A stretch of DNA of 61,178 bases from Elusimicrobiota bacterium (lineage in GTDB: Bacteria > Elusimicrobiota > Elusimicrobia > UBA1565 > UBA9628). How positions within the stretch are numbered: the stretch's first letter is position 1; the number at the start of each line of letters is the position of its first letter. The notes under the pieces were generated by a model that saw nothing but the letters and a program-made list of their open reading frames with translations, was not told the DNA's origin and searched no databases. Positions 1 to 61,178 of the stretch are shown in pieces. Made by a program: the position numbers and the translations under genes. The stretch spans positions 1 through 61,178 of the forward strand of contig JACQPG010000160.1 of the NCBI GenBank assembly GCA_016207665.1, in the 5' to 3' direction.

Positions 1-474
1 AAGAGTACTCAATAGAATTTCTTTTGTGGTGCCAGGGTAGGTAGTGCTTTCTAAAATAATCAACTGACCAGGCCTGACTCGTTTTCTAATTTGTTGAGTC
101 GCAGAAACGATATAAGAAATATCAGGATCCTTGGTCTTGCGTAAGGGCGTAGGGACGCAGATTATTATGGCATCCTGGTCAATCAGGAGATCAAAATCCA
201 TTGTCGCCTTCAGGCGTCCCAAGGAGGAGAGCTCTCTTACAGTTTCTCCTGGAACATCCCCGATGTAAGAGATGCCCTTTTCCAGGCTATTAATCTTTCT
301 TAGGTCGAGCTCGAAACCGGTAACAGAAAAACCCTCATTGGCATAAGCGCAAGCCAAAGGAAGGCCCACATAGCCGAGACCGACAACGCCAATTCTCGCT
401 TGTCCCGTCTCGATTTTAGTCTTTAACGAATCAAAAATATTAAAAGTCTGCGGGACTTGCTGTGTCGTTTGCAT
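1..474 (-). CDS. Nucleotide-sugar dehydrogenase (UDP-GlcNAc/UDP-Glc 6-dehydrogenase family), N-terminal part
   Basis: The window edge cuts this gene; 158 codons from the ATG at 474 are present. The Rossmann motif VGLGYVGLP lies at residues 31-39, followed by an acidic residue after the next strand (GFELD) and the family segments YIGDVP, IICVPTPL and ESTTYPGTT. Such enzymes oxidise the C6 hydroxyl of a UDP-sugar to a uronic acid using NAD in the cytoplasm. The segment order resembles the WbpA/UDP-N-acetylglucosamine dehydrogenase branch, but the substrate cannot be settled from this half. It is divergent from the flippase at 556 and fits the same polysaccharide locus. Its base composition is clearly more AT-rich than the following genes, which hints at separate acquisition. 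Confidence 0.9.
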   Translation of the reverse strand, partial: MQTTQQVPQTFNIFDSLKTKIETGQARIGVVGLGYVGLPLACAYANEGFSVTGFELDLRKINSLEKGISYIGDVPGETVRELSSLGRLKATMDFDLLIDQDAIIICVPTPLRKTKDPDISYIVSATQQIRKRVRPGQLIILESTTYPGTTKEILLSTL

Positions 475-511
475 AGCTATGGGTCGCCTCGGTGATAGGA
501 TAATGGCGGAA

Positions 512-532
512 TTATATCACATTATGATATAA
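512..532. promoter_or_regulatory. Inverted repeat in divergent promoter region
   Basis: TTATATCA and TGATATAA form perfect 8-bp arms around a 5-base centre. The repeat sits between the divergent sugar dehydrogenase (start 474) and flippase (start 556). On the minus strand it contains a TATAAT box (511-516) about 35 bases before the dehydrogenase start. It could be an operator for both genes; no regulator is identifiable. Confidence 0.45.
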
Positions 533-555
533 GTGAAGGGTCGATCCTCGTCGAA

Positions 556-1821
556 ATGCTGACCCTGGTCCAACGATTACAACGCAATTCTTTTTGGAAG
601 CTCATCGGCGATGGAAGCCGCGGGCTTTTGGCGCTGTTTTTCATACTCGTGGCCAGGCATTACGGGCCCGAGGATTTCGGCCGACTGACCATCCTTTATT
701 CGATCACCTTGTTCGCCACCATCGTGGCGGATCTGGGCTTGAACCAGCTCGTGACGCGGCAGATCGCGGCGGGCAAGGAGCGGGCGGCCGAGACGGCGCG
801 AGGCTTTTTGGCGCTCAAATTGCTGACCGTGCCGTTATGGCTGGTGGTGCCGGCGGCGGCCTGGATCATGGGCAAGCCGGATCATGGGCATTTCTTCGTC
901 CTGCTGGTGCTATTGTCACTGGCCTTCGCGGGACGCAACCTGCTCGAGTTCTTCGGGGCGATTTTCACGGGCCTGGAGCTGATCCATTACGAGTCCGCGC
1001 TGAAGTTCCTAGCCCATGTGCTGATGCTCGCCTTCGGCGGGGTGGCCGTGCTCTTGCACGCGGGCATCTACGCGGCCGGGGCGGCCATGCTCGCGGGCTA
1101 TCTCTGCGGGGTCTTGCTGGGCGCGTTCTGGTGCCATCGCAGCCTGGGCCTGTGGCCGCTCAACTTCCGGGCCAAGGAGATCTCCCAGCTCTACGCGGAG
1201 TCGCTGCCTTTGATATTGATGCCCGCGGGCCTGTCCGTGCTCACGCGTTGGGACATGCTGCTGCTCGGCTATTTCGGCACGCCCGCGGCCGAGGTGGGCT
1301 GGTATTCGGCCTCCGAGCGGGTGGTCGGGGCCTTGGGCATGCTCTCGGCCATCGGCAGCGCGGCGGCCTATCCGGTGCTGTCGGATCTGCACGCCAATGA
1401 TCACTCGAATTTTCTGTCCGCTCGGGCCAGATTCCTCAAGACCTTTTTCGTGGCGGGCGCGGCCTTCGGGGTGTTGCTCATGCTGATCAGCAAGCCTTTG
1501 ACCTTGCTCGCCTATGGGCCGGCCTACGCGGGGGCGGCCGTGCCCTTGGCGGTGCTGGCCATGGGATTGGCCTTCAGCTTCCCCAACGCCATATTGCTGA
1601 ATCTCCTGGTGGCCTCGGGACGCTCCTGGGACGGGGCCCTTTCGGTGATCGCGGCCTGCGTGGTCAATATAGGCTCGAATCTGGTGGTGATTCCCCAATG
1701 GGGCATGCTGGGAGCCGCCGGCGCCTCGGTATTGGGGCAAGCGGCGCTCTTGTTCGCGGGCTTGATGCTCTTGCGCGGGGCTCCCCGTCCCGCGCCGGTG
1801 CTGGAGAGAGTGGGTGGCTGA
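556..1821 (+). CDS. Wzx-type polysaccharide flippase (MATE/MOP superfamily)
   Basis: 421 residues that are almost entirely hydrophobic, with roughly 12-14 predicted membrane helices and the family opening NSFWKLIGDGSRG followed by LVARHYGPEDFG, typical of oligosaccharide flippases. Such proteins move lipid-linked repeat units from the cytoplasmic to the periplasmic face of the inner membrane. The ATG at 556 is the first in the frame. The 3' end overlaps the next glycosyltransferase start by 8 bases, so the three genes up to 3756 form one polysaccharide operon. The cargo cannot be told from sequence. Confidence 0.88.
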   Translation: MLTLVQRLQRNSFWKLIGDGSRGLLALFFILVARHYGPEDFGRLTILYSITLFATIVADLGLNQLVTRQIAAGKERAAETARGFLALKLLTVPLWLVVPAAAWIMGKPDHGHFFVLLVLLSLAFAGRNLLEFFGAIFTGLELIHYESALKFLAHVLMLAFGGVAVLLHAGIYAAGAAMLAGYLCGVLLGAFWCHRSLGLWPLNFRAKEISQLYAESLPLILMPAGLSVLTRWDMLLLGYFGTPAAEVGWYSASERVVGALGMLSAIGSAAAYPVLSDLHANDHSNFLSARARFLKTFFVAGAAFGVLLMLISKPLTLLAYGPAYAGAAVPLAVLAMGLAFSFPNAILLNLLVASGRSWDGALSVIAACVVNIGSNLVVIPQWGMLGAAGASVLGQAALLFAGLMLLRGAPRPAPVLERVGG

Positions 1822-2605
1822 TCTTTCGGTGATCGTGGTCAATCACAACTCGGGCGAGATGCTCGGCCGCTGCCTTTCTTCCGTGGCCCTGGCCGCGGAA
1901 TGGCTGGATTGCGAGACCATCGTGGTCGACAACGCGTCCTCGGATCTGGACGATATGCCGAAGCGATTCGGCTGGGCGCGGTGGATGCGCAACGCCGAGA
2001 ACGCGGGCTGGGCCAGGGCCAACAATCAGGGGGCCCGCGCCTCCACCGCCGAGATCATCGTTTTCCTCAATCCGGACGCGGAGCTGAGGCCCGGCAGCCT
2101 GGTCGCGCTCTGGCGCTTCTTTCAGAATCATCGCTCGCCGCTCGGGCCGGTGGGTGGGAAGCTTCTTTTTTCCGACGGCGGGATTCAGCCCTCTTGCGGC
2201 CCCTTCCCTCATCTGGGCAACCTGCTTTGGCGGCTTACCCTGTCGCCGACGCTGCGCCGTTATCACTTGCTGATGCCCGAGAGGACCGCGCCCGTCGATT
2301 GGGTGACCGGCGCCTTCATGGCGCTGCGCCGGGACGTCTGGGAGCGGCTGGGCGGGCTCGACGAGGGATTCTTCCTCTATTATGAGGACGTGGACCTGTG
2401 CCTGAGGGCCGCCCGCTTGGGCTATCGCTCTTATTATCTTCCCGTGGCGGAAGCCTATCATCATCAGCCCCACGCGCTGCGCAAGGGACGGGACGCGAGC
2501 TTGGGCCGGGTGATACGGCAGTCCCGGAGGCGCTATTTCGAGAAGCATAGGCCCTCTTGGGAGAACTGGGTGCTCTCGGGCTTGCATAAGGTGGAGTCCC
2601 TATGA
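1814..2605 (+). CDS. Glycosyltransferase family 2 (rhamnosyltransferase-like)
   Basis: 263 residues starting at a GTG (1814) inside the flippase gene. The N terminus has the GT-A fold opening SVIVVNHNSGEML and the acidic motif NPDAEL near residues 86-91, a common DXD variant in this branch. The segment around WVTGAFMALRRDVWE and GFFLYYEDVDLCLR is the acceptor-side signature of the WcaA/rhamnosyltransferase group. The enzyme should add a sugar from a nucleotide donor to a lipid-linked glycan at the inner membrane. It overlaps the next gene by 4 bases (ATGA). Donor and acceptor are unknown. Confidence 0.9.
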   Translation: MADLSVIVVNHNSGEMLGRCLSSVALAAEWLDCETIVVDNASSDLDDMPKRFGWARWMRNAENAGWARANNQGARASTAEIIVFLNPDAELRPGSLVALWRFFQNHRSPLGPVGGKLLFSDGGIQPSCGPFPHLGNLLWRLTLSPTLRRYHLLMPERTAPVDWVTGAFMALRRDVWERLGGLDEGFFLYYEDVDLCLRAARLGYRSYYLPVAEAYHHQPHALRKGRDASLGRVIRQSRRRYFEKHRPSWENWVLSGLHKVESL

Positions 2606-3756
2606 GGGTCTCGCTCGTGCATGATTGGCTGCTGGGCATGCGCGGGGGCGAGAAGGTGCTCGAAGCCTTTTGCGATCTCTTTCCCCAGGCCGATATCCAC
2701 ACCTTGCTCTACAACCCGGAGAAGGTCTCCGACAAGATCCGCGCGCGGCAAGTCCGCGCCTCCTGGATGCAGGATCTGCCCCGAGTCGACCGCTATTATC
2801 GCTATCTCCTCCCCCTCATGCCGCAGGCCATCGGACGCATCGATCTGTCGGACCGCGACCTGGTGGTCTCCTGCTCGCATTGCGTGGCCAAGGGCGTGAG
2901 CCTTAGCCGGCCCGGGGGCCGCAAGGCCGTGCACATCTGTTATTGCAACTCGCCGATGCGCTATGTCTATGACCAGTTCGACAATTATTTCACCCAGAAG
3001 AACTCGAGCCTGGGACGGTTGACCAAATTGGGCGCGCAGTCGATGCGTGCTTATCTGGCCTCCTGGGACCGGCGCTCCAACCAGAGCGTGGACCTTTTTG
3101 TCGCCAACTCGCAGAACGTCAGGCGGCGCATCCAGAAGCATTATGACCGGGACGCGGAGGTGATCTATCCGCCGGTGGACGTGGATTTCTACACCCCGGG
3201 GAAGGCGCCGAGCGAGGACCCTTATTTCCTGATCGCCGGGGCGCTGGTGCCTTATAAGCGCGTGGACCTGGCCGTGGAGGCCGCGCGCAGGCTCAATGTG
3301 CGGCTCAAGGTGGTGGGCGTGGGCACCGAGGAGCATCCACTGCGGCGGCTGGCTCGCGGCGCGCCGGTCGAGTTCCTGGGCTGGCAGGGCGCCGAGTCTC
3401 TGCGCGACTTATATCGCGGCTGCGTGGCCCTGCTCTTCCCCCAGGAGGAGGATTTCGGCATCGCGGCGGTGGAGGCCTTGGCCTGCGGCAGGCCGGTGAT
3501 CGCCTACAAGGCCGGGGGCGCGCTCGAGACCGTCGAGCACGGAAAGACCGGGCTTTTCTTCGACCGCCAGGAACCGGACTCTTTGGCCATGGCCATGGCC
3601 GCCGTCAACAACATGAGTTTCGAGCCGCGCGAGCTTGCCGCCGGCGCCCAGCGCTTCCACCGGGACCTCTTCAAGCGGCGCTTCTCCGAGCTGGCCGAGA
3701 AAACGGTCGTGGCCTGTCGGCGCGGGATCGAGCGGAAACAAGCCCTGCCGCGCTAG
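2602..3756 (+). CDS. Glycosyltransferase family 4
   Basis: 384 residues with a two-domain GT-B layout. The N-terminal half opens RVSLVHDWLLGMRGGEKVLE. The C-terminal half begins near FLIAGALVPYKRVDLAVEAA and contains the donor-binding EDFGIAAVEALACGRPVIAYKAGG segment with its two spaced glutamates, as in retaining GT4 enzymes. The start overlaps the upstream stop in an ATGA, indicating translational coupling. It probably finishes the repeat unit carried by the flippase. The downstream toxin-antitoxin pair has its own control region, so the operon probably ends here, although I see no clear terminator. Confidence 0.92.
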   Translation: MRVSLVHDWLLGMRGGEKVLEAFCDLFPQADIHTLLYNPEKVSDKIRARQVRASWMQDLPRVDRYYRYLLPLMPQAIGRIDLSDRDLVVSCSHCVAKGVSLSRPGGRKAVHICYCNSPMRYVYDQFDNYFTQKNSSLGRLTKLGAQSMRAYLASWDRRSNQSVDLFVANSQNVRRRIQKHYDRDAEVIYPPVDVDFYTPGKAPSEDPYFLIAGALVPYKRVDLAVEAARRLNVRLKVVGVGTEEHPLRRLARGAPVEFLGWQGAESLRDLYRGCVALLFPQEEDFGIAAVEALACGRPVIAYKAGGALETVEHGKTGLFFDRQEPDSLAMAMAAVNNMSFEPRELAAGAQRFHRDLFKRRFSELAEKTVVACRRGIERKQALPR

Positions 3757-3815
3757 TAATCCCGGAACAAAAAGGCCCCTCATTCGTATTTGTTCTATGA
3801 GGACCCCTGACGCAA

Positions 3816-3833
3816 CGTACCACTTCTGGTACG
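3816..3833. promoter_or_regulatory. Probable autoregulatory operator of the YefM/YoeB pair
   Basis: CGTACCA and TGGTACG form a perfect 7-bp inverted repeat around CTTC, ending 8 bases before the antitoxin ATG at 3842. YefM/Phd antitoxins repress their own promoters by binding palindromes of this size and place, so it is read as the operator by position. No protein-binding evidence exists in the sequence itself. Confidence 0.55.
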
Positions 3834-3841
3834 CTTTGGGC

Positions 3842-4084
3842 ATGACCACGATGACCGCCAGCCGGGCCAGGGCACAGCTCTATAGGCTGCTGGACACCGC
3901 CGCCTCGACCCACGAGCCTATCCAGATCATGGGGAAGAGATCCAACGCTATCCTGATCGCCGAGGAGGATTGGCGGGCTATCCAGGAAACCCTCTATCTG
4001 CTTTCCATCCCCGGCATGCGTGAATCGATCCGGAAGGGCCTTAAGACTCCGGCTGTCAAATGCGCCAAGGACCTGGGGTGGTAG
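3842..4084 (+). CDS. YefM/Phd-family antitoxin
   Basis: 80 residues with the family opening TMTASRARAQLYRLLDTAASTHEPIQI and the GKRSNAILIAEEDW segment typical of YefM-type DNA-binding antitoxins. The C-terminal tail, rich in charged residues, would wrap the toxin. The ATG at 3842 is preferred because the family starts here; an upstream in-frame ATG at 3797 would place the operator inside the gene. The stop overlaps the toxin start. It should neutralise the toxin at 4078 and repress the pair together with it. Confidence 0.85.
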   Translation: MTTMTASRARAQLYRLLDTAASTHEPIQIMGKRSNAILIAEEDWRAIQETLYLLSIPGMRESIRKGLKTPAVKCAKDLGW

Positions 4085-4344
4085 GGTGGCGCGTAGTCTT
4101 CACTAAACAAGCCCAGAAAGACGCTAAAAAACTGGCGGCCGCTGGTCTGCGTGCCAAAGCGCAGGTTCTGCTGGAAATCTTAAGAACCGACCCCCTCCAA
4201 CAGCCCCCTCCCTACGAAAAGCTGTTGGGGGACCTTGCGGGAGCCTATTCTCAAAGGATCAACATCCAACACCGGCTTGTCTATCAAGTGCTTAAGAACA
4301 TCCGGCTGGTAAAAGTCATTCGTCTGTGGACTCATTATGAGTAG
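4078..4344 (+). CDS. Txe/YoeB-family toxin (ribosome-dependent mRNA endonuclease)
   Basis: 88 residues carrying the YoeB signature: WRVVFTKQAQKDAKKL near the start, then PPYEKLLGDLAGAYSQRINIQHRLVYQV and the C-terminal RLWTHYE. In this family the late glutamate, arginine and histidine/tyrosine residues cut mRNA on the ribosome. A GTG at 4078 is chosen because AAGGA lies 6 bases before it and it overlaps the antitoxin stop; an ATG at 4060 is possible but lacks a ribosome-binding site. It faces the histidine kinase gene end to end. Confidence 0.85.
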   Translation: MVGWRVVFTKQAQKDAKKLAAAGLRAKAQVLLEILRTDPLQQPPPYEKLLGDLAGAYSQRINIQHRLVYQVLKNIRLVKVIRLWTHYE

Positions 4345-4366
4345 AGGGTTATTCGACGGCGGACAG

Positions 4367-4384
4367 CCTCGCGATAGCGCGAGG
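4367..4384. terminator. Hairpin between convergent genes, no T tract
   Basis: CCTCGCG and CGCGAGG form a perfect 7-bp stem around ATAG, placed between the toxin stop (4344) and the kinase stop (4398). It could end transcription from both sides, but neither strand shows a T run, so intrinsic termination is uncertain. Confidence 0.35.
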
Positions 4385-4397
4385 GGATTGGCGTAAA

Positions 4398-5639
4398 TTA
4401 CCCGGCGACTGGAACGCGGACGATGAAACGGGCGCCGCGGCCGCGGCCGGGGCTTTCGGCGTCGATCGTGCCGCCGTGCTTTTCGAGTATGCGCAGGGCG
4501 GCGGAGAGCCCGAGCCCGCTGCCCTGCTCCTTGGTGGTGAAGAAGGGCTGGAATATCTGGTCGAGGTCCTTGGCCGCGATGCCCCGGCCGTCGTCCTCGA
4601 CCGCGATCTCGTGGTAGCGCCGCGACTGGCGCCGCGAGCTCAGCCAGCGCCAGCCGGGCGTGAAGGAGCGCAATCGGACCTGGATGAGCCCGGAGCGGCC
4701 CAGGGACTCGACGGCGTTTTGCAGCAGGGCCGAGACCGCCTCCTGGATGAGCGAGGGATCGCCGAGCGCCTTCATCGGGGAATCGAAGCCGTGCATCTCC
4801 ACGCGAATGTCCCGGTGGCGGGCTTGGGGCTCGATCAGCCTGACGGCGCGCTCGACCGGCTCGCGCAGGTCGATGGGCGAGAAGTCCAGCTCCTCGATGC
4901 GGCCGAGGTCGAGCAGGTTCTTGAGTATCTCCTTGCAGCGGCCGGCCTCCCGGCGGATCTCGGCGAGCTCGCGGCGCGCCTCCTTCGAACGCTCCTTCTC
5001 GGCGAGCACCTCGGCGTTGACCATGATGGTGGTCAGCGGGCCCTTGATGCGATGGGCGACCTCGCCGGCCAGGCGGCCCATGCCGGCCAGGCGCTCGACC
5101 TGCATGCTGCGCTGACGATAGCGGTTCTCCTGCTCGGAGAGGGCGCGCTGGGCGTCGAGGGCCAGCACGGCCAAAAGCGAGGTGGAGATGACGAGAAAGA
5201 GCGAGCGCAGCCAGAACCCGGTGTCATGAGGAAGCCCATGGGCGCCGGTCAGCGCTATGCCGAAATAGAGCAGCAGGGTGAGCCCCCCCACGAACACGCT
5301 TTGCTTGACGTTGCGCGTGAGCGCCGTGCCGAAGATGATGAGCAGATAGAGCAGGAAGAATTCGGACTTGATGCCGGTCCAAAACAGCGTGGTCGAGGCC
5401 AGGGCCGCGTCGGCCAGGAAAAGCCCCGCGTGGAAATACCAGCGGGCCAAAAGCTGATCGGGGACCAGCGTCACGGCGCCGAGTATCGCGGCGGTGCATA
5501 GCGCCAAGCCCGCGAAGCGGGGCGCCCAATCCTCCCAGGAGCGGGCCTGGAAGATCACCAAGAGAAGGAGCACGGCCATGAACAAGCCCTGGAAGGCGAA
5601 ATAGATCGCGCGCCGGCCGGGAGGAGGCCGGCGGCTCAT
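4398..5639 (-). CDS. Membrane sensor histidine kinase
   Basis: 413 residues. The N-terminal ~160 residues contain about five or six membrane helices with little extracytoplasmic sequence, so sensing is probably within the membrane. A HisKA domain follows with the H box EVAHRIKGPLTTI (His196), then the N box LLQNAVES, DDGRGIA and FFTTKEQGSGLGL of a complete HATPase domain. The residue after the phospho-acceptor His is Arg, not the usual Glu/Asp, which is an uncommon variant. The ATG at 5639 overlaps the stop of the response regulator (ATGA), so both are made from one message. The open frame continues upstream across the regulator gene, but that part is not coding. Confidence 0.88.
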   Translation of the reverse strand: MSRRPPPGRRAIYFAFQGLFMAVLLLLVIFQARSWEDWAPRFAGLALCTAAILGAVTLVPDQLLARWYFHAGLFLADAALASTTLFWTGIKSEFFLLYLLIIFGTALTRNVKQSVFVGGLTLLLYFGIALTGAHGLPHDTGFWLRSLFLVISTSLLAVLALDAQRALSEQENRYRQRSMQVERLAGMGRLAGEVAHRIKGPLTTIMVNAEVLAEKERSKEARRELAEIRREAGRCKEILKNLLDLGRIEELDFSPIDLREPVERAVRLIEPQARHRDIRVEMHGFDSPMKALGDPSLIQEAVSALLQNAVESLGRSGLIQVRLRSFTPGWRWLSSRRQSRRYHEIAVEDDGRGIAAKDLDQIFQPFFTTKEQGSGLGLSAALRILEKHGGTIDAESPGRGRGARFIVRVPVAG

Positions 5640-6319
5640 GCGGGGAGGGTGAAGCGATAGCCCAATTTGGACACGGTCTCGATCCAACGGGACTTGGCGC
5701 CCAGCTTCTTGCGTATGTTCTTGATGTGGGTGTCCAAGCTGCGGCTGGAGATGGGCAGGCCGTAGGAGGATGAGTTCTCGATGAGATAGGACCTCGAAAG
5801 CGTGCGCCCGGGCTGGGAGGCGAGCAGGAAGAGTATCTCGAACTCCTTGGGCTGGAGCTTGAGGGCCTTGCCGTCCAGGCTCGCGGCCCGGTTGTCGGGA
5901 TCGAGCTTGAGCCCCTTGAGCGACTTGCGGCCGGGCGCCGGGCCGAGCCGGTAGCGGCGGCACACCGCCTTGATGCGGGCCAGTAGCTCCATGGCGCCGA
6001 AGGGCTTTACCACGTAATCGTCGGCGCCGAGGTCCAATCCCACCACCTTGTCGCCCTCGCTCGACATCCCGGTCAGGAATATCACGGGGATGCCCCGCGT
6101 GGCCACGTTCTCCTTGAGCCCCTTGAGAATCATGCGCCCATCCCCCCCGGGCAGCCGTATGTCGAGAAGTATCAGGTCCGGCTTCTTGCGCAGCACCGAA
6201 GGCATGACCTGGTCCGGGCGCGACACCCAATCCACGGTGTAGCCCTTCCCCAAGGCCACGCTTTTCTCGATGGCCTCCAGGATCTTGGGATCGTCCTCCA
6301 CCACCAGTATCTTGGGCAT
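5636..6319 (-). CDS. OmpR/PhoB-type response regulator
   Basis: 227 residues. The receiver domain has the acidic pair at residues 9-10, phospho-acceptor Asp53 in LILLDIRLPGGDG, the threonine in IFLTG and the lysine in VVKPFGAME. A winged-helix DNA-binding domain follows (LKLQPKEFEILFLLASQPGRTLSR, RSLDTHIKNIRKKLG, ETVSKLGYRF). It pairs with the overlapping kinase gene. The promoter region contains two TTGTGAAT direct repeats 11 bases apart, the usual spacing for this family, so it may regulate itself and possibly the divergent pilin. Confidence 0.92.
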   Translation of the reverse strand: MPKILVVEDDPKILEAIEKSVALGKGYTVDWVSRPDQVMPSVLRKKPDLILLDIRLPGGDGRMILKGLKENVATRGIPVIFLTGMSSEGDKVVGLDLGADDYVVKPFGAMELLARIKAVCRRYRLGPAPGRKSLKGLKLDPDNRAASLDGKALKLQPKEFEILFLLASQPGRTLSRSYLIENSSSYGLPISSRSLDTHIKNIRKKLGAKSRWIETVSKLGYRFTLPA

Positions 6320-6325
6320 GATGCT

Positions 6326-6353
6326 AGTATACTAATTCACAAAATATTCACAA
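6326..6353 (-). promoter_or_regulatory. Promoter with 11-bp direct repeats before the response regulator
   Basis: On the minus strand TTGTGA (6348-6353) and TATACT (6326-6331) are separated by 16 bases. TATACT is only 6 bases from the ATG at 6319, so the message should begin at or next to the start codon. TTGTGAAT occurs twice at 11-base periodicity (6335-6342 and 6346-6353), overlapping the -35 region. This matches how OmpR/PhoB regulators bind, and suggests autoregulation. Confidence 0.6.
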
Positions 6354-6423
6354 TTTTGCCACACATTATTCAGCCCAAACCCTCAAACTATGGTTAAGGA
6401 TCGGTAAAGAGGGAGGACTGATT

Positions 6424-6864
6424 ATGGCCGTCAAAAGAGCTCTTCGCAGTTCCCGGGGTTTCACCCTGATCGAGTTGCTGGTGGTGGTGCTCATCATCGG
6501 CATATTGGCCGCGGTGGCGCTGCCGCAATACTTCAAGGTGGTCGAGAGAGGCAAGGCGGTCGAGGCGACCAACTTCATCTCGGCGCTCAAGGGAGCCCAG
6601 GAAGCCTATCTGGCCAAGTACGGCAACTATCGGGAGGGCGCACTCACGTCCACCTCGTTTGAGACCGTGAACATCCCGGCTAGCCTGAAATACTTCACCC
6701 TCGGCACGGTGGGCACCGTCGCCGGCCCCGGTTGGACCATATCGCTGACCCGGGCCACGCCCTATCCCGCCGTCTATAGCAACTACGCTATTTCATACAA
6801 TTCGGCAAACTCATCCCCGCTGAGTTGCTCCTCCTCTGTGTGCCAACAAGACCTCTTGCCCTAA
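6424..6864 (+). CDS. Type IV pilin or pseudopilin major subunit-like protein
   Basis: 146 residues. A short basic leader is followed by the prepilin peptidase site RG/FTLIELLVVVLIIGILAAVALPQY, with the conserved Glu at position +5, and the amphipathic N-terminal helix continues as FKVVERGKAVEATNFISALKGAQEAYLAKYGNY. A cysteine pair (C-SSSV-C) sits close to the C terminus, as in pilins closed by a D-loop. GGGAGGACTG precedes the ATG at 6424, so this gene has an ordinary ribosome-binding site. It is exported and assembled into a pilus or type II secretion pseudopilus; no assembly genes are nearby. It is divergent from the two-component pair. Confidence 0.9.
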   Translation: MAVKRALRSSRGFTLIELLVVVLIIGILAAVALPQYFKVVERGKAVEATNFISALKGAQEAYLAKYGNYREGALTSTSFETVNIPASLKYFTLGTVGTVAGPGWTISLTRATPYPAVYSNYAISYNSANSSPLSCSSSVCQQDLLP

Positions 6865-6876
6865 ACCTAAACGAAC

Positions 6877-6913
6877 GCCGGCGCGTCCCAGCGGGGCGCG
6901 CCGGCCGCATTTT
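6877..6913 (+). terminator. Strong hairpin after the pilin gene
   Basis: GCCGGCGCG (6877-6885) pairs perfectly with CGCGCCGGC (6897-6905), and the stem can extend by four more pairs (one G-U) to a 3-base loop. The hairpin is followed by CGCATTTTGG, a short T run. This is a likely but not ideal intrinsic terminator, and the next gene starts at 6923. Confidence 0.5.
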
Positions 6914-6922
6914 GGGCCGCAT

Positions 6923-8866
6923 GTGAAACGCACCATAACCCTTGGTCTGGCGACGGCCTTGCTGTCGGCCGCCGTCTTCGCCCTATTCGGCCTCTCCCTT
7001 TGGACCCCCCTGATCTTCGATGATCAGGCCTTTGTCCTGGAGGACCCCCGGGTCACGGGCCCTTGGCCCGGACTCGGCGCCTTTTTCCTGGAGACATTCA
7101 CCCTCACGAAGGAATACGAGCCTCTGGTATTCCTGATCCACCGGCTACTCTATTGCCTTTCGGGTCCCTGGCCGCTGCTCTATCGCCTGAGCAGCCTGCT
7201 GCTGCATTGCGCCAACTCGCTGCTCTTGTTCTTGCTGCTGCGCCGCTTCTTCAAGGATCGCCTGGCCCTGGGCCTGGCATTGCTCTTCGCGATCTATCCC
7301 GCCCATTCCGAGACCCTGGCCATCTCGACTTTCAAGAAGCATCTGCTGGTGGGATTGGCGGCCCTATCCATACTCAATTGGCAGGCCGCCATACGCTCGG
7401 ACTGGCTGCGCCGCGCCGGCTGCTGGGCCTTGCTGCCCGTGGGGCTTTTCGCCAAGGAAAGCGCGCTGCTCATACCATTTTTTGCCGTGGGAATGGGCTG
7501 GGCGCCTCCCGAGGCGCGCGGACGCAGCCGGGACAAGACTCTGTGGCTGGGATTGTTCGCCATAGCGGCGCTCTACGTGCTGGCGCGAATCACCATCATC
7601 CCGCGCTGGTATCCCCCCTTCCACCGCGCCTGGCCCGAGCGTCTGCTCACCTCCGGCAAATGCCTGATCTGGTATCTGGGACAGTCGCTGCTGCCGTGGC
7701 AGCTCTGCATCGAGCAATCCCTCTCGTCGGTGCGTTCGGCCTTGAGCCTGGAAGGCCTGGGCATCGCCTTGGCCCTGGCGGCGATCGCGGCCGGGTTTTG
7801 GACGGCCCTGCGCAAGGATAGGACGCTGGCCCTGGGGCTGGGCTGGTCCCTGCTGGCCTTGGCTCCGTTCCTGAACCTGCTTCCCTATCTCAATCTCAGC
7901 ATCGTGGCCAATCGCTACCTGTATCTGGCCTCGATGGGATTCATGTTGTTTTTCGGCCGACTGCTCCAGCTCGCCCTGGCGCGCCAAGCCCTCCCAAAAC
8001 GTCGAGCTCCGATCCTCCTGGCTTTGGGCGGCCTCACGCTGGCCTATGGCGTTTTGGACTTAAGATACATGATTCTCTTCGCCGATCCGCTGGAGCTTTG
8101 GTCTCGCGCGCAACGCTGCGCTCCCAGGAATCCGCGAGCCTACTCGAATCTCGGCCATTATCAACTCGGGGCCGGCCGGACGCAGGAGGCCATCGTGACC
8201 CTGGAAAATTCCATCAAGATCGCGCCTGCCATGCCCGAGGCGCGCCTTGCCCTGGCCATCGCCTATAGCGAATCGGGGCAGGTCGACAAGGCCATCCGGA
8301 TCACCCGCGAGGGCATGGAATTGGACCCCAACATGCGCACTCACGAGGCTTTGAACAATTTGGGACTGATGCAGGCCCAGGCCGGACAAAGACTGGAGGC
8401 GGAAAAGAGCCTGCGCCAGGCCGTGGACATGGCGCCGGATCAGCCGCTCTATCGGCTCAACCTGGGCGTGTTGCAGCTCGAGAACGGAGCGCTCGACCGC
8501 TCCAAAGAGCAACTGCTCGTCGCGGCCAGGCATTCGGAATATCGCCTTCCCGCCTACGAGTCGCTCGCGCGTCTATTCCTCAAGAAGAAACGGCCCAAGG
8601 TCGCGGCCCGTTTTTACGAGAAGGTGCTCGAGCTGCATTACCTCCACCGCAATTCCGTGCGCACGCTGGCCAGGATTTATCTCGAGCAAGGCGGGCGAGC
8701 CAAGGCCGCCGACCTCTACGACAGGACGCTCTCCCGCCTGCGCAAGGACCTATTCGGCCCGGGACGCTATTCCGAGGATCCCCGGGTGGTCGGCGAAGCC
8801 CGCCGGCTGCTCGAAGGGCTGGAGCAGGACAGGAGCGAGCTCGGGCTTAGGACTGGCCGCGGATAA
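6923..8866 (+). CDS. Multi-spanning membrane protein with C-terminal TPR repeats (TMTC/PMT-like)
   Basis: 647 residues from a GTG at 6923. Residues 1 to about 385 hold some ten membrane helices, beginning with a loop containing FDDQAFVLEDPRV, which resembles the first periplasmic loop of the TMTC/protein O-mannosyltransferase superfamily. The rest has at least five TPR units, recognisable at NPRAYSNLGHYQLGAGRTQEAI, MPEARLALAIAYSESGQVDKAI and ALNNLGLMQAQAGQRLEAEKSL. Bacterial proteins of this plan are common but mostly uncharacterised; glycosyl transfer to secreted proteins is an inference. The 3' end overlaps the convergent thymidine kinase gene by 20 bases. Confidence 0.75.
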   Translation: MKRTITLGLATALLSAAVFALFGLSLWTPLIFDDQAFVLEDPRVTGPWPGLGAFFLETFTLTKEYEPLVFLIHRLLYCLSGPWPLLYRLSSLLLHCANSLLLFLLLRRFFKDRLALGLALLFAIYPAHSETLAISTFKKHLLVGLAALSILNWQAAIRSDWLRRAGCWALLPVGLFAKESALLIPFFAVGMGWAPPEARGRSRDKTLWLGLFAIAALYVLARITIIPRWYPPFHRAWPERLLTSGKCLIWYLGQSLLPWQLCIEQSLSSVRSALSLEGLGIALALAAIAAGFWTALRKDRTLALGLGWSLLALAPFLNLLPYLNLSIVANRYLYLASMGFMLFFGRLLQLALARQALPKRRAPILLALGGLTLAYGVLDLRYMILFADPLELWSRAQRCAPRNPRAYSNLGHYQLGAGRTQEAIVTLENSIKIAPAMPEARLALAIAYSESGQVDKAIRITREGMELDPNMRTHEALNNLGLMQAQAGQRLEAEKSLRQAVDMAPDQPLYRLNLGVLQLENGALDRSKEQLLVAARHSEYRLPAYESLARLFLKKKRPKVAARFYEKVLELHYLHRNSVRTLARIYLEQGGRAKAADLYDRTLSRLRKDLFGPGRYSEDPRVVGEARRLLEGLEQDRSELGLRTGRG

Positions 8867-9434
8867 AACAGCGGCGGCAGCGGGCCTCGTATTTGTCGGT
8901 GGTGCCGACCTCGATGAGCTTCTTGGAGACCGAAAGCCTTTGCGAGCGGTTGGCGGGATTGCCGCAGACCGAGCACACCGCGAGATTCTTGGTGACATAC
9001 TCCGCCACGGCCATGAGGCGGCTGGTCACCATGAAAGGCACGCCGCGATAGTCCTGGTCCAAGCCCGCCACGATCACGCGCCGGCCGCGCTCGGCCAGCT
9101 CCTCGCAGACGTCCACCACTCCGTCGTCGAAGAACTGCACCTCGTCGATGCCCACCACCTGGGTGTCCGGATCGACCAGGCCCAACATGTCGCGAGACTT
9201 GGCCACCGCCTCGGAAGGGACCTTGGCCAGGTCATGGGAGACGATGTGATTCTTGGCGTAGCGCGTATCCAGGGCCGAGTTGAACACCTGCACCTTCTGC
9301 CGGGCGATGGTGGCCAGGCGCAAACGGCGTATCAATTCCTGGGTCTTTCCCGAGAACATGCTGCCCACCACGGCCTCGATCCAGCCTCCGCCGTAGCCCG
9401 AGCGCAGGGGAGCCGGCCCCTTCTGTTTCTTCAT
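8847..9434 (-). CDS. tdk: Thymidine kinase (type II)
   Basis: 195 residues with the P-loop GSMFSGKT (24-31), the Walker B-like GIDEVQFFDD segment, the lasso-side AGLDQDYRG motif and two zinc-binding cysteine pairs (CSVCG and CRRC). The enzyme phosphorylates thymidine with ATP for nucleotide salvage in the cytoplasm. The start overlaps the rfbB stop by 4 bases, so it closes the five-gene run that begins with hutI. Length and motifs are normal for the family. Confidence 0.96.
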   Translation of the reverse strand: MKKQKGPAPLRSGYGGGWIEAVVGSMFSGKTQELIRRLRLATIARQKVQVFNSALDTRYAKNHIVSHDLAKVPSEAVAKSRDMLGLVDPDTQVVGIDEVQFFDDGVVDVCEELAERGRRVIVAGLDQDYRGVPFMVTSRLMAVAEYVTKNLAVCSVCGNPANRSQRLSVSKKLIEVGTTDKYEARCRRCFIRGQS

Positions 9435-10447
9435 GGCTTGGCCGCCAGGCGCCCGCCGTACTGGCGCGAGTAATAGGACTTATAGCCGCCGCGCTTCTTG
9501 AGAGGCCTCCACCAGGACTGGTGGGCGCGATACCAATCGACTGTGGCGGCCAGGGCCTGGCGGAAGGCGTACTCGTGCTTGAAGCCCAGCGCCTTGAGCT
9601 TGCGGCAATCCAGGGCATAACGGCGATCATGGCCCGGCCTGTCGGCCACGGGCTTGACCAAGCCTTCCGAGACCCCCATCAGCCTGCGCGTTTCCTCGAT
9701 GATCCGCCGGTTATTGCAGTGGAAGGTCCCGCCGATGTTGTAGATCTCGCCGGGCTGGCCCTTGTCGATGAGAAGGTCGATGGCGCGGGCGTGATCGACC
9801 ACGTAGAGCCAGTCGCGCACCTGCAGCCCGTCGCCGTAGAGCGGGAAGGGCTCGCCGTCCATCCAGTTGGTGATCATGAGAGGCAGGGCCTTTTCCGGGT
9901 ATTGATAGGGCCCAAAGTTGTTGGAGGCGCGGGTGACGATCACCGGCAGCTTGTGCGTGACGAAATAGGAGCGCGCGAGCAGGTCGGAGGCGGCCTTGGA
10001 GGCGGCGTAGGGGCTGTTGGGCTCCAGGCGATCCCCCTCCTTGGAGAAGCCCTTGGGCACGCTGCCGTAGACCTCGTCGGTGCTCACGTGGATGAATCGC
10101 CCGATCTCGTGGCGCAGGGCCGCGTCGAAAAGCACCTGGGAGCCGACGATGTTGGTTCTCAGGAAGCGCGAGGCGTCCAAGATGGAGCGGTCGACATGGG
10201 TCTCGGCCGCGAAATGCACCACCGCCTCGGCGCCGGCCATGGCGGCCTCGACGGCCTTGGGATCGGCGATATCGCCCTTGACCCAGCGATAGCGCGGGTC
10301 ATCCTGGAGATCGGCCAGATTCGCCGGGTTGCCGGCGTAGGTCAGCGCGTCGAGATTGACCACGCTGGCTTGCTTGCGGCGGGACAGCAGATGGCGGATG
10401 AAGTTCGAGCCGATAAAGCCCAGGCCGCCCGTGACCAGTATCTTCAA
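9431..10447 (-). CDS. rfbB: dTDP-glucose 4,6-dehydratase
   Basis: 338 residues of the extended short-chain dehydrogenase family. The NAD site TGGLGFIGSNF lies at residues 6-16, the active-site Asp-Glu pair occurs in HVSTDEVYGSV, and the catalytic tyrosine and lysine in SPYAASKAASD. The sequence RASNNFGPYQYPEKALPLMI is diagnostic for RmlB/RfbB. It converts dTDP-glucose to the 4-keto-6-deoxy sugar used for rhamnose and related residues. It follows the epimerase gene by 10 bases. No rmlC or rmlD is present in the window, so the final sugar is unknown. Confidence 0.95.
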   Translation of the reverse strand: MKILVTGGLGFIGSNFIRHLLSRRKQASVVNLDALTYAGNPANLADLQDDPRYRWVKGDIADPKAVEAAMAGAEAVVHFAAETHVDRSILDASRFLRTNIVGSQVLFDAALRHEIGRFIHVSTDEVYGSVPKGFSKEGDRLEPNSPYAASKAASDLLARSYFVTHKLPVIVTRASNNFGPYQYPEKALPLMITNWMDGEPFPLYGDGLQVRDWLYVVDHARAIDLLIDKGQPGEIYNIGGTFHCNNRRIIEETRRLMGVSEGLVKPVADRPGHDRRYALDCRKLKALGFKHEYAFRQALAATVDWYRAHQSWWRPLKKRGGYKSYYSRQYGGRLAAKP

Positions 10448-10457
10448 CGAGCGCCTC

Positions 10458-11447
10458 CTAGCTCTGCGCGGCGGCGGTCTCGAAGTGATTGCCGGCCTTT
10501 CTCTGGAAATAGGTATGGACGAAATAATCCCAGGTATCGCGAAGGCCGTTCTCGAAATTCATGACCGGACGGTAGCCGAGCAGGCGCTTGGCGCGGCTGA
10601 TGTCCGCGTAAGTCTTGCGCACGTCGCCGGCCCTCTTGGGATGGAAGTTCTTCTCGAGCTTCTTGCCCATGATCTTCTCGATGACGCGGATGACGTCGAG
10701 CAGGGAATAGGTCTTGCCGTTGGCGACGTTGAAGGTCTCGCCCAGGCCCTTGCCGGTCTTGGCGGCCAGGAGATTGGCCGAGACCACGTTGTCGATGTGG
10801 GTGAAATCCCGGCTTTGCTTGCCGTCCCAATGCACCTCGAGGGGCTTGCCCAGATAGGCCTGCTCCATGAACTTGGGGATCACGGCCGAGTACAGGGACT
10901 CGGGGTCCTGGCGCGGCCCGAACACGTTGAAATAACGCAGGCTCACGGTCTCGAGGCCGAAGGTCTTGGTGAAGAGCATGGCGTAATGCTCGCCCGCGAG
11001 CTTGGAGCAGGCGTAGGGAGAGACCGGTTGAGGCCGATGCTCCTCCTTTTGCGGGAATTTCTTGGCGTCGCCGTAGACCGAGCTCGAGGAGGCGTAGACG
11101 AAGCGCTTGACGCCCGCCTCCTTGGCCGCGATCAGCATGTGCAGGGTGCCGGTGGCGTTGGCCTCGTGCGACTCGACCGGCCTGTCCACGGACTTGGGCA
11201 CGGAGCGGATGGCCGCCTGATGGATCACCACGTCGACCCCGGCCGCGGCCTTCTGGCAGTCCTCGAAGGCGCGCACGTCGCCGCGGATGAACTCGACCTG
11301 GTCGCGGAAGCCGGCCATGTGCTCGAGCTTGCCCGTGGAAAGATTGTCCAGTATGCGCACCTTTTGGCCCTGCTTGACCAGGGCTTGCGCGATATGGGAG
11401 CCGATGAAGCCGGAGCCGCCGGTCACCAGCCAAAGTTTGTTCGACAT
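10458..11447 (-). CDS. NAD-dependent sugar epimerase (GalE/WbpP-like)
   Basis: 329 residues of the extended SDR family: TGGSGFIGSHIAQAL near the start, the catalytic Ser region VYASSSSVYGDAKK, and YACSKLAGEHY with the Tyr-Lys pair. The segment LRYFNVFGPRQDPESLYSAVIPKFM resembles the WbpP/UDP-GlcNAc C4-epimerase branch more than classical GalE. It acts on a nucleotide sugar in the cytoplasm. The gene sits between the nucleotidyltransferase and rfbB with 10-16 base gaps, so it is probably part of one sugar-nucleotide operon. Substrate remains open. Confidence 0.88.
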   Translation of the reverse strand: MSNKLWLVTGGSGFIGSHIAQALVKQGQKVRILDNLSTGKLEHMAGFRDQVEFIRGDVRAFEDCQKAAAGVDVVIHQAAIRSVPKSVDRPVESHEANATGTLHMLIAAKEAGVKRFVYASSSSVYGDAKKFPQKEEHRPQPVSPYACSKLAGEHYAMLFTKTFGLETVSLRYFNVFGPRQDPESLYSAVIPKFMEQAYLGKPLEVHWDGKQSRDFTHIDNVVSANLLAAKTGKGLGETFNVANGKTYSLLDVIRVIEKIMGKKLEKNFHPKRAGDVRKTYADISRAKRLLGYRPVMNFENGLRDTWDYFVHTYFQRKAGNHFETAAAQS

Positions 11448-11463
11448 AAGGGATCTCCCGAAG

Positions 11464-12537
11464 CTAAGGAATCTCGATGCGGCTCGAATCTCCCACCATG
11501 ATGCGATAAGCCTCGGGCTTGACCGGCGACTTGATCACCTCGACCCTCTGGCCGATAAGGGAATCCTGGATGCGCCGGATATTGCTGATCTTGGCCTGCT
11601 CGAGCACTATGGAATGTTCGATCTCGCTGTTCTCCACCGTCGTATTGTAATAAATCGAGCTGTAAGGGCCCACATAGGACCGGATGATATGAGAATTGGC
11701 GCCGATGATGGCCGGGCCGCGTATCACGGACTCGACCACCCGCACGCCCGCCTCGAGCACCACCCGTCCCTCCAGGCGAGAGGCGGAGTCGACCTGGGCG
11801 TCCTTGTGCACGGAATGCTCCATGGTCTCATGAATGAGGCGGTTGGCCTCCAGAAGATCGCCGATCTTGCCCGTATCCTTCCACCAGCCGTCGGTCGGCC
11901 GCGTGATCACCTTTTTCTTGTGATCGACCAGCCATTGTATGGCGTCCGTGATCTCGAGCTCGCCCCGGGCCGAGGGCTTGATATGCCTGATGGCCTCGAA
12001 AATGCTCTTGTCGAAGAGATAGACGCCCACGAGGGCCAGATCGCTCTTGGGGTGGGCGGGCTTTTCCACCAGGCGCTTGACATGGCCGTCGCCGTTCAAT
12101 TCCACCACGCCGAAGGCCGAGGGATTGGGCACCTTGGCCACCAATATCTGGGCGCTGGGCTTCTTGCCCATGAAATCCTTGACCAGCGGATTGAGGCTCT
12201 CCTTCAGGAGGTTGTCGCCCAGGAACATGAGGAAGGGAGAGTCCCCGATGAATGAATGAGAGATCTTGACGGCGTGAGCCAGGCCTAGGGGACCCTCGGT
12301 CTGCGGGATATAGGTGGCCTTGAAGCCGAAAGCGGAGCCGTCGCCCACGGCGGCGCGAATCTCCTGGGCCGTATCCCCCACCACGATGCCCACTTCCTTG
12401 ATGCCGGCGCGGGCGATGGCCTCGAGCCCGTAGAAGAGTATGGGCTTGTTGGCGATGGGAATGAGCTGCTTGGCCGAGGTGTGCGTGATGGGACGCAGGC
12501 GGCTGCCCTTGCCTCCCGAGAGAACCAACGCCTTCAT
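11464..12537 (-). CDS. Long-form sugar-1-phosphate nucleotidyltransferase (glucose-1-phosphate thymidylyltransferase-like)
   Basis: 357 residues. The catalytic domain opens MKALVLSGGKGSRLRPIT, the nucleotide-binding loop, and includes FLGDNLL, the metal-binding DXD-like region, and FGVVELNGDGHV. Residues from about 245 onward form hexapeptide-like repeats (AIIGANSHIIRSYVGPYSSI), a left-handed beta-helix that the short RmlA enzymes (~290 aa) lack. This is the long StrD-like form that makes dTDP-glucose, which rfbB next door would use. The ATG at 12537 matches family starts; the in-frame ATG at 12555 is an alternative. It begins 7 bases after hutI. Confidence 0.9.
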   Translation of the reverse strand: MKALVLSGGKGSRLRPITHTSAKQLIPIANKPILFYGLEAIARAGIKEVGIVVGDTAQEIRAAVGDGSAFGFKATYIPQTEGPLGLAHAVKISHSFIGDSPFLMFLGDNLLKESLNPLVKDFMGKKPSAQILVAKVPNPSAFGVVELNGDGHVKRLVEKPAHPKSDLALVGVYLFDKSIFEAIRHIKPSARGELEITDAIQWLVDHKKKVITRPTDGWWKDTGKIGDLLEANRLIHETMEHSVHKDAQVDSASRLEGRVVLEAGVRVVESVIRGPAIIGANSHIIRSYVGPYSSIYYNTTVENSEIEHSIVLEQAKISNIRRIQDSLIGQRVEVIKSPVKPEAYRIMVGDSSRIEIP

Positions 12538-12544
12538 CTTGCCA

Positions 12545-13834
12545 TTAGACGCCATCGCGAACGCTCTGTGACGCCATTGTAGCATTCTCATAAACCAACT
12601 GGCCCCTTTTCATGAGCCAGGCGACCGAGCCGCGCCCGAAATAATAGGGGATCTCGCGATAATCCTCGGCCTCGTAGCACAGTATGTCGGCCTGCCGGCC
12701 GGGCTCGAGACTGCCGTGGGTCTTGCCGAGGCCCAGGGCCCAAGCCCCGTTGATGGTGGCCGCGACCAGGGCCTCGGCCGGGCTCATCCTCATCTGGGTG
12801 CAGGCGATGGACAAGATCATGCGCATGTCCCAACAAGGACAGGTGCCGGGGTTGAAATCCGTGGCCAGGGCGACCGCGGCGCCGGAATCGATGAGCCTGC
12901 GCGCCGGCGGATAAGGCTTATTGAAGAAATAGTTCGAGCCCGGCACGAGGCCGGCCACGGTGCGGCTACCCACCAAGGCCTGCACCCCGGCGTCGTCGAT
13001 ATGGTCGAGATGATCCGCGGAACAAGCGGCGGCCCGCACCGCCAGGCGGCTGCCGCCGGTCAAGGACAGTTGCTCGGCGTGTATCTTCGCTCCCAGGCCG
13101 GCTTGGGAGGCGGCCTTGAACAGCCTCTCGGCGTGCTCAGGGGTGAAATAGCCCTCGTCGCAGAAAACATCGACGAAGCGCGCCAATCCCTCCCGCGAGA
13201 CCACGGGCAGCATCTCCTCGCAGACCCGGCGCATATACTCGTCCTTGCGGCCCTTGAGCTCCGGCGGCACCGCATGCGCGCCCAGGAAGGTCGCGATGAG
13301 CTCCAGGGGCCCCTCCCGCCCAACCGCGCGTATCACGCGCAAGATCTTGAGCTCGTCCTCGAGCGAAAGGCCGTAGCCGGACTTGGCCTCGAGCGTGCTG
13401 GTCCCCGCTTGGAGGAAGAGCCGGGCCCAGGCGCGCAGGCCGTCGGCCAGGCTTTGCTCGGAGGCGCCGCGCACGCCGTTGACGGTCCAGAGTATCCCCC
13501 CTCCCATGGCCGCGATATCCGCGTAGCTTCGGCCCTGTATGCGCCGCTCGAAATCGTCGAGCCTCGGGCCGGAAAAGACGGGATGGGCGTGGCTGTCGAC
13601 GAAGCCCGGCAAGACCACGCGTCCGCCCGCGTCGATGAGCTGATAGGATATGCGCTCGCCGGCCTGCTTCTGGACGCGATCCCGCGGCCCGGAGGCGATG
13701 ATAAGGCCCTCTTCGTCGATGAGCACGGCGCCGTCGCGGATCAGCCCCAGAGAGGACATCTCTCGCCCCGCGCGCGGACGATCGGGACCGGTGAGGGTCA
13801 GCAATTGGGAGGCGTTGATTATCAGGACGCGCAT
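12545..13834 (-). CDS. hutI: Imidazolonepropionase
   Basis: 429 residues of the metal-dependent amidohydrolase superfamily. The zinc-binding HxH pair is at residues 82 and 84 (DSHAHPVFSG), with later ligands in KIHAEQLSLTGG, SADHLDHID and ATDFNPGTCP. It hydrolyses 4-imidazolone-5-propionate to formimidoylglutamate, the third step of histidine breakdown. It heads the run with the sugar-nucleotide genes and thymidine kinase and is separated from hutU/hutH by the divergent protease gene. A TAGAAT box (13859-13864, minus strand) lies 24 bases upstream. No ribosome-binding site is obvious before the ATG. Confidence 0.95.
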   Translation of the reverse strand: MRVLIINASQLLTLTGPDRPRAGREMSSLGLIRDGAVLIDEEGLIIASGPRDRVQKQAGERISYQLIDAGGRVVLPGFVDSHAHPVFSGPRLDDFERRIQGRSYADIAAMGGGILWTVNGVRGASEQSLADGLRAWARLFLQAGTSTLEAKSGYGLSLEDELKILRVIRAVGREGPLELIATFLGAHAVPPELKGRKDEYMRRVCEEMLPVVSREGLARFVDVFCDEGYFTPEHAERLFKAASQAGLGAKIHAEQLSLTGGSRLAVRAAACSADHLDHIDDAGVQALVGSRTVAGLVPGSNYFFNKPYPPARRLIDSGAAVALATDFNPGTCPCWDMRMILSIACTQMRMSPAEALVAATINGAWALGLGKTHGSLEPGRQADILCYEAEDYREIPYYFGRGSVAWLMKRGQLVYENATMASQSVRDGV

Positions 13835-13892
13835 GGGGCCAGGACCGAAGACGCGTCAATTCTAGCAAAAACTCCGGATTGCGCATCGCGAG

Positions 13893-13910
13893 ACTGTACC
13901 CGGGTACAGT
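13893..13910. promoter_or_regulatory. 18-bp perfect palindrome, copy 1 (LexA-box-like)
   Basis: ACTGTACCCGGGTACAGT is perfectly self-complementary and has the CTGT-N8-ACAG form of the gamma-proteobacterial SOS box. It lies between hutI (start 13834) and the protease gene (start 13989). The same core, and also the TTC-GT bases to its right, recur at 56262-56281. That match over some 23 positions argues for a shared regulator or a small dispersed element. Confidence 0.6.
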
Positions 13911-13975
13911 TCCGTGCTCGCCTTTGGACCCAGGGACCAGGACCAAAAGGCCCTGGGAATCGGGCCCTACGCGGT

Positions 13976-13981
13976 TATGCT
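13976..13981 (+). promoter_or_regulatory. -10 box 7 bases before a start codon
   Basis: TATGCT ends 7 bases before the ATG at 13989, and no Shine-Dalgarno sequence is present. The -35 region is weak. This is one of a set of very short leader promoters in the window and supports the choice of the 13989 start. Confidence 0.4.
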
Positions 13982-13988
13982 TGCATCC

Positions 13989-15257
13989 ATGGGATCCCCA
14001 CGGCTCCTCGCGATGGCCCTATTGCTGGTTTTTGCTCCCGCAGGCCTGTCTGGCGCGCCTAACGCGATCAAGCCGGTTCCCCGCTCCCTGGCTCGGCCTT
14101 CCGCGAAGGCGGCGGCCTTGAGAACCGTCACGGTCGCGGCCAAGCCGCTTCGCTCGGAGCGCCCCGCGCCGCGGCCGGACAAGTTGTTGGCCGATTTCGT
14201 CAATAGGCTCGAGATCATCGATCCCGGACGCCCGGAGGAGAGCGCTGAGATCAGGGAGTCGCTGGCCTTCATGGCGCGCAGCCCCACGGCGCGGCGGCTG
14301 ATGCGAGAGTTCATCGCTTCCAACTCGCAAGCCCTCGTTTACATGGATCATTTTAAATCCGGCTGGAGCCTCATCGAGCGCAATGGAGAGACCACGGTGG
14401 ATGGACGCACGGGCTACTCGGTCACCCAGGGAGAGCTCAGGCGGGTGGGTCTCAACCGGGCGCTCATGAAAGCAAGCCCCGAACATCGCCGCCGGGAGAT
14501 GACCAGCGTGCTGGCCCATGAGCTCCTGGGCCATATGCTCGAAACCGCGAAGGCCGAGCAAAGCGGGGTGCCGCATACCTATCAACTCTATTCGGGCAAC
14601 GAGACCAACGCGGATTTGGTGGGATGGGTGGTCTCTCTCGAGCTCGGGCAGACGCCCCAGGACGAGACCATGTGGCAATTCAGGCGAGATTCCCGGCGCT
14701 ATCTCCGCGAGCTTCAGAGCATGGAGCTCGAATACGCGCCCGTTTTATCCCCTTCTCAAGCGCGCGATCCGGCCAAGGAAATGGGCCGCCGTCGCGCGCG
14801 CATGCTCAAATCCTTGGAGAGCCTTAAGCGCAAGGAATCCCGGCGACGCCGCTGGGAGAGCGTCATCGAGCATTTCATCCGCGATCACCGCATCCCCCGG
14901 TCCTCTTTCCAGGTCATGCTCGACGGGATCCACGCCGATCTCGAGCGTTATCTGCCCGAGGAACAGGCCAGGCTTGGGTCCATCGCCGATGCTCTGCTCC
15001 GCTGGAAGAGGGCTTATCTTGATCCCGAAAAACTGGATTCAACCGAGGCCCTGCGCGAGGGCTTCCGCGATCCGTTTTTCGCCCGGGCTCAGCGCCGCAT
15101 ACGCGGGCTGAGCCGGCGCCTGGCAAGGCTGCTTCAAGACCGCGGGCCCGAGGGGTTCCGGCGCCCCGAGCCGGAAGAGATCACCTTCCCCGAGCTGGTC
15201 TGGCTCTACACCGAGGACCGGCGCCTAAACCCGGGACACTGGCCCCGCCAGCCCTAA
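13989..15257 (+). CDS. Putative exported zinc metalloprotease (HExxH protein)
   Basis: 422 residues. MGSPRLLAMALLLVFAPAGLSGAP is a signal peptide. The motif VLAHELLGHMLE gives the HExxH zinc site (His177, Glu178, His182), and NETNADLVGW about 23 residues later supplies a plausible third ligand, a gluzincin-like arrangement. The C-terminal half is very rich in Arg, Lys and Glu and looks mainly helical, with no family I recognise. The protein should act outside the cytoplasm; its substrate is unknown. The 3' end overlaps the convergent aspartic protease gene by 33 bases. An upstream GTG/ATG start would read through the palindrome region and is less likely. Confidence 0.65.
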   Translation: MGSPRLLAMALLLVFAPAGLSGAPNAIKPVPRSLARPSAKAAALRTVTVAAKPLRSERPAPRPDKLLADFVNRLEIIDPGRPEESAEIRESLAFMARSPTARRLMREFIASNSQALVYMDHFKSGWSLIERNGETTVDGRTGYSVTQGELRRVGLNRALMKASPEHRRREMTSVLAHELLGHMLETAKAEQSGVPHTYQLYSGNETNADLVGWVVSLELGQTPQDETMWQFRRDSRRYLRELQSMELEYAPVLSPSQARDPAKEMGRRRARMLKSLESLKRKESRRRRWESVIEHFIRDHRIPRSSFQVMLDGIHADLERYLPEEQARLGSIADALLRWKRAYLDPEKLDSTEALREGFRDPFFARAQRRIRGLSRRLARLLQDRGPEGFRRPEPEEITFPELVWLYTEDRRLNPGHWPRQP

Positions 15258-15767
15258 GGGTTTCGAGGCCAGCGCCTTCAGCTTGAGCGTCGCGGAAAAT
15301 GGCGATTCAGGCCGAGGGGTGAGAGTGCGCTTGGCCGGATCCGCGATCAAGTCCAGCTCCTCTATGACCAACTGGCCGATCAGAGGCTCGCACCCCGGCG
15401 GCCCCACCAGGCAGTCGCATTTCATGGTGCGACCCGCGATGGTCAGGGACAAGGTGCCGGCCTTGTCCATCTCGATCCTCCGGTCGTCGGCCAAACCCAC
15501 AATCACTGTATCTATCTTGCGCAAACCGAGCCGTTTGACCAAATCCCGGGGTAGGAGCATCATCACCGCTCCCGTATCGACGAGCGCATTCACTTCCACC
15601 GAACGGATCCTTTTCTTCGGCAACCTGCCTTGCTCCCACAACGCCTCGTCGAACTCGTTGATCAGCCTCACCTTTACCATGATCTCGCCCATTTTCCCTC
15701 CGGTTGTTTTAGGACGCCTTCCGAAGGATATACGAGCGAGACTTGTATTAAGTTCCTTGGCCTGCAT
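15225..15767 (-). CDS. Clan AA (retropepsin-like) aspartic protease
   Basis: 180 residues from the ATG at 15767, which follows AGGAGGGG at a good distance. The active-site motif ALVDTGAVMMLLP places the catalytic Asp at residue 64, followed by VGLADDRRIEMDKAGTL and LIGQLVIEELDLIAD, the pattern of single-domain bacterial proteases that work as dimers. The protein may instead begin at the ATG at 15692 (MGEIMVKVRL), where most relatives start and which has GGAGGG before it; the extra 25 residues look atypical. It is the last gene of the hut run, 11 bases after yajQ. A role there is unexplained. Confidence 0.78.
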   Translation of the reverse strand: MQAKELNTSLARISFGRRPKTTGGKMGEIMVKVRLINEFDEALWEQGRLPKKRIRSVEVNALVDTGAVMMLLPRDLVKRLGLRKIDTVIVGLADDRRIEMDKAGTLSLTIAGRTMKCDCLVGPPGCEPLIGQLVIEELDLIADPAKRTLTPRPESPFSATLKLKALASKPLGLAGPVSRV

Positions 15768-15778
15768 GGCGGCCCCTC

Positions 15779-16276
15779 CTAGCGAAAATTCTTGAACTGG
15801 AGATCGACGCCGAAGTTTTGGCCCTTGAGCAGGACGATGGCGGACTGCAGCTCGTCCTTGGACTTGCTCGAGACGCGCAGTTGATCCCCCTGTATCGAGG
15901 CGTTGACCTTGAGCTTGGCCTGCTTGATCGCGGCGGCCATCTCCTTGGCCTTGTCGGTCGGGATGCCGGCCTGAATGGAGACGGGCATCCGAGCGGTCTG
16001 TCCCAAGGCCTGCTCCACTTTTCCTTTAGTGAAATTCCTTAGGGGAAGGCCTCTTTTCGCCATCCGAGTATTCAAGATGTCCAGGGCCGCGTTGATCTTA
16101 TACTCGTCGATCGCGCGCACGATAATGCTCTTTTCCTTGGCGTTGAGCTCGATGGAGACCGCGGCGTCCTTGAAGTCGAAGCGGTTCGATATCTCCTTGA
16201 GCGCCACGTTGACGCTTTCTTGCACTATGTTGAAGTCCACTTCGCTGACCACGTCGAAAGAGAAATCAGAGGCCAT
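15779..16276 (-). CDS. yajQ: YajQ-family nucleotide-binding protein
   Basis: 165 residues, the normal length, with the family opening SDFSFDVVSEVDFNIVQESVNVALKEISNRFDF and the second repeat ending VSSKSKDELQSAIVLLK. YajQ proteins have two ferredoxin-like halves and bind nucleotides; some bind cyclic di-GMP and act with transcription factors. It lies 8 bases after hutU and is probably cotranscribed. A CHASE2 nucleotide cyclase upstream and a PilZ-like protein elsewhere in the window make second-messenger signalling plausible, but no direct link can be seen. Confidence 0.93.
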   Translation of the reverse strand: MASDFSFDVVSEVDFNIVQESVNVALKEISNRFDFKDAAVSIELNAKEKSIIVRAIDEYKINAALDILNTRMAKRGLPLRNFTKGKVEQALGQTARMPVSIQAGIPTDKAKEMAAAIKQAKLKVNASIQGDQLRVSSKSKDELQSAIVLLKGQNFGVDLQFKNFR

Positions 16277-16284
16277 GAGCCCTC

Positions 16285-17928
16285 CTAACAGGGGATTTTC
16301 AGCTTGTGCTTGCGGGCCGTCGAGGCGGCTTCCTCGTAGCCCGCGTCCGCGTGGCGGATGACGCCGAGCCCCGGATCATTGGTGAGCACGCGCGAAAGCC
16401 GCTGGTCCATATCCCGGCTGCCGTCGGCCACGCAGACCTGCCCCGCGTGGAGCGAATAGCCCATTCCGACCCCGCCCCCATGATGGAAGCTCACCCAGGA
16501 AGCGCCTGAGGCCGTGTTGAGCAAGGCGTTGAGTATCGGCCAATCCGCGACCGCGTCGCTTCCGTCCTTCATGCCCTCGGTCTCGCGATGGGGACTGGCG
16601 ACCGAGCCGGTATCGAGGTGATCGCGGCCGATGACGATGGGCGCGGCCACCTTCCCTTTTTTGACGAGATGGTTCAGCCGAAGGCCCATCTCGGCCCTCT
16701 CCCCCAATCCCAACCAGCAAATCCGGGCCGGCAGGCCTTGAAAGGCGATTTTCTCGCCCGCCAGCCGCATCCAACGCTCCAGGGCCTTGTCTTTGGGGAA
16801 TAGGCTCAAGGTTTCCCTGTCGGTGGCCGCGATATCCTGCGGCTTGCCCGAAAGCGCGACCCAGCGGAAGGGGCCCTTGCCCCGGCAGAACAAGGGCCGG
16901 ATGAAGGCCGGCACGAATCCGGGGATATCGTAGGCGTCCTTGACCCCGGCTTGAAAGGCCATGGTGCGTATGTTGTTGCCGTAATCGAAGGCCACCGCTC
17001 CCTGGCGCTTGAGCTCGAGCATGGCCCGCACATGCTCGGCGATGGAATCCCCGGCCCGGCGAAGGTATTCCTTGGGGTCCTCCCGGCGCAGCCGCGCCGC
17101 GTCCTCGAGGGACAAGCCCCGCGGGATATACCCGATCAATGGATCATGAGCCGAGGTCTGATCCGTGAGAAGATCCACGGGCACGCGCCTTCGCGCGAGC
17201 TCGGGAATGATATCCGCCGCGTTTCCCAGAAGCCCCACGGAAAGGGCTTGTCCCTTTTCCTTGGCCTCCGATACCCGGCGCAAGGCCGAGTCGAGATCGG
17301 TTTCCATGGCGTCGAGATAACGGGTCTTGAGCCGCATCTCGATGCGGGCGCGATCGACCTCCACGGCCAAAAAGCTCGCGCCGTTCATGGTGGCGGCCAA
17401 GGGCTGGGCCCCGCCCATGCCGCCCAGGCCCGCGGTGACCACCAGCCGTCCTTGAAGAGTGCCGCCGAAATGGCGGCGGGCCGCCTCGGCGAAGGTCTCA
17501 TAGGTGCCCTGCACGATGCCCTGCGTTCCTATATAGATCCAGGAGCCCGCGGTCATCTGCCCGTACATCATGAGGCCCCGGCGCTCGAGCTCGTTGAAAT
17601 GCTCCCAGGTGGCCCAACGGCCGACGAGATTGGAGTTGGCGATGAGCACTCGGGGGGCCCAGGAATGCGTGCGGAAAACGCCGACAGGCTTGCCGGATTG
17701 GACGAGCAGGGTCTCGTCGTCCTCAAGCCTCTTAAGCGCGCGCACGATGGCCCGGAAACTGTCCCAATCGCGCGCGGCCCGGCCCCGCCCGCCGTAAACG
17801 ATCAGGTCCTGGGGCCTTTCAGCGACCTCGGGATCGAGATTGTTCATGAGCATGCGCAGCGCGCCCTCTTGCTGCCAGCCCCTGCAAGACAGCCTCGATC
17901 CCCGAGGCGCGCGTATCGCCCGGCTCAT
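16285..17928 (-). CDS. hutU: Urocanate hydratase
   Basis: 547 residues, full length. The N terminus contains [32 protein letters not shown], the dinucleotide-binding region is [15 protein letters not shown], and the C-terminal half holds [10 protein letters not shown] and [18 protein letters not shown]. The enzyme uses NAD as an electrophile to convert urocanate to imidazolonepropionate, the substrate of hutI at 12545. The start overlaps the hutH stop by 4 bases, so the two are translationally coupled. Confidence 0.96.
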
Positions 17929-19439
17929 TTCAAGGCTTCCCCGAAATAGCCGGCCAGGACGGCCCGCGCGACCGACTCGATGCGCGAGCCGAGCTCCTCG
18001 TCGCCCGAGGATCGCGGGGCGAGCTGGCGCAAAAGGGCCAAGGCCTTGGCCGGACCGCGTCCGGGGCGCAACGGGGCATGAGCCTCGACCGCCTGGGAGG
18101 CGGCCAGCAGCTCGATGGCCACGATCTGGGCCGCGCGCGACACGATGGTCTTGAACTTCAGCGCGGCCGCCATGCCCATGCTGACGAAATCCTCCTGCCC
18201 TCCGGAGGTCGGGATCGAATCCGCGGAGGCCGGATGCGCGAGCACCTTGTTCTCGGACGCCAGCGCGGCGGCGACCACCTGAGGGATCATCCAGCCCGAC
18301 TCGAGCCCGGGATCTTGGGCCAAGAACGGAGAAAGCTTGGGCGCGCGGCCCGAGACCAGATGGGCGATGCGCCGCTCGGACATATTGCCCAGCGCGGTGA
18401 GAGCGATCGCGGCGAAATCGAAGGCGAAGGCCAAGGCCTGTCCGTGGAAATGGCCGCCCGAGCGGACCTGGCTGCCGATCACCACGGGGTTGTCGGTCAC
18501 GCTGCTCATCTCGGTCTCGACGGTGACCCGAGCGTTTTCAAGCGCCTCGAGAACCGCCCCATGCACCTGGGGCAGGCAGCGCAGGCTATAGGGATCCTGC
18601 ACCCGGGGATCGTCCTCGCGATGGGACTGCCTGATCTGGCTGTCGGCCATCATGGCGTGCAATTGCCGGGCCGCGGCGAGCTGGCCCGGATGGGGCTTGA
18701 GCTTGTGCAGGACGGGATCGAAAGGGTCCGGGGTGCCGGTGAGCGCCTCCAGGCTGAGAGTCCCGGCCGCCTGGGCCGCCTCGAAAACGTTGAAGGCGCG
18801 AGCCAGAGCCAGGCCGCCCACCGCCTGCATGGCCTGAGTGCCGTTGAGCAGGGCCAGCCCTTCCTTGGCCTGAAGCGACAAGGGCTTGGCGCCGGCGCGC
18901 CGAAGGGCCTCGGCTCCGCCGATCCGGCGTCCGTCCAGGAAAGCCTCGCCCCGCCCGATGAGCAACAGAGCCATATGGGCCTGCGGCGCGAGGTCCCCGC
19001 TGGCTCCCACCGAGCCCCGACTGGGAATCACGGGAGCAGCTCCGGCCTTGAGCAGCCGGAGCATGGTCTCGACCAGCTCGCGGCGCACGCCGGAATAGCC
19101 GCGAGCGAGCTCATTGGCCCGCAAGAAAAGCATGGCCCGGCTCTCGCGGGGCTCCAAGGGCTCGCCCACCCCGCAGGCGTGGGACAGCACGAGATTGCGC
19201 TGAAGGGCCGTCAGCTGGTCGGGACCGATGCGGCGCGAGGCCAACTCGCCGAATCCCGTATTGACGCCGTAGACCGGCCTGCCGGAGCCCGTGGCCGCCA
19301 GAAGCCGGCGCCGGCAGTCCTCGATCCTCTTGCGGGCCGAGGCCCCGAGAGACACGGCTCGCCCATGGGCGACCGAGAAGAGATCGGCGAGCGAAGGACG
19401 CCCGCCTAGGGCAAAGGGCGCCGGACGGGCATGAGCCAC
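17925..19439 (-). CDS. hutH: Histidine ammonia-lyase
   Basis: 504 residues. The self-forming MIO cofactor motif Ala-Ser-Gly is at residues 146-148 in [16 protein letters not shown]. Other family landmarks are [23 protein letters not shown], and [18 protein letters not shown]. It deaminates histidine to urocanate and ammonia in the cytoplasm, the first step before hutU. It starts 6 bases after the thiolase stop, so histidine breakdown is coupled to a thiolase gene here. No hutG, hutF or ftcD is visible, so the last steps must be encoded elsewhere. Confidence 0.96.
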
Positions 19440-19445
19440 GATGGG

Positions 19446-20591
19446 CTAGACCTTCTCTATCGCGACGGCGACGGCCTCGCCCCCGCCCAGGCAGATCGCG
19501 GCGATGCCTCTCTTGCCGCCGTTATGGTGGAGCAGCTGCGCCAGGGTGACCAGTATGCGGCAACCGCTGGCCCCGATGGGATGGCCCAGGGCCACGGCTC
19601 CGCCGCGCACGTTGACCTTGTCCAAGGGGATGCCCGTGATCTTGGAGACCGCCAGGGTCACCACGCTGAACGCCTCGTTGATCTCGAAATAATCGACGGA
19701 TTCCAAGGGCCAGCCCAGGTTCTTGAGCAGCTTCTGCACCGCCCCGGCGGGAGCGGTCGTGAACCATTGCGGTTCCTGGCTGAAAGTGGCCCAGCCGGCT
19801 ATCTTGGCCAGGGCCCTCTTTCCGGCCGCGCCCTGGGCGCTGGCCAGCACCACGGCCGCGGCGCCGTCGTTGATCTTGGAGGCATTGGCCGCGGTAATCG
19901 TGCCCCCCGCCTTGAAGGCGGGCTTCAACTTGCCTATCTTGTCGAGCTTGGCCCTCCCCGGCTCCTCGTCGGCGGCGATGCCGTCGACCGAGCATATCTC
20001 GGCGTTGAAGGCTCCGGACTTCTGCGCCTCGATGGCCTTCTCATAGCTGCGCTTGGCGTAATCGTCCTGGGCCTCGCGCGAGATGGAGTACTTCTCCGCG
20101 CACATCTCGCCGCAGTCGCCCATATGCACGTCGGTATAGGGATCGGTCAAGCCGTCCTTGAGTATGGAATCGACCAGGGTGGCGTTGCCGTAGCGATAAC
20201 CGGTCCGGGCCTTGTCTAGAAGGAAGGGAGCCCGGCTCATGGACTCCATGCCGCCGGCCACCGCGTAGTCCTCCTCTCCCAGGCGGATGGACTGGCTGGC
20301 CATCATCACGGCCTTGAGCCCCGAGCCGCAGACCTTGTTGACCGTGGTGGCCCCGGCCGAGGCCGGTATGCCGGCGTAGATGGCGGCCTGGCGCGCCGGG
20401 GCTTGGCCTATGCCCGCGCTGATCACATTGCCCATGACCACCTCCTGTATCTGCTCAGGGTTGACCTGGGCCTGCGATAGGACGGTCTTGATGGCCCTGG
20501 AAGCGAGTTGCGGGGCTGAATAGCTGGCCAAGGCTCCATTGAGGGCTCCGATCGGGGTGCGGGAAGCAGCCAAGATAAATACATCTTGCAT
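19446..20591 (-). CDS. Acetyl-CoA C-acetyltransferase (thiolase)
   Basis: 381 residues. The acyl-accepting Cys88 is in NKVCGSGLKAVMMA, the His in GGAVALGHPIGASGCR and the second Cys in AAICLGGGEAVAVAIE. These are all thiolase signatures of the biosynthetic AtoB/PhaA type. It condenses two acetyl-CoA molecules or splits acetoacetyl-CoA. AGGAG 6 bases before the ATG gives a normal ribosome-binding site. It is the first gene of the hutH-hutU-yajQ-protease run. Grouping with histidine breakdown suggests the products feed an acyl-CoA fermentation pathway, which is inference. Confidence 0.93.
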   Translation of the reverse strand: MQDVFILAASRTPIGALNGALASYSAPQLASRAIKTVLSQAQVNPEQIQEVVMGNVISAGIGQAPARQAAIYAGIPASAGATTVNKVCGSGLKAVMMASQSIRLGEEDYAVAGGMESMSRAPFLLDKARTGYRYGNATLVDSILKDGLTDPYTDVHMGDCGEMCAEKYSISREAQDDYAKRSYEKAIEAQKSGAFNAEICSVDGIAADEEPGRAKLDKIGKLKPAFKAGGTITAANASKINDGAAAVVLASAQGAAGKRALAKIAGWATFSQEPQWFTTAPAGAVQKLLKNLGWPLESVDYFEINEAFSVVTLAVSKITGIPLDKVNVRGGAVALGHPIGASGCRILVTLAQLLHHNGGKRGIAAICLGGGEAVAVAIEKV

Positions 20592-20622
20592 AGGAAACTC
20601 CTGCGGACGCGAGGTCCGGTCG

Positions 20623-21324
20623 CTAATAATATATCATTCTTGCGGCTAATCCGCAGAGGACGGCGACGGCGGCGCCCGACCAGAGGCTGAACCAGCTCAC
20701 ATCCATCAAGCGGCGTTTGCGCACATAATACATCACGCCAAGCCAAGCGGCCCCAAGCGCAGGCCAGGCCAAGCCGGGGATCAGCATACAGCCGGCCAAG
20801 ACCAAGCGCTCCGCCATCATGAAGTACTTTTCCTGGGTGCCCGGGAATTCGCGATCATACAGGTCCTTCTCGATGAAATAGATCAGCACCGTACTGGCAT
20901 GAGTGACGAAAACGAACAAGCAGCCCAGCACCGGCCAGGTCTCGGGCATGAGCTCGGCCGCTCCCCCATGAGGAATGACCAGGAAAATCACCGCGTAATG
21001 GATGAACTGGTCCCAGAGGAAATAGAGGGTGTTGTCGGGGGTGCGATAGCGGAAGATGGTGAAGACCCGCCACTGATCCTCGATGAAATGGAGCGCAAAG
21101 ACGATCAGGATGCAGCCCCAGCCCCTGAGCCCCGCCACCCCGGGCAGCTCCACCCAGACCTCGTTGATATAGGGCCAGGTGAACCAGAGATAGAACACGG
21201 GATGCGTGGCGCAATGCAACAGCATCCCCCAGAGGCTGCTGCGCTTCCAGCGGTTGACCACGTTGAACTGGAAGGTGAAATCCGCGAGCAGATGCCCGAA
21301 GAGAAGCCGCCAGAAAATGATCAT
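20623..21324 (-). CDS. DUF3307 membrane protein
   Basis: 233 residues with about six membrane helices. It opens FWRLLFGHLLADFTFQFNVVNRWKR and continues LLHCATHPVFYL and DQFIHY, the His/Asp-rich pattern of DUF3307 proteins; no biochemical role is established for the family. The ATG at 21324 and its GGAGGG ribosome-binding site both lie inside a 32-bp perfect palindrome, so translation could be controlled by RNA folding. It lies between the cyclase gene and the thiolase-hut run, 31 bases before the thiolase. Confidence 0.8.
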   Translation of the reverse strand: MIIFWRLLFGHLLADFTFQFNVVNRWKRSSLWGMLLHCATHPVFYLWFTWPYINEVWVELPGVAGLRGWGCILIVFALHFIEDQWRVFTIFRYRTPDNTLYFLWDQFIHYAVIFLVIPHGGAAELMPETWPVLGCLFVFVTHASTVLIYFIEKDLYDREFPGTQEKYFMMAERLVLAGCMLIPGLAWPALGAAWLGVMYYVRKRRLMDVSWFSLWSGAAVAVLCGLAARMIYY

Positions 21325-21353
21325 GGCAGCCCTCCATATGGAGGGCTGCCATG
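21322..21353. repeat. 32-bp perfect palindrome over a ribosome-binding site and start codon
   Basis: CATGGCAGCCCTCCAT and its exact complement meet with no loop, centred between 21337 and 21338. On the minus strand the right half holds GGAGGG and the start ATG of the DUF3307 gene. As RNA the arms would fold into a hairpin with a minimal loop that hides both. As DNA it could be an operator or cruciform. It also lies between the cyclase stop (21380) and the next gene. Confidence 0.7.
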
Positions 21354-21379
21354 GCCGCCAGGAGGAATTGCGCCGGCGG

Positions 21380-23476
21380 TCATTTGGCGGTCATCTTGAC
21401 GACGCCGTCCCACTCCTCGGCCGGAGCGATCGCGGCGTAGCCGCGCGCCTCGGTGAGGTAGAAATTGGCGGGGCCGTCGTCCGGAATCAGCTTGGCGACT
21501 TCCTGCAATTCCATCACCGACTCGGCGAACTCGCGCTTCTGGAAGTGTTTGAGCCCCCTCTCGTAATGCGGCAGGGCCTTTTTCCAAGTCTCCGAAAGCT
21601 CGTCTTTCTTGGCCAAGAGCTCGAACACCCTGATCGGGGTCTCCTTGCCTATCACGCGTATGCGGCCCAGCTCACGGGCATCCACGGCCGAGCGGGCGCC
21701 CTCGAAAGTCGATTCGCTGACCATGATGCGCGAGCCGAAGAACTTGTTGGCGCCCTCCAGCCGGGAGGCAAGGTTGACCTCGTCGCCGATCACCGTGTAC
21801 TGCAGCTTCTGCTGGGAGCCCGTGAACCCGACCTTCATCAGGCCCGAGTTCAAGCCGATGCGGGCCTCCGGCAGCTCGGGCAAGGGGAAGGGGAACTTGT
21901 GGGTCTCGTTGATGCGCTTCATCACCTCCTGGCATCTGATGGCGGCCAGGCAGGCGCGCAGGCGATGATCGGGCTGGTCCAGGGGAGCGTTCCAGAAAGC
22001 CATGACGCAATCGCCGATATACTTGTCTACCGTGCCTTTATGCTCCTGCTCGATCACTTCGGTGAGCGCGGAAAGGTAGACGTTCAAGAAATCGAAGATG
22101 TTATTGCCGATCTTCTCCGAGATGTTGGTGAAATGCGCGATGTCCAGGAAGAACACCGTCATGTCGCGCTCTTGCGAGCTGATCGTCGCCTTCTCGGGGT
22201 TCTTGGCCAGATCCTTCACGACCTCCGGCGAGACGAAACGGCCGAAGGTCTGCTGAATGGCGCGCTTTTCCTGCCCCTCCGTGAGCACCCGATAGACGGT
22301 CTGGACCAAGAAGGACAGGCCCAAGGCGGTCAAGGGCGCTATGAACTCGACTTGAACGAGTCCGGAGGCCTGCCAAAAACCGAACACGGTCCACGAAACG
22401 AACAAAGCCGCGGCTCCGCCCGCTCCGATCAAGGGCGGCAACCTGACCAGCCAAACCGGTATCCAGATCATGGCGAGCATGACCAACAGCATCCGGCCGC
22501 GCGGCCAAGCGAGAAGAAAATCCCCATGCAACGCGTTGTCGATCACGTTCGCGTGATAATCCACCCCGGGGGAGACCTGGAGGAAAGGCGTGGGGTAATG
22601 ATCGTAATAGCCGAGCGTGGTCGAGCCCACCAGCATGATGGAGCCCTTGATCGCCTTTTTCTGCGCCTCGCTCAACTCGCCGCTGAGCAGGTCCATATAG
22701 GAAATGGTGCGATAAGCGGAGTCTATCTCGTCGAGATTCGCCACCTTGCCGACCAGCCCCGCGTCGCGGCGCTCGCGCTTGAGCCATTTGCGCGGAGGCC
22801 GGTAGTTGACGATCAAGACCTTTTGCTTGTCGCCGCCGAAATCGGCCGCGATCTGCTCGAGCGGCTTGCCCAGGAAGCTGGCCAATATGGCGGCGTCGAG
22901 AGAAGGTCCCATGCGGTTTTTATCCTTGGGATCCTGGACGCGACGGTCGAACATCATGGCCCTTCTCAAATGCCCGTCGCCGTCGAGCAGCTGATCCACG
23001 TTGGGATAGCCCGCGTATTCCGAGGCCTTGATCAGCCCCTCGATGGGCAGATCCATCTGCACCACCTCTCCGGCCGGAGTGTATTTGGTCTCGGTCTTGA
23101 ATATGTGAATGGCCTTGCCGAAACGCCGGGTCGCCTCTATGAGCTCGGCGTCATGCTCGCGCGGCTCCAGGAACATCATGTCGAAGGCCACGGTCTTGAC
23201 CCCGTAAGCCTTGGCCTTGTCTAAAAAGCGCGCGTGAAGGCTGCGGGGGGGCGGAAGACCGTGCTTCTTGATAGTCTGGTCGTCGATGGCCGCGATGATG
23301 ATGCGCGGGTCGCCGGGCTTGAGCGAGGCGGCCCGCAAGAGGAACACGCGGTCCATCCAAACCCTTTCGGGACCCACGAACACGTCGAGCCAATAGAGAA
23401 AGCCGAAGAACAGGGAGAATCCGATCGCGAAGTAGATCGGGAAACGGCGCCGACCCTCCTTTTGGGAAGGCTTCAC
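21380..23476 (-). CDS. CHASE2-domain class III adenylate/guanylate cyclase
   Basis: 698 residues. One membrane helix (about 12-30) is followed by a CHASE2 sensor domain (RVFLLRAASLKPGDPRIIIAAIDDQTIKKHG, VKTVAFDMMFLEP). Two or three helices come next, then a class III cyclase domain with metal-binding Asp in FFLDIAHFT and in IGDCVMAFW, and substrate region YTVIGDEVNLASRLE. The last ~90 residues look like short helical repeats. It should make cyclic AMP or GMP in response to an extracytoplasmic cue; purine choice is undecided. The start overlaps the HEAT-repeat gene by 4 bases. Confidence 0.9.
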   Translation of the reverse strand: MKPSQKEGRRRFPIYFAIGFSLFFGFLYWLDVFVGPERVWMDRVFLLRAASLKPGDPRIIIAAIDDQTIKKHGLPPPRSLHARFLDKAKAYGVKTVAFDMMFLEPREHDAELIEATRRFGKAIHIFKTETKYTPAGEVVQMDLPIEGLIKASEYAGYPNVDQLLDGDGHLRRAMMFDRRVQDPKDKNRMGPSLDAAILASFLGKPLEQIAADFGGDKQKVLIVNYRPPRKWLKRERRDAGLVGKVANLDEIDSAYRTISYMDLLSGELSEAQKKAIKGSIMLVGSTTLGYYDHYPTPFLQVSPGVDYHANVIDNALHGDFLLAWPRGRMLLVMLAMIWIPVWLVRLPPLIGAGGAAALFVSWTVFGFWQASGLVQVEFIAPLTALGLSFLVQTVYRVLTEGQEKRAIQQTFGRFVSPEVVKDLAKNPEKATISSQERDMTVFFLDIAHFTNISEKIGNNIFDFLNVYLSALTEVIEQEHKGTVDKYIGDCVMAFWNAPLDQPDHRLRACLAAIRCQEVMKRINETHKFPFPLPELPEARIGLNSGLMKVGFTGSQQKLQYTVIGDEVNLASRLEGANKFFGSRIMVSESTFEGARSAVDARELGRIRVIGKETPIRVFELLAKKDELSETWKKALPHYERGLKHFQKREFAESVMELQEVAKLIPDDGPANFYLTEARGYAAIAPAEEWDGVVKMTAK

Positions 23477-24495
23477 GGGGATGTCTTTTTTGCGGGTTTG
23501 GCGTTGCTAGAGGCAGGCTTGGCCGCGCCCTTGGGGGCCGTCGCGGGGGCCTTGGCGGGCTCCTTGATGCCCAGCTTCTGCCGCAATTGACGCCGGGCAT
23601 GCTCCATATTGGCCTTGGTGGCCGCGTCGGCCTCGGCCGCCCAAGCGGCATCGAGAGCGGGCCAGGCCCTTTTCTCGTCGCCGACTAGAGCGAGTATGTT
23701 GGCCGCCTGTTGACGGTACATCGGCTCTCTTTCCTTGAGCGCGGCCAAAGCCACTGGCACCCCGGTGGAGTCGCCGACCTGGGCCAGGGCCAAGGCGGCT
23801 TGGAGGCGCACCGAGAGTTGCGGGTCGCCCAACAAGGCCATGAGATTGGAGGATGAGGACTGATCGCGCATCTGGCCCAAGGCCCTCACGGCCTCGGCCC
23901 GGATCGAAGGATCTGCCTCGTTCTTCGCCATGTCCTGGAGGGCCGGGGCCGCTTCGCGAGCCTGCATAAGCCCCAGGGCCGCCGCGGCCGCCCGTCTCAT
24001 CTCCGGATCCTTGTCCTTGAGCGCCTCCATCAAGGCGGGGGCCGCCGAGCTCGCGCGTATGGCGCCTAGGGTGCGGGCGGCGGAATAACGCACTCCAGGC
24101 TCCGAGTCCTTGAGCGCCGTGCCCAGGGCCATGGCCGTATTGGGATCGCCGATATAGGCCAGCGCGATCGCGGCGGCCTGGCGCACGGCCGGGCTCTTGT
24201 CCTGGACCAAGGCCGCGGCGATGCGGCCCGAGGCCTCTTGCACCCTCAGCATGCCCAGCGAGGTGACCGTCACTTCGCGCACCAGGGGATTGGCGTCCGA
24301 AAGAAGAGGGATCAAGGGGGACGCGGCCGAGGGATTGCGCATCTCGCCGAGGGCCTGGGCAGCCTGCCGCCGGACCATGGGGTCGGAATGATTGAGCTTG
24401 CCCAATGCGTCTTGAAACGGATCGCCCTGAGCCCAAGCCGAAGGCGCCAAAATAAGGGAAAAACAACACAATATTAGAACGCGCATGATGGCCAT
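23473..24495 (-). CDS. Exported HEAT-repeat protein
   Basis: 340 residues. MRVLILCCFSLILAPSAWAQG is a signal peptide, and about seven HEAT/PBS-lyase-like repeats follow (for example PMVRRQAAQALGEMRNPSAASPL and PAVRQAAAIALAYIGDPNTA). The tail is rich in Lys, Ala and Pro. It probably serves as a periplasmic binding scaffold. The ATG at 24495 is favoured because a good promoter lies immediately upstream; ATG 24486 is the alternative. The stop overlaps the CHASE2 cyclase start, so a role in delivering a signal to the CHASE2 domain is an attractive inference. Confidence 0.85.
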   Translation of the reverse strand: MAIMRVLILCCFSLILAPSAWAQGDPFQDALGKLNHSDPMVRRQAAQALGEMRNPSAASPLIPLLSDANPLVREVTVTSLGMLRVQEASGRIAAALVQDKSPAVRQAAAIALAYIGDPNTAMALGTALKDSEPGVRYSAARTLGAIRASSAAPALMEALKDKDPEMRRAAAAALGLMQAREAAPALQDMAKNEADPSIRAEAVRALGQMRDQSSSSNLMALLGDPQLSVRLQAALALAQVGDSTGVPVALAALKEREPMYRQQAANILALVGDEKRAWPALDAAWAAEADAATKANMEHARRQLRQKLGIKEPAKAPATAPKGAAKPASSNAKPAKKTSP

Positions 24496-24501
24496 GGACG
24501 A

Positions 24502-24530
24502 ATTGTAGCCTTTGAATGACAATCTTTCAA
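24502..24530 (-). promoter_or_regulatory. Sigma-70-like promoter directly abutting a start codon
   Basis: On the minus strand TTGAAA (24525-24530) and TACAAT (24502-24507) are 17 bases apart. The -10 box ends 6 bases before the ATG at 24495, so the message would start at or within a base or two of that ATG. There is no ribosome-binding site. Confidence 0.7.
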
Positions 24531-24536
24531 GGCGCG

Positions 24537-24567
24537 AAAAAAAGCCCCCGCCGGGATGGCGGGGGCT
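24537..24567 (-). terminator. Intrinsic terminator
   Basis: AGCCCCCGCC and GGCGGGGGCT form a perfect 10-bp stem with a 5-base loop. On the minus strand it is followed by a run of seven T. It ends the two-gene exported-protein operon whose last stop is at 24595. Confidence 0.9.
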
Positions 24568-24594
24568 GGTGATCAGGAAGGGACCGCTATCGAA

Positions 24595-26262
24595 TCAATG
24601 AGCCACGGGCACCTTGTTGGCCGGTCCCGATACCCAATCCTGCGAGCTGATCGGGCTGGCGATCCGGCGGAACGACCATTCGCCGATGAAGTATTTCCCG
24701 CTGCGCGGCGGTACGACGCCCACGGGGATATCGAAGGCATAGCTCTCCACATGTCCCTCCGGCCGGCTGCCGCGGATGTCGTAGGCGAAGGTATGCTCGA
24801 AGACCTTCTTGTGATCCTTGCGGAACTCCGCCACGTCCCTCTCGTCGAGTTTGTATACGGACACGCGGAGCTCGAGACGGGTGTTCTGGTAATCGCTGGC
24901 GCGATAGTCGCGGAAGCGGAGCTTGAGCTGCCAGTTCTCCGTCAGAAGCTGCACATTGACCTTGGAGGCCTCGGGAGCCTTGAGTATGCGATCGCCGGGA
25001 ACGAGGTTGATATAGGCCCGTCCGGCCCACTCATCAACGCGCCGCTCGGCATAGGTATACTTGAAGGCCGCATCGGAACCGGACTCGACCCAGACCTGGC
25101 CTTGTCCGTCGTATTTGACATAGAGCGTCTCGGTGTCCCATTTAAGCAAGGGCTTGTCGTTGGAAAACTCGACCACCACGTCGACGCTCCGGCGCTGGCC
25201 GGTGACGGTATGGCTCTCCGTTTCCCCGATATAGATCCAGGCGTACTCGATAGCCCAATCATCGCAGGAAACGTTGTTCCACTCATCGGTATAGCAGTTG
25301 CCGACGGGCACCCAACGCCAATAGCGGCGCCAGAGACGCCGGCTCTTAAGCCTGTTTTGCTCCGCCGTAAGAGTGGCGTTATAACGCTGCCCTTGGGAGA
25401 CCCCGGTCTCCAAGCCGCCGCGGCTGATCCGGGCGCTGCCGGGATTCCAAGCCCATTCACCATAATACCAATCCCCGGCCCATGTCTCGGCCAGCGACCC
25501 GCTGTAGCGATGCCACATTGAGATGTCGTTGGGATTGTCGAAGAAAGGCACACGCGATGGCGGCGCGGGCCAATGGGTCGGCGGTTGGGTCGGCCTGGGC
25601 TTGTAGTTCGGAGGAGCGGGAGCTCTGTCCCGGCCGTCGCCCCGTCCGGGAGTAGGCTGCGGCCTGTCGCCGTCGCAATCCAGGCCCGGAGTGCAGGCCG
25701 GTTGCCTCGGAGCGGGTTTGGGCTGCGGGCGGTGCCGAGGCTGGTCCGGGCAGTCCAGGCCTTCCTCGCAAGAGGGCTTCTTCTTCTTGGGCGCCTCAGG
25801 ACAGTCGAGACCTGGAGTGCAGTTGGCGACCCTAAGAACGGACAACCCGGATCCGGCGTTCCTGGAAAGACCGTCGAAGAAACGCTCGGGAGAGAGTGTC
25901 GCCGCCTGGAAATCCTCGATGGGGACATGAGGAGCCTGCATCCCGGGAGCCCGGTCGACCGAAGCCGCGCCGGCCCCAAGAATCGCGTTAGGCTCGGCGA
26001 ATCGGACCTTGTCCGACTTGCGATAGGCCTCGACCGTGGCCAGCACGTCCGATCCCTCGCCTATGGTGACGCGATAAACCCCCACCTCGACCATCGACTC
26101 GGCGATCTTGGCTTTGAAACGGCTGTTGAGCTCGTCGAGAGACTCGAAACGGGCTCCTTCCCTGAGGCCCAGCAGGAACTCGCCGGGCGCGTAATCCGCG
26201 GCCATGGCGGCCAACGGCATGAGAGCGGCCAGGGCCCAACCAATCAATAATCTTATTCGCAT
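24595..26262 (-). CDS. Exported protein with subtilase-propeptide-like N domain and CxxGLDC repeats
   Basis: 555 residues, no family recognised as a whole. Residues 1-21 are a signal peptide. Residues 25-95 (PGEFLLGLREGARFESLDEL ... VRFAEPNAIL) resemble the propeptide of fervidolysin-like subtilases, yet no Asp/His/Ser protease domain follows. Residues 148-196 hold three C-x2-G-L-D-C motifs (C148-C154, C165-C171, C190-C196) in a Pro/Lys-rich linker. The rest, rich in Trp and Tyr, looks like an all-beta domain. It lies 13 bases after the gene at 26276 and before a strong terminator. It may be a protease inhibitor or surface protein; this is inference. Confidence 0.65.
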   Translation of the reverse strand: MRIRLLIGWALAALMPLAAMAADYAPGEFLLGLREGARFESLDELNSRFKAKIAESMVEVGVYRVTIGEGSDVLATVEAYRKSDKVRFAEPNAILGAGAASVDRAPGMQAPHVPIEDFQAATLSPERFFDGLSRNAGSGLSVLRVANCTPGLDCPEAPKKKKPSCEEGLDCPDQPRHRPQPKPAPRQPACTPGLDCDGDRPQPTPGRGDGRDRAPAPPNYKPRPTQPPTHWPAPPSRVPFFDNPNDISMWHRYSGSLAETWAGDWYYGEWAWNPGSARISRGGLETGVSQGQRYNATLTAEQNRLKSRRLWRRYWRWVPVGNCYTDEWNNVSCDDWAIEYAWIYIGETESHTVTGQRRSVDVVVEFSNDKPLLKWDTETLYVKYDGQGQVWVESGSDAAFKYTYAERRVDEWAGRAYINLVPGDRILKAPEASKVNVQLLTENWQLKLRFRDYRASDYQNTRLELRVSVYKLDERDVAEFRKDHKKVFEHTFAYDIRGSRPEGHVESYAFDIPVGVVPPRSGKYFIGEWSFRRIASPISSQDWVSGPANKVPVAH

Positions 26263-26275
26263 CGCTTCCTCCTGA

Positions 26276-27625
26276 CTATCTTTCGTTCTGGACGAACCCG
26301 GCGAATTTCTCTTGGCCCGCGGTAGCCGCGGCGTCGCTTATCTGACCGGCCTGACTCCTCTGAAAGAGCGTCGTCTGGGCTCGGCGATCCCTGATGAAGA
26401 CGTCGGGACGGCTCTGCCCGAGCACTATCTTGTCCTTGAAATAACGCCCGAGGCGCACGTCATCGACCGAGGCCCCGGCGGTCTGTATCCAGAAGAAGTA
26501 ATGCTCCCAGATACTGAACACGGGATCCCCGTCCTCATCGCGGCCCACGAGCGTATCCAATTCGCCGGCCCATTGCCTTTCGTCGCTATTGGTCAACTGG
26601 GCGAAAACACGGTTGCGAACGCTTCCCTCAACATAGGTCTTCTCCGCGCTCTCGGGAATCTTATCGCTGTAGAAATGGCGCACCGCCATCGCCGCCAGAT
26701 CGGCGGCCAAGGCCTGGGGCGAAAGATACCTGATAGCCCAGTCAGTGAACACGTAGAGGCGCTCGGTCTCATTGCTGATTTCCGGATCATCTCCCAGCGA
26801 GCGCGCGTAATAAACCGGCCCATGCGCGTTCTCCACGCGGAAAAGCGGATTGATTTGCGCGTTGGATAAAGCTCTAAAGATGACGGAGCCCAATCGGCTG
26901 GAGGCCGCCATGTCCTTGGCCATTTTCAGCTTGTCGACTTCCGTGACATGCCGACCCGTGAACTGGTCGAAGAACGTAACGCGATTGTCGGGGTTCCTCA
27001 TATTGACCCGGGCCGGAAGGAATACCGCGGCCAAGGCCGGTCCTAAGGCCGGCAACCACTCGGCCGGATTGAATCCCGCCACGATAGCCGCGCCCAGGCT
27101 CGCGACCACGGAACCCACGCCCAACCAGGCCTTCGCCGTCGGCGAAGCCTGTCTCCAGCGCGTCGTCAGCTTCCCCGCGATCGCCGAGGCAGAGAGAGTC
27201 CTCGAATTCAGGCTCGCGGGAGCGAGGCCCGGGAGGGCCGGGGCTTGCATCCCAGCGACGGCCACTTCCGGGGACGAAAGACGGGCTTCCTCATCGAGAC
27301 CGCCTTGCATCCAGACGCTCAGCGCCTCTCCGGAACCGTGGACGCCGTCGGCCGCGGCGGCCGGGTCCTGTATCGCGCTCATATGCCGCTCGCCTTGCTC
27401 GAGCCACTGCCCGCGGACTTCGGAAGCGGCCGGGGACGCGATCACGCGTAACGGCGCTCCATGGCCCGAAATGGGGCGCATCCAATGCCGGATAAAACCG
27501 GCTCGAGGGCTCCCGATGCGCTCGGGAGCCGCATTCCCCTTCGCAGTGACGGCCGCGAAGGCGGAACAGCCCGGCGAGAGAGAGACGAGCAAAGCGGACA
27601 ACGTGATCGAAAAAATCTTTTTCAT
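26276..27625 (-). CDS. Exported protein of unknown function
   Basis: 449 residues, not recognised. AAGGAGAAG precedes the ATG at a good distance. A signal peptide (MKKIFSITLSALLVSLSPGCSAFAA) is followed by a low-complexity stretch to about residue 150. A long hydrophobic segment comes next (about 166-203, AWLGVGSVVASLGAAIVAGF). A soluble domain then follows, including VTFFDQFTGRHVTEVDKLKMAKDMA, ERLYVFTDWAIRYLSPQALAADL and WEHYFFWIQTAG. No catalytic motif is evident. It is the first gene of a two-gene operon with the propeptide-like protein downstream, so they may work as a pair at the cell envelope. Confidence 0.6.
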   Translation of the reverse strand: MKKIFSITLSALLVSLSPGCSAFAAVTAKGNAAPERIGSPRAGFIRHWMRPISGHGAPLRVIASPAASEVRGQWLEQGERHMSAIQDPAAAADGVHGSGEALSVWMQGGLDEEARLSSPEVAVAGMQAPALPGLAPASLNSRTLSASAIAGKLTTRWRQASPTAKAWLGVGSVVASLGAAIVAGFNPAEWLPALGPALAAVFLPARVNMRNPDNRVTFFDQFTGRHVTEVDKLKMAKDMAASSRLGSVIFRALSNAQINPLFRVENAHGPVYYARSLGDDPEISNETERLYVFTDWAIRYLSPQALAADLAAMAVRHFYSDKIPESAEKTYVEGSVRNRVFAQLTNSDERQWAGELDTLVGRDEDGDPVFSIWEHYFFWIQTAGASVDDVRLGRYFKDKIVLGQSRPDVFIRDRRAQTTLFQRSQAGQISDAAATAGQEKFAGFVQNER

Positions 27626-27712
27626 GAATCTTCTCCTTGATTGAGCGAAAGGATTCTAGGAAAGGCGCGAGCGCGGTATATGAAGCGAAAGGCCCAGCGG
27701 AAAGAAATATTT

Positions 27713-27734
27713 AGGCCCAACGCCGATTGGGCCT
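27713..27734. other. Hairpin in divergent intergenic region
   Basis: AGGCCCAA and TTGGGCCT pair perfectly around CGCCGA between the genes starting at 27625 and 27777. No transcript obviously needs ending here, so it may be an operator. There is no T tract on the plus strand beyond TTTA. Confidence 0.35.
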
Positions 27735-27763
27735 TTAGGGAGCAAGGGCCTGCCTCAATAAGG

Positions 27764-27769
27764 TATATT
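27764..27769 (+). promoter_or_regulatory. -10 box 7 bases before a start codon
   Basis: TATATT ends 7 bases before the ATG at 27777, with no Shine-Dalgarno sequence between. The -35 match is poor. It fits the short-leader pattern seen at other genes. Confidence 0.45.
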
Positions 27770-27776
27770 GCGCTGT

Positions 27777-29324
27777 ATGCGCGCGACCGGCCTCCTCCTG
27801 TTCGCGTCCCTGGCCCTGGCTTGGCCGTCTTGCGCGCGCGCGGCCGCCCTGCAGATTTCCGCCTATGACGGCGCGGGCCAGGCCCTCGGCGCCGCAGAGT
27901 TCCTTTCCTATATCAGCCGGGCCGATCGCAAGAACGCCTCGCCCGAGCGGATGGCGCTCGTGCTCATCCAGCCCGACGGCGCCCAGTGGGTGCGGCCCGC
28001 GTTAAGCGGATCGAGCCGGACCATCACCTTGTCTTGGGAGCGCCTCAACCGGGTCTCGATCAGCGTGGCTTGGCCCATATCGGGAGGCGGGTTCTCCACT
28101 CTTTGGGCCGATAAGGAGGGGCGCGGATACTCCGACGGCGAGAACATCCTGCTCAATGAGGAGTTGGCCGTGACCCAGTACCGGCTGTTCAAGGAGGCCT
28201 GGCAAAGGCATATCTCGGAGATGGACCCGGTCTATGCCCCGAGCCGCGAGACCCGCAAGCTGGCCGACGAGACGCTCGCGCTGATGAAGGAGGCCCACGC
28301 GGCGCAGTCCGGCCCCTCGCGCGCGGCCGGCTTCGATAAGGCGCTTCAAGCCGTGTCCCGGACCTGGGAAAAGATGCTGGTCGAGCACGGCCGGCAGATC
28401 GCCCGCCATCCCCGGCGAGGCTCGTCGCTGCGCTTCGGCCTGACCTTGGATGAGAGCCTGTTGAAGCGGCTAGACCACTATCCTTGGATCATACAATCGG
28501 TGAAGCGCTCGGGAGCGGGCTGGGTCCGATTGGTTTTCCGAAGCAATCCATCGGACTTCGCTTACGCGCGGCAAAGATCGTTCAACGAGTATGACGGGCT
28601 TGTGGCGGCGCTCAAGGCTTCCGGGCTGCAGATCATGGGTTGCGCGCTCGACACCGCGCAATGGCCCTCGCAGCTCACCCCCGAGTTCTATGGCGAGCGC
28701 GTCAAGAACCTCGTCTTGCATTATCGCGGCTCGATCAGCTCCTGGGAAGTGGGCAGCGAGATCAACGGCGACTGGCTGGGGGGGCTTTCCTCGCCGCTGC
28801 CTTCCGACAAAGTCTTCCGCATATACTCGGCCGGAGTCTCGGCGGTCAAGTCCGTGGATCCGTCGCTCGAGACCGTGGCCACGCTCTACTGGTGGGAAAA
28901 CACGGCGCCGGATCATGAACATTCCCTTTTCGGCTGGCTCAAGCGCTTTGTCCCGCAGGGTTTCGGCAAGGATCTGGACGTGCTGGGCTTGAGCCTCGAG
29001 ACCCAGGACAATCCCCTGGGCCTGGCCTTGGAACCGGTGTTCGAGAGCCTGCGGCAGACTCTGCCCTCCCAAAAGCTCATGGTGGGCAGCCTCAGCCACG
29101 GCGACGGCAACGAGTTGCGCGGCTATTGGTGGCTCGACCCCTCGGACATAGAGGCTTCGCGCACGGACCTCATCTCGCTCAATACCCCCGCCGCCTGCGC
29201 TCTCCGGGGCTCCATCGGCGGCGGATTTTGGTGGCATACCCTCGGGCAAATGCTTCCCTCTAAAAGGAAGGCCGCCGAGCCCTATCGAGCCTACAGGCAT
29301 GCGCTCAAGCAATTAGGGCGTTAA
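27777..29324 (+). CDS. Exported TIM-barrel protein, glycoside-hydrolase-like
   Basis: 515 residues. A signal peptide (MRATGLLLFASLALAWPSCARA) precedes an N-terminal region of about 200 residues with no known domain. From about residue 220 the sequence looks like a beta/alpha barrel: LRFGLTLDESLLKRL, VRLVFRS, LKASGLQIMGCALDT, then SISSWEVGSEINGDWLGGL, where the Glu of the GSEIN motif sits like the acid/base residue of clan GH-A enzymes. A second Glu in GLSLETQDN is a possible nucleophile. It probably cleaves or binds a surface glycan, but no specific GH family can be named. The ATG at 27777 is preferred over a TTG 9 bases upstream. Confidence 0.6.
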   Translation: MRATGLLLFASLALAWPSCARAAALQISAYDGAGQALGAAEFLSYISRADRKNASPERMALVLIQPDGAQWVRPALSGSSRTITLSWERLNRVSISVAWPISGGGFSTLWADKEGRGYSDGENILLNEELAVTQYRLFKEAWQRHISEMDPVYAPSRETRKLADETLALMKEAHAAQSGPSRAAGFDKALQAVSRTWEKMLVEHGRQIARHPRRGSSLRFGLTLDESLLKRLDHYPWIIQSVKRSGAGWVRLVFRSNPSDFAYARQRSFNEYDGLVAALKASGLQIMGCALDTAQWPSQLTPEFYGERVKNLVLHYRGSISSWEVGSEINGDWLGGLSSPLPSDKVFRIYSAGVSAVKSVDPSLETVATLYWWENTAPDHEHSLFGWLKRFVPQGFGKDLDVLGLSLETQDNPLGLALEPVFESLRQTLPSQKLMVGSLSHGDGNELRGYWWLDPSDIEASRTDLISLNTPAACALRGSIGGGFWWHTLGQMLPSKRKAAEPYRAYRHALKQLGR

Positions 29325-29325
29325 C

Positions 29326-29353
29326 TTGAACTTTTGGGAACTCATGCTATACT
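29326..29353 (+). promoter_or_regulatory. Promoter of the cold-shock gene
   Basis: TTGAAC (29326-29331) and TATACT (29348-29353) are 16 bases apart. Transcription would start near 29360, giving a leader of about 50 bases. The leader has AGCGGC and GCCGCT arms that can form a hairpin before the ribosome-binding site, reminiscent of structured leaders of cold-shock genes. Confidence 0.65.
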
Positions 29354-29410
29354 AAACAACAGAAGCGGCGGCCTTTTTAACGAGCCGCTCCTAGGGAAGG
29401 TTGTAAGGAA

Positions 29411-29614
29411 ATGCCAAAGGGAAAGGTGAAGTGGTTCAACGACCAAAAGGGGTACGGGTTCATCACCCCGGATGACGGGTCGAAGGACCTGTTCGTGCAC
29501 TTCAGCGCCATCATCGGAGAGGGCTTCAAGAGCCTGAGCGAGAATCAGGCGGTCGAGTATGATATCGTGCAGACCGACAAGGGCCCCAAAGCAGCCAACG
29601 TCAAGCGCATCTAA
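29411..29614 (+). CDS. CspA-family cold-shock protein
   Basis: 67 residues making one cold-shock domain: [15 protein letters not shown] with RNP1 (KGYGFI) and LFVHFSAI with RNP2. The length is standard. Such proteins bind single-stranded RNA and DNA and melt RNA structure. AAGG lies about 8 bases before the ATG. A GGTCGGC/GCCGACC hairpin at 29615-29636 follows the stop and the convergent methyltransferase stop, though without a T run. Confidence 0.96.
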
Positions 29615-29620
29615 GGTCGG

Positions 29621-30424
29621 CTAACGGCGGCCGACCACGTCGAAGATCGTCGGGACGACGAAGATCGCCCCGGGAATCTTTTTCACTTCCTCGAGGTCCT
29701 TCTTGAAGCGCGCGGCCAGGCCCACGGATATCAACTTCTCCCGTATCATGGCCGGAAGATGGCCGATGAAGAACAGCTCGGACCAGCGCCATAGGTCGGA
29801 CTCCGGCCCGCCTACCCGTATGTGGGGCGTGACCTCCACCCGTTTCAGGCCCAGCCGGTAGAAAATAGCCGGAAGCTCGCCCGCCACCCGATAATTGCCG
29901 CCCGTCTTGAGATACCATTTGCGGGCCGCCTCGATCACCGCGTCAAAGCTGGGCCGGTTGGGATAATAGGCGCAGCCCAGGTGATGATAGTCCTCGACAG
30001 CCAGGAATCCTCCTTTCTTGAGTCCCGGCAAAAGCCGCTTGAGCGTCCCTTCCACGTCTCTCAAGAAACTGAATACCCATCGGGAATAGATGAGATCATA
30101 AGCCGCTTTCGGCGCCCGGAAGGATCGCACGTCTTCCTCGATGACGCGGAGATTGTCTATGTCCTTGCGGGCGATCTGCTCCCGCAAGGTCTCCGCGTAA
30201 AGCGGCGCCATTTCGAGAGCGGCGACCTCGCCGCCGGGCGAGACCCTTCCCGCCAGGGGCAAGCTGACCACGCCGATGCCGGCGCCGACGTCCAGGCATC
30301 TCCAACCCGGGCCCACGCCGATGCGGTCGAACAACGCCTCGGTCATGGACCGCCAGACCTCGCCCTGGAAGGTGAGCCTCTCGATCTCGTAGGGGGAGGC
30401 GCCCAACATGTATTGGCCTTTCAT
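29621..30424 (-). CDS. Class I SAM-dependent methyltransferase
   Basis: 267 residues. The SAM-binding motif I is CLDVGAGIGVVSLPL, followed by the acidic end of strand 2 in EVAALEMAP and motif IV AYDLIYSRWVFSFL. The substrate-binding C-terminal part does not identify a target. The nearest general group is the UbiE/MenG-like methyltransferases, but no quinone or lipid pathway is nearby. It is the last gene on the minus strand before the convergent cold-shock gene and lies 29 bases from the broken receptor gene at 30454. Confidence 0.85.
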   Translation of the reverse strand: MKGQYMLGASPYEIERLTFQGEVWRSMTEALFDRIGVGPGWRCLDVGAGIGVVSLPLAGRVSPGGEVAALEMAPLYAETLREQIARKDIDNLRVIEEDVRSFRAPKAAYDLIYSRWVFSFLRDVEGTLKRLLPGLKKGGFLAVEDYHHLGCAYYPNRPSFDAVIEAARKWYLKTGGNYRVAGELPAIFYRLGLKRVEVTPHIRVGGPESDLWRWSELFFIGHLPAMIREKLISVGLAARFKKDLEEVKKIPGAIFVVPTIFDVVGRR

Positions 30425-30453
30425 GCGGAGAGTCTGCTAGTTCTTAGGCGCGC

Positions 30454-31295
30454 TCAAAAGCGGTAGGACAAGCGGCCGAGCACGCGGCCCCGGATGATCT
30501 CTCCGTTCTGCCTCTGTTGGAGCAGCTCGAAATGCTCATTATCTCCCAAGTTGAAGACGCTGACGTCGATGTAGTCCTCCACCAAGGTGGGATTGCGGAA
30601 CGCCGTTCCCGCGGAAAGACGGAGGGTGTTAGCGTGGTCGAGGGTGTAGATGAGGCTTGCCCTCGGCGAAAGGCTATACCCCGCCAATGGGTGATGATCC
30701 AGACGGGCGCTGGCCACCGTGGCCAGGGAATGCTCAGGCCTCCACTCATGCTCGAAGAAGAGCGCCCATAGGTCTTGGGCTTGGCGGCCTATGGGGCCGT
30801 AGATGCTCGATCTCGACTCGTTTCTTCTATAGCTGGCGCCCAGGGTCAGACCCTGGCTCCACGGGAGGGACAGCGTCCTTTCCACGTTCAAATCATAGGT
30901 GTCATAGTCGAGATTCGGCTCTCCCAGGGCGGAGAGCTCGCGGTAGCGGCTTCGGCCCTGGTTCCAATAGAACCTCATGCGCGATTGCCGCCACGAGAGC
31001 TCGGAACGGACAAAGCCGGAATGGCCGTCGTCGAACGCCTGCCCGATCTCCAACCCGAACCCAGCTTGTAGGACCACGTCCCTTTCTTGCTCCCGTAAAC
31101 AGCCTCGCCGAAATGGGTGTCCCGCGATAGGCTACTCTGCTCCATGCCCTGGACGCTCAACGGCCGCGACCAAGCGTCCTTCAAGCCCCTTAACGCCTCT
31201 TCATACGGCCCCAAACGAGAGGAGACGACGGCGGTGACTTCCTGGGAGGAGGCAGGAACAAGCAGCCCCCAAATCAAAGCCAGTAGGACTATCAT
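30454..31295 (-). pseudogene. Broken TonB-dependent receptor, fused by deletion to another gene's N terminus
   Basis: Two frames on the same strand join here. Frame one starts at the ATG at 31295 with a signal peptide and EVTAVVSSRLGPYEEALRGL, which resembles an ABC-type solute-binding protein start. It then moves abruptly into SLSRDTHFGEAVYGSKKGTWSYKLG, a receptor barrel segment. Near 31040 the barrel continues only in a second frame (GLEIGQAFDDGHSGFVRSELSWRQ) and runs to the terminal LGRLSYRF, the usual outer-membrane C terminus ending in Phe. The plug domain and most strands are missing. This reads as an internal deletion plus a frameshift, hence inactive. Confidence 0.7.
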
Positions 31296-31375
31296 GTCGG
31301 TGAAGGTGTAAAGAGAATGGAACGAATCCTAATAATCTAATCGACTCCCCTCCTATGATGGCTATGGAACGAGTG

Positions 31376-31393
31376 AGTCACCTTTTCGTGACT
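31376..31393. other. Inverted repeat in intergenic stretch
   Basis: AGTCAC and GTGACT flank CTTTTC between the broken receptor (31295) and the gene ending at 31436. It may be the terminator of the latter gene, although only a short pyrimidine run follows on the minus strand. The rest of 31296-31435 shows nothing further. Confidence 0.35.
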
Positions 31394-31435
31394 GGGAAAG
31401 GAAGGGGCGCCTAGGTGCGCGAGGGAGCCTATCGG

Positions 31436-31963
31436 CTAATCAGGCAGGAGTTTGGCTTCGGAGTGCGCGGCCATGTAACAAACGCTCTCTTTGCGGCCGC
31501 TGGGTGGGGTCATCGCGCGGTCCGCCAGGCCATGGGCACGGCCGAGGCGATAGGCTTCGACACAGGAGGCTCCCACTTTTTCCTCCGCTCCTTGCCTGGC
31601 ATAGGCGGTCAGGAAAGAGCGGCCGAATCGATAGCCGAAGTGAGAGCAGTCCGAGGGCGAGCCGATGAGCAACTCCTCGCCGGCTATGCCCTGCGATTGG
31701 CCGGCCTTAAATGCCTCGGCACAAGCCTCGCTTGAGCCGTACCTCTTCTTGAGCTCCACTCCGTCCCTGCGGCCGATCTGGAAGCAGCCGGGATCGAGCA
31801 AGGGCGCAGGCAGTTTTTCTCCGGTATAACCCTCGGCCACGCCGAACCCATAACTCTCAAAACGATAGCTAAAGCCGCAGAAATGTCCGGCTTGGTCAGC
31901 TTGCATGTCCGATGCCACGACCGGAGCTCCCAGGATCATGAACAGAGATATTTTCGCGATCAT
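31436..31963 (-). CDS. Exported cysteine-containing repeat protein of unknown function
   Basis: 175 residues, not recognised. A signal peptide (MIAKISLFMILGAPVVAS) is followed by evenly spaced cysteines, each a short distance from an aromatic/Gly-rich element: CFQIGRRDG, ACAEAFKAGQSQG, CSHFGYRFGRSF, CVEAYRLGRAHG. These look like three or four degenerate repeats of about 30-40 residues with a C...[FY]xxGxxxG pattern, probably disulfide-bonded. A promoter with its -10 box 6 bases before the ATG argues that it is a real gene inside an otherwise decayed region. Confidence 0.55.
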   Translation of the reverse strand: MIAKISLFMILGAPVVASDMQADQAGHFCGFSYRFESYGFGVAEGYTGEKLPAPLLDPGCFQIGRRDGVELKKRYGSSEACAEAFKAGQSQGIAGEELLIGSPSDCSHFGYRFGRSFLTAYARQGAEEKVGASCVEAYRLGRAHGLADRAMTPPSGRKESVCYMAAHSEAKLLPD

Positions 31964-31969
31964 GCCGCT

Positions 31970-31999
31970 ATTCTAGCTAGTCGTGGTGGCCGCCCGCAA
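31970..31999 (-). promoter_or_regulatory. Promoter abutting the 31963 start codon
   Basis: On the minus strand TTGCGG (31994-31999) and TAGAAT (31970-31975) are 18 bases apart, and TAGAAT ends 6 bases before the ATG. There is no ribosome-binding site. Confidence 0.6.
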
Positions 32000-32034
32000 G
32001 AAGGTAGGAAGTGCATCCTGTGTTTCAGGATACA

Positions 32035-33054
32035 TCAGCGCTCAGCCGGACGCTTCGATACATAGGCCACGAGTCGTTCCGCCGCCTCCCGCGCCGGCTG
32101 GTCGTCGTGGAGAGCGGCGAAGTAGAGCGTCCCGAGAAGCACCTCCGCGTAATTGACGTCTTTGGGCCGCCCGAGGAACTTCTCCTGGCCCGCGCCTGTC
32201 CGCGTATTCCCCGCGACACTCACCTGCCCGTCAGGGCCGATCCGGGCCAGTTCCCATCGCATGCCGCGCTCAATAGCGGCGTCGAGCCGCTCATCGGGGA
32301 AATGGAGCCTATGCTGGAGCAACTTCAGCAGGGCGACCGCCTGATAGCTCGAATCGTGCCCCCCCTTCTCCACGAACACACCGTCGGCGCGCTGCGCCCG
32401 CAGCCCGCGCGCCAAGAATTCCGTCCCGATCGCGCTCAGCCGCTGGTCTTCGAGCAGGATGCCTAAGAAACGGAACGCGTTGGCATCGAAGAACAGCCTG
32501 TTCGGCGCACCGGCGTCATAGCGCTCAAGTTCGGCGCGTCCATCGACCAGCCACCACGCCGCGCGCTCGATCTTCGGCCGGAGTGCGTTCAAACGGTCTT
32601 CGAACTGCGGCCGCAGTTCGCTCTGCCGGAGCACGACCAGGGCGTGGCACAGCTCCGCGAGCCAGAAAGACACGCCGGAGAGGTCGTCCGAACGCCTTGG
32701 CGTGCGCCCCTGAAAGTTTCCCAGCTCGAAGTTGCCCGCCGGCGTTTGGCGCGCGAAGGCGGCGTCGACGGCCGCCCAAGCCCGTTCCGCGTGCTCTCGC
32801 TCGCTGAGCGCGGCGGCCGCGCTTAGGTATAACATCGCTCCCCGCTGCGCGCCGACATGCAGCCAGCGGCCGCGATTATGGCCGACAAGCCCCTCCGCAT
32901 CCGGTCGTCCCCCCGACGCCAGCTTCTCAAGCACCCGGCGCGGCATTTTCCGGAGCAGGGCCGGTTCCGACACCGCGGCCGGCTCGGCTGATAGCGAGCC
33001 GGCCCAGCCAAGGCAGGCCGCCAGCACGATCGTACGACGAAGACGATTTTTCAT
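32035..33054 (-). CDS. Exported alpha/alpha-barrel-like protein of unknown function
   Basis: 339 residues. MKNRLRRTIVLAACLGWAGSLSAEP is a signal peptide. The mature part is helical, with segments such as NRGRWLHVGAQRGAMLYLSAAAAL, GVSFWLAELCHALVVLRQS, VEKGGHDSSYQAVALLKLLQHRL and VNYAEVLLGTLYFAALH. These resemble the six-hairpin barrels of glycan-degrading enzymes, but no family or catalytic pair can be named. Its ATG overlaps the stop of the broken surface-protein gene (ATGA), showing the two were once coupled. Its message may now lack a natural promoter. Confidence 0.55.
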   Translation of the reverse strand: MKNRLRRTIVLAACLGWAGSLSAEPAAVSEPALLRKMPRRVLEKLASGGRPDAEGLVGHNRGRWLHVGAQRGAMLYLSAAAALSEREHAERAWAAVDAAFARQTPAGNFELGNFQGRTPRRSDDLSGVSFWLAELCHALVVLRQSELRPQFEDRLNALRPKIERAAWWLVDGRAELERYDAGAPNRLFFDANAFRFLGILLEDQRLSAIGTEFLARGLRAQRADGVFVEKGGHDSSYQAVALLKLLQHRLHFPDERLDAAIERGMRWELARIGPDGQVSVAGNTRTGAGQEKFLGRPKDVNYAEVLLGTLYFAALHDDQPAREAAERLVAYVSKRPAER

Positions 33055-33633
33055 TTGACCACCGTGAAGCTCTGGATTAATTTCCGCCCCTTTCGAGTCT
33101 TGATCCGCGCGGCATAGATACCCGATGAGACGAGATTCCTCTTTGAGTCGCGCCCTCGCCACAGCAGAGACTCTCCGCCTTCCCACCGCGCCCGATAAAC
33201 CTCCGCGCCGCGCAGGTCGAACAAAGTGATCTCCAGGGCGTCGGGACCGAATTCGGCGGCGTCGTTGATCCCGTCCGCCAAGCCGGGGCTCAGGACTCGT
33301 TGGGGCGCTCGGGCCCGCTCCTCGGCATCCTGAATGGGCGGACTCGGATCCCCGGGCTTTGCGGCCTCGGAGCTGGGCAGGACCCCATTCTGCCAGTGAT
33401 ACTGATCCAGCCCGAGTCCGATCCCGCAGCCCGGCACCAGGCTCTCGATCGGATCCGGCTCATGCACGACGACACGGGTCAAGGCCCGTATCGCCCTACC
33501 GCTATCGGGGTCGATACAGGAGGTATTATAGGAGTTCTGCGCGACACCGTCGAACCGGAATTCCCACCGCAGTTCGCCGGCAACGGCAGGAGCGCAGCAG
33601 CCCAGATCCCAAGCTTCTTCTAAAGATCGCAGG
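33051..33633 (-). pseudogene. C-terminal remnant of a large surface protein with FlgD-like end domain
   Basis: The frame is open further upstream, but only about 190 codons look like protein. The end (ALEITLFDLRGAEVYRARWEGG, RGRDSKRNLVSSGIYAARIKT, IQSFTVVK) is the FlgD-like/C-terminal sorting-type domain found at the tail of large exported proteins. No start codon suits the fragment, and upstream sequence belongs to plus-strand remnants. I read it as the surviving tail of a truncated gene. Confidence 0.6.
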
Positions 33634-33787
33634 CACGAACCAATCAGGGATGATCGTGTGGCGCGACAGCCGCAATAAGGACCGCATGGTGATGGGTCTC
33701 GACCCTTACATGCGCACCGAGGACCCCTTCCTGGTGACATACGACTTGAAGGGTCGGAAGACCGCCGTTTTCGGAGATTATCAATGA
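33620..33787 (+). pseudogene. Fragment of an unfamiliar repeat-family protein, copy A
   Basis: The frame encodes IVWRDSRNKDRMVMGLDPYM then EDPFLVTYDLKGRKT and a stop. It closely parallels the C-terminal half of the next gene (MLFFKNEADQHRIDMGLDI, NPYLVYWDNNGKKT). Only about 50 codons survive; the 5' part has been lost into the opposing remnant. The stop overlaps the next ATG, so the two were tandem, coupled paralogs. Confidence 0.5.
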
Positions 33788-34286
33788 TGATTTCCCGGAT
33801 GGGACTCCGGGCCGCCAGCCTGGCTCTTGGCGTGGTCGCAGGACTGCGCGACCTCGCGGCGGCCTGCATCTTGGGATTCGTGGGAGACCTCTTCTGCCTG
33901 CCTTTGGTCGCAGCGCCGCCCATCGGCGAGCTGATGGGCCACGCGATGAGCGTTCTGAGTCCCGACAACCACCTCCGCGTCCGGCTTATCTCTTGGAACG
34001 ACGCGATGGACCTATTTTTCATTGATAACGCCTCCGTGGAGCGGCTCGCGCTAGCGCTGTTTCCAGGAGGTGAGCCGGCCTTCATCAACTTAGCGCACCG
34101 CCAGCGCGCCGTCAATCCCAAGATAATGCTTAAGAACGAGGGCAGGAACCGCAATACGATGCTGTTCTTCAAGAACGAGGCCGATCAGCACCGCATCGAT
34201 ATGGGCTTGGACATCGACGGCGCCGATGAGAACCCCTACCTCGTCTACTGGGATAACAATGGAAAAAAAACGAAGCGTATTTGGTG
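33784..34286 (+). pseudogene. Truncated repeat-family protein, copy B
   Basis: The ATG at 33784 opens a frame with a hydrophobic N-terminal helix (LRAASLALGVVAGLRDLAAACILGF). The N domain then follows, and next the segment shared with copy A, ending NPYLVYWDNNGKKTKRI. A run of eight A residues at about 34262-34269 lies at the end of recognisable sequence. Beyond it the frame reads antisense through an ankyrin remnant and through the tRNA gene, so it is not natural coding. The family resembles short exported proteins in which a beta-hairpin pattern (xxMGLDxxGxPxLxxxDxxGK) repeats; function unknown. Confidence 0.5.
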
Positions 34287-34546
34287 CGTTCAACCATATC
34301 GGCGACCAGACCTCTCGCCAACTGCGCTTGGCCTTGTCGAGGGCCGTAGCGCCGCTGCGATTCTTGAGGCCGGCATCGGCGCCATGGTCGAGCAGCAGGC
34401 GCAAGGACTGCACATCCCCGAGCTCCCCTGCAATCATAAGCGGGGACGATATGCCGCGGACGGTCAGGAAGTTGACGCCGCGCTCGAGACAGGGGCGCGG
34501 CCTTGGCTCTGGCCGTGTCGCGCGCTTGCAAGGCCTTCCAGGTCAA
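34275..34546 (-). pseudogene. Ankyrin-repeat remnant
   Basis: The minus strand encodes LERGVNFLTVRGISSPLMIA followed by GELGDVQSLRLLLDHGADAG and NRSGATALDKAKR, a canonical ankyrin unit. The upstream part of the first unit (KALQARDTARAKA) is in another frame, so there is at least one frameshift, and no start or signal peptide remains. The downstream end merges into the antisense of copy B near the A-run. Confidence 0.6.
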
Positions 34547-34582
34547 AATGTGGCATAATTGTCAGGTTCGCTATTGCGATTT

Positions 34583-34654
34583 GGCGAGGTAGCTCAGTGG
34601 TAGAGCACCGGTCTGAAAAACCGGGTGTCGGTGGTTCGATCCCACTCCTCGCCA
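34583..34654 (+). tRNA. tRNA-Phe (anticodon GAA)
   Basis: 72 bases fold as a cloverleaf: acceptor GGCGAGG/CCTCGCC, D arm GCTC-AGTGGTA-GAGC, anticodon stem CCGGT/ACCGG with loop CTGAAAA (anticodon GAA, Phe), T arm GGTGG-TTCGATC-CCACT with one G-U pair. The discriminator base is A and the CCA end is not encoded. It lies between the decayed genes and a toxin-antitoxin pair, a typical position for an integration hot spot, although no duplicated 3' end was found here. Confidence 0.95.
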
Positions 34655-34712
34655 TCTTTTTCCAGCCGACTCAACCGAAACTTCGAGGTTTATGAGTTTT
34701 TTAGTTGGCGGA

Positions 34713-34741
34713 TTGCGGGGCATAAGTCTTCATGGTATACT
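34713..34741 (+). promoter_or_regulatory. Promoter of the second toxin-antitoxin pair
   Basis: TTGCGG (34713-34718) and TATACT (34736-34741) are 17 bases apart. The -10 box ends 8 bases before the antitoxin ATG at 34750, with no ribosome-binding site, so the message should be leaderless. GTATAC over the -10 box is self-complementary and may be part of an operator. Confidence 0.65.
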
Positions 34742-34749
34742 GACTCAGG

Positions 34750-34944
34750 ATGGCGAAATTCAATCTTTCTCCCCAATTTATCATCCGTAACGGCAAACCT
34801 ACGGCAGTTGTCTTGGATATCCGAGACTACCGCAAGCTTCTTGAGACGCTAGAAGATCGCGAAGACCTCAGAGAACTCCGCTCCCTTAAACGCCGCAAGC
34901 TGCGCTTCCGTTCCTTCGAAGCCTATCTCGGCTCCAAACATTGA
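34750..34944 (+). CDS. Antitoxin, Phd/RelB-like
   Basis: 64 residues: KFNLSPQFIIRNGKPTAVVLDIRDYRKLLETLEDRED then a basic C-terminal tail (RSLKRRKLRFRSFEAYLGSKH). The GKPTAVVLDIRDYRKL segment matches the strand-helix element of Phd/YefM-type antitoxins, and the tail should block the toxin. The stop overlaps the toxin start in a TTGA, so both are made together. Confidence 0.8.
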   Translation: MAKFNLSPQFIIRNGKPTAVVLDIRDYRKLLETLEDREDLRELRSLKRRKLRFRSFEAYLGSKH

Positions 34945-35198
34945 AGTATCGCGTCCTTCTCGAACGCAACGCTGAGCGGGATCTTAATAATCTGCAGCCA
35001 TCAATCCGTCAGGACATCATCCGGAAAGTTCTTCATCTCCAAGACAATCCTCGACCCCAGGGCTGCAAAAAACTGGAAGGATCAGCTCATAATTGGCGGT
35101 TGCGCCATGGCGCTTACCGCATTCTTTACGCGATCGATGATTCGTCCAAGACCGTCTACGTATACCGGATCAAGCATCGCAAAGAAGCCTACCGGTAG
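34941..35198 (+). CDS. RelE/ParE-superfamily toxin
   Basis: 85 residues from a TTG at 34941. The pattern KYRVLLERNAERDLNNLQPSIRQDIIRKVLHL, then NPRPQGCKKLEG and the terminal WRLRHGAYRILYAIDDSSKTVYVYRIKHRKEAYR, is that of RelE mRNA interferases, with the late Arg, Lys and Tyr positions that act in catalysis. It is translationally coupled to the antitoxin. The rare start codon would keep toxin output below antitoxin output. Confidence 0.87.
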   Translation: MKYRVLLERNAERDLNNLQPSIRQDIIRKVLHLQDNPRPQGCKKLEGSAHNWRLRHGAYRILYAIDDSSKTVYVYRIKHRKEAYR

Positions 35199-35315
35199 TC
35201 CTTTCATTGAAATCCCGACAAGTATCTCGATAAAAGATCAGAGAATTACGCAGGCACTGAGCCATCTTTTTGCGCCTGATTCCTTCCAAGCTGGCACTCA
35301 GTCCGGCCCGAGACT

Positions 35316-35340
35316 TCAACTGTCTCTGACAAACAGTTGA
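35316..35340. terminator. Inverted repeat after the toxin gene
   Basis: TCAACTGT and ACAGTTGA form perfect 8-bp arms around 9 bases, about 120 bases past the toxin stop. No T run follows, so termination is only possible. The remaining bases between 35199 and 35391 show no gene. Confidence 0.3.
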
Positions 35341-35391
35341 CCCGCCCGGGCCGGCTCCTGGAGTTAGAATGCCATGTCGCCAGGAGGAGAT

Positions 35392-35652
35392 ATGACCTTA
35401 GAGAAGGATCAGATGGAAGCGCTGATCGCGTTGAATGATTTCATGAAATCCGTGATACGGCTCTCGCAAGCCTTGGAGAACCTGTCGCCGCATAGCCGGA
35501 CCCTGATGGGGCTTTTCGGCCAGAAGGAGACGGCCCTGCTCTATTCCGCCACCCGCATCGCCCTGCACCGGATGCTGGGAGCCGCTCCTGAGACCCAGGA
35601 GATCAAGAATGTCTGGGATCGCTTCAAGGAGATCGCGGAAAGCCTGGTCTAA
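35392..35652 (+). CDS. Small helical protein of unknown function
   Basis: 86 residues, not recognised. AGGAGGAGAT just before the ATG at 35392 is a strong ribosome-binding site and fixes this start against one 18 bases upstream. The sequence (KDQMEALIALNDFMKSVIRLSQALENL, then SRTLMGLFGQKETALLYSATRIALHRML) is mostly amphipathic helix with no cysteines or membrane segment. It is followed after 42 bases by a receiver protein, so a signalling partner role is possible but unproven. Confidence 0.7.
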   Translation: MTLEKDQMEALIALNDFMKSVIRLSQALENLSPHSRTLMGLFGQKETALLYSATRIALHRMLGAAPETQEIKNVWDRFKEIAESLV

Positions 35653-35656
35653 GGCC

Positions 35657-35685
35657 TTGCATTCCCAAGGCGGGCGATATACACT
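35657..35685 (+). promoter_or_regulatory. Promoter of the receiver gene at 35695
   Basis: TTGCAT (35657-35662) and TACACT (35680-35685) are 17 bases apart, and the -10 box ends 9 bases before the ATG. No ribosome-binding site is seen. Confidence 0.5.
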
Positions 35686-35694
35686 CTGGACTGC

Positions 35695-36150
35695 ATGGAG
35701 CCGCCCAAGGAGCTCTCCCAGCCCAAGGATAAGCTCATTCTCATCGCGGATGATGATGAGCCGGTCAGGGAATTCCTCAACACCATCGTCTCGAACGAGG
35801 GATTCCGAGTCGTGACCGCCAAGGACGGCCCCGATGCCTTGGCCAAGATCGAGCAGAATAAGCCTGATCTGATCATCACGGACTTGATGATGCCGGGCCA
35901 GGGCGGCTATGAGGTGTTGCGCCAGCTTCAGACGCCGGAGACCAGGCGCATACCCATCATCGTGGTGACGGCCAGCCGGGTCAATGACTCGACCATCCAG
36001 ATGATCCGATCGGAAGCCAACGTGATCGAGTTCATCAGCAAGCCGATACAGATACCCGTTCTGGTCACGGCCCTGCACCATTATCTCCGCACCAAGCCTC
36101 CCGAGCTGCAGAAAGACAAGCTTTTCCGCCTTTTCCGCCCCAACGAATAG
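35695..36150 (+). CDS. Stand-alone response regulator receiver protein
   Basis: 151 residues made of one receiver domain: acidic cluster ADDDE at 19-22, phospho-acceptor Asp63 in LIITDLMMPGQGGYEVL, the switch Thr in IVVTAS and Lys in FISKPIQ. There is no output domain. It is closely similar in plan to the two receivers at 49970 and 50445, sharing the GGYEVLRQLQ segment and a similar spacing of the C-terminal part. It probably acts by protein contact; no kinase is adjacent. Confidence 0.92.
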   Translation: MEPPKELSQPKDKLILIADDDEPVREFLNTIVSNEGFRVVTAKDGPDALAKIEQNKPDLIITDLMMPGQGGYEVLRQLQTPETRRIPIIVVTASRVNDSTIQMIRSEANVIEFISKPIQIPVLVTALHHYLRTKPPELQKDKLFRLFRPNE

Positions 36151-36177
36151 GCCTGGCGCCCCGGGGAGCATTCCTGG

Positions 36178-36183
36178 TAGAAT
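36178..36183 (+). promoter_or_regulatory. -10 box 8 bases before the cupin start
   Basis: TAGAAT ends 8 bases before the ATG at 36192, with no ribosome-binding site. The -35 region is weak. Confidence 0.45.
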
Positions 36184-36191
36184 GGCTTGGC

Positions 36192-36617
36192 ATGGCGAAG
36201 CATCTTCTCCTGCCCCTGCTGGCCGGGCTGGCCCTGGGCTCCGAATCCGACCCGGCCCGCATCCAAAAGGCCGAGGAACTGTCGTGGACCGCCTCGGGCA
36301 GCCTCCCGCCCGGAGCGGAATATCACCCCATCGTGGAGGACAAGAAGACGGGGGCCATACAATCCCTAGCCCGTTTTCCCTCGGGCTACGAGCTCGGCTT
36401 TCATTCGCATAGCCACAGGGAGATCATCGTGGTGCTCAAAGGCCGTCTGCTTTTCGAGCTTAAGGGAAGGAGCGAGATCCTGCAGCCGGGGTCCTATGTC
36501 GTGATACCGGCCGGCACCGAGCATGCCCTCAAGGGCAAGGGCTGGGGCGAAACCTGGTTGCTGCTCTCTCTTGACGGGGCCTTCGACGTCAAGCCCGCTG
36601 GCTCGCCTACCCGATAA
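36192..36617 (+). CDS. Cupin-domain protein, probably exported
   Basis: 141 residues. A short hydrophobic start (AKHLLLPLLAGLALGSESDP) may be a signal peptide. The cupin core shows motif 1 as ELGFHSHSHREIIVVLKGRLLFE and motif 2 as PGSYVVIPAGTEHAL, with His, His, Glu and His positioned to bind a metal. Small single-cupin proteins vary widely in role, from sensors to enzymes, so no reaction is assigned. It is followed by a terminator shared with the convergent subtilase gene. Confidence 0.82.
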   Translation: MAKHLLLPLLAGLALGSESDPARIQKAEELSWTASGSLPPGAEYHPIVEDKKTGAIQSLARFPSGYELGFHSHSHREIIVVLKGRLLFELKGRSEILQPGSYVVIPAGTEHALKGKGWGETWLLLSLDGAFDVKPAGSPTR

Positions 36618-36619
36618 AA

Positions 36620-36652
36620 AAAGCTCCCGCCCTTGCCGTCGACGGGAGCTTT
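36620..36652. terminator. Bidirectional intrinsic terminator
   Basis: AAAGCTCCCG and CGGGAGCTTT form a perfect 10-bp stem. On the plus strand it ends TTTATCTT, and on the minus strand a run of seven T follows, so it should end both the cupin gene and the subtilase gene (stop 36667). Confidence 0.85.
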
Positions 36653-36666
36653 ATCTTAGCGGATTC

Positions 36667-37968
36667 TCAGCGTATCAAACGATCCGCGTCTACCATGCCG
36701 AAGCCCTGATCCGTGGCCTGGAGGCCCGGCAAGGGCCTGGCCGCCCGGCGCAATTGCCCGAGAACGCCGTCCGGGCCGTCGAGGCCGCGATAGCCCATGG
36801 ACACGACCAGAGCGGCCAGCCCGGTCACATGGGGCGCCGCCATGGAGGTGCCTGACATGGGCACCAGATCATCGCCGATGATGGTCGACAGTATGGACTT
36901 GCCCGGAGCGATGAACTTGACCTCGAGCCCGCGGCTGGAAAAATCCGCGATCTGATTGTCCCAGTCGCTGGCCGCCACCGCGATGGTCTCGGGGTAAGCC
37001 GCGGGATAACCCACCGAGCTGCCCGACTCGGGCTTGCCCGAGTTGCCGGCGGCCGCGACGATCACGACCCCCCGAGCCTTGGCGTATTTGACCGCCTGCT
37101 CCATGCTGTCGCTGGGAAAGGGGGCTCCCAAGCTCATATTGGCCACGTGCATTCCGTTGTTGGCGCACCAGATGACGCCCTTGATCACGTCGCTGAGCGT
37201 CCCGCTGCCCTCCGCGTCGAGCACCTTCACCGCGTAGAGCCGGGCCTTGGGCGCGACGCCCACCACGCCCCGGCCATCGCGAGCGGCCCCGATGGTCCCC
37301 GCGACATGCGTGCCATGCCCATTATCGTCCAGATAGCTCTCGGGCTTTTCCGAGTCCGAGATGGCGGAGAAGCCTCCATCGACGCGCCCCTGGAGATCCG
37401 AGTGATACCAATCGACTCCGGTATCGACTATCGCCACACGCACGCCGGCTCCCTCGGTCTTGTCCCACGCGGCCTGGGCCTTGAGTCGCGCCACTCCCCA
37501 GGGCAGCTCTCCGCGAAAAGCCATCCGGCTCACTTCGCGGCCGAGCCTCGGCCTCTCGAATTTCGGCAACCCGAGCTCCTTGAGGCTCGGGTTGGGAAAG
37601 GCCACGCCGGCATAGCCCGCGGCTCCTCCCTCGATCCATTTGATGCGGAAATCCTCCTCGACCGCAATCCCTTGGGCGGCCAAAGCCTGGATGCGCGCCT
37701 CTTGCCCCAAGTCGTGGCCTTGAGAAGTCTTCCTGACGGCTCCCGTTTCGCCCGGCAATTGCGCGACGACCGCGACGAATTCCTCATCGCTGTTGCCGTT
37801 GCTGATGATGCTTCCCAGCGGCTTGGCGTTGAGCTCCTGCAGGACTTTCTCGCGGGCGGCCAGCGTCGTTCCGGATTTGAAGCGGATGATCACCCTCCGT
37901 TCCGCAGCCGACGACGATGCTGCCAGGAACGCGAGGCACATCAGCGCCAACGACCATGCTCTCCCCAT
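36667..37968 (-). CDS. Secreted S8-family serine protease (subtilase)
   Basis: 433 residues. A signal peptide (1-22) and an inhibitor-like propeptide (about 23-115, RRVIIRFKSGTTLAAREKVLQEL) precede the catalytic domain. The triad is Asp182 (AIVDTGVDWYH), His218 (DDNGHGTHVAGT) and Ser375 (MSGTSMAAPH), with the oxyanion Asn near 309 (AAAGNSGKP). All are intact, so the enzyme should be active outside the cytoplasm. AGGGGG precedes the ATG at 37968. The propeptide resembles the N domain of the exported protein at 24595, which lacks a protease. Confidence 0.94.
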   Translation of the reverse strand: MGRAWSLALMCLAFLAASSSAAERRVIIRFKSGTTLAAREKVLQELNAKPLGSIISNGNSDEEFVAVVAQLPGETGAVRKTSQGHDLGQEARIQALAAQGIAVEEDFRIKWIEGGAAGYAGVAFPNPSLKELGLPKFERPRLGREVSRMAFRGELPWGVARLKAQAAWDKTEGAGVRVAIVDTGVDWYHSDLQGRVDGGFSAISDSEKPESYLDDNGHGTHVAGTIGAARDGRGVVGVAPKARLYAVKVLDAEGSGTLSDVIKGVIWCANNGMHVANMSLGAPFPSDSMEQAVKYAKARGVVIVAAAGNSGKPESGSSVGYPAAYPETIAVAASDWDNQIADFSSRGLEVKFIAPGKSILSTIIGDDLVPMSGTSMAAPHVTGLAALVVSMGYRGLDGPDGVLGQLRRAARPLPGLQATDQGFGMVDADRLIR

Positions 37969-38002
37969 GGTGCACCCCCTGGCCCGATGGCTCGGGCTGT
38001 TT

Positions 38003-38016
38003 CACTGCCGGCAGTG
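38003..38016. promoter_or_regulatory. 14-bp palindrome in the subtilase leader
   Basis: CACTGCCGGCAGTG is perfectly self-complementary and lies between a likely -10 box (TACACT, minus strand, just upstream) and the subtilase start at 37968. Its place downstream of the -10 box would suit a repressor. Confidence 0.4.
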
Positions 38017-38020
38017 TAAC

Positions 38021-38165
38021 AAAAGGCCTATTTATGCCATGGGTCAAAGGACCTATTTTTAAATAGGTCTTAAGACCTATGTCTTGGCCAAAGGTCCTAG
38101 GCCCAAGGATGCCGATGCTAGCATATTAATGGGTCAAAAGGCCTATATTATTTTTAGGTCTTGTG
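38021..38165. repeat. Cluster of repeated AGGNCCTAT-like palindromic words
   Basis: This AT-rich stretch carries AGGCCTAT, GGACCTAT, TAGGTCTT, AAGACCTAT, AAAGGTCCTAGG, GGCCTATA and TAGGTCTT within 145 bases. A unit of 31-32 bases occurs twice in direct orientation (38041-38071 and 38131-38162), beginning GGGTCAAA and ending TAGGTCTT. Nested palindromes include ATAGGTCTTAAGACCTAT (38063-38080) and ACCTATTT/AAATAGGT (38051-38068). It fills the gap between the divergent subtilase (start 37968) and the small gene at 38257, and may be a multi-site operator. Confidence 0.65.
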
Positions 38166-38215
38166 TACCAAAAGGGGGACGCGGGGGTTCCGCGGGCGGG
38201 AGCGGCGGAGAGCCC

Positions 38216-38244
38216 TTGACGCCTCAGCCTAGTGGAGTTATACT
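38216..38244 (+). promoter_or_regulatory. Sigma-70-like promoter before the small gene
   Basis: TTGACG (38216-38221) and TATACT (38239-38244) are separated by 17 bases. The -10 box ends 12 bases before the ATG at 38257, leaving a leader of only about six bases and no ribosome-binding site. Confidence 0.7.
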
Positions 38245-38256
38245 CCCAGCAGAACC

Positions 38257-38439
38257 ATGAAACGCGCGCCGAGAAGGACCGACTCAAAAGCCAAGGCCGG
38301 CCGAAAGACCAAGGCGGAACGGGGTCGACCCATGGAACTCGACCCGAATTGGCACGAGTTGGAAGCTCAACACGACAGGATCAAGCACGACTGGGCTAGC
38401 CTCGCTGCGATGCTGGGCGTCACCCGCGATCGAGACTAG
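38257..38439 (+). CDS. Small basic protein of unknown function
   Basis: 60 residues, not recognised. The first 26 are very rich in Lys and Arg (KRAPRRTDSKAKAGRKTKAERGRP); the rest (LDPNWHELEAQHDRIKHDWASLAAMLGV) is acidic to neutral and helical. It could bind nucleic acid. A near-ideal promoter just upstream supports that it is expressed. It ends 7 bases before the convergent nuclease gene stop and faces the repeat cluster at its 5' side. Confidence 0.55.
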   Translation: MKRAPRRTDSKAKAGRKTKAERGRPMELDPNWHELEAQHDRIKHDWASLAAMLGVTRDRD

Positions 38440-38445
38440 CTCCGG

Positions 38446-39693
38446 CTATTCCTCGTCGGAGTCTCGTTTCCGCCGCACCCGCACGACCGTTTCCTTGACC
38501 GCCTTGGCGTAACGGTTCACCCAATCCTCGAGCTGGGCTAGCCACTCCGGCCACTCCTTCCTCTTATAAGCCTCCCCCAGCCGGTGGCAATCCAGATGGG
38601 CCAGCGCCTTCCATAGCGGGGTGGCCTTGACCTCGGCCTCGAGCGCCTCGAAGGCCTCCGGTTGATGGCTGCGGGTCGGGAACTTGAGCTCCTCTTTCAG
38701 AGAAACGTTGGCTACGCCGCGCAAGCCGTGCACCGCGGAAACGCCCTTGGCTTGGGCGAAAACGACGAGCCTGGTTTCCACCTCCTCCTGTTCTCCCTCG
38801 AGTTCCCTGATCTTTTCCCTCAATTCCCTCCTTTTCAGGTCCAAGGAGAGCCATTTTTCGACCAGGCGCGCGCCTTCGTCCTCGGCCAGCGCCGCCGCGT
38901 CGAGCCCCTTGAGCTGCTCCGCGTGGCTCCAAAGAGGGCAAAGATCGCGGTACTCGCACCAGTCGCAGAGCGGGCTCTGGCGGGGCTCGAAGACGCGCTC
39001 GGCCTTGATGGCGGCGATGAGAGCTCTCATCTGCGACTTGAGCTCCTCGAGCTGCTCGAGGCTGCGCCGGGAGCTGAGCGTCTTGCCGTGCCGCACATAA
39101 TGCCATACCAGCCTGACCTGGCGCGTGTCCGGCCAGTTATGCCTGACGGCCAGGTCATAGATGGCCAATTGCCAGTCGCGGTCCACATCCTGCTGGGCGG
39201 GAAGATTCTTGGCCGTCTTGTAGTCGTGTATCTCGAAAGTCCCGTCCGGGACCAAGGCCAAACGATCGATGAAGCCCTCGACGCGGTATTCCTGGCCGTC
39301 CACCGTCAAAGGGAAGCCCAACCTCTTCTCCACCGCCACCGTCCTGTCCGCGTCGAACGGTTTATGGGCGCGATAATAGAGCGAGATGCATTCCCGCCCC
39401 ACCGCGCGCCAGCCCTCGGCGCCGCCATGCCGGATGAGCACTTGCGGCGACCATTCCTTATCCCACCACGACTCGAAGCCGGCGAGAACCTCCTGCTCGC
39501 TGAGAAGGCGGCCCTGGAGCAGGGTTTCATAAAGGATCTCGAAGGCCTTATGGACGCAGGAGCCCAGGAACGCCTCGATCGACTGCACGTCCCTCTCGAT
39601 CTTGTCTACGTAGCGGTAGCGATAGCGCCTGGGGCAATCCTTGTACGTGTCCAGCCGCGAGGGAGAGAAGCGGCGGCTAGAATCCTCGGCCAT
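38446..39693 (-). CDS. PD-(D/E)XK nuclease of the RecB/Cas4-like superfamily
   Basis: 415 residues from the ATG at 39693. Family landmarks are RFSPSRLDTYKDCPRRYRYRYVD at the start, RVEGFIDRLALV with the metal-binding Asp, and FEIHDYKTAKN with the catalytic Asp and Lys. Four cysteines (Cys20 and CDWCEYRDLC) are placed to hold an iron-sulfur cluster. The C-terminal ~130 residues carry a charged coiled coil. No helicase, recombination or CRISPR gene is nearby, so its partner is unknown. It overlaps the rlmI stop by one base. Confidence 0.87.
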   Translation of the reverse strand: MAEDSSRRFSPSRLDTYKDCPRRYRYRYVDKIERDVQSIEAFLGSCVHKAFEILYETLLQGRLLSEQEVLAGFESWWDKEWSPQVLIRHGGAEGWRAVGRECISLYYRAHKPFDADRTVAVEKRLGFPLTVDGQEYRVEGFIDRLALVPDGTFEIHDYKTAKNLPAQQDVDRDWQLAIYDLAVRHNWPDTRQVRLVWHYVRHGKTLSSRRSLEQLEELKSQMRALIAAIKAERVFEPRQSPLCDWCEYRDLCPLWSHAEQLKGLDAAALAEDEGARLVEKWLSLDLKRRELREKIRELEGEQEEVETRLVVFAQAKGVSAVHGLRGVANVSLKEELKFPTRSHQPEAFEALEAEVKATPLWKALAHLDCHRLGEAYKRKEWPEWLAQLEDWVNRYAKAVKETVVRVRRKRDSDEE

Positions 39694-40907
39694 CAAGCCA
39701 GCTCGAGCCAGGCGAAATGGAGATATTCCGTCTCCGGCATGGCCAAGAGCACGGGGTGGTCGGCGCCTTGCGCGCGCAAGGCGCTCAAACGGACTCGCCG
39801 CCGGGCCTTGGCCGCGGCCGCGCGCAGCATCTCGACGAACAACTCCCGGCTGACGTGGTGGGAGCAAGTCGAGGTGGCCAGCGAGCCGCCCTCCGGCAGG
39901 GCGCGCAAGGCCAGGCTGTTGAGCTTCACATAATGCCTCAAGGCGCGGGGAAGGTCCTTCTTGGCGGGAGCCAGGCTCGGGGGGTCGAGCAATATCATGT
40001 CGGGCTTGAAGGGCTGGGTTCCCTCGGCGAAGGAAAGCAGGGCCTCCTCCGCGTCGCCCTCCTCGAAGTCCGCCTGGGCGCCAAGGCCGTTGAGCTGGGC
40101 GTTGCGCTTGGCCAGCGCCACGGAGGGCCCGGAGCTATCGATGCCCAAGGAGGCTTTCGCCCCATGCTTGAGCGCATTGATCGAAAAAGAACCCGTATAA
40201 CAATAGAGATCGAGCACCAGCCGGTCGCGGAAATAGGGCCTCAAGAAGGCGCGGTTCTCGCTTTGATCGAAATAATAACCGGTCTTCTGCCCTTCTCCGA
40301 TCGGCGCCAGGAAACGCAGGCCACCCTCGGAAATCTCCAGCTCCGGCGGGACTTCGCCCCAGAGCGTCCGGGACTCCGCCTTGAGGCCCTCCAAGGCCCG
40401 AGTCCGGTGATCATTCTTGAGATAAATCCCCTTGGGTGAAAGCAGGGCCTTGAGGGCCGCCTCCACCTCCCCTAGCCTGCGCTCGACGCCCGCGGAAAGG
40501 ACTTGCAGCACGAGGATGTCCCCATAACGGTCGACCACCAGGCCCGGGATCCCGTCGGATTCGCCGAAGCACAGGCGATAGGCCGACTCTCCCGGCTTGA
40601 CCTTGCCGCGATAGGAGAGCGCCCGGGCCAGGCGATCCTGAAAGAAGGCCTGATCGGCCTGCACGGGCTCGCTCGACAACATGCGGCAGGCGATCAGCGA
40701 GTTGGGATGATAGAAGGCGGTCCCCAATGACTGACCGGAGGCGGCGCGGACGTCGGCCAAGTCCCCGGGCTCGGCCTTCCCCTCCACCTGGGCGATCTCA
40801 TTGGAGAATATCCAAGCATGGCCGCCCAGGATTCTCCGCTCCTGCCCAGGCTTGAGCCTGATCATCAGCGGCTTATCGGCAGTCAACGCGATTTCCTGGG
40901 CGGGCAT
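39693..40907 (-). CDS. rlmI: Class I rRNA large-subunit methyltransferase (RlmI family)
   Basis: 404 residues. The N-terminal PUA-like domain (IRLKPGQERRILGGHAWIFSNEI) is followed by an EEHEE-type middle part and a SAM-binding domain with motif I LYCYTGSFSINALKHGAK, ILLDPPSLAP as motif IV and TSTCSHHVS with the catalytic-type Cys. RlmI makes m5C in 23S rRNA. The 5' end overlaps the SAM hydrolase gene by 35 bases. Confidence 0.9.
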   Translation of the reverse strand: MPAQEIALTADKPLMIRLKPGQERRILGGHAWIFSNEIAQVEGKAEPGDLADVRAASGQSLGTAFYHPNSLIACRMLSSEPVQADQAFFQDRLARALSYRGKVKPGESAYRLCFGESDGIPGLVVDRYGDILVLQVLSAGVERRLGEVEAALKALLSPKGIYLKNDHRTRALEGLKAESRTLWGEVPPELEISEGGLRFLAPIGEGQKTGYYFDQSENRAFLRPYFRDRLVLDLYCYTGSFSINALKHGAKASLGIDSSGPSVALAKRNAQLNGLGAQADFEEGDAEEALLSFAEGTQPFKPDMILLDPPSLAPAKKDLPRALRHYVKLNSLALRALPEGGSLATSTCSHHVSRELFVEMLRAAAAKARRRVRLSALRAQGADHPVLLAMPETEYLHFAWLELA

Positions 40908-41631
40908 GGAAGCGCTTGGCGAAATGGGAGTCCCGCACCGATAGCTCCAGAAACCCCGAGGACCCGAACAGGGCCAGCGGGCGCCCCCTTTCCGTTTGAG
41001 CGTATTGGCTCCGCGGGGCCCCCAAGGACTTGCCTCGAAACGCCACGCTGCGGCAATCCCCGATATCGGCGTGACTCAGATTGGTGATGGCGTTGCCGAA
41101 TCGATCTATGTAGAGGATCTCGCCCCGGACGCCCTTGGCTGTCGCTTCCACCTTAGGGAAGGGTAGCACAATAGGCCGGTCCATGGCGGGCCCCAGGCGG
41201 GCCGGAGGCAAGCCGAGCCATAGCCTGGCGGCCACGGGCGCGAAGATATCCCTCCCATGGAACGTGGCGCTTAATTTGGGAAGGAACAATCCCTTGTTCT
41301 CCACCGAACGCCAGCGCCTGATGGGCCTCTGCAGCCAGCTCAGCAGACCGTTATCGGGAGCCAGGAATTGATGCCGCCCGTTCTCGCCCCAGATTATCTT
41401 CCGCCGGCTGCCCACGCCGGGATCGACCACGCAGACGAAAAGCGACGCCGGAGGAAAATAAGGCTCTGCGGTCCTCAACTGGAAGGCGGCGGCGCGCAAA
41501 TCCTGGGGCGGTATCTCGTGGCAGAGGTCGATGATCGGAGCCTTGGGCGCCAGGCTCAGGATCACGCCTTTCATCGTTGCCACGAAAGAGTCCCGAGAGC
41601 CGAAATCGGTCAGAAGCGCTATCGGGAACAT
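40873..41631 (-). CDS. SAM hydrolase (S-adenosyl-L-methionine hydroxide adenosyltransferase family)
   Basis: 252 residues: IALLTDFGSRDSFVATMKGVILSLAP with the Asp that binds the ribose, VDPGVGSRRKIIW, LAPDNGLLSWL, and GEILYIDRFGNAITNL near the C terminus. These are the core motifs of the DUF62/fluorinase-like family, whose ordinary bacterial members hydrolyse SAM to adenosine and methionine. The halogenase-specific 21-residue insertion is not evident. The ATG at 41631 follows the purB stop by three bases; a TTG one codon earlier is less likely. Confidence 0.88.
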   Translation of the reverse strand: MFPIALLTDFGSRDSFVATMKGVILSLAPKAPIIDLCHEIPPQDLRAAAFQLRTAEPYFPPASLFVCVVDPGVGSRRKIIWGENGRHQFLAPDNGLLSWLQRPIRRWRSVENKGLFLPKLSATFHGRDIFAPVAARLWLGLPPARLGPAMDRPIVLPFPKVEATAKGVRGEILYIDRFGNAITNLSHADIGDCRSVAFRGKSLGAPRSQYAQTERGRPLALFGSSGFLELSVRDSHFAKRFHARPGNRVDCR

Positions 41632-41634
41632 CAA

Positions 41635-42945
41635 TCAGCGCACGCCGCCGCGGCGAAGTATCTCCCGGACTTCTCCCCTATAGGCGGCGAGATCGAAGCA
41701 AGCCGCGATATCCTTCTTGGACAGCCTCTTGATCACCTGGGCGTCCGCCTCGAGGGCCTTGTGGAAGGGCTCCCGGCTCTTCCAGGTGCGCATGGCGCAT
41801 TTCTGGACCACGTCATAGGCCTTAAGCCGCGGCATGCCAGCGTCGATGAGGCGCAACAGCACCTTCTGGGAGAACACCAGCCCCAGAGAGCTATCCAGGT
41901 TCTCGCGCATCCGCTCGAGGTTCACCTTGAGGCCGTCGAGCACGGTCTTGAAACGCGCGAGCATGAAATCGAGGGCGATCAGGGCGTCCGGGAATATCAC
42001 GCGCTCGACCGAGGAATGGCTGATATCACGCTCATGCCAGAGCCCGATATTCTCGACCGCCGCGCTCTCATAGGACCGGATGAGCCGGGAGAGACCGCAG
42101 AGGTTCTCGCAGAGCACGGGATTGCGCTTATGGGGCATGGCGGAGGAGCCCTTTTGCCCGCTTCCGAAAGGCTCCTCGAGCTCGAGCACCTCCGTGCGTT
42201 GGAGATGCCTGATCTCGAGGGCGAAGCGCTCGATGGCTGCGGCCGAAAGCACCAGGGCATGGAAATAATCCGCGTGCCGGTCCCTGGGGATGACTTGCGT
42301 CGCCACGGGCTCGGGCTTGAGTCCCAGGCGCGCGCAGACCCGCGCCTCGAGCTGGGGGCTCAAATGAGTGAAGGCGCCCACCGCGCCGGAACATTTGCCG
42401 TAGGAGACCAGCTCCTTGGCGCGCTTGAGCCTCTCGATATTGCGCTGAGCCTCGGCGTGCCAGCCGGCCAATTTGACGCCCAAGGTGATGGGCTCGGCAT
42501 GCACCCCGTGGGTGCGCCCCGGCATCCACGACAGCTCGTGCTTGCGCGAGAGCGCCCGCAGGACGGAAGCCGCCTCCTCCCAGCCCGCGATGATCAGGTC
42601 CGTGGCGTCGCGCAGTTGCAGGGCGAAAGCCGTGTCGAGCACGTCCGAGGAGGTCAGGCCGTAATGGAGATAACGGACCAAATTGGGCGCCTGGGCCTCG
42701 ATGGCCCTGGCCACGACCGAGAGCAGGGCGATGACCTCGTGACCGCTTTTAGCCTCCTGGGCCTTGACCTGCTCGAGCAGGGCGGGGCCCAAGGCCGATT
42801 TAAGCGAGCGGATCTCCGCCGGAGGGACGCCCTTCTCGCCTGAGATCTCCTCGAGCAGGGCCTCCTCGATCTCCAGGATGATACGGTAGCGGCGCTCATC
42901 CGACCAGATCTTGGCCATGGCGGGCCGGGTATAACGTTCGATCAT
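41635..42945 (-). CDS. purB: Adenylosuccinate lyase
   Basis: 436 residues of the fumarase/aspartase superfamily. Signature GSSAMPHKRNPVLCENL carries the catalytic loop; GRTHGVHAEPITLG and TSSDVLDTAF give the other active-site regions. It splits adenylosuccinate and SAICAR in purine synthesis. It starts inside the MFS gene stop (4-base overlap) and is in one run with pyrE and the SAM hydrolase, so nucleotide synthesis genes are grouped. Confidence 0.95.
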   Translation of the reverse strand: MIERYTRPAMAKIWSDERRYRIILEIEEALLEEISGEKGVPPAEIRSLKSALGPALLEQVKAQEAKSGHEVIALLSVVARAIEAQAPNLVRYLHYGLTSSDVLDTAFALQLRDATDLIIAGWEEAASVLRALSRKHELSWMPGRTHGVHAEPITLGVKLAGWHAEAQRNIERLKRAKELVSYGKCSGAVGAFTHLSPQLEARVCARLGLKPEPVATQVIPRDRHADYFHALVLSAAAIERFALEIRHLQRTEVLELEEPFGSGQKGSSAMPHKRNPVLCENLCGLSRLIRSYESAAVENIGLWHERDISHSSVERVIFPDALIALDFMLARFKTVLDGLKVNLERMRENLDSSLGLVFSQKVLLRLIDAGMPRLKAYDVVQKCAMRTWKSREPFHKALEADAQVIKRLSKKDIAACFDLAAYRGEVREILRRGGVR

Positions 42946-44159
42946 GAGGAGCCTCCTGTCATCGCGAGTGAAGCGGCGCCGTCGGCGTGCGGCGCGAGCC
43001 GCCGCCCCAGGCGATAAAACCCGACGCCGACCAGGGTGCTCAGCATACCCACGCACACCCAGGGTCCGGCGCTCCAGCGCGGACTGACATACTGAAGACC
43101 CAAACCGCCCAACAGCGGTCCCATGGCCGCGCCCGCCTCGAAAGCCAAGCCCTGGAGTCCCATATAGCGGCCGCGGAAACGCTCCGGGGCCAGGTTGGCC
43201 GTGAGCGTATGAAGACCCGGCATCACGGCGAGCTCCCCCATCGTGATCACGGTCACGGCCGCGACCATGGCCGCGAAGCCTCCGGCAAAACCCACGGCCG
43301 TGAAGCCGACGGCGTAGAAGAGGCTTCCCAGAGCCATGGCCACCGTGATCCTCAAGCGGGACAGCCTCGATGAGACCAGGTTCTGGAAGGCGATCACGAG
43401 CAACCCGTTAAGGCTGAAAAGCAGGCCGACCTCGGCCTCTCTCAATCCGGCGAAGCGGATCGAGTGAACGGAGAGGCTCGCGATCAATTGGATGAGCACG
43501 GTGCCCGCGAGACAGCTATAGAGGCAGAATTCGAGGAACTGCCTGTCCCCCACCGCCGAAAGCATGAGCCTGAGCGAGAGCCTCTCGGAGCTTCGGGCCG
43601 GGCCCGGATCCTCGAGCGAGCAATGGAGCACGGCCAGGCAAAGCGCGCAGACCAGAGAGGTCGCCGCGAAAAGGATCGGGTAAGAGCCCTCGGCCAGGAA
43701 TCCTCCCACCATCGGACCCACGGCCCAGCCCGCGTTGACGGCGACGCGCAATTGGCCGAAGGCTCGGATCCTTTCGGCCGCGGGCACACGCTCCGCGATC
43801 CAGCTCCTGATCCCCGGGTCCAAAAAACCGACGAACAGGCTGCTGAAGGCGATCAGGCCGGCGATGGCGGCCACCGGCCAGCGCCAGGCCACGGCCAACG
43901 AGAGCGCCGCCGCCGACAGCACGCGGGCGACCAGCGATATCTCTATCACCTTCTTGCGGCCCAAGAGATCTGAGAGCTCCCCGCCCAGGGTGTGGCCTAT
44001 GGCGGTCACGCAGAGCATGAGCGACAGAAGGCCTCCGACATGGCTCATGGACACTTCCCGCTCCCGGTTCAGGTAGATGGCCATGAAGGGAAAGGAGATG
44101 GAAAAGCCGGCGGAGAGCACGCCCCGGCAGATCAGCAGGAGCCAAAGGGAGCTTTTCAA
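42942..44159 (-). CDS. Major facilitator superfamily transporter
   Basis: 405 residues with about 12 membrane helices. The loop after helix 2 reads GGELSDLLGRKKV, the MFS signature, and GRYMGLQGLAFEAGAAMGPLLGG marks the second half. The start is set at a TTG (44159) six bases after pyrE, preceded by a GGGGG run, because the hydrophobic sequence begins there; no ATG suits. The closest general type is the small-drug exporter group; substrate unknown. It overlaps purB by 4 bases. Confidence 0.87.
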   Translation of the reverse strand: MKSSLWLLLICRGVLSAGFSISFPFMAIYLNREREVSMSHVGGLLSLMLCVTAIGHTLGGELSDLLGRKKVIEISLVARVLSAAALSLAVAWRWPVAAIAGLIAFSSLFVGFLDPGIRSWIAERVPAAERIRAFGQLRVAVNAGWAVGPMVGGFLAEGSYPILFAATSLVCALCLAVLHCSLEDPGPARSSERLSLRLMLSAVGDRQFLEFCLYSCLAGTVLIQLIASLSVHSIRFAGLREAEVGLLFSLNGLLVIAFQNLVSSRLSRLRITVAMALGSLFYAVGFTAVGFAGGFAAMVAAVTVITMGELAVMPGLHTLTANLAPERFRGRYMGLQGLAFEAGAAMGPLLGGLGLQYVSPRWSAGPWVCVGMLSTLVGVGFYRLGRRLAPHADGAASLAMTGGSS

Positions 44160-44164
44160 GCCCG

Positions 44165-44761
44165 CTATTCCCCCTCTTGAGTCCCCGTCACCTTCTTGCT
44201 CGCGTCGCTCAACGGCACTCCCGCCGCGCACTGGTGGCAGGAATTGGGAGGACTGACCTGGAGGGGATAGGAGATCAGAGTGCGCACGGGAACCGCCAAC
44301 GGCAGCCCCTGAGTGGAGCGGTCGACTATGGCGCCCACCCCGATCACCCGGGCGCCGTAGGCCTGCACCAAGGCCACCAACTCGCCGGTCAGCCGTCCCG
44401 TGGTCAAGACATCCTCGACGATCAAGACCCGCTCCCCCCGCTCGAGCTTGAAATCGCGCCTGATCGCGATGACGCTGTTGTTGCGCTCGGCGAAAATGGC
44501 CCGGCACTTATAGATGCGGGCGGTCTCCTGGCCGAGCACCACGGAGGACATGCCGGGGCTGACCACGACGTCCGCCTTGCCCTGGAATTTGCCGGCGATC
44601 GCCTTGGCTATCCTCTGGGCCACGTGGGGATACTGCAGCACCAAGGCGGTCTGGATATAGGTGGGGCTATGCAGGCCCGAGGCCAGCTGGAAATGCCCCG
44701 CCACGATGGCGCCATGCTCCTGGAGCAAGCCCAGGATATCGGTCTTCTTCATCACGGTCAT
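44165..44761 (-). CDS. pyrE: Orotate phosphoribosyltransferase
   Basis: 198 residues. The PRPP-binding motif VLIVEDVLTTGRLTGELV is clear, and GHFQLASGLHSPTYIQTALVLQYP and VVSPGMSSVVLGQETAR match the family. It adds ribose phosphate to orotate in pyrimidine synthesis. The ATG at 44761 is favoured by GTGAGGG seven bases before it; an ATG three codons later is possible. It lies 10 bases after the AsmA gene. Confidence 0.93.
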   Translation of the reverse strand: MTVMKKTDILGLLQEHGAIVAGHFQLASGLHSPTYIQTALVLQYPHVAQRIAKAIAGKFQGKADVVVSPGMSSVVLGQETARIYKCRAIFAERNNSVIAIRRDFKLERGERVLIVEDVLTTGRLTGELVALVQAYGARVIGVGAIVDRSTQGLPLAVPVRTLISYPLQVSPPNSCHQCAAGVPLSDASKKVTGTQEGE

Positions 44762-44771
44762 GTCTATGCCC

Positions 44772-47015
44772 TCACAGTGTCTGCAGTTTTTCGATGGCTA
44801 GGAAGCGAGCCTTGGACCGGCGTCTTCCCTCGGCCGCGGCCTTTTCGATCTCGTCGGCCGCCATCTTCTTGAGCCGGGGCTCGAGCTCCGGTCGGTTGAG
44901 GCTTCCCTTGACCCGGAAGCCGATGGCCGGTCGGCCCAGCTCGTCGACCCACCATTCGGGAAGCGGCGCCCGATAGCTGGTCAGCCGGGTCAAGATATTC
45001 ATGTCCACGCGCTCACGGCCGAAATCCGCGGTGCCGTCCGCGTAGGCCACGAGCTGGGGACTGTCGACATGGAAAAACTTGGTCGAAACCAGGCCCTTGG
45101 TGACGCTGTATCGGCCCTCGATGCTGTGGAAGTCCAAGGTCTTCGGGTAGGCGGTGGCCGCGCTCAAAACCGACAGCTTGTTCATCCGGTGCATGTAGAC
45201 GTACGGCAAAAAGATGATTTTAAGAAATTTATGCGAATCTTGGAGGGCCTGTATGTCGTGGACGACGCCATGCCCGAGGCTCAGACGGACGTCCCCGTCG
45301 GCCTTGCGCAAGGTCGGAGTGATGCCGCGAAGATCCCATAACACGTCGATATCGCGGAAGGAGAAATTCTTGTGCGTCATGTTCCCTATACGCACGTGCC
45401 CCACCGAGTCCGGCACCTTCTTCGGTATCGCGTACTTGAAGGTGCGCACCCATAGCTTGGAGGCGGCGGGAGACACGCCCGCGGTATGGGTGGACACCAA
45501 CGGCACAAGTCCCGTGAAAAGGGCCTGGACATCCTCCCAGCGCATCCGGGTGACCCGGCCCGAGACCGAGATTTCCTTGGGATCCTCGATGTTGAGCAGG
45601 CGCGCCCTGAGATCGACCCGGCCCTGCCCCCACTTGAAGCTCAGCGGGGCGATCTTGAGGTCGCGGCCGGACAGGGTGAGCCCCAAGCTCAAATCCGTCG
45701 CGGCGTTGGAGAAAGCCCTCAAGGCCCCGCGATTGAGCGATAGGGAGAGCGTCTTGAAATCCTGGGCCGCCGAGGCCTCCAGGTCCGCTCCGTCGATCTT
45801 GGCGTGGGCCAGAACCGCCTCCAGGCCTCTGACCTTGACGCGGAGCCTGCTGATCACGGGCTTATTGATATCTCCGGTCACGCTGGCTTGGCCGCTCAAT
45901 CGTCCCTTGAGCCCATATTGCGCCAGGCCGGGACGGAAGCCCGAGGACTGCTCGAGCGGGAAATCAGCCAGCGAGAAGCTCGCTTCCAGCTTGGGCGGCT
46001 GCGCGGAAAAATCCACGCTGCCGAAGCCGTTGAGCGCGAGGGCTCCGGCGCTCACCCTCAACCGGGGCGCCCTCAAGCGTTTTCCCTCGACCAGCTCGAG
46101 GGCCAGCCTCCAGCGGCTGGCCGGCAGGCTCAGGTCGAGCTTCAAGCCTCCATAATGCGACCACTGCTCCGCGCCGAGGGCGGGCAGGTTCAGATCGGCC
46201 TCCAGACGCGGGCTCAGGAATCCATCGAGCCGGCCCGAGCCGCGCACCTTCTTGTCGTCTATCAAGAGATCGAATTTGCGCACCTGGACCGAGGCCTGCT
46301 CCCAATCAAGCGCGGCCAGGTCCACGGCGCCCTCCATCGACAGCGAAGCTTGTATGCGCTTGTCAAGGAATCGGCTCGCGTTGTCGAGGCTCAGGCGCAT
46401 GGCGAAGGGCCTGGCGGTGTTGAATCCATGGAGCGATAGATTGAGCTTTTCGATCGACGCGCTCAATCGTCCCTGGCGGTCGTCGACGTCGAGACGGCCG
46501 CTCTCGATGGATATCTGCTCGGCCGCCAAGGAGACCGGCATCAGAAGGCTGCCGATCGGGATCGAAGCCGAACCGGTGGACTGGAAAAGCCCCTCGAAGT
46601 TCCAGCGCCCCTCCGGGTCGCGGCGCAACCGTATCTGCGGCGAGACCAGCCGGACATTGGACACGTCGATCCGGCCGAGCGCCAGGGAGCGCAGCTTGAC
46701 CGTGACCACGGCGAAATCGCTTCTCAACAGAGGCTGTTCGGGGTCGGCCGGATCGAATATCGTCAAAGCGCGCAACTTGATGCCGCGGGGCGTGATGATA
46801 AGATGCTGCACCTCGACCGGCCGGTTGATCGCCTGCTCGAGCCTCACCGTAAGCGCCTCCCGGACCTTCTCCGAGTCGATCCACTCGGTGGCGAAGAAAA
46901 AAAGCCCCCCCGCCATCAAGGCCGCCAGGATAAAAATGAGACCCAGGCCTTTCACCAGCAACGCGGTCACGCGCAGGGCGAATGGGATATTCTTCTTGCG
47001 ATGATGGGCCTTCAT
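44772..47015 (-). CDS. AsmA-family envelope protein
   Basis: 747 residues. One N-terminal membrane anchor (about 18-42, ALLVKGLGLIFILAALMAGGL) is followed by WIDSEKVREALTVRLEQAINRPVEV, the classic AsmA opening, and a long beta-rich groove. The C-terminal part (VSTKFFHVDSPQLVAYADGTADF, LTSYRAPLPEWWVDELGRPAIGF) fits the AsmA-like repeat end. Members bridge the periplasm and are implicated in lipid transport or outer-membrane assembly. Its neighbours are a glycosyltransferase and a polyprenol-kinase-like gene, consistent with envelope work. Confidence 0.87.
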   Translation of the reverse strand: MKAHHRKKNIPFALRVTALLVKGLGLIFILAALMAGGLFFFATEWIDSEKVREALTVRLEQAINRPVEVQHLIITPRGIKLRALTIFDPADPEQPLLRSDFAVVTVKLRSLALGRIDVSNVRLVSPQIRLRRDPEGRWNFEGLFQSTGSASIPIGSLLMPVSLAAEQISIESGRLDVDDRQGRLSASIEKLNLSLHGFNTARPFAMRLSLDNASRFLDKRIQASLSMEGAVDLAALDWEQASVQVRKFDLLIDDKKVRGSGRLDGFLSPRLEADLNLPALGAEQWSHYGGLKLDLSLPASRWRLALELVEGKRLRAPRLRVSAGALALNGFGSVDFSAQPPKLEASFSLADFPLEQSSGFRPGLAQYGLKGRLSGQASVTGDINKPVISRLRVKVRGLEAVLAHAKIDGADLEASAAQDFKTLSLSLNRGALRAFSNAATDLSLGLTLSGRDLKIAPLSFKWGQGRVDLRARLLNIEDPKEISVSGRVTRMRWEDVQALFTGLVPLVSTHTAGVSPAASKLWVRTFKYAIPKKVPDSVGHVRIGNMTHKNFSFRDIDVLWDLRGITPTLRKADGDVRLSLGHGVVHDIQALQDSHKFLKIIFLPYVYMHRMNKLSVLSAATAYPKTLDFHSIEGRYSVTKGLVSTKFFHVDSPQLVAYADGTADFGRERVDMNILTRLTSYRAPLPEWWVDELGRPAIGFRVKGSLNRPELEPRLKKMAADEIEKAAAEGRRRSKARFLAIEKLQTL

Positions 47016-47039
47016 ATCGGTCGCCGGACGTCGTCGATT

Positions 47040-48179
47040 TTATCTATTTTTCGCTCCGAGAACCCGTTCGTACACGGCCGCGATCCCCTCGCAATGCCTT
47101 CGCCAGTCATGAACCCTGGCGGCTTGGGCGGCGGCTTGGCCCGCCCGCTCCCGGGCGAGCGGAGCTCCAGCCAGCTCGATGATGCGCCCGGCCAGGCTCT
47201 CCGCGTCCAGGGTCTCGAGCAAGCCCTGGCGCGCGGCCCCGCTCATGAGCTCGCAAGCCCCGACGCGGGCATGGGAGATCACCGCGAGCCCGCAGGCCAT
47301 GGCCTCCAGCACCGTGATGCCGAACTCCTCGTAATGCGCGGGATGCACGTGCAGGTCCGCGGCGAAATAGTATCGCTCGACCTCCGGGACGGGCGGATAA
47401 AAGGAGACTCGATCGCAGATGCCCGCGGCTCGAGCCTTGGAAAGGTAGGGGCCGATCTTGGATTCCTTGCCCACGACCGCCGCCCGCCAAGGCTTGGGCA
47501 AGGCCGAGGCGGCGCGTCCCAGGGCCTGGAGAAACAGGGGAACGCCCCTCTTCTCGAAGTCCCCTGAGGTCACCAGCGTGATGAAAAGCTCGTCCTCGGA
47601 AAGGCCGAGCTCGCGCCGGCAAGCAGCGCGCATGGCCAGGCGCCGTTCCGGGGAGAAGCGCTCGCGCTCGTAGCCCGGATAGATCACCATGGTCTTGTCC
47701 TCCGGCAAGCCGAAGCGGGAGATCAGCTCGCGCTTCATCATCTCCGAGTTGGCGATCAGCAGCTTGAAACGTCCCCCGGCGAGGAGCCGCTCATGCAATC
47801 GAGCCGCCCCGGAGCCGGGATGCGGCCGGCCCAGGATCGCCTCATGGGCGGCATGCACGCAATTATGAAGGCTCAGCACGTCCTGGCTCAGGCAGTCGCC
47901 GTGTCCATGCACCAGGTCGTAGCGCTCTCCCCCGCACAGCCAATCGGCCATGCCCGCGAACAGCCGGCGCCTGAGATAGCCGCCCCAGGGCCAACCGGGC
48001 AGCCGCCTGACCACGGCCCCGCGCCGCTCGAAGGCCTCGGAGTCGACGCGCTGGGCCACCACTTCCAGGCGGGCGCCCGCATCGCGAAAAAAGGCCGCGT
48101 ACTCGAGCAGCATCTTGGAGAGCCCGCTCAACCCGTCGGCGATGCGGCACACGATGGCGATACGCTTATTCTTAAGCAA
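47040..48179 (-). CDS. Glycosyltransferase family 4
   Basis: 379 residues of the GT-B fold. The N domain contains DGLSGLSKMLLEYAAFFRDAGARLEVVA; the C domain has YYFAADLHVHPAHYEEFGITVLEAMACGLAVISHARVG, the donor-binding segment with its paired Glu residues. It resembles lipopolysaccharide core WaaG-like enzymes (ITLVTSGDFEKRGVPLFLQAL) but the donor is not proven. It overlaps the polyprenol-kinase-like gene by 8 bases. Confidence 0.9.
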   Translation of the reverse strand: MLKNKRIAIVCRIADGLSGLSKMLLEYAAFFRDAGARLEVVAQRVDSEAFERRGAVVRRLPGWPWGGYLRRRLFAGMADWLCGGERYDLVHGHGDCLSQDVLSLHNCVHAAHEAILGRPHPGSGAARLHERLLAGGRFKLLIANSEMMKRELISRFGLPEDKTMVIYPGYERERFSPERRLAMRAACRRELGLSEDELFITLVTSGDFEKRGVPLFLQALGRAASALPKPWRAAVVGKESKIGPYLSKARAAGICDRVSFYPPVPEVERYYFAADLHVHPAHYEEFGITVLEAMACGLAVISHARVGACELMSGAARQGLLETLDAESLAGRIIELAGAPLARERAGQAAAQAARVHDWRRHCEGIAAVYERVLGAKNR

Positions 48180-48753
48180 GGTGATAGAGCGCGGCGGCGA
48201 AGGCGACCGGCATCCAAAGATTATCGTTGGACCATTCGTTGTTGGGCAAGAGCTCGATGAGGGTGGCCGCCGTCGCCGCCGCCGCGCAAGGCCCCGCCGG
48301 AAAGCCCGTCCAAAGGGCGCAGAATAGGGATACCGTCCAGCATGCCGCGCTTCCTTCCAGGGATTTGCGCCCCGCCATGATCTTGTGACGCCCCCAAAGC
48401 CGGCCCGCCAAGGCCGCGGCGGCGTCGCCCAAGGCCAGGCACAGTATCGCCGCGGAAACCAGCGCCGGCCTATCGCCGAAAAACAGCATCACCAGCAAAC
48501 AGCCGGCGCTGGTGTGGAATATGCCGCTCACCCGCCGGGCCTCCTCGGCGCGCGGGATGGCGTCGAAGGGCGCCATCAGCCGGCGGTTCAAGTCGGGCCG
48601 CTTGAGCCTGGCCGCCTCCACGATGCAGACCAAGAGCATCCACCCCGCCGCCGGGACCAGGACGCGAGGATAGCCGATCCAATGATAGGCGGCGAGAAAG
48701 GCCAGGGAGAGCATGTGAAAGGCCTTGCGCCGGACTTCGCTGGCCAGAGTCAT
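48172..48753 (-). CDS. Polyprenol/diacylglycerol kinase-like (dolichol-kinase type) membrane protein
   Basis: 193 residues, mostly membrane. It opens LASEVRRKAFHMLSLAFLAAYHW and includes LALGDAAAALAGRLWGRHKIMAGRKSLEGSAACW, the CTP-binding pattern of the SEC59/dolichol kinase and phosphatidate cytidylyltransferase superfamily. It may phosphorylate an isoprenoid alcohol for glycan assembly. The following glycosyltransferase overlaps it, supporting a glycolipid role. Lipid specificity is unclear. Confidence 0.8.
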   Translation of the reverse strand: MTLASEVRRKAFHMLSLAFLAAYHWIGYPRVLVPAAGWMLLVCIVEAARLKRPDLNRRLMAPFDAIPRAEEARRVSGIFHTSAGCLLVMLFFGDRPALVSAAILCLALGDAAAALAGRLWGRHKIMAGRKSLEGSAACWTVSLFCALWTGFPAGPCAAAATAATLIELLPNNEWSNDNLWMPVAFAAALYHLA

Positions 48754-48763
48754 GGCCGCTGGC

Positions 48764-49501
48764 TCACCGTTGCACCTGGACCAAGAAGGAACGCTGGAGG
48801 GGCTCGATAAAGCGCCATGCCGCGATCCAAAAGGACGCGGAATGGACGGCCACCCAACGCGCGGACTCGAGCAGGCTGACGGAGCAGGGGAATAGCGCCT
48901 TGACCAGAAGAAGCATGACCAAGCCGTTGGCCAGCGCTATCCAAGCCAGAGAGAAAACCGCTCCACCCGCGGCGTTCAAGTCCGGCTGGGTGCTCTCGCA
49001 GAGGCACTCGAATGTCTTGATGAGGTGGAAAGACAGAGTCGCTCCCATCAGCAGAAGGAAAAGCCAGAACGCCGGGGATTCGGGCCGCCACCAAAGCCAC
49101 AGCCGATAGCCGGCCAGCGCCGCGAGCGAATACACGGGGAGACAATAAGGCGACAAGGCGATGAAGGCGTTGGACTCCGAAACGTCCACATGCCCCGATT
49201 TCTCGCCGGCCTTGAAGCCCATGACCTTGGCGCCGGAGCACCAGGCGGCCAGGGCATGAGTCAGCTCATGGCCGAACACGTAGGCGCGAGACAGCGCCGA
49301 GTCCAGGGCCTTCCACGAGCCGGTCTTATCGTGGCCCAGCCATCGCCCCGCCAGGCAGGCGGCGCTGGAAAGCGCCAGGCCGAGCGTGAAGGGAAGCACC
49401 GAAGGCGCGCTCAATACGGCCTGGCCCAGACCCAGCGCCGCGGCGCCCAGGGTCAAAGCCGCCGTGGGACCCAGCGCCAAGCCGGCCAAGAGCCTCAGCA
49501 T
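48764..49501 (-). CDS. M50-like membrane zinc metalloprotease
   Basis: 245 residues, with about six membrane helices. AYVFGHELTHALAAWCSGAKV holds the HExxH site (His78, Glu79, His82) at the start of a helix, as in site-2 proteases. NAFIALSPYCLPVYSLAAL may carry the later active-site part, but the classical NxxPxxxxDG motif is not obvious. It probably cuts within the membrane; a variant member. It starts at 49501, four bases after the next small protein. Confidence 0.65.
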   Translation of the reverse strand: MLRLLAGLALGPTAALTLGAAALGLGQAVLSAPSVLPFTLGLALSSAACLAGRWLGHDKTGSWKALDSALSRAYVFGHELTHALAAWCSGAKVMGFKAGEKSGHVDVSESNAFIALSPYCLPVYSLAALAGYRLWLWWRPESPAFWLFLLLMGATLSFHLIKTFECLCESTQPDLNAAGGAVFSLAWIALANGLVMLLLVKALFPCSVSLLESARWVAVHSASFWIAAWRFIEPLQRSFLVQVQR

Positions 49502-49505
49502 GGGT

Positions 49506-49964
49506 TCAGTCGAGTTGATAAGAGTCGAAGCGGACTCCCTGGGCCCGCAGCTCGCTTTCCCAAAGGCGGCGTATCTCGGGCAAACGGCGACGAGCCTCAG
49601 CGCTCCAGGGACTTTCCGGAGGGGCATGGAGCTCGGACGCCGCGCGCAGCCAGGCATAGGCGTATTTTAGAGAGCTCTCGGAGACCCGCTCATCCCGTCT
49701 GTGCCGGGCCAGGGCCAGGCGTTGATCCATCGTCTCAGCCGTCAGCCGGCCCTGGGAAAAATCCCGAGCCAGCTCACCCTCGACGCGCGCCAGCTCCGCG
49801 TCGAAGAACGCCCTCTTGGCCCCCGGGTCGCTCTGCCATGACAGATAAAGCTCCGCCCGGCGATAGGCGCTCCTGGCGCGCAGCCAAAGGTCGGCCGCGG
49901 CGCAACTCCAAATGAAAGCGACAAGGCTCAGCGCGGCTAGGGCGCTGCGCCATAGCCGCCGCAT
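49506..49964 (-). CDS. Membrane-anchored helical protein of unknown function
   Basis: 152 residues. One N-terminal membrane helix (RSALAALSLVAFIWSCAAADLWL) is followed by a long helical, charged domain (AKRAFFDAELARVEGELARDF, DQRLALARHRRDERV) with no recognisable family. It lies between a receiver gene (stop 49970) and the M50-like gene with gaps under 6 bases, so it is probably cotranscribed with both and could be a partner or substrate of the protease. Confidence 0.7.
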   Translation of the reverse strand: MRRLWRSALAALSLVAFIWSCAAADLWLRARSAYRRAELYLSWQSDPGAKRAFFDAELARVEGELARDFSQGRLTAETMDQRLALARHRRDERVSESSLKYAYAWLRAASELHAPPESPWSAEARRRLPEIRRLWESELRAQGVRFDSYQLD

Positions 49965-49969
49965 GGCGC

Positions 49970-50434
49970 CTAGAAACCGCTGCTCATCGGACCTTTGGCG
50001 GTCCGGTCGATGCTCGGGGGCCGGGTCTGAAGGATGTTGTGAATGGTGGTGGCCATGATGACGGGTCGCAGGGGTTTTTCCATGAACTCGCGCACATTAG
50101 GCTCCAGACGCAACATCTCGATGCTCTTGCGATCCATCTGCCGGCCGGTGATGACGATCACCGGTACCGCGCCGCAGCCCTTGGCCTGAAGCTCGCGCAG
50201 CACCTCATAGCCGCCCATGCCGGGAAGCATGAAGTCGAGTATGATCAGGTCGGGGTCCAAGGCCTGGGTCTTGCGCAAGGCCTCCAGGCCGTCGGTCGCC
50301 CTGTCGGTCTTGAACCCCTCTTTCTTGACCACGTGATCAATCAAATCGAGAAGGCTCTCATCGTCATCAACCAAAAGGACCATCTTCTGCGAGGGATCGC
50401 ACAAAGGGGGCCCCTGGGGCGCTGTATCTTCCAT
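49970..50434 (-). CDS. Stand-alone response regulator receiver protein
   Basis: 154 residues with one receiver domain: LLVDDDESLLDLIDHVVKKEGF, phospho-acceptor Asp67 in LIILDFMLPGMGGYEVLRELQ, Thr in IVITGR and Lys in EFMEKPLRP. No output domain. It is a paralog of the adjacent receiver at 50445 and the one at 35695, and lies 10 bases after the former. Confidence 0.92.
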   Translation of the reverse strand: MEDTAPQGPPLCDPSQKMVLLVDDDESLLDLIDHVVKKEGFKTDRATDGLEALRKTQALDPDLIILDFMLPGMGGYEVLRELQAKGCGAVPVIVITGRQMDRKSIEMLRLEPNVREFMEKPLRPVIMATTIHNILQTRPPSIDRTAKGPMSSGF

Positions 50435-50444
50435 TCGCTCGCTC

Positions 50445-50870
50445 CTAGACCGTGGGCTCCGGCGGCTTGGTCTTGAGCACCTTGTGCAGGGCCGTGCCGA
50501 GCACCTGGGGTTTGATGGGCTTTTCGAGGAAATCCATGACGTTGGACTCTTGCCTTATCATCTCCGACGTGGTCCTGTCGGTGTAACGCCCGGTCACCAC
50601 GATGATGGGAATCTTGCCCGTCTCGCCGATCTGAAGCTGCCGCAATATCTCGAAGCCTCCGTAGCGGGGCAGCATGAGGTCGAGCACGACGCATTGCGGC
50701 ATGACCTTGTGGATCAGGGCGATCCCTTCCTCGCCGTCCCCCGCGCTTTGGACCTTGAACCCCTCGCGCTTGGCCACGAACTCGATGAGCTCGCGCACCG
50801 CCTCGTCGTCGTCGATGACCACGACGAGCTTATCCTGGGGCCGATCGGACGGCTCTGCCATACCTGCCAT
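50445..50870 (-). CDS. Stand-alone response regulator receiver protein
   Basis: 141 residues with one receiver domain: VVVIDDDEAVRELIEFVAKREGF, phospho-acceptor Asp64 in CVVLDLMLPRYGGFEILRQLQ, Thr in IVVTGR and Lys in DFLEKPIKP. The ATG at 50870 (an ATG at 50861 is possible) follows the terminator of the glycine operon. It heads the 14-gene run that reaches 38446. Paired with its paralog at 49970, it may share one sensor elsewhere. Confidence 0.92.
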   Translation of the reverse strand: MAGMAEPSDRPQDKLVVVIDDDEAVRELIEFVAKREGFKVQSAGDGEEGIALIHKVMPQCVVLDLMLPRYGGFEILRQLQIGETGKIPIIVVTGRYTDRTTSEMIRQESNVMDFLEKPIKPQVLGTALHKVLKTKPPEPTV

Positions 50871-50875
50871 TTAAC

Positions 50876-50905
50876 AAAATAGTGCCGCTATTAAGAAATA
50901 GCGGC
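50876..50905 (-). terminator. Intrinsic terminator of the glycine cleavage operon
   Basis: GCCGCTATT and AATAGCGGC form a perfect 9-bp stem with a 4-base loop, followed on the minus strand by ACTATTTTGTT. It begins right at the stop codon of the RAM-domain gene (50907). Confidence 0.75.
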
Positions 50906-50906
50906 T

Positions 50907-51140
50907 CTAAAGGTTGGTCGTGACCAGGGTCTCCGTGCCGGCCACGCCGTCGACGCCGCGAATCTGTCCGACCACGAGAGTGCTGAGCTTGTCGATGGTA
51001 TCGGCCTCGGCGCTCAGTATCGCGTCCCAGCCGCCGAAGGTCATGAAGACGTCGGTGACTCCCGGCAGCGATCTCACCTTCTGCAGGGCCTTTTGCTCCT
51101 TGCCCGGCGCCAACTTGCATAACACGAATGCTTTCATCAT
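50907..51140 (-). CDS. Small RAM-domain (Lrp/AsnC ligand-binding) protein
   Basis: 77 residues matching only the ligand-binding half of Lrp/AsnC regulators: KAFVLCKLAPGKEQKALQKVRSLPGVTDVFMTFGGWDAI, then GQIRGVDGVAGTETLVTT. The DNA-binding helix-turn-helix is absent. Such stand-alone RAM proteins may sense amino acids. It is the last gene of the glycine cleavage operon and overlaps the lipoate ligase gene by 4 bases, so glycine is a fair guess for its ligand. Confidence 0.85.
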   Translation of the reverse strand: MMKAFVLCKLAPGKEQKALQKVRSLPGVTDVFMTFGGWDAILSAEADTIDKLSTLVVGQIRGVDGVAGTETLVTTNL

Positions 51141-51781
51141 CTCCTCCTATTCCATTCATCCGATCGGTATTTAGGCTCCAGCCGTCTCGCCTCGTCCAGC
51201 CAAGACTCGTCTAGGCCGGTCCGGGGCGGCCTGCCCCATTCCATCTCCAGGCCTTGGGAGATTCCGCGCCTCAAATCCTCCGCTGGACACGCCAGCGTCT
51301 CGGGCCGCAGCGAGCCCTGATAAAGCCCCATGCCGCGGCGGCGCCGAAGAGCCCCGCCCAATAGCTTGCGGCCTTGCTCGTCGACCAAGTCCATGGGCTC
51401 GGCGCGCGAGAAGCATTGTTTCTCGAGAGGGGGGCCCGCCGGGACATTGGGCGGCGACCATAGCCGGCTGCGCACCCCAAAAGCCTTCAGGCCCAGATGT
51501 ATCCCGCGATGCAGGTCCTTGTAAACCAGGGAAGGCGCGTGCAATCTCGGCCAGGGGAAGATCAGGGAGAAGGTCAGGTCTCCGTCATGGAACACCACTC
51601 CGCCGCCCGTGGCCCTGCGCACGATAGGCGCTCCCGCCAGGCCCTTCTCCTCGGCGGCCTTTCTCGCGAAGGCGAAGGAAAGGCTATAGCCGAAGGTGGT
51701 GGCCGGGCCCGCCCACTGGTAAAAGCGCAGTATCAGCGAGTCGGGAGAGGCGCCGTCGAGCAGCGCCTCGTCCAACGCCAT
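51137..51781 (-). CDS. Lipoate-protein ligase A family protein
   Basis: 214 residues: MALDEALLDGASPDSLILRFYQW, RRATGGGVVFHDGDLTFSLI with the substrate-binding loop, and KLLGGALRRRRGMGLYQGSL, where the Lys is expected to contact the carboxylate. The family attaches or transfers lipoyl or octanoyl groups to carrier lysines. Lying directly after gcvP, it should lipoylate the GcvH encoded in the same operon. The N terminus is about 12 residues shorter than usual; an upstream non-ATG start inside gcvP is conceivable. Confidence 0.85.
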   Translation of the reverse strand: MALDEALLDGASPDSLILRFYQWAGPATTFGYSLSFAFARKAAEEKGLAGAPIVRRATGGGVVFHDGDLTFSLIFPWPRLHAPSLVYKDLHRGIHLGLKAFGVRSRLWSPPNVPAGPPLEKQCFSRAEPMDLVDEQGRKLLGGALRRRRGMGLYQGSLRPETLACPAEDLRRGISQGLEMEWGRPPRTGLDESWLDEARRLEPKYRSDEWNRRR

Positions 51782-51794
51782 CTGGGCGTAAGCG

Positions 51795-54659
51795 TCAAGC
51801 GCCGCAGGAGCAGAAAAAGTTTCGATCTCCGTACGCGTTGTCGATGCGCCCGACCGCGGGCCAGTATTTGTGCTCCTTGAGCCATGGCGCAGGGAAGACG
51901 GCCTTTTGGCGGGAGTAGGGATGGGTCCAGGTCTCTTGCGCGAGGCTGTCCGCGGTGTGGGGAGCGTTCTTGAGCACGTTGTCGGCCTTATCGGCCCTTC
52001 CCGATTCGATATCCCGGATCTCCTCGCGTATCAGTATCATCGCCTCGCAAAAGCGGTCGAGCTCGGCCTTGGACTCGCTCTCGGTCGGCTCGATCATCAC
52101 CGTTCCGGCGACCGGGAAGGAGATGGTCGGAGCGTGGAAACCGTAGTCCATCAGGCGCTTGGCCACGTCCTCGACCTGGATATCGGCGGCGGCCTTGAGC
52201 GGTCGGAGGTCCAAGATGCACTCGTGAGCCACCCGGCCCTTCCGGCCGGTGAAGAGCACCGGATAATGCCCGGAAAGCCTGTGGGCGACATAGTTGGCGT
52301 TGAGGATGGCGATCTCGCTGGCGCGCTTCAAGCCCTCGCCGCCCATCTGGACGATATAGGACCAGGAGATGGGCAATATGGACGCGGAACCCCAAGGAGC
52401 GGCCGAAACCGCGCCGGCCTTCCCGTCGCGCGACAGAGGGTGACGCGGAAGGAAAGGAGCCAGGGCCGCACTCACCGCGATCGGCCCCATGCCGGGACCC
52501 CCTCCTCCATGCGGGATGCAGAATGTCTTGTGCAGGTTGAGGTGGCAGACGTCGGCGCCGAAATCGCCGGGCCGGCAAAGCCCCACTTGGGCGTTCATGT
52601 TGGCGCCGTCCATGTAGACCAGGCCCCCGTGCACGTGCACGACGTCGCAGACCTCCTTGATCTCCTCCTCGAAAACCCCATGGGTGGAGGGGTAGGTCAC
52701 CATCAATGCGGCCAAATCCTTGGCATGGGCCGAGGCCTTGGCCTTGAGATCGGCCAGGTCTATGTCCCCTCCGGCGGAAGTCGCCACGGCGACGATGGCG
52801 AAGCCGGCCATGGCCGCGGAGGCCGGGTTGGTGCCGTGGGCCGACTGGGGAATGAGGCAAACCTTGCGATGCCCTTCCCCCCGGCTCTTGTGATAGCCCT
52901 TGATGGCCAAAAGCCCGGCATACTCGCCCTGCGAGCCCGCGTTGGGCTGGAGCGAGACCGCGGCAAGGCCGGTGATCTCGGCCAATTGGCCCTCCAGCTC
53001 GCGGAACAATGACTGATAGCCTCGCGCTTGCTCGGCCGGGGCGAAGGGATGCAGGCGCGAGAAGCCCGGCCAGGTGACGGCCATCATCTCGGAGGCGGCG
53101 TTGAGTTTCATCGTGCAGGAGCCCAAGGGGATCATCGAGGTGTTCAAGGACAGGTCCTTGGACTCCAGCCGCTTGATATAACGCATCATCTCGGTCTCGG
53201 AGTGATATTGGTTGAACACCGGATGGCGGAGGAACTCGCTTTGCCGGGCCAGGGACGCCGGGAAAGAGAGCTCCGGCGAGGCGGCCGCCAACTCTCCGGG
53301 CCGAGCGGTATGGGAGCCTCCGAATATCTCGAGCAGCTCGGCCACGTCGGCCTCCGCCGCGCACTCGTCGAGCGAGATCGTCAGTCCGTCCGGCCATTCC
53401 CTCAGATTGATGCGGCGGCGCCGGGCCTCGGCCATGATCTTGGCCCTGGACGAGGCATCGACGAACACCCGCACTGTGTCGAAAAACGGCTCCGAACCGA
53501 GCTCGAACCCGAGGCTCTTGAGCCCCTCGGCCAAGGCGCAGGCCAAGGCATGGATGCGCGCGGCTATGCGCTTAAGCCCGGCCGGCCCGTGATAGACCGC
53601 GTACATCGAGGCGATCACGGCCAAGAGCACCTGCGCGGTGCAGATATTGCTGGTGGCGCGCTCGCGGCGTATGTGCTGCTCGCGCGTCTGCAGGGCCAGG
53701 CGCAGCGCGCGCCGCCCGTTGGAATCCTTGGACACTCCCACGATGCGGCCGGGAAGCTGCCTCTTGTACGCGTCGCGGGCCGCCATATAGGCCGCATGAG
53801 GGCCGCCGTAACCCATGGGCACGCCGAAACGCTGGGCGCTGCCGACCGCGATATCCGCCCCGAACTCGCCCGGCGCCCTGAGCAAGGTGAGCGCGAGCAG
53901 GTCGGCCGCGCAAGTCACCACCGCTCCCGCCTGGTGGGCCCGCTCGCACAGCGAGGAATAATCGATCACCGAGCCGTCCGTGTTGGGATATTGGATCAAC
54001 AGCCCGAAGGGCTTGCGTCCGAGGTCGAAGCGCTCGGGGCGGCAGACCTCCACCTGGAGGCCCAAGGCCTCGGCGCGCGTGCCCAACACCTCTATGGTCT
54101 GCGGATGGCACAGGGACGAGACCAAGAAGAGATTGGAATCGGAGGCGCTGACCGAGCGCGACAAGAACATGGCCTCGGCCGCAGCCGTCGCCTCGTCGAG
54201 CAGGGAGGCGTTGGCCACGTCCAAGCCCGTCAGCTCCATGATCATGGTCTGGAAATTGAGCAGGGCCTCTAGCCGTCCCTGGGCGATCTCGGCTTGATAG
54301 GGAGTGTAGGCCGTGTACCAACCCGGGTTCTCGAGTATGTTGCGCTGAATCACCGGCGGAGTCACGGTGTCGTGATAGCCCGCCCCGAGATAGGACCTGT
54401 AGATCTGATTGAGCTGCGCAAGCTCGCGCAGCCGGGCCAGGGCTTCGTTCTCCGGGAGGGCGGCGGGGAGCTTGAGCGGGGAGCGCAGCCGGATGGCTCG
54501 GGGCATGGTCGCGTCGATGAGCGCCTCGAGGCTGCCCGCGCCCAGCTCCTTGAGCATTTGGGCGATCTCCCCGGCATCCGGGCCGATATGGCGCGCGGCG
54601 AAGGAGTCGGAGGCTGGTATGGCGCCCTTGGCGGCCGGCCGGGTCTCAGTGCCCATCAT
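51795..54659 (-). CDS. gcvP: Glycine dehydrogenase (decarboxylating), P protein
   Basis: 954 residues, the single-chain form rather than the split gcvPA/gcvPB. N-terminal half: [21 protein letters not shown] and [21 protein letters not shown]-terminal half: [20 protein letters not shown] with the PLP lysine near residue 708, and IDMNAQVGL-like motifs. It decarboxylates glycine and passes the aminomethyl group to the lipoyl arm of GcvH. The start overlaps gcvH by 14 bases. Confidence 0.96.
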
Positions 54660-55044
54660 GAGCCGGAGCCTTGAGATACTCCTGGTATTGGGCCCAATCC
54701 ATCAGCTTCTCCAGCTCGGAAATCTGGCTGGGCTTGATTTGGAAGATCCAGCCTTGATCCTGGGGAGAACGATTGACCAGTCCGGGATCGGCCGAAAGCG
54801 CCTGGTTGGCGGCCACGACTTCGCCTGATATGGGAGCGTAGATGTCGAAAGCGGCCTTGACTGACTCTATCACCCCGCAAGACTGGCCATGGGCGACCTT
54901 GCGCCCCGGCTTGGGCGGGTCGACGAAAACCACGTCGGTGATCTCTTTTTGCGCGTGCTCCGAGATCCCGACCCAGGCGGTCTCCTTGTCGAGCCAGACC
55001 CACTCGTGACTTTTCATATACCGGCAGTTCTCAGGTTCAGGCAT
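54646..55044 (-). CDS. gcvH: Glycine cleavage system H protein
   Basis: 132 residues. The lipoyl-carrier lysine is Lys63 in [20 protein letters not shown], with the usual [22 protein letters not shown] opening. It shuttles the aminomethyl group between GcvP and GcvT. It overlaps gcvT by 8 bases and gcvP by 14, indicating close coupling and fixed stoichiometry. Confidence 0.96.
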
Positions 55045-56164
55045 GATGTTTCCGGGATGACAGTGAAGGTGATACGTAAAACGGAACGGCGGAGACTTGC
55101 GCGGGGACCTTGCGCCCGTGTATCTCCACCTCGAGGGCGGCCCCGGCAGCCAGGTCCGCCTGGGAAAGATACCCCACGCCGATGCCCTTTTGAAGCGTCG
55201 GAGAGAAGGTGGCGCTGGCCAAGGAGCCTATCTCCCTGCCTTGATGAAAGACCCGGCAGCCGGGCCTGGGCACGCCCCGTTCTTGGAGCGCGACCCCGGT
55301 CAGCCGCCTCTTGAGGCCGCCCTCTCTTTGCTTGAGCAGGATGTCCCGGCCGATAAACGGGCCCTTGTCCAACTTGACGACCCACCCGTAATTGGCCTCG
55401 AGGCTGGTATGCTCATCGTCGATATCCTGGCCGTAGAGCAGATAGCCGGCTTCGAGCCTCAAGGTATCGCGGCTGCCCAAGCCGCAGGGGGCGGCTCCGA
55501 TCGAGCGCCCCTTGGTCAGGAGATTGTCCCAGACGCGCAAGATCATCTCGTTGGGCACGATGAACTCGAAGCCGTCCTCTCCCGTATAGCCGGTGCGGGT
55601 GATGATGCTGGGCTGATCGAAGATGCGGCATTCCATGGCGCCGAAGCGGGGCAGGGCGGCCGCCTGCGGGAAATCCGTAGCCACGATCTGTTCCGCCTTG
55701 GGGCCCTGCACCGCGATCATGCCGTAATAGTCGCTTTCGTCCTTGAGCTCGACATCCAGGCCCTCGGCCTGTCTGCGCAGCCAGCGGAAGTCCTTCTCGC
55801 GCGTGGCCGCGTTGACCACGACGAAATAGCGCTCCGGTCCCAGGCAGGAGATGATCACGTCGTCGACCACGCCTCCTCGCTCGTTGGGCAGATGCGAATA
55901 GATGGCCTTCCCCGGCCGAATCTTGGAGATATCGTTGGTGTTGGTCTTTTGGAGCAGCTTCAGCGCGTCGCGACCCTGCGCCACAACCTGCCCCATATGG
56001 GACACGTCGAAAAGCCCGCACAAGGAGCGCACGGCCGCATGTTCCTTAAGTATGCTCTCATACTGGATGGGGAGCTCCCAGCCGTGGAAATCGACCATTT
56101 TCGCGCCCAAACTCACATGGGCATCGAAAAGCGCGGTGCGCCGGAGTTCTGTAGTGGCGGCCAC
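55037..56164 (-). CDS. gcvT: Aminomethyltransferase (T protein)
   Basis: 375 residues beginning at a GTG (56164). Landmarks: VDFHGWELPIQYES, GLFDVSHMGQV, TRTGYTGEDGFEFIVP and the C-terminal LASATFSPTLQKGIGVGYL. It transfers the methylene unit to tetrahydrofolate and releases ammonia. First gene of the operon gcvT-gcvH-gcvP-lipoate ligase-RAM protein. A good promoter with an internal palindrome ends about six bases before the start codon, and there is no ribosome-binding site. Confidence 0.96.
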   Translation of the reverse strand: MAATTELRRTALFDAHVSLGAKMVDFHGWELPIQYESILKEHAAVRSLCGLFDVSHMGQVVAQGRDALKLLQKTNTNDISKIRPGKAIYSHLPNERGGVVDDVIISCLGPERYFVVVNAATREKDFRWLRRQAEGLDVELKDESDYYGMIAVQGPKAEQIVATDFPQAAALPRFGAMECRIFDQPSIITRTGYTGEDGFEFIVPNEMILRVWDNLLTKGRSIGAAPCGLGSRDTLRLEAGYLLYGQDIDDEHTSLEANYGWVVKLDKGPFIGRDILLKQREGGLKRRLTGVALQERGVPRPGCRVFHQGREIGSLASATFSPTLQKGIGVGYLSQADLAAGAALEVEIHGRKVPAQVSAVPFYVSPSLSSRKHHA

Positions 56165-56170
56165 GAATTA

Positions 56171-56199
56171 AAAGTAGCAAATTCCGTCGGAATTGCCAA
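56171..56199 (-). promoter_or_regulatory. gcv promoter with palindrome in the spacer
   Basis: On the minus strand TTGGCA (56194-56199) and TACTTT (56171-56176) are 17 bases apart, with the -10 box 6 bases before the GTG at 56164. The spacer contains AATTCCG-T-CGGAATT (56180-56194), a perfect 7-bp inverted repeat around one base, well placed for a repressor. No glycine riboswitch is visible, and a leader of this size has no room for one. Confidence 0.65.
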
Positions 56200-56261
56200 C
56201 GCGCGAGGAGGAAAATTATCATCCCGCGAGAGAGGCTCACTCCATGTTCCAGGATTTTTCA

Positions 56262-56281
56262 AACTGTACCCGGGTACAGTT
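56262..56281. promoter_or_regulatory. 20-bp perfect palindrome, copy 2 (LexA-box-like)
   Basis: AACTGTACCCGGGTACAGTT is fully self-complementary and contains CTGT-N8-ACAG. It lies just upstream of a TAGAAT -10 box (56285-56290, plus strand), covering the -35 position, and between gcvT (start 56164) and the epimerase-like gene (start 56328). Its 18-bp core and a few right-hand bases match copy 1 at 13893-13910. Confidence 0.65.
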
Positions 56282-56284
56282 CTG

Positions 56285-56290
56285 TAGAAT
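56285..56290 (+). promoter_or_regulatory. -10 box following the palindrome
   Basis: TAGAAT lies 3 bases after the palindrome and 6 bases before an ATG at 56297, repeating the leaderless spacing seen elsewhere. Confidence 0.5.
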
Positions 56291-56296
56291 AGGGCG

Positions 56297-56347
56297 ATGT
56301 GCCCATACAAGTCCGATCTAAGGCTCTATGTTGCGCCTGGAAAATAA
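56297..56347 (+). other. Possible leaderless 16-codon leader ORF overlapping the epimerase start
   Basis: ATG at 56297, placed as expected for a leaderless start, opens MCPYKSDLRLYVAPGK and stops at 56345-56347, about 20 bases inside the epimerase gene in a different frame. It could couple translation of the two or be chance. Confidence 0.3.
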
Positions 56348-57215
56348 GGCGCTGAGCCTCGGCGTCGAGCCCGAAAAGGGCGGAGCGATCGCGAGCCTGG
56401 AGCGAATCGTCGGCGGGAAGAGGACGCAGCTGCTCTACACGTCCGACGGCCCCGGCTGGACCGGCGGCGCGCCCTGGATGTTTCCGGCGGTGGGGCGAAG
56501 CCGCGCGGACGGCAAGCCGGGATTCTGGCGCTTGGATGAGCGAATATTTCCCATGCCCATACACGGCTTTGCCGGCAGCCAGCGCTGGGACGGCTCGGCC
56601 GACGGAGAATCGATCAGCTGCCGGACCGAGAGCGGCCCGCCAACCCGGCTTCATTACCCCTTCGACTACACGCTCGAAGTCGTCTATCGCCTTTCGTCCG
56701 CGGGCCTGAGCGCGACGGTGGAAGTGAGCGCGGGACAGGGAAACACCCGGCCCATGCCCTTCTCCCTGGGCAATCACCTGACTCTCAAGGCCCCGTCCCC
56801 CAAGGACTGCTGGCTGCGCGCGCCGGCCTCGCAGGAATGGCTGCTCTCGGAGGCCGGTTTATTGACCGGCAAGACCCGTCCCGCGGCGCTGGGCTCGCCC
56901 GTGCTTTTGTCCGCCGATCGCCGCTGGCTCGATTGCGTCCTGAGCGGCTTTCCGCCGGGCGAGGCCTGGGTGGAGGTGGTCGACCCGGGGTCTTTCGGCG
57001 TGCGCGTCAGCCAAAGAGAGCTCTTGGATGCAGGGCGGCCCGCGAGGACGCGGCCGGAGCATTTCTGTTTCGTATTCTACGGCGACGCCAGCGGGGCTTT
57101 TTTCTGCCCCGAGCCGTGGTACGGCCGGCCCAATTCGCTCAACGAGCGCCAAGGCGTCGTGGAGCTGGAACCCGGGGGGCGCTTCCGCTGGGAGATGGCG
57201 CTGGAGCTGATCTAG
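56328..57215 (+). CDS. Aldose 1-epimerase-family (galactose-mutarotase-like) protein
   Basis: 295 residues. Beta-rich sequence with LSLGVEPEKGGAIASLERI at the start, GGAPWMFPAVGRSRADGKPGFW, PMPIHGFAGSQRWDG where the His corresponds to the family substrate-binding position, and LGNHLTLKAP. Members interconvert sugar anomers or act on phosphorylated sugars; this one is of the short, divergent type. The ATG at 56328 is the first possible in frame after a stop. Its 3' end overlaps the convergent phosphotransferase by 4 bases. Confidence 0.8.
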   Translation: MLRLENKALSLGVEPEKGGAIASLERIVGGKRTQLLYTSDGPGWTGGAPWMFPAVGRSRADGKPGFWRLDERIFPMPIHGFAGSQRWDGSADGESISCRTESGPPTRLHYPFDYTLEVVYRLSSAGLSATVEVSAGQGNTRPMPFSLGNHLTLKAPSPKDCWLRAPASQEWLLSEAGLLTGKTRPAALGSPVLLSADRRWLDCVLSGFPPGEAWVEVVDPGSFGVRVSQRELLDAGRPARTRPEHFCFVFYGDASGAFFCPEPWYGRPNSLNERQGVVELEPGGRFRWEMALELI

Positions 57216-58342
57216 ACCCGCGCCTTTTCGAGGCAGCGCCTGATGTCGGGCTCGGACTGCTCGATCGACTCGCAAAGCCGGAATTGCACCCGGGCCCGGT
57301 TGAGATTGTGGCCGGGATAGCGGGTCTTGAAGTAGACGTCGCCCGCCAGATGGTCCTGGAAAAAACGCAAGCCCAGCTCGAAGGCGATCAGGCGTATGGA
57401 GTCATACAGGCGGCCGCGATCCTCCGCGGTGAGGAAATCACTGGCGCGCGATAGATAGCCCAAGACGAAGGCCTCGCACAGGCCCACGTCGAAGCGCACC
57501 TCGTCGAGCTCCAGCGCCTCCTCGCCGGCCGGGTTGCAGATCGAACGCAGGGCGTCGCCGAAATCGTAGTGGATCAACCCCGGCTTGACCGTGTCGAGAT
57601 CCACGATGCTCGTGCCCTTCTTGGTCAGGTCGTCGATCATGATGTTGTTGACCTTGGGGTCCCCGTGGATGAGCCGGCGTTTGAGCGCCCCCCGCTCCAG
57701 CGCCTGCTCCAACACGTCGACGAAATTCCTGCGCCGGTCGACGAAATCCTTCAGTCTTTCGACTTCCTTGTTCCCGTTGGCCCTCTGGGAGGTTTCCCGC
57801 CCCCGCGCTATCTCGTCGTAGGACTTGAGATAGCCCGGCGTGACGTGAAACCCGGGAAGCGTGTCCCTCAGCCTCGAGGCGTCGAGATCGGACATCAGGC
57901 GGTGGAACTGGCCTAGCACGGTGCCGGCCTCGCGGGCGTGCTCGGGTCCTTGCGCCTTGTCGTAGGATGTAGCCGAGGCGATCACGGTCAGGGCCCGCCA
58001 CCATTCCCCATCGCCGTCAACGTGATAGGGGCGGCCGTCGCGAGCCGCGATGAGCTTGGGCAACTGCCACAAGCGGTCGGCGCCCTCCGATTCGCGCTCG
58101 AGACGGCGATGCGCGTGCTCGGTCACCACGCTCATGTTCTCGATGATCCATTCCGGCTTCTTGAACACCCGCTGATTGATGCGCTGGACTATCCCCCTCG
58201 CCTCGGAAAAATGTGTGCGGAAAACCGCCAGATAGGTGTCGTTGACGTTGCCGGCCGCGATCGGGCCCAGATGCACCAGGCGGCCGGGAAAGTCGAATTG
58301 CCGGGCCACCTCAGAGGCGCGAGCCAGACGTTGTTCGGTCAT
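57212..58342 (-). CDS. Phosphotransferase-family kinase (aminoglycoside phosphotransferase / N-acetylhexosamine kinase-like)
   Basis: 376 residues from the ATG at 58342. The protein-kinase-like fold is shown by GPIAAGNVNDTYLAV at the nucleotide loop, RRLIHGDPKVNNIMID with the catalytic Asp, and SIVDLDTVKPGLIHYDFGDALRS with the metal-binding Asp. The HGDPKVNN and DTVKPG pattern resembles NahK-type sugar kinases. It probably phosphorylates a small sugar or sugar derivative. Position next to an aldose-epimerase-like gene agrees with sugar salvage. Confidence 0.85.
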   Translation of the reverse strand: MTEQRLARASEVARQFDFPGRLVHLGPIAAGNVNDTYLAVFRTHFSEARGIVQRINQRVFKKPEWIIENMSVVTEHAHRRLERESEGADRLWQLPKLIAARDGRPYHVDGDGEWWRALTVIASATSYDKAQGPEHAREAGTVLGQFHRLMSDLDASRLRDTLPGFHVTPGYLKSYDEIARGRETSQRANGNKEVERLKDFVDRRRNFVDVLEQALERGALKRRLIHGDPKVNNIMIDDLTKKGTSIVDLDTVKPGLIHYDFGDALRSICNPAGEEALELDEVRFDVGLCEAFVLGYLSRASDFLTAEDRGRLYDSIRLIAFELGLRFFQDHLAGDVYFKTRYPGHNLNRARVQFRLCESIEQSEPDIRRCLEKARV

Positions 58343-58644
58343 GACCGGGCTAACGCTCCGATCAGGGCCTTGGCGAGCCTGCCGCGCGCCAGCGCGTCGG
58401 AGAACGCGAGCTCGGCCAGGCAATAGCCGTCGGCGTCGATCTCCACCGCGGAGACCGTGCCGGGCACGGACTCGAACCGTTCTCCGCCCAGTTCAAGGGA
58501 CAGGAACAGCTTCTCGCCTCGCGAGAGGCGGGTCTGGGTCAATAGTTTCGCGCCCGAGGACCAAAGATTGATCAAGCGGCCCCAGGCGTCCTGGCGGGCG
58601 GCCTCGGATGGGAAGGACAGAAGCGCCGGAATGGAAGCGGGCAT
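58339..58644 (-). CDS. PilZ-domain-like small protein
   Basis: 101 residues: WGRLINLWSSGAKLLTQTRLSRGEKLFLSLELGGERFESVPGTVSAVEIDADGYCLAELAFSD. The strand pattern and the LINLWSSGAKLLT element resemble PilZ domains, but the RxxxR motif needed for clear cyclic-di-GMP binding is not obvious. It overlaps the kinase start by 4 bases and the propeller gene by one base (TAATG), so all three are coupled. Confidence 0.6.
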   Translation of the reverse strand: MPASIPALLSFPSEAARQDAWGRLINLWSSGAKLLTQTRLSRGEKLFLSLELGGERFESVPGTVSAVEIDADGYCLAELAFSDALARGRLAKALIGALARS

Positions 58645-59783
58645 TAGAATCGGAGCGCATGGCGGAACACTCGGGCCGGTCCGCCGCTGGCGCTTTCTCC
58701 CACGGTCCAAAAGGCCTGGCCGTCCCAGGCGATGCCCACCGGCTTGTAGCGGCCGTCGCGATATTCGGCCAAGGCCACCCGGCCCGAGGCCTCGTCGGGC
58801 CTCTCCAAATTGTGCCTGACCAGCTCTCGATTGCCGGCATCGAGCGACCAGAGAGTCTTGCCGTCGAAGGCCAAGGCCGCGGCCTTGAGCCCGGGATAAG
58901 GAAAGGAGGCCACGACGCTCAATTGGCCGTCGTTGAGCCTCTTGTGTATGCGTCCGGAGCGCCCGTCGCAGGTCCAGAGATAAAGGCCGTCAAAGGCCAG
59001 GCCCAGGGTCGCCCCCGGCTCGCGATAGCTCTGCACGCGGGTGAGCTTGTCGTCGCGCATATGCCGGCTGATGGCGCCCGAGGCCGAGGCGGTCCAAGCC
59101 GAGTCCGCGCCGAAGGCCACGGCCACCGGAGTCTCGGACGGGAAATGGATGAGACGCTTGACCGACCAGTCCTGCGCGGAATGCTCGTAGATCGATTGCG
59201 TGAACCAGTCCACCACCCAGAACGAGGCGCCGTCGAAGGCCAGGGTGGAGGGATGCTGATAGGGCAGGTCCCAGCGCCGCGCCGCCCTCTCGCTTTGCTC
59301 CTGAAGCCGTATCCGGCGCTGCAGCGTCGCCACCGCCAGACCGCAAGCAAGGAAGGCCAGCACCGCGAAGAAATAGAAAGAGGCGCCGCGGCGCGAGGCG
59401 GGCGGAGCCAAGCCGATCGAGGTGCCTTCGAATCTCAGGCTCTTGGAAAGGCAGGAGCGAAGCGACTCGCGAGTCCAAGGCGGAGCCACCACCTCCGAGG
59501 CTCCGATGCGCATGAGAGAGACCGCCCGGGCCGCGTCCCGCTTCTTGAGCGCCACCACCACGGGCATGAGCGGGCTCGCCCTCAAGATCTCGCGCAGCAA
59601 CAGGGCGCCGTCCTGCTCCTTGGAGTCCACCACCACCATCAGCCGCGGCCGCGCGCTGCGCAAGAGCTCGACCGCCTCGCCGAGCTGCGCCGCCGAGTGG
59701 ACGATATGCCCGGCCTCCCCCGCGGCCAAGGACAGGGCCCTGCGATCCTCCTCATTGGAGCCCACCAGGCCTATGATCGCCAT
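58644..59783 (-). CDS. Membrane protein with N-terminal receiver-like and C-terminal beta-propeller-like domains
   Basis: 379 residues. Residues 1-125 resemble a receiver domain (IIGLVGSNEEDRRALSLAAGEAG, then Asp53 in RLMVVVDSKEQDG, VVALKKRD, EVVAPPWTRESL) but the usual Thr and Lys are altered, so phosphorylation is doubtful. A membrane helix follows (about 133-154, GASFYFFAVLAFLACGLAVATL). The rest contains repeats such as STLAFDGASFWVVDWFTQSIY, VAFGADSAWTASASG, LGLAFDGLYLWTCDGRSGRI and AALAFDGKTLWSLDAGNREL, typical propeller blades, here on the far side of the membrane. I know no family with this order. Confidence 0.65.
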   Translation of the reverse strand: MAIIGLVGSNEEDRRALSLAAGEAGHIVHSAAQLGEAVELLRSARPRLMVVVDSKEQDGALLLREILRASPLMPVVVALKKRDAARAVSLMRIGASEVVAPPWTRESLRSCLSKSLRFEGTSIGLAPPASRRGASFYFFAVLAFLACGLAVATLQRRIRLQEQSERAARRWDLPYQHPSTLAFDGASFWVVDWFTQSIYEHSAQDWSVKRLIHFPSETPVAVAFGADSAWTASASGAISRHMRDDKLTRVQSYREPGATLGLAFDGLYLWTCDGRSGRIHKRLNDGQLSVVASFPYPGLKAAALAFDGKTLWSLDAGNRELVRHNLERPDEASGRVALAEYRDGRYKPVGIAWDGQAFWTVGESASGGPARVFRHALRF

Positions 59784-59795
59784 TTCATGCCCTCG

Positions 59796-61133
59796 TCAGC
59801 GGCGCGGCTCCGGAATGCTGAGAGTCGCTCCCTCCTGGGGAAGCCCCCGCTCCACCTTGTCCCGATTGGCCTCGTAGATGGTCTCCCAGAGATTGGGATC
59901 GCCGTAATAGGTCTTGGCCAGCGAGCGCAGCGTGTCCCCGGGCTGGACCACGTGCTTGCGCGGCCAGGCCGGGGGCGCGGGCTTCTTGGGCTCCTCGGGC
60001 TTGGCCGGCTCGAAGGCCGCCTTTTCGGCCTGGGCCTCGCGGACCTGGAACTCCAAGTCCTCCTTTTTCCTCTGGAGCGATCGGAAATCGTCCTGGAGCT
60101 CGCGCACCCGCCGCTCGAGCACGCGCAACTGCCCGTCGGCGATGTCCCGATTGGTCTGGGACGCCTTGGTCTGGGCGTCCAGGCTCTTGCGCTGCTCCTC
60201 GAGGCGGTTGATCTCGGCCTTGAGCGACTCGGACTCGCTGGCGGCTTGGCCCACGAACGAGCCCGAGAACGAGGGCGCTCCGAATCGATAATTGAGTCCG
60301 ACCTGATACGACCCGGCGCCCCGGTTGATGCCTCCGATCGGCAATGTCATGGCCATGTCCAGCACCATGGGCGAGAAATTCACGCCGAAGCCGAAGGCCA
60401 GCTGGCTCACGCCGTCGAGCCTCAGCCCCTTGCCGATACGCGCCTTGAGCAAGCCCTGGTGAAAGGCGGCCTCCAGGCCGGGATAGATCTCGGTCAGGCC
60501 CGGACGGGAACGAAGGTCCACGGCCGCCGTCAGCCATTTCCTCCACGTGTATGCGCCGCCCATCACGAGCATGGGCCGGGGAGTCCCCACCGCGGTGATC
60601 AAGTCGAGCAGGGCCAGGGAGCCGCTCACCCCCGAGTTCGAGCGCAAGAGAATCCCGGCGTCGAAACCGAGCCCGAATTTTCCTTTGACGTCCGGCCCCT
60701 TGTCCACGTTGATGAACTTGAAATTGGCCCCGAACTTGACGGGCCGGGTCAGATGCAGCTCCGGCACGCGCCTTTCCTGCGCGTAGTGGAAAAGGAATGC
60801 GTCCCTATCGCCTCCGTGATATTGGCGCTGGAACAGGTAGGCCGCGCCCACGGTGGCCGTGGGCACCGGCTCGAAGGGCCTGAGATAGGTCAATGTGCCC
60901 ACGGTCATGGGCCCCACCGGGGAGTGAAAACGGCCCAGCCCGGAGCCGGCTTGTATGTAGGGCGTATTGGCCGTGCCCGCGGGGTTGTAGAACAGGGCGT
61001 ACGGGTCATCGGCCACGGCCGAATAAGCCATGCCCATGCCCATGGGCTTGGCTCCAGGCAAGAAATCGGAGAATTTAGCCGCCCTGGCCGGGCCCGCCAG
61101 GGTGAAAAACAGGGCCAAAGCCAAAGCCCTCAT
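59796..61133 (-). CDS. PorV/UPF0164-like outer-membrane barrel with coiled coil and C-terminal LysM domain
   Basis: 445 residues from the ATG at 61133 (an ATG at 61160 would add nine residues). A signal peptide (MRALALALFFTLAGPARAA) is followed by FLPGAKPMGMGMAYSAVADDPYALFYNPAG, the PorV-like opening, and a barrel to about residue 280. Then comes a long coiled coil (KAEINRLEEQRKSLDAQTKAS, LERRVRELQDDFRSLQ), a Pro/Ala/Lys linker, and a LysM domain (KHVVQPGDTLRSLAKTYYGDPNLWETIYEANRD). It would sit in the outer membrane with its LysM domain holding peptidoglycan. It is 12 bases before the propeller gene. Confidence 0.82.
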   Translation of the reverse strand: MRALALALFFTLAGPARAAKFSDFLPGAKPMGMGMAYSAVADDPYALFYNPAGTANTPYIQAGSGLGRFHSPVGPMTVGTLTYLRPFEPVPTATVGAAYLFQRQYHGGDRDAFLFHYAQERRVPELHLTRPVKFGANFKFINVDKGPDVKGKFGLGFDAGILLRSNSGVSGSLALLDLITAVGTPRPMLVMGGAYTWRKWLTAAVDLRSRPGLTEIYPGLEAAFHQGLLKARIGKGLRLDGVSQLAFGFGVNFSPMVLDMAMTLPIGGINRGAGSYQVGLNYRFGAPSFSGSFVGQAASESESLKAEINRLEEQRKSLDAQTKASQTNRDIADGQLRVLERRVRELQDDFRSLQRKKEDLEFQVREAQAEKAAFEPAKPEEPKKPAPPAWPRKHVVQPGDTLRSLAKTYYGDPNLWETIYEANRDKVERGLPQEGATLSIPEPRR

Positions 61134-61178
61134 GCAGCGCCAGTAGGCTGGCTCTATCATGTCTTATCGGTCCCGATT

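What the first reader, a model, noticed from the sequence alone, without database searches (positions are those of the whole stretch)
38021..38165. Cluster of repeated AGGNCCTAT words between a subtilase and a small basic protein
At least seven related 8-10 base words, two direct repeats of 31-32 bases, and nested palindromes fill 145 bases. The words mostly read GGGTCAAA-GG-CCTAT or its partner TAGGTCTT. This is far more ordered than nearby intergenic DNA and may be a multi-site operator or an unknown repeat family. The adjacent 38257 gene encodes a small very basic protein that could bind DNA.
Basis: seen in the sequence. Interest (0 to 1): 0.65.

Follow-up and report, generated by a model that had tools for sequence, protein, structure and literature searches.

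The report
Class-wide operator array before secreted-protein genes
The repeated words form a degenerate array of short palindromic sites, about 7.8 bases apart, in the promoter of a secreted protease gene; the same kind of array sits before many exported-protein genes across the bacterial class Elusimicrobia, so it is very probably the binding platform of a widely shared, still undescribed gene switch.

Summary
The word cluster is real and belongs to the promoter of the subtilase on the minus strand (36667-37968), not to the small basic ORF at 38257. It is one member of a family of arrays of a degenerate, near-palindromic 7-8 bp unit (AGGNCCT, A/T spacers) on a lattice of about 7.8 bp. In five sampled Elusimicrobiota genomes these arrays lie in non-convergent intergenic regions (70 of 540, against 3 of 98 convergent; a G/C-swapped control motif gives 6 and 2). 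The best sites lie mostly 40-120 bp upstream of start codons, preferentially of genes with signal peptides (odds ratio about 3.5). Twenty-four of 28 readable orthologs of the window's subtilase carry an array upstream; in one genus the GG..CC letters are conserved while the middle base drifts, up to a CATAAT-like -10 box. Arrays were found in families with a NarL/DosR-type response regulator carrying DosR's base-contact residues (K,K,N), and not in sampled class families without it, with exceptions and a phylogenetic confound. I conclude: a multi-site operator of a class-wide exported-protein regulon (well supported), read by that response regulator (inferred, about 40%). No published description was found. 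Binding and regulation are untested.

The parts
38021..38165 (-). Operator array: degenerate 7-8 bp near-palindromic units, placed upstream of the minus-strand subtilase
38023..38029 (.). unit AAGGCCT (promoter-proximal unit, next to the proposed -10)
38048..38054 (.). unit AGGACCT, preceded by GGGTCAA at 38041-38047
38065..38071 (.). unit AGGTCTT
38072..38078 (.). unit AAGACCT (forms the perfect palindrome with the previous unit)
38092..38098 (.). unit AGGTCCT, preceded by GGCCAAA at 38086-38092
38099..38105 (.). unit AGGCCCA
38138..38144 (.). unit AAGGCCT, preceded by GGGTCAA at 38131-38137
38156..38162 (.). unit AGGTCTT (distal end)
38040..38071 (.). module copy 1 (32 nt) of a direct repeat; copy 2 is at 38130-38162 (26 of 33 aligned columns identical)
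38130..38162 (.). module copy 2 (33 nt)
38013..38018 (-). proposed -10 (TACACT on the minus strand), placed by analogy with CATAAT in the orthologous promoters; inferred only
   Evidence: inference
37998..38021 (.). inverted repeat TGTTTCACTGCC/GGCAGTGTAACA between the array and the start codon, overlapping the proposed -10
   Evidence: I3
36667..37968 (-). subtilase (Peptidase S8) with a signal peptide: the gene the array belongs to

Best explanation
The cluster is the operator region of the subtilase promoter: an array of degenerate near-palindromic half-sites (AGGNCCT with A/T between) repeating every ~7.8 bp, so that several copies of a dimeric regulator can sit side by side just upstream of, and partly overlapping, the promoter. 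The same arrays stand before many signal-peptide genes (proteases, NlpC/P60, very large secreted proteins of unknown function) across much of the class Elusimicrobia and so mark a shared exported-protein regulon. The most likely reader is a conserved NarL/DosR-type two-component response regulator (in this genome G000:C131:15664-16332 and the paralog G000:C40:3127-3793), which would bind on phosphorylation and switch the secreted proteins together; activation is thought more likely than repression, but this is open. Shown by computation: the array, its period, its upstream position, its conservation at orthologous genes, the signal-peptide association. Inferred: that a protein binds it, which protein, and the sign of regulation.
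For: Intergenic GGNCC pairs peak at 7-8, 15-16, 22-24 and 30-31 bp in G000 and G002 and near 8, 16, 24 in G160 and G012, unlike CCNGG apart from a peak near 12 in G160; pooled period 7.8 bp out to ~55 bp. TAGGNCC is 4-10 times denser in intergenic than coding DNA; ATCCNGG is not enriched. Two-unit hits: 70 of 540 non-convergent against 3 of 98 convergent regions; control 6 and 2. Downstream gene with signal peptide: tandem regions 29/46 against 109/332 (p=1.3e-4), divergent 20/24 against 77/133 (p=0.02). Subtilase orthologs across the order: 24 of 28 score >=10.5, control 0 of 28. In genus g8 GG/CC are kept, the middle N varies, and the last unit abuts CATAAT. -10 boxes are stronger at array promoters (p=0.003). 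Regulator: orthologs in most genomes of array-bearing families; sampled families with it 77/696 regions with arrays, sampled class families without it 2/111 (p=9e-4); lattice lags 246:64 against 10:17. Its HTH (KTVKN) keeps DosR's base-contacting K179, K182, N183 (PMC5861037), and DosR's published weak motif RRGNCYWNNGNMM (PMC6448022) resembles the unit pair.
Against: No binding or expression data. The co-occurrence of regulator and array is confounded by phylogeny and has exceptions: G282 has real arrays but no clear ortholog (best 30% identity) although its sister species has a 71% one; G015 (79% complete) likewise scores on the pattern without an ortholog. Family f5 carries the regulator but was not sampled for phasing, and its pattern counts barely exceed control. 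Arrays upstream of the regulator gene occur for both paralogs here but not consistently in orthologs. An extended 7.8-bp lattice is longer than a normal DosR box. About a third of array-bearing tandem regions precede genes that the heuristic does not call exported. G160 has 3 convergent hits. Gene starts and signal peptides come from crude home-made callers.
Confidence: 0.62

Rival explanations
1. The arrays are operators of the same exported-protein regulon but are read by a different protein, for example a ribbon-helix-helix type regulator, whose dimers sit on tandem 8-bp palindromes as MetJ does on met boxes.
For: MetJ binds a tandemly repeated 8-bp palindrome (title cited in PMC3274233), the same geometry as here. 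The co-occurring response regulator is only correlated.
Against: RHH_1 (PF01402) is absent from 9 of 11 tested class genomes, including G000, G002 and G053, which carry arrays. Other RHH families and other folds were not tested.
Confidence: 0.25
2. The array acts in RNA: transcribed as part of a 5' leader, its palindromes form alternative hairpins that control the secreted-protein mRNA.
For: The minus-strand leader folds better than shuffles (z=-2.8); words show a weak strand bias relative to the gene (49 to 31, p=0.06); a hairpin-like repeat lies near the start codon.
Against: Palindromic DNA sites raise folding scores by themselves. In the orthologous promoters the array lies upstream of the CATAAT box, and in G160 upstream of TATAAT-like boxes, so it would not be transcribed. 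Spacing follows a rigid lattice and the middle base drifts freely. The only Rfam match is far below its gathering score.
Confidence: 0.07
3. The arrays are dispersed or tandem repeat debris (REP/BIME-like elements, or a decayed heptamer microsatellite) without regulatory function.
For: They are short, palindromic, intergenic and multi-copy; IS200-like (RAYT-type) transposases occur in relatives; a 32/33-nt module is duplicated in the window.
Against: Copies share only a degenerate unit and a phase, not a sequence. TRF finds no tandem repeat. Near-absence from convergent regions, preference for exported genes, conserved placement at orthologous genes, and column conservation limited to GG..CC. 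The candidate REP word GCCTGGCAC is in only 4 of 73 array regions and in no sampled intergenic DNA of the f4 genomes that do have arrays.
Confidence: 0.05
4. The cluster is a local operator bound by the adjacent small basic protein at 38257.
For: The ORF is close by and its product is basic.
Against: No Pfam domain, not called as a gene, and arrays accompany the subtilase in dozens of genomes.
Confidence: 0.01

Closest known systems
DosR (DevR) boxes of mycobacteria and other NarL/LuxR-type response-regulator sites
   Same: Inverted GG-N-C type half-sites with an A/T middle; several sites per promoter; the candidate regulator is homologous to DosR (1.4e-31) and VraR (4e-37) and keeps the K/K/N base-contact triad (PMC5861037). 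DosR motif GGGACTTNNGNCCCT, weak form RRGNCYWNNGNMM (PMC6448022).
   Different: Here the half-sites run on as a lattice (7.8 bp, traceable to ~55 bp in pooled data) rather than as separate palindromes, and the genes encode exported proteins. Binding is not shown.
MetJ met boxes (tandem 8-bp palindromes, ribbon-helix-helix repressor)
   Same: Degenerate 8-bp palindromic units repeated in tandem in promoters.
   Different: Different sequence; RHH_1 proteins are not conserved in the array-bearing genomes.
NarL heptamers (own knowledge; papers located but not read)
   Same: Short half-sites in several copies and both orientations upstream of promoters.
   Different: Different consensus, no regular lattice.
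REP/BIME elements and cyanobacterial heptamer tandem repeats (own knowledge)
   Same: Short palindromic or heptameric intergenic repeats in many copies.
   Different: Those are near-identical copies without a tie to promoters of one gene class; here only a degenerate unit and its phase are kept.

Membership tests
DosR/NarL-type response-regulator operator | inverted half-sites resembling the DosR motif (GG-N-C / G-N-CC with A/T middle) | tested here: met
   core RGGNCCWWWGGNCCY and variants against RRGNCYWNNGNMM (PMC6448022); the resemblance is partial, spacing 7-9 rather than 7
DosR/NarL-type response-regulator operator | a cognate regulator with matching recognition residues is encoded in array-bearing genomes | tested here: met
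   NarL/DosR-type orthologs with KTVKN; exceptions G282 and G015
DosR/NarL-type response-regulator operator | phosphorylation-dependent binding of the regulator to the site | not testable with these tools
   needs EMSA or footprinting
DosR/NarL-type response-regulator operator | autoregulation (common but not defining for such regulators) | tested here: inconclusive
   arrays upstream of both paralogs in G000 but not consistently in orthologs
MetJ-like (ribbon-helix-helix) operator | tandem palindromes of about 8 bp | tested here: met
   period 7.8 bp
MetJ-like (ribbon-helix-helix) operator | a ribbon-helix-helix regulator shared by the genomes | tested here: not met
   PF01402 absent from 9 of 11 class genomes; other RHH families not tested
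REP/BIME or tandem repeat | near-identical dispersed or tandem copies | tested here: not met
   TRF none in the region; only unit and phase are shared
Structured RNA of a known family | Rfam match at gathering score | tested here: not met
   only mir-4041, 24.5 bits against 74 required

The most novel reading that the evidence does not exclude
A large part of the class Elusimicrobia controls its exported proteome with one master regulator that assembles as a helical row along promoter DNA, one protomer or dimer every ~7.8 bp (three quarters of a turn), on arrays of up to roughly 20 degenerate half-sites. Promoter strength would be set by array length and quality, an operator architecture not described for response regulators.
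Probability: 0.2. Interest if true: 0.8.

Novelty: new variant of a known kind. Interest (0 to 1): 0.62.

Why it matters
The literature searches here found no described regulon for this class of bacteria, which is known almost only from metagenomes. A sequence signature that marks the exported-protein genes, with a named candidate regulator, would let secreted enzymes of unknown function be found from their promoters. The long phased array is also an unusual operator design that could show how a regulator assembles on DNA.

Tried and rejected
Ribbon-helix-helix regulator: attractive from the 8-bp geometry, but PF01402 is not conserved. Autoregulation of the response regulator as identification: arrays upstream of both G000 paralogs but not in orthologs. 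Missing -35 as a sign of activator dependence: no difference from other promoters in a crude scan. Cyclic HMM from random starts: drifts to AT-rich or GC-rich stretches; only the seeded model gave the unit. Reversed patterns as controls over whole genomes were dominated by coding DNA, so intergenic comparisons were used instead. An 'any in-frame start' signal-peptide test was too permissive and was replaced. Pattern hits in G087 outside the class turned out to be a dispersed near-identical palindromic repeat, not arrays. The query was a shortened version of the regulator; one search repeated it full-length for the exceptions.

Full report
Observation. The 145-base cluster is present as described. 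Ten unit matches against a shuffle mean of 3.9 and a lattice-chain score that none of 2000 dinucleotide shuffles reaches make it more than chance, although a few other tiles of the GC-rich window come close on that bare score. The two long direct repeats are a 32/33-base module with 26 of 33 aligned columns identical and one 1-base gap. The sequence reads as a succession of degenerate 7-8 base units (GGCCTAT, GGGTCAAA, GGACCTAT, AGGTCTTA, AGACCTAT, GGCCAAA, GGTCCTA, GGCCCAA and so on). TRF sees no tandem repeat, because the units are alike only in GG-N-CC and in their phase.

A genome-wide family. A strict pattern found the same words in intergenic DNA elsewhere in the genome, often just before genes beginning with a signal peptide. 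The organism is a member of the Elusimicrobiota: best adenylosuccinate lyase matches are Elusimicrobia MAGs at 65-71% identity. In samples of about 350-400 kb from five genomes (G000, G002, G160, G012, G053) TAGGNCC is 4-10 times denser in intergenic than in coding DNA, while ATCCNGG is not enriched. The spacing of intergenic GGNCC peaks at multiples of 7-8 bases; CCNGG lacks this, apart from an unrelated peak near 12 in G160. Pooled over the five genomes the period is 7.8 bases and visible to about 55 bases.

Position and genes. Two-unit hits fall in 70 of 540 non-convergent but only 3 of 98 convergent intergenic regions (the three are in G160); the G/C-swapped control gives 6 and 2. In tandem regions the best site lies mostly 40-120 bases upstream of the start codon. 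Downstream genes are enriched in signal peptides: 29 of 46 against 109 of 332 in tandem regions (OR 3.5, p=1.3e-4) and 20 of 24 against 77 of 133 in divergent ones (p=0.02). Products include subtilases, a trypsin-like and an S13 peptidase, NlpC/P60, a DUF4953 metzincin-like protein, and many large proteins without a Pfam domain. Signal peptides were called by a heuristic of my own, so the true rate is uncertain.

Conservation at the window's own gene. Of 28 readable subtilase orthologs across the order (including the window's; most others at 47-59% protein identity), 24 have an upstream array at the threshold used and none reaches it with the control motif. In the genus g8 alignment the conserved letters are TAGG.CTTTGG.CCTA, then TAGG.CTT, then TGGGCC, at 24-base steps, ending at a CATAAT-like -10 box; the middle N varies between A, C, G and T in most units, and no -35 hexamer is conserved. 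By analogy the -10 of the window's subtilase would be TACACT at 38013-38018; this is inference. This footprint is the best evidence that the array is a set of protein-binding sites serving the subtilase.

Who reads it. The 8-base palindromic lattice recalls MetJ (PMC3274233), but RHH_1 proteins are missing from 9 of 11 class genomes tested. NarL/LuxR-type (GerE) regulators number 1-6 in ten class genomes and 0, 0, 0, 0, 1, 1 in six genomes of other classes. One group (DDQTLFREGIKDLLE ... CSVKTVKNHLN) is found in most genomes of families f1, f2, f4, f5, f8 and f25-f28, and is absent or clearly weaker in class families f6, f7, f9, f10 and outside the class; G323 of f6 has a 43% relative. Arrays: 77 of 696 regions in sampled genomes with the regulator against 2 of 111 in sampled families without it (p=9e-4); lattice lags 246:64 against 10:17 (p=7.5e-6); other phyla equal the control. 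Its closest solved relatives are VraR, DosR/DevR and NarL. The three residues by which DosR touches bases, K179, K182 and N183 (PMC5861037), are identical in the alignment, and the weak DosR motif RRGNCYWNNGNMM (PMC6448022) resembles the unit pair. These points make the regulator a good candidate, no more: the co-occurrence follows phylogeny, G282 and G015 are exceptions, autoregulation is not conserved, and many LuxR-type proteins share similar recognition helices (VraR has K, K, T).

Mechanism. Most likely a two-component response regulator occupies successive half-sites cooperatively and recruits or positions RNA polymerase at promoters of exported-protein genes; the last-unit to -10 distances cluster at 28-29 and 17-19 bases in a crude scan, whereas at the subtilase promoters the last unit lies within about 15 bases of the -10, which would also suit a repressor. 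The sign of regulation is therefore open. Four units of 7.8 bases are about three helical turns, so every fourth unit faces the same side.

Novelty. Searches of the open literature found no description of such arrays or of a regulon in this class; subscription journals were not searched. Multi-site operators and DosR-like regulators are known kinds; the long 7.8-base lattice and its use before exported-protein genes across much of a class appear to be new.

Noticed in passing
window 37998-38021: Inverted repeat TGTTTCACTGCC/GGCAGTGTAACA between the array and the subtilase start; genus g8 orthologs have GCTCCGGGTCCCCTCAACGGAGC (a possible hairpin) just before the ribosome-binding site.
   Followed up: partly
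window 34750-35198 (+): Phd/YefM-type antitoxin followed by a ParE/RelE-type toxin gene (Pfam PF02604, PF05016).
   Followed up: partly
L136:2294-3190; L050 near 2692; L034 10681 and 11610: IS200-like (RAYT-type) transposase genes and a short word GCCTGGCAC enriched in intergenic DNA of the GC-rich relatives: a possible REP/RAYT system, distinct from the arrays.
   Followed up: partly
L296, L298, L300, L302, L304 (genome G087, another class of the phylum): A dispersed near-identical palindromic repeat (...GGTCCATAGGACC.TATGGGTCCGAGGACT...) in several intergenic places.
   Followed up: no
G160 sample, L099-L118: Intergenic CCNGG pairs peak at a spacing of about 12 bases, possibly terminator hairpins.
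   Followed up: no
window 27626-27776: A weaker two-unit site (score 8.4) between two divergent genes that both encode signal-peptide proteins: a probable second, weaker array in the window.
   Followed up: partly
L268 upstream region: Repeated GTGTCAGACGATAAG-like words and their inverted copies upstream of a response regulator gene in G009.
   Followed up: no

Follow-up and report, generated by a model that had tools for sequence, protein, structure and literature searches.

A conserved barrel–propeller–PilZ-like gene trio of Elusimicrobiota as a possible trans-envelope unit related to type 9 secretion

The type 9 secretion system (T9SS) is described as confined either to Bacteroidetes or to the Fibrobacteres–Bacteroidetes–Chlorobi group (PMC7463736, PMC11205867). 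The T9SS outer-membrane barrel PorP is found in complex with PorE, which combines a five-bladed propeller with a peptidoglycan-binding domain, and the pair is proposed to tie the T9SS to the wall (PMC9143113, PMC7192894, PMC5053529). The same three ingredients (barrel, five-bladed propeller and wall-binding domain) occur in a three-gene module in the window analyzed here, a stretch of 61,178 nucleotides from an Elusimicrobiota bacterium (Table 1). The open-licence literature yielded no description of the present system, either for type IX secretion (T9SS), PorV or SprA in Elusimicrobiota, or for membrane-bound response regulators and receiver–propeller combinations. We hold it to be about an even chance that the three genes encode a trans-envelope unit for anchoring or gating that is related to the T9SS and was derived from a two-component system.

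Table 1. Features of the three-gene module and of the adjoining gene, by position in the window (aa, amino acids; TM, transmembrane).
Feature	Positions	Strand	Basis or remark
PorV/FadL-type outer-membrane barrel with coiled coil and LysM, 454 aa	59796..61160	-	Profile matches and AF2 model; in all orthologous loci
14-stranded barrel, residues 69-293	60282..60956	-	AF2 model; FadL Z 29.8, T9SS PorV (8gl6_F) Z 29.0
84-residue helix, residues 298-381	60018..60269	-	AF2 model; disordered Pro-rich linker next
LysM domain, residues 401-449	59814..59960	-	Pfam, family profile, AF2 LysM-like fold
Pseudo-receiver–TM helix–five-bladed propeller protein, 379 aa	58644..59783	-	Profile and structural model
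Degenerate receiver domain, residues 1-117	59433..59783	-	Predicted fold; catalytic residues absent 47/47
Long helix 131-167 with single TM segment	59283..59393	-	Model; hydropathy >= 1.6 in 43/47 sequences
Five-bladed beta-propeller, residues 170-375	58659..59276	-	20 strands in model; glutaminyl cyclase 3mbr Z 25.6
Degenerate PilZ-like protein, 101 aa	58339..58644	-	ATG start overlaps preceding stop
APH-family kinase gene	57212..58342	-	Pfam APH E 1.8e-17; neighbor outside conserved module

The sequence-only reading had proposed three close genes, and all three are indeed present, nearly touching, on one strand; the barrel gene starts slightly upstream of the end given earlier (61160 rather than 61133), and for the PilZ-like gene the most probable start is the ATG at 58644, which overlaps the middle gene's stop. 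The neighborhood is conserved in relatives, the order barrel/receiver–TM–propeller/PilZ-like being kept in 46/46 distinct orthologous loci besides the window, all of them from Elusimicrobiota (gene order and strand are identical in 37/37 loci of one set and 42/42 of another, two overlapping sets that merge into these 46; the orthologue selections comprised 22/38, 20/38 and 27/38 of those available for A1, A2 and A3, and 41/43 and 36/43 for A4 and A5). The gap between barrel and propeller genes has a median of 1 bp, and propeller and PilZ-like genes overlap in 35/42 loci. Genome-wide co-occurrence is nearly all-or-none: of 57 genomes, 39 have all three families, 15 have none and 3 have a lone barrel, one of these three (G004) being interrupted by a contig end. 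This invariant order with overlapping or touching frames, together with the joint absence from 15 genomes, strongly disfavors the notion that three unrelated genes are held together by chance or shared transcription alone, to which we assign scarcely any probability.

The APH-family kinase gene, which overlaps the stop of the PilZ-like gene, was considered as a fourth member and rejected, with 0 matches at the 40 neighborhoods fetched for loci L038–L077 (37 of them module loci). Common neighbors of the module are glycine-cleavage genes (gcvT-H-P, downstream in many loci) and genes for a predicted alpha/beta hydrolase and a porin-like protein (upstream in many). No CTD (sorting domain) cargo gene was seen beside a window-type module in the neighborhoods examined, a point against a role in type 9 secretion.

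The barrel-plus-LysM assignment of the sequence-only reading is borne out by the predicted fold and by profile matches. The AF2 model combines N-terminal helices and 14 strands in a PorV/FadL-type barrel with an N-terminal hatch segment, and predicts a LysM-like fold further on. Scored on its own, the window sequence falls below the curated cut-offs of NCBIfam PorV_fam (E 1.9e-6, 27.7 bits against 90; 28.1 bits in the genome scan) and, narrowly, of Pfam LysM (PF01476, E 4.1e-4, 20.7 bits against 20.9, spanning profile positions 1–43 of 43); the family profile matches the Kbp LysM at E 1e-6. Judged by sequence and model, the protein would thus carry its own peptidoglycan anchor, formed by the long helix and a LysM domain that probably binds peptidoglycan. 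Foldseek ranks 1 and 3 for the barrel are the T9SS PorV chains 8gl6_F and 6h3i_F (VIA Z 29.0 and 28.6); by VIA Z the FadL/TodX-type transporters come out on top at 29.8 with PorV tied at 29.0, and superposition on FadL and PorV gives an rmsd of 2.4–3.3 over 254–262 residues.

This tie between FadL and PorV bears on a reading as FadL-like uptake of hydrophobic substrates, in which the barrel imports, the upstream hydrolase processes and the inner-membrane protein regulates or senses load; the hydrolase and porin-like genes upstream and the metabolic gcvT-H-P genes that follow would be in keeping with it. A LysM domain and an 84-residue helix are unexpected for a simple transporter, however, the unit includes no inner-membrane transporter, and homologous barrel–propeller pairs share operons with T9SS-type cargo, so that we regard uptake as unlikely.

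The predicted structure of the second gene product comprises a complete receiver fold, the helix spanning residues 131–167 and 20 strands arranged as five blades, at a mean pLDDT of 93; both the receiver fold of the first domain and the propeller that had been proposed are thereby borne out. Against Response_reg, the window protein scores E 1.2e-5, below the curated cut-off, and 19/22 orthologues match at E <= 0.1. The propeller resembles those of type I glutaminyl cyclase (3mbr, Z 25.6) and YjiK (3qqz, Z 23.2) in its five-bladed fold, but shares 13–16% identity with them across the aligned stretch. N-terminal pyroglutamate matters for exported proteins of Bacteroidetes, and for this reason and because of the fold we considered a glutaminyl cyclase activity; the Pfam search of the window protein and its orthologues listed no match to that family, and the candidate is left without support.

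The earlier placement of the propeller outside the inner membrane receives indirect backing and meets one objection. At two loci whose barrels nest within the orthologous clade (in a barrel tree built without 8 rows that were partial or frameshifted), a lipoprotein signal takes the place of the receiver and TM helix in the propeller gene; this puts a homologous propeller in the periplasm and points to barrel plus exported propeller as the constant core. This lipoprotein variant, together with the soluble-type kinases at paralogous loci described below, argues for a propeller outside the inner membrane; the charge rule lends no support to an N-in topology, since the Lys/Arg counts flanking the TM helix favor a cytoplasmic propeller in 33/47 sequences. 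The lipoprotein form also bears on a role as a wall-tied accessory of outer-membrane protein assembly, with a FadL-type partner barrel and a BamB-like propeller. Propellers are known BAM components, and the barrel also matches FadL-type subunits of Bacteroidota BAM complexes (9n2d_B, Z 24.6; 9hjm_F, 24.1; 9hiv_F, 23.5). These subunits nevertheless lie about 5 Z units under FadL and PorV, no bam gene stood out beside the module, and BamB, itself a lipoprotein, has more blades, an argument tempered by the lipoprotein propeller at the two orthologous loci; we give this role little probability.

Both putative signaling domains are degenerate. The remark that the receiver lacks some key residues proved correct but understated, as essentially all are gone throughout the 47 sequences: phospho-Asp, Lys and Thr are each found in 0/47 (with Ser replacing Thr in 1), and no sequence retains a full acidic pair (0/47 at its first position; Asp in 1 and Glu in 3 of 47 at its second). 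The small third protein appears from sequence to have a PilZ fold, PF07238 being matched by 9/27 orthologues at E <= 0.1 (best 1.4e-10). This much of the PilZ-like assignment stands; the window protein itself gave no Pfam match to PF07238 and lacks the c-di-GMP motifs RxxxR and [DN]xSxxG, both halves of which occur in 1/52 distinct module strings (these 52 include differently trimmed copies from the same 47 loci). The loss of key residues in all 47 receivers excludes an ordinary phospho-signaling device in the window lineage, and an active phosphorelay and c-di-GMP sensing are both rejected there on the missing residues. Pseudo-receivers of FrzS/AglZ and degenerate PilZ proteins of Myxococcus are non-catalytic protein-binding parts.

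Paralogous loci speak to the ancestry of the module. Among the paralogues (counted over 60 regions fetched out of many weaker propeller matches, plus L075–L077), receiver–TM–propeller genes with an intact receiver have a histidine-kinase gene directly upstream in 14/14 loci (histidine-kinase identity by Pfam for 4 of the 14, with kinases of soluble type). Two loci, L077 and L192, have the order CTD protein/PorV-LysM/kinase/receiver–TM–propeller, with CTDs that score 19.4 and 20.5 bits, below the curated cut-off of 23. An intermediate is L156, which adjoins a divergent module and whose PilZ keeps RxxxR and NxSxxG, completing a series from intact kinase and receiver, through degenerate receiver with intact PilZ, to degeneracy of both. 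A related cassette (PorV-coil/coiled-coil–TM–propeller/CTD cargo/PorV) is complete in 8/24 loci, a denominator that retains loci without a cargo gene (e.g., L178, L186, L187, L189 and L201), and a scan of 13 cargo ends gave a match to a T9SS CTD-bearing model for every one. On the best reading, the ancestor of the unit was a two-component system with a membrane-bound response regulator whose output was the propeller. A working signaling device, in which the propeller, and through it the barrel, is switched when the receiver is phosphorylated or the PilZ protein binds c-di-GMP, could draw on these kinase-adjoining paralogues and on the PilZ motifs of L156; set against it are the residue and motif losses described above, and no kinase gene is found among the module neighborhoods listed. 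We consider such a device very improbable.

The genomic setting points to type 9 secretion. The genome of the window contains a Sov/SprA match (TIGR04189, 206.7 bits against a cut-off of 200) on a 1855-aa frame, and Sov/SprA-matching pieces occur in 53/57 genomes, no piece by itself exceeding the cut-off. CTD-bearing cargo proteins (Por_Secre_tail, TIGR04183) score above cut-off in 10/10 genomes; in the window's own genome, 6/10 such matches are followed on the same strand, at a distance of 78–111 bp, by a PorV-family match, and about 20 PorV-type barrels are present alongside T9SS-type cargo–shuttle pairs. GldM profiles gave matches in 0/57 genomes, with the controls equally silent. This Sov/SprA homologue, the PorV-type shuttles and the CTD cargoes broaden the described range of the T9SS. 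An indispensable role of the module in the SprA machine was rejected, since Sov/SprA is found in 14/15 genomes without the module and the translocon evidently does not need it. The sequence-only reading had left the choice between a transmembrane signaling and a secretion device; the fold of the barrel, the homologous cassettes and the genomic surroundings point to the type 9 (Sov/SprA–PorV) family, and ordinary phospho-signaling falls away on the residues.

How an anchoring or gating unit might be put together can be sketched. The propeller, presumably in the periplasm, would dock on the barrel's periplasmic face or on its coil, so that inner membrane, wall and PorV-type barrel become mechanically linked, while the pseudo-receiver and pseudo-PilZ would together form a cytoplasmic foot that holds a partner, switching by phosphate or c-di-GMP having been lost. 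Within this foot, the PilZ-like protein may sit on the beta4–alpha4 face, where R82, A84 and R86 are invariant. Most likely, the unit would position or gate the PorV-type carrier of a type-9-like (Sov/SprA) machine in these Elusimicrobiota, a task akin to the one that PorP/PorE perform in Bacteroidota. A bolder and more doubtful version, which we advance tentatively, is that the Elusimicrobiota machine runs on a different power and control train, with the window module as the hard-wired descendant of an inside-out two-component system. Instead of or beside a GldLM motor, the periplasmic five-bladed propellers of inner-membrane proteins would pull on or release PorV-type carriers; ancestrally, a histidine kinase would have phosphorylated a membrane-bound response regulator whose output was an outer-membrane PorV barrel and no gene, and the window descendant would have lost kinase, phosphate and c-di-GMP control. 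The barrel–propeller modules would then exemplify how a signaling pathway, bridging both membranes, can be linked directly to a machine of the outer membrane, and how it can end as a structural part, a transition that the conserved intact-to-degenerate series renders testable.

Set beside described systems, the anchoring or gating unit shares the receiver fold with two-component response regulators, and its paralogues with intact receivers adjoin kinases; response regulators have DNA-binding or enzymatic outputs, whereas here a TM helix and propeller follow a receiver that, in the window lineage, is inactive by sequence. A response regulator with a TM helix and a periplasmic propeller would represent a new class of output among two-component systems. 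FrzS and AglZ are cytoplasmic motility regulators, unlike the window pseudo-receiver with its fused propeller. With the T9SS translocon carrier PorV, the window protein has the 14-strand FadL-type barrel in common, but adds a coil and LysM, is without a CTD cargo gene alongside and scores far below the PorV_fam cut-off. Of the PorE architecture (TPR, five-bladed propeller, CRD, OmpA_C-like domain, lipoprotein), the propeller alone is shared, with no TPR, CRD or OmpA profile match; in contrast to PorP/PorE, the window module carries its wall-binding LysM on the barrel and its propeller in a receiver-bearing protein of the inner membrane, lacks TPR, CRD and OmpA domains and adds a PilZ-like protein. 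The sequence-only reading could match the order to no described system; that field is now narrowed to the type 9 (Sov/SprA–PorV) family, with PorP/PorE as the nearest counterpart.

The window is one entire contig (C139) of a 161-contig, 2.78 Mb genome, and the three genes of the module lie so close to its right-hand edge that the contig ends directly upstream of the barrel gene. At the other end of the module, the stop of the PilZ-like gene is overlapped by an APH-family kinase gene, a candidate member that we rejected, as none of 40 fetched neighborhoods (37 of them module loci) has a match. Downstream lie glycine-cleavage genes (gcvT, often with gcvH and gcvP), both in the window and at 28 of 42 related loci; two single-domain receivers in tandem, their catalytic residues intact, adjoin the window's gcv cluster, and similar ones are present in several relatives. 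In many relatives, the upstream side of the module has a conserved alpha/beta-hydrolase-like gene and a porin-like gene, which are possible further members.

Locations of the module genes and of related or neighboring features (G000, own genome of the window; C, contigs; L, fetched loci)
Feature	Location	Strand	Details
Barrel protein gene	window 61160-59796	-	454 aa
Receiver-TM-propeller protein gene	window 59783-58644	-	379 aa
PilZ-like protein gene	window, ATG 58644	-	101 aa; overlaps stop of receiver-TM-propeller gene
Tandem single-domain receivers	window 49970-50870
gcv genes	window 51795-56164
Alpha/beta-hydrolase-like gene	L105:6384-7298
Porin-like gene	L105:4953-6380
Sov/SprA-like T9SS translocon gene	L206, G000:C19:5508-11072	-	1855 aa, TIGR04189
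T9SS sorting-domain protein + PorV-family barrel	G000: C23, C55, C27, C59, C72, C47	same	78-111 bp apart
Complete four-gene PorV-coil cassettes	L142 (G000:C122:14500-23500), L168, L173, L180, L181, L188, L193, L198
Membrane-bound response regulators directly behind histidine kinase	L143-L149, L152, L153, L155, L163, L192, L077, L075
Orthologous barrel loci with lipoprotein propeller	L237, L238		next protein 366-369 aa, C-terminal TM segment

The gene order is strongly conserved. A protein search recovered 46 loci, and every named relative among them is an Elusimicrobia/Elusimicrobiota MAG. Of the 57 related genomes, own genome counted, 38 encode a full-length orthologue of the middle protein (our own classification, by bit score). 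The barrel gene stands before it and the PilZ-like gene after it at each of the 37 loci other than the window, and the same order holds at 42/42 loci from named genomes; with identical sequences removed, 46 loci plus the window are left. Barrel and propeller genes are separated by a median of 1 bp, and propeller and PilZ genes overlap at 35 of the 42. Separate barrel and PilZ profile searches found all three families in 39/57 genomes (a count that takes in the divergent G049) and none in 15; a barrel without the other two occurs only in genomes G004, where it runs into a contig end, and G047 and G056, where its partner has changed. Co-occurrence of the three families is thus near all-or-none.

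In the predicted barrel protein (mean pLDDT 87.7), 14 strands are joined by a helix of 84 residues, and a LysM-like fold stands at the terminus. Foldseek placed PorV chains of the type 9 secretion system (T9SS) at ranks 1 and 3, and VIA-align scored FadL and PorV effectively equally (29.8 vs 29.0); this tie counts against a T9SS role for the module. We consider a FadL-like uptake unit unlikely. For the middle protein, the model (mean pLDDT 93.2) shows a receiver fold with no element missing, an unbroken helix (131–167) and a five-bladed, 20-strand propeller; the structures closest to it are those of type I glutaminyl cyclases (Z 25.6 for 3mbr) and of YjiK from E. coli (Z 23.2). With pTM values of 0.61 and 0.65, relative domain placement is not readable from the two models.

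Both signaling domains are degenerate in their residues. Alignment to intact receivers of the same phylum showed that the receiver, which the sequence-only reading had as lacking some key residues, is without the phospho-Asp, Lys and Thr in 47/47 module sequences; all 47 retain the Pro after the Lys position, and R14, P71, R82, A84, R86, G94 and P102 are invariant instead. As R82, A84 and R86 map to the β4–α4 corner of the model, close to the former active site, their invariance suggests a retained binding face. In the PilZ-like protein a WG pair is invariant, and both halves of the c-di-GMP motif are lost from nearly all members.

The propeller has many paralogues. Among those fetched, 14 loci encode an intact receiver, TM helix and propeller in one protein, each directly preceded by a histidine-kinase gene (14/14, by G2-box motif; Pfam HATPase_c present in 4/4 kinases scanned). 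At several of these loci the genes that follow encode a LysM protein and a large, outer-membrane-like one. Two loci (L077, L192) carry, on a single strand and in close or overlapping frames, a protein with a weak T9SS-type sorting domain (CTD), a PorV-type barrel with LysM, a kinase and the receiver-TM-propeller. The divergent G049 copy (L156) reads PorV-LysM, kinase-like gene, degenerate receiver-TM-propeller and PilZ; its PilZ keeps RxxxR and NxSxxG, and its kinase-like protein, by eye, also has no phospho-His at the usual position. In the window-type module the kinase is absent and PilZ degenerate. The G049 barrel forms a long branch in the barrel tree, so its exact placement is unsure. The G047 and G056 barrels nest within the orthologous clade and are followed by a propeller lipoprotein, then a TM protein; the core that stays constant is therefore the barrel with an exported propeller, and variation falls on the cytoplasmic half.

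T9SS is usually described as restricted to Bacteroidota and close phyla; we found no description of it in Elusimicrobiota in the open-licence literature. In the own genome, a Sov/SprA translocon frame scores 206.7 bits (cut-off 200), and a genome scan found matching pieces in 53/57 relatives, no single piece exceeding the cut-off because matches are split along the protein. PorV_fam gives 8 to 30 matches per genome (18/18 genomes; the 24 in the own genome include pieces of one frame), and Por_Secre_tail domains exceed the cut-off in 10/10. Six of ten Por_Secre_tail matches in the own genome end 78–111 bp upstream of a same-strand PorV-family match, arranged like the dedicated cargo-shuttle pairs of F. 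johnsoniae (PMC12618676). A second barrel-propeller cassette encodes PorV-coil, coiled-coil-TM-propeller, a cargo of about 1050–1240 aa and PorV, and is complete at 8/24 loci, one in the own genome. All 13 scanned cargo ends bear a T9SS-type CTD (PorZ model 13/13, TIGR04183 10/13 at E ≤ 0.01), most with a YPNP motif; barrel-propeller pairs therefore belong, at least in part, to T9SS-type operons.

Taking the gene set, predicted folds, co-inheritance, degeneracy and related kinase-linked cassettes as the observed basis, we give an even chance to the module being a T9SS-related anchoring or gating unit. The propeller would stand in the periplasm on its TM stalk, although charge around the helix favors the opposite topology in 33/47 sequences, and would dock on the barrel, either directly or on the long helix that it carries; LysM would tie this docking point to the wall, with pseudo-receiver and pseudo-PilZ forming a cytoplasmic foot. 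Such a unit would keep a PorV-type carrier at a chosen place or let it go. Two further points speak against the model: no cargo gene adjoins the window-type module, and SprA is found in 14/15 module-less genomes. That the module is instead a BAM accessory seems highly improbable.

Every single part is a known fold, and the kind of device proposed, T9SS-type barrel-propeller-wall anchoring, is known as well. New to us are the combination of parts, the phylum and the proposed descent from a membrane response regulator linked to a kinase; our search of the open-licence literature turned up no membrane-bound response regulator whose output is a propeller. The nearest described arrangement is PorP/PorE of P. 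gingivalis (PMC9143113, PMC7192894), in which a T9SS barrel is bound by a protein combining a five-bladed propeller with a peptidoglycan-binding domain.
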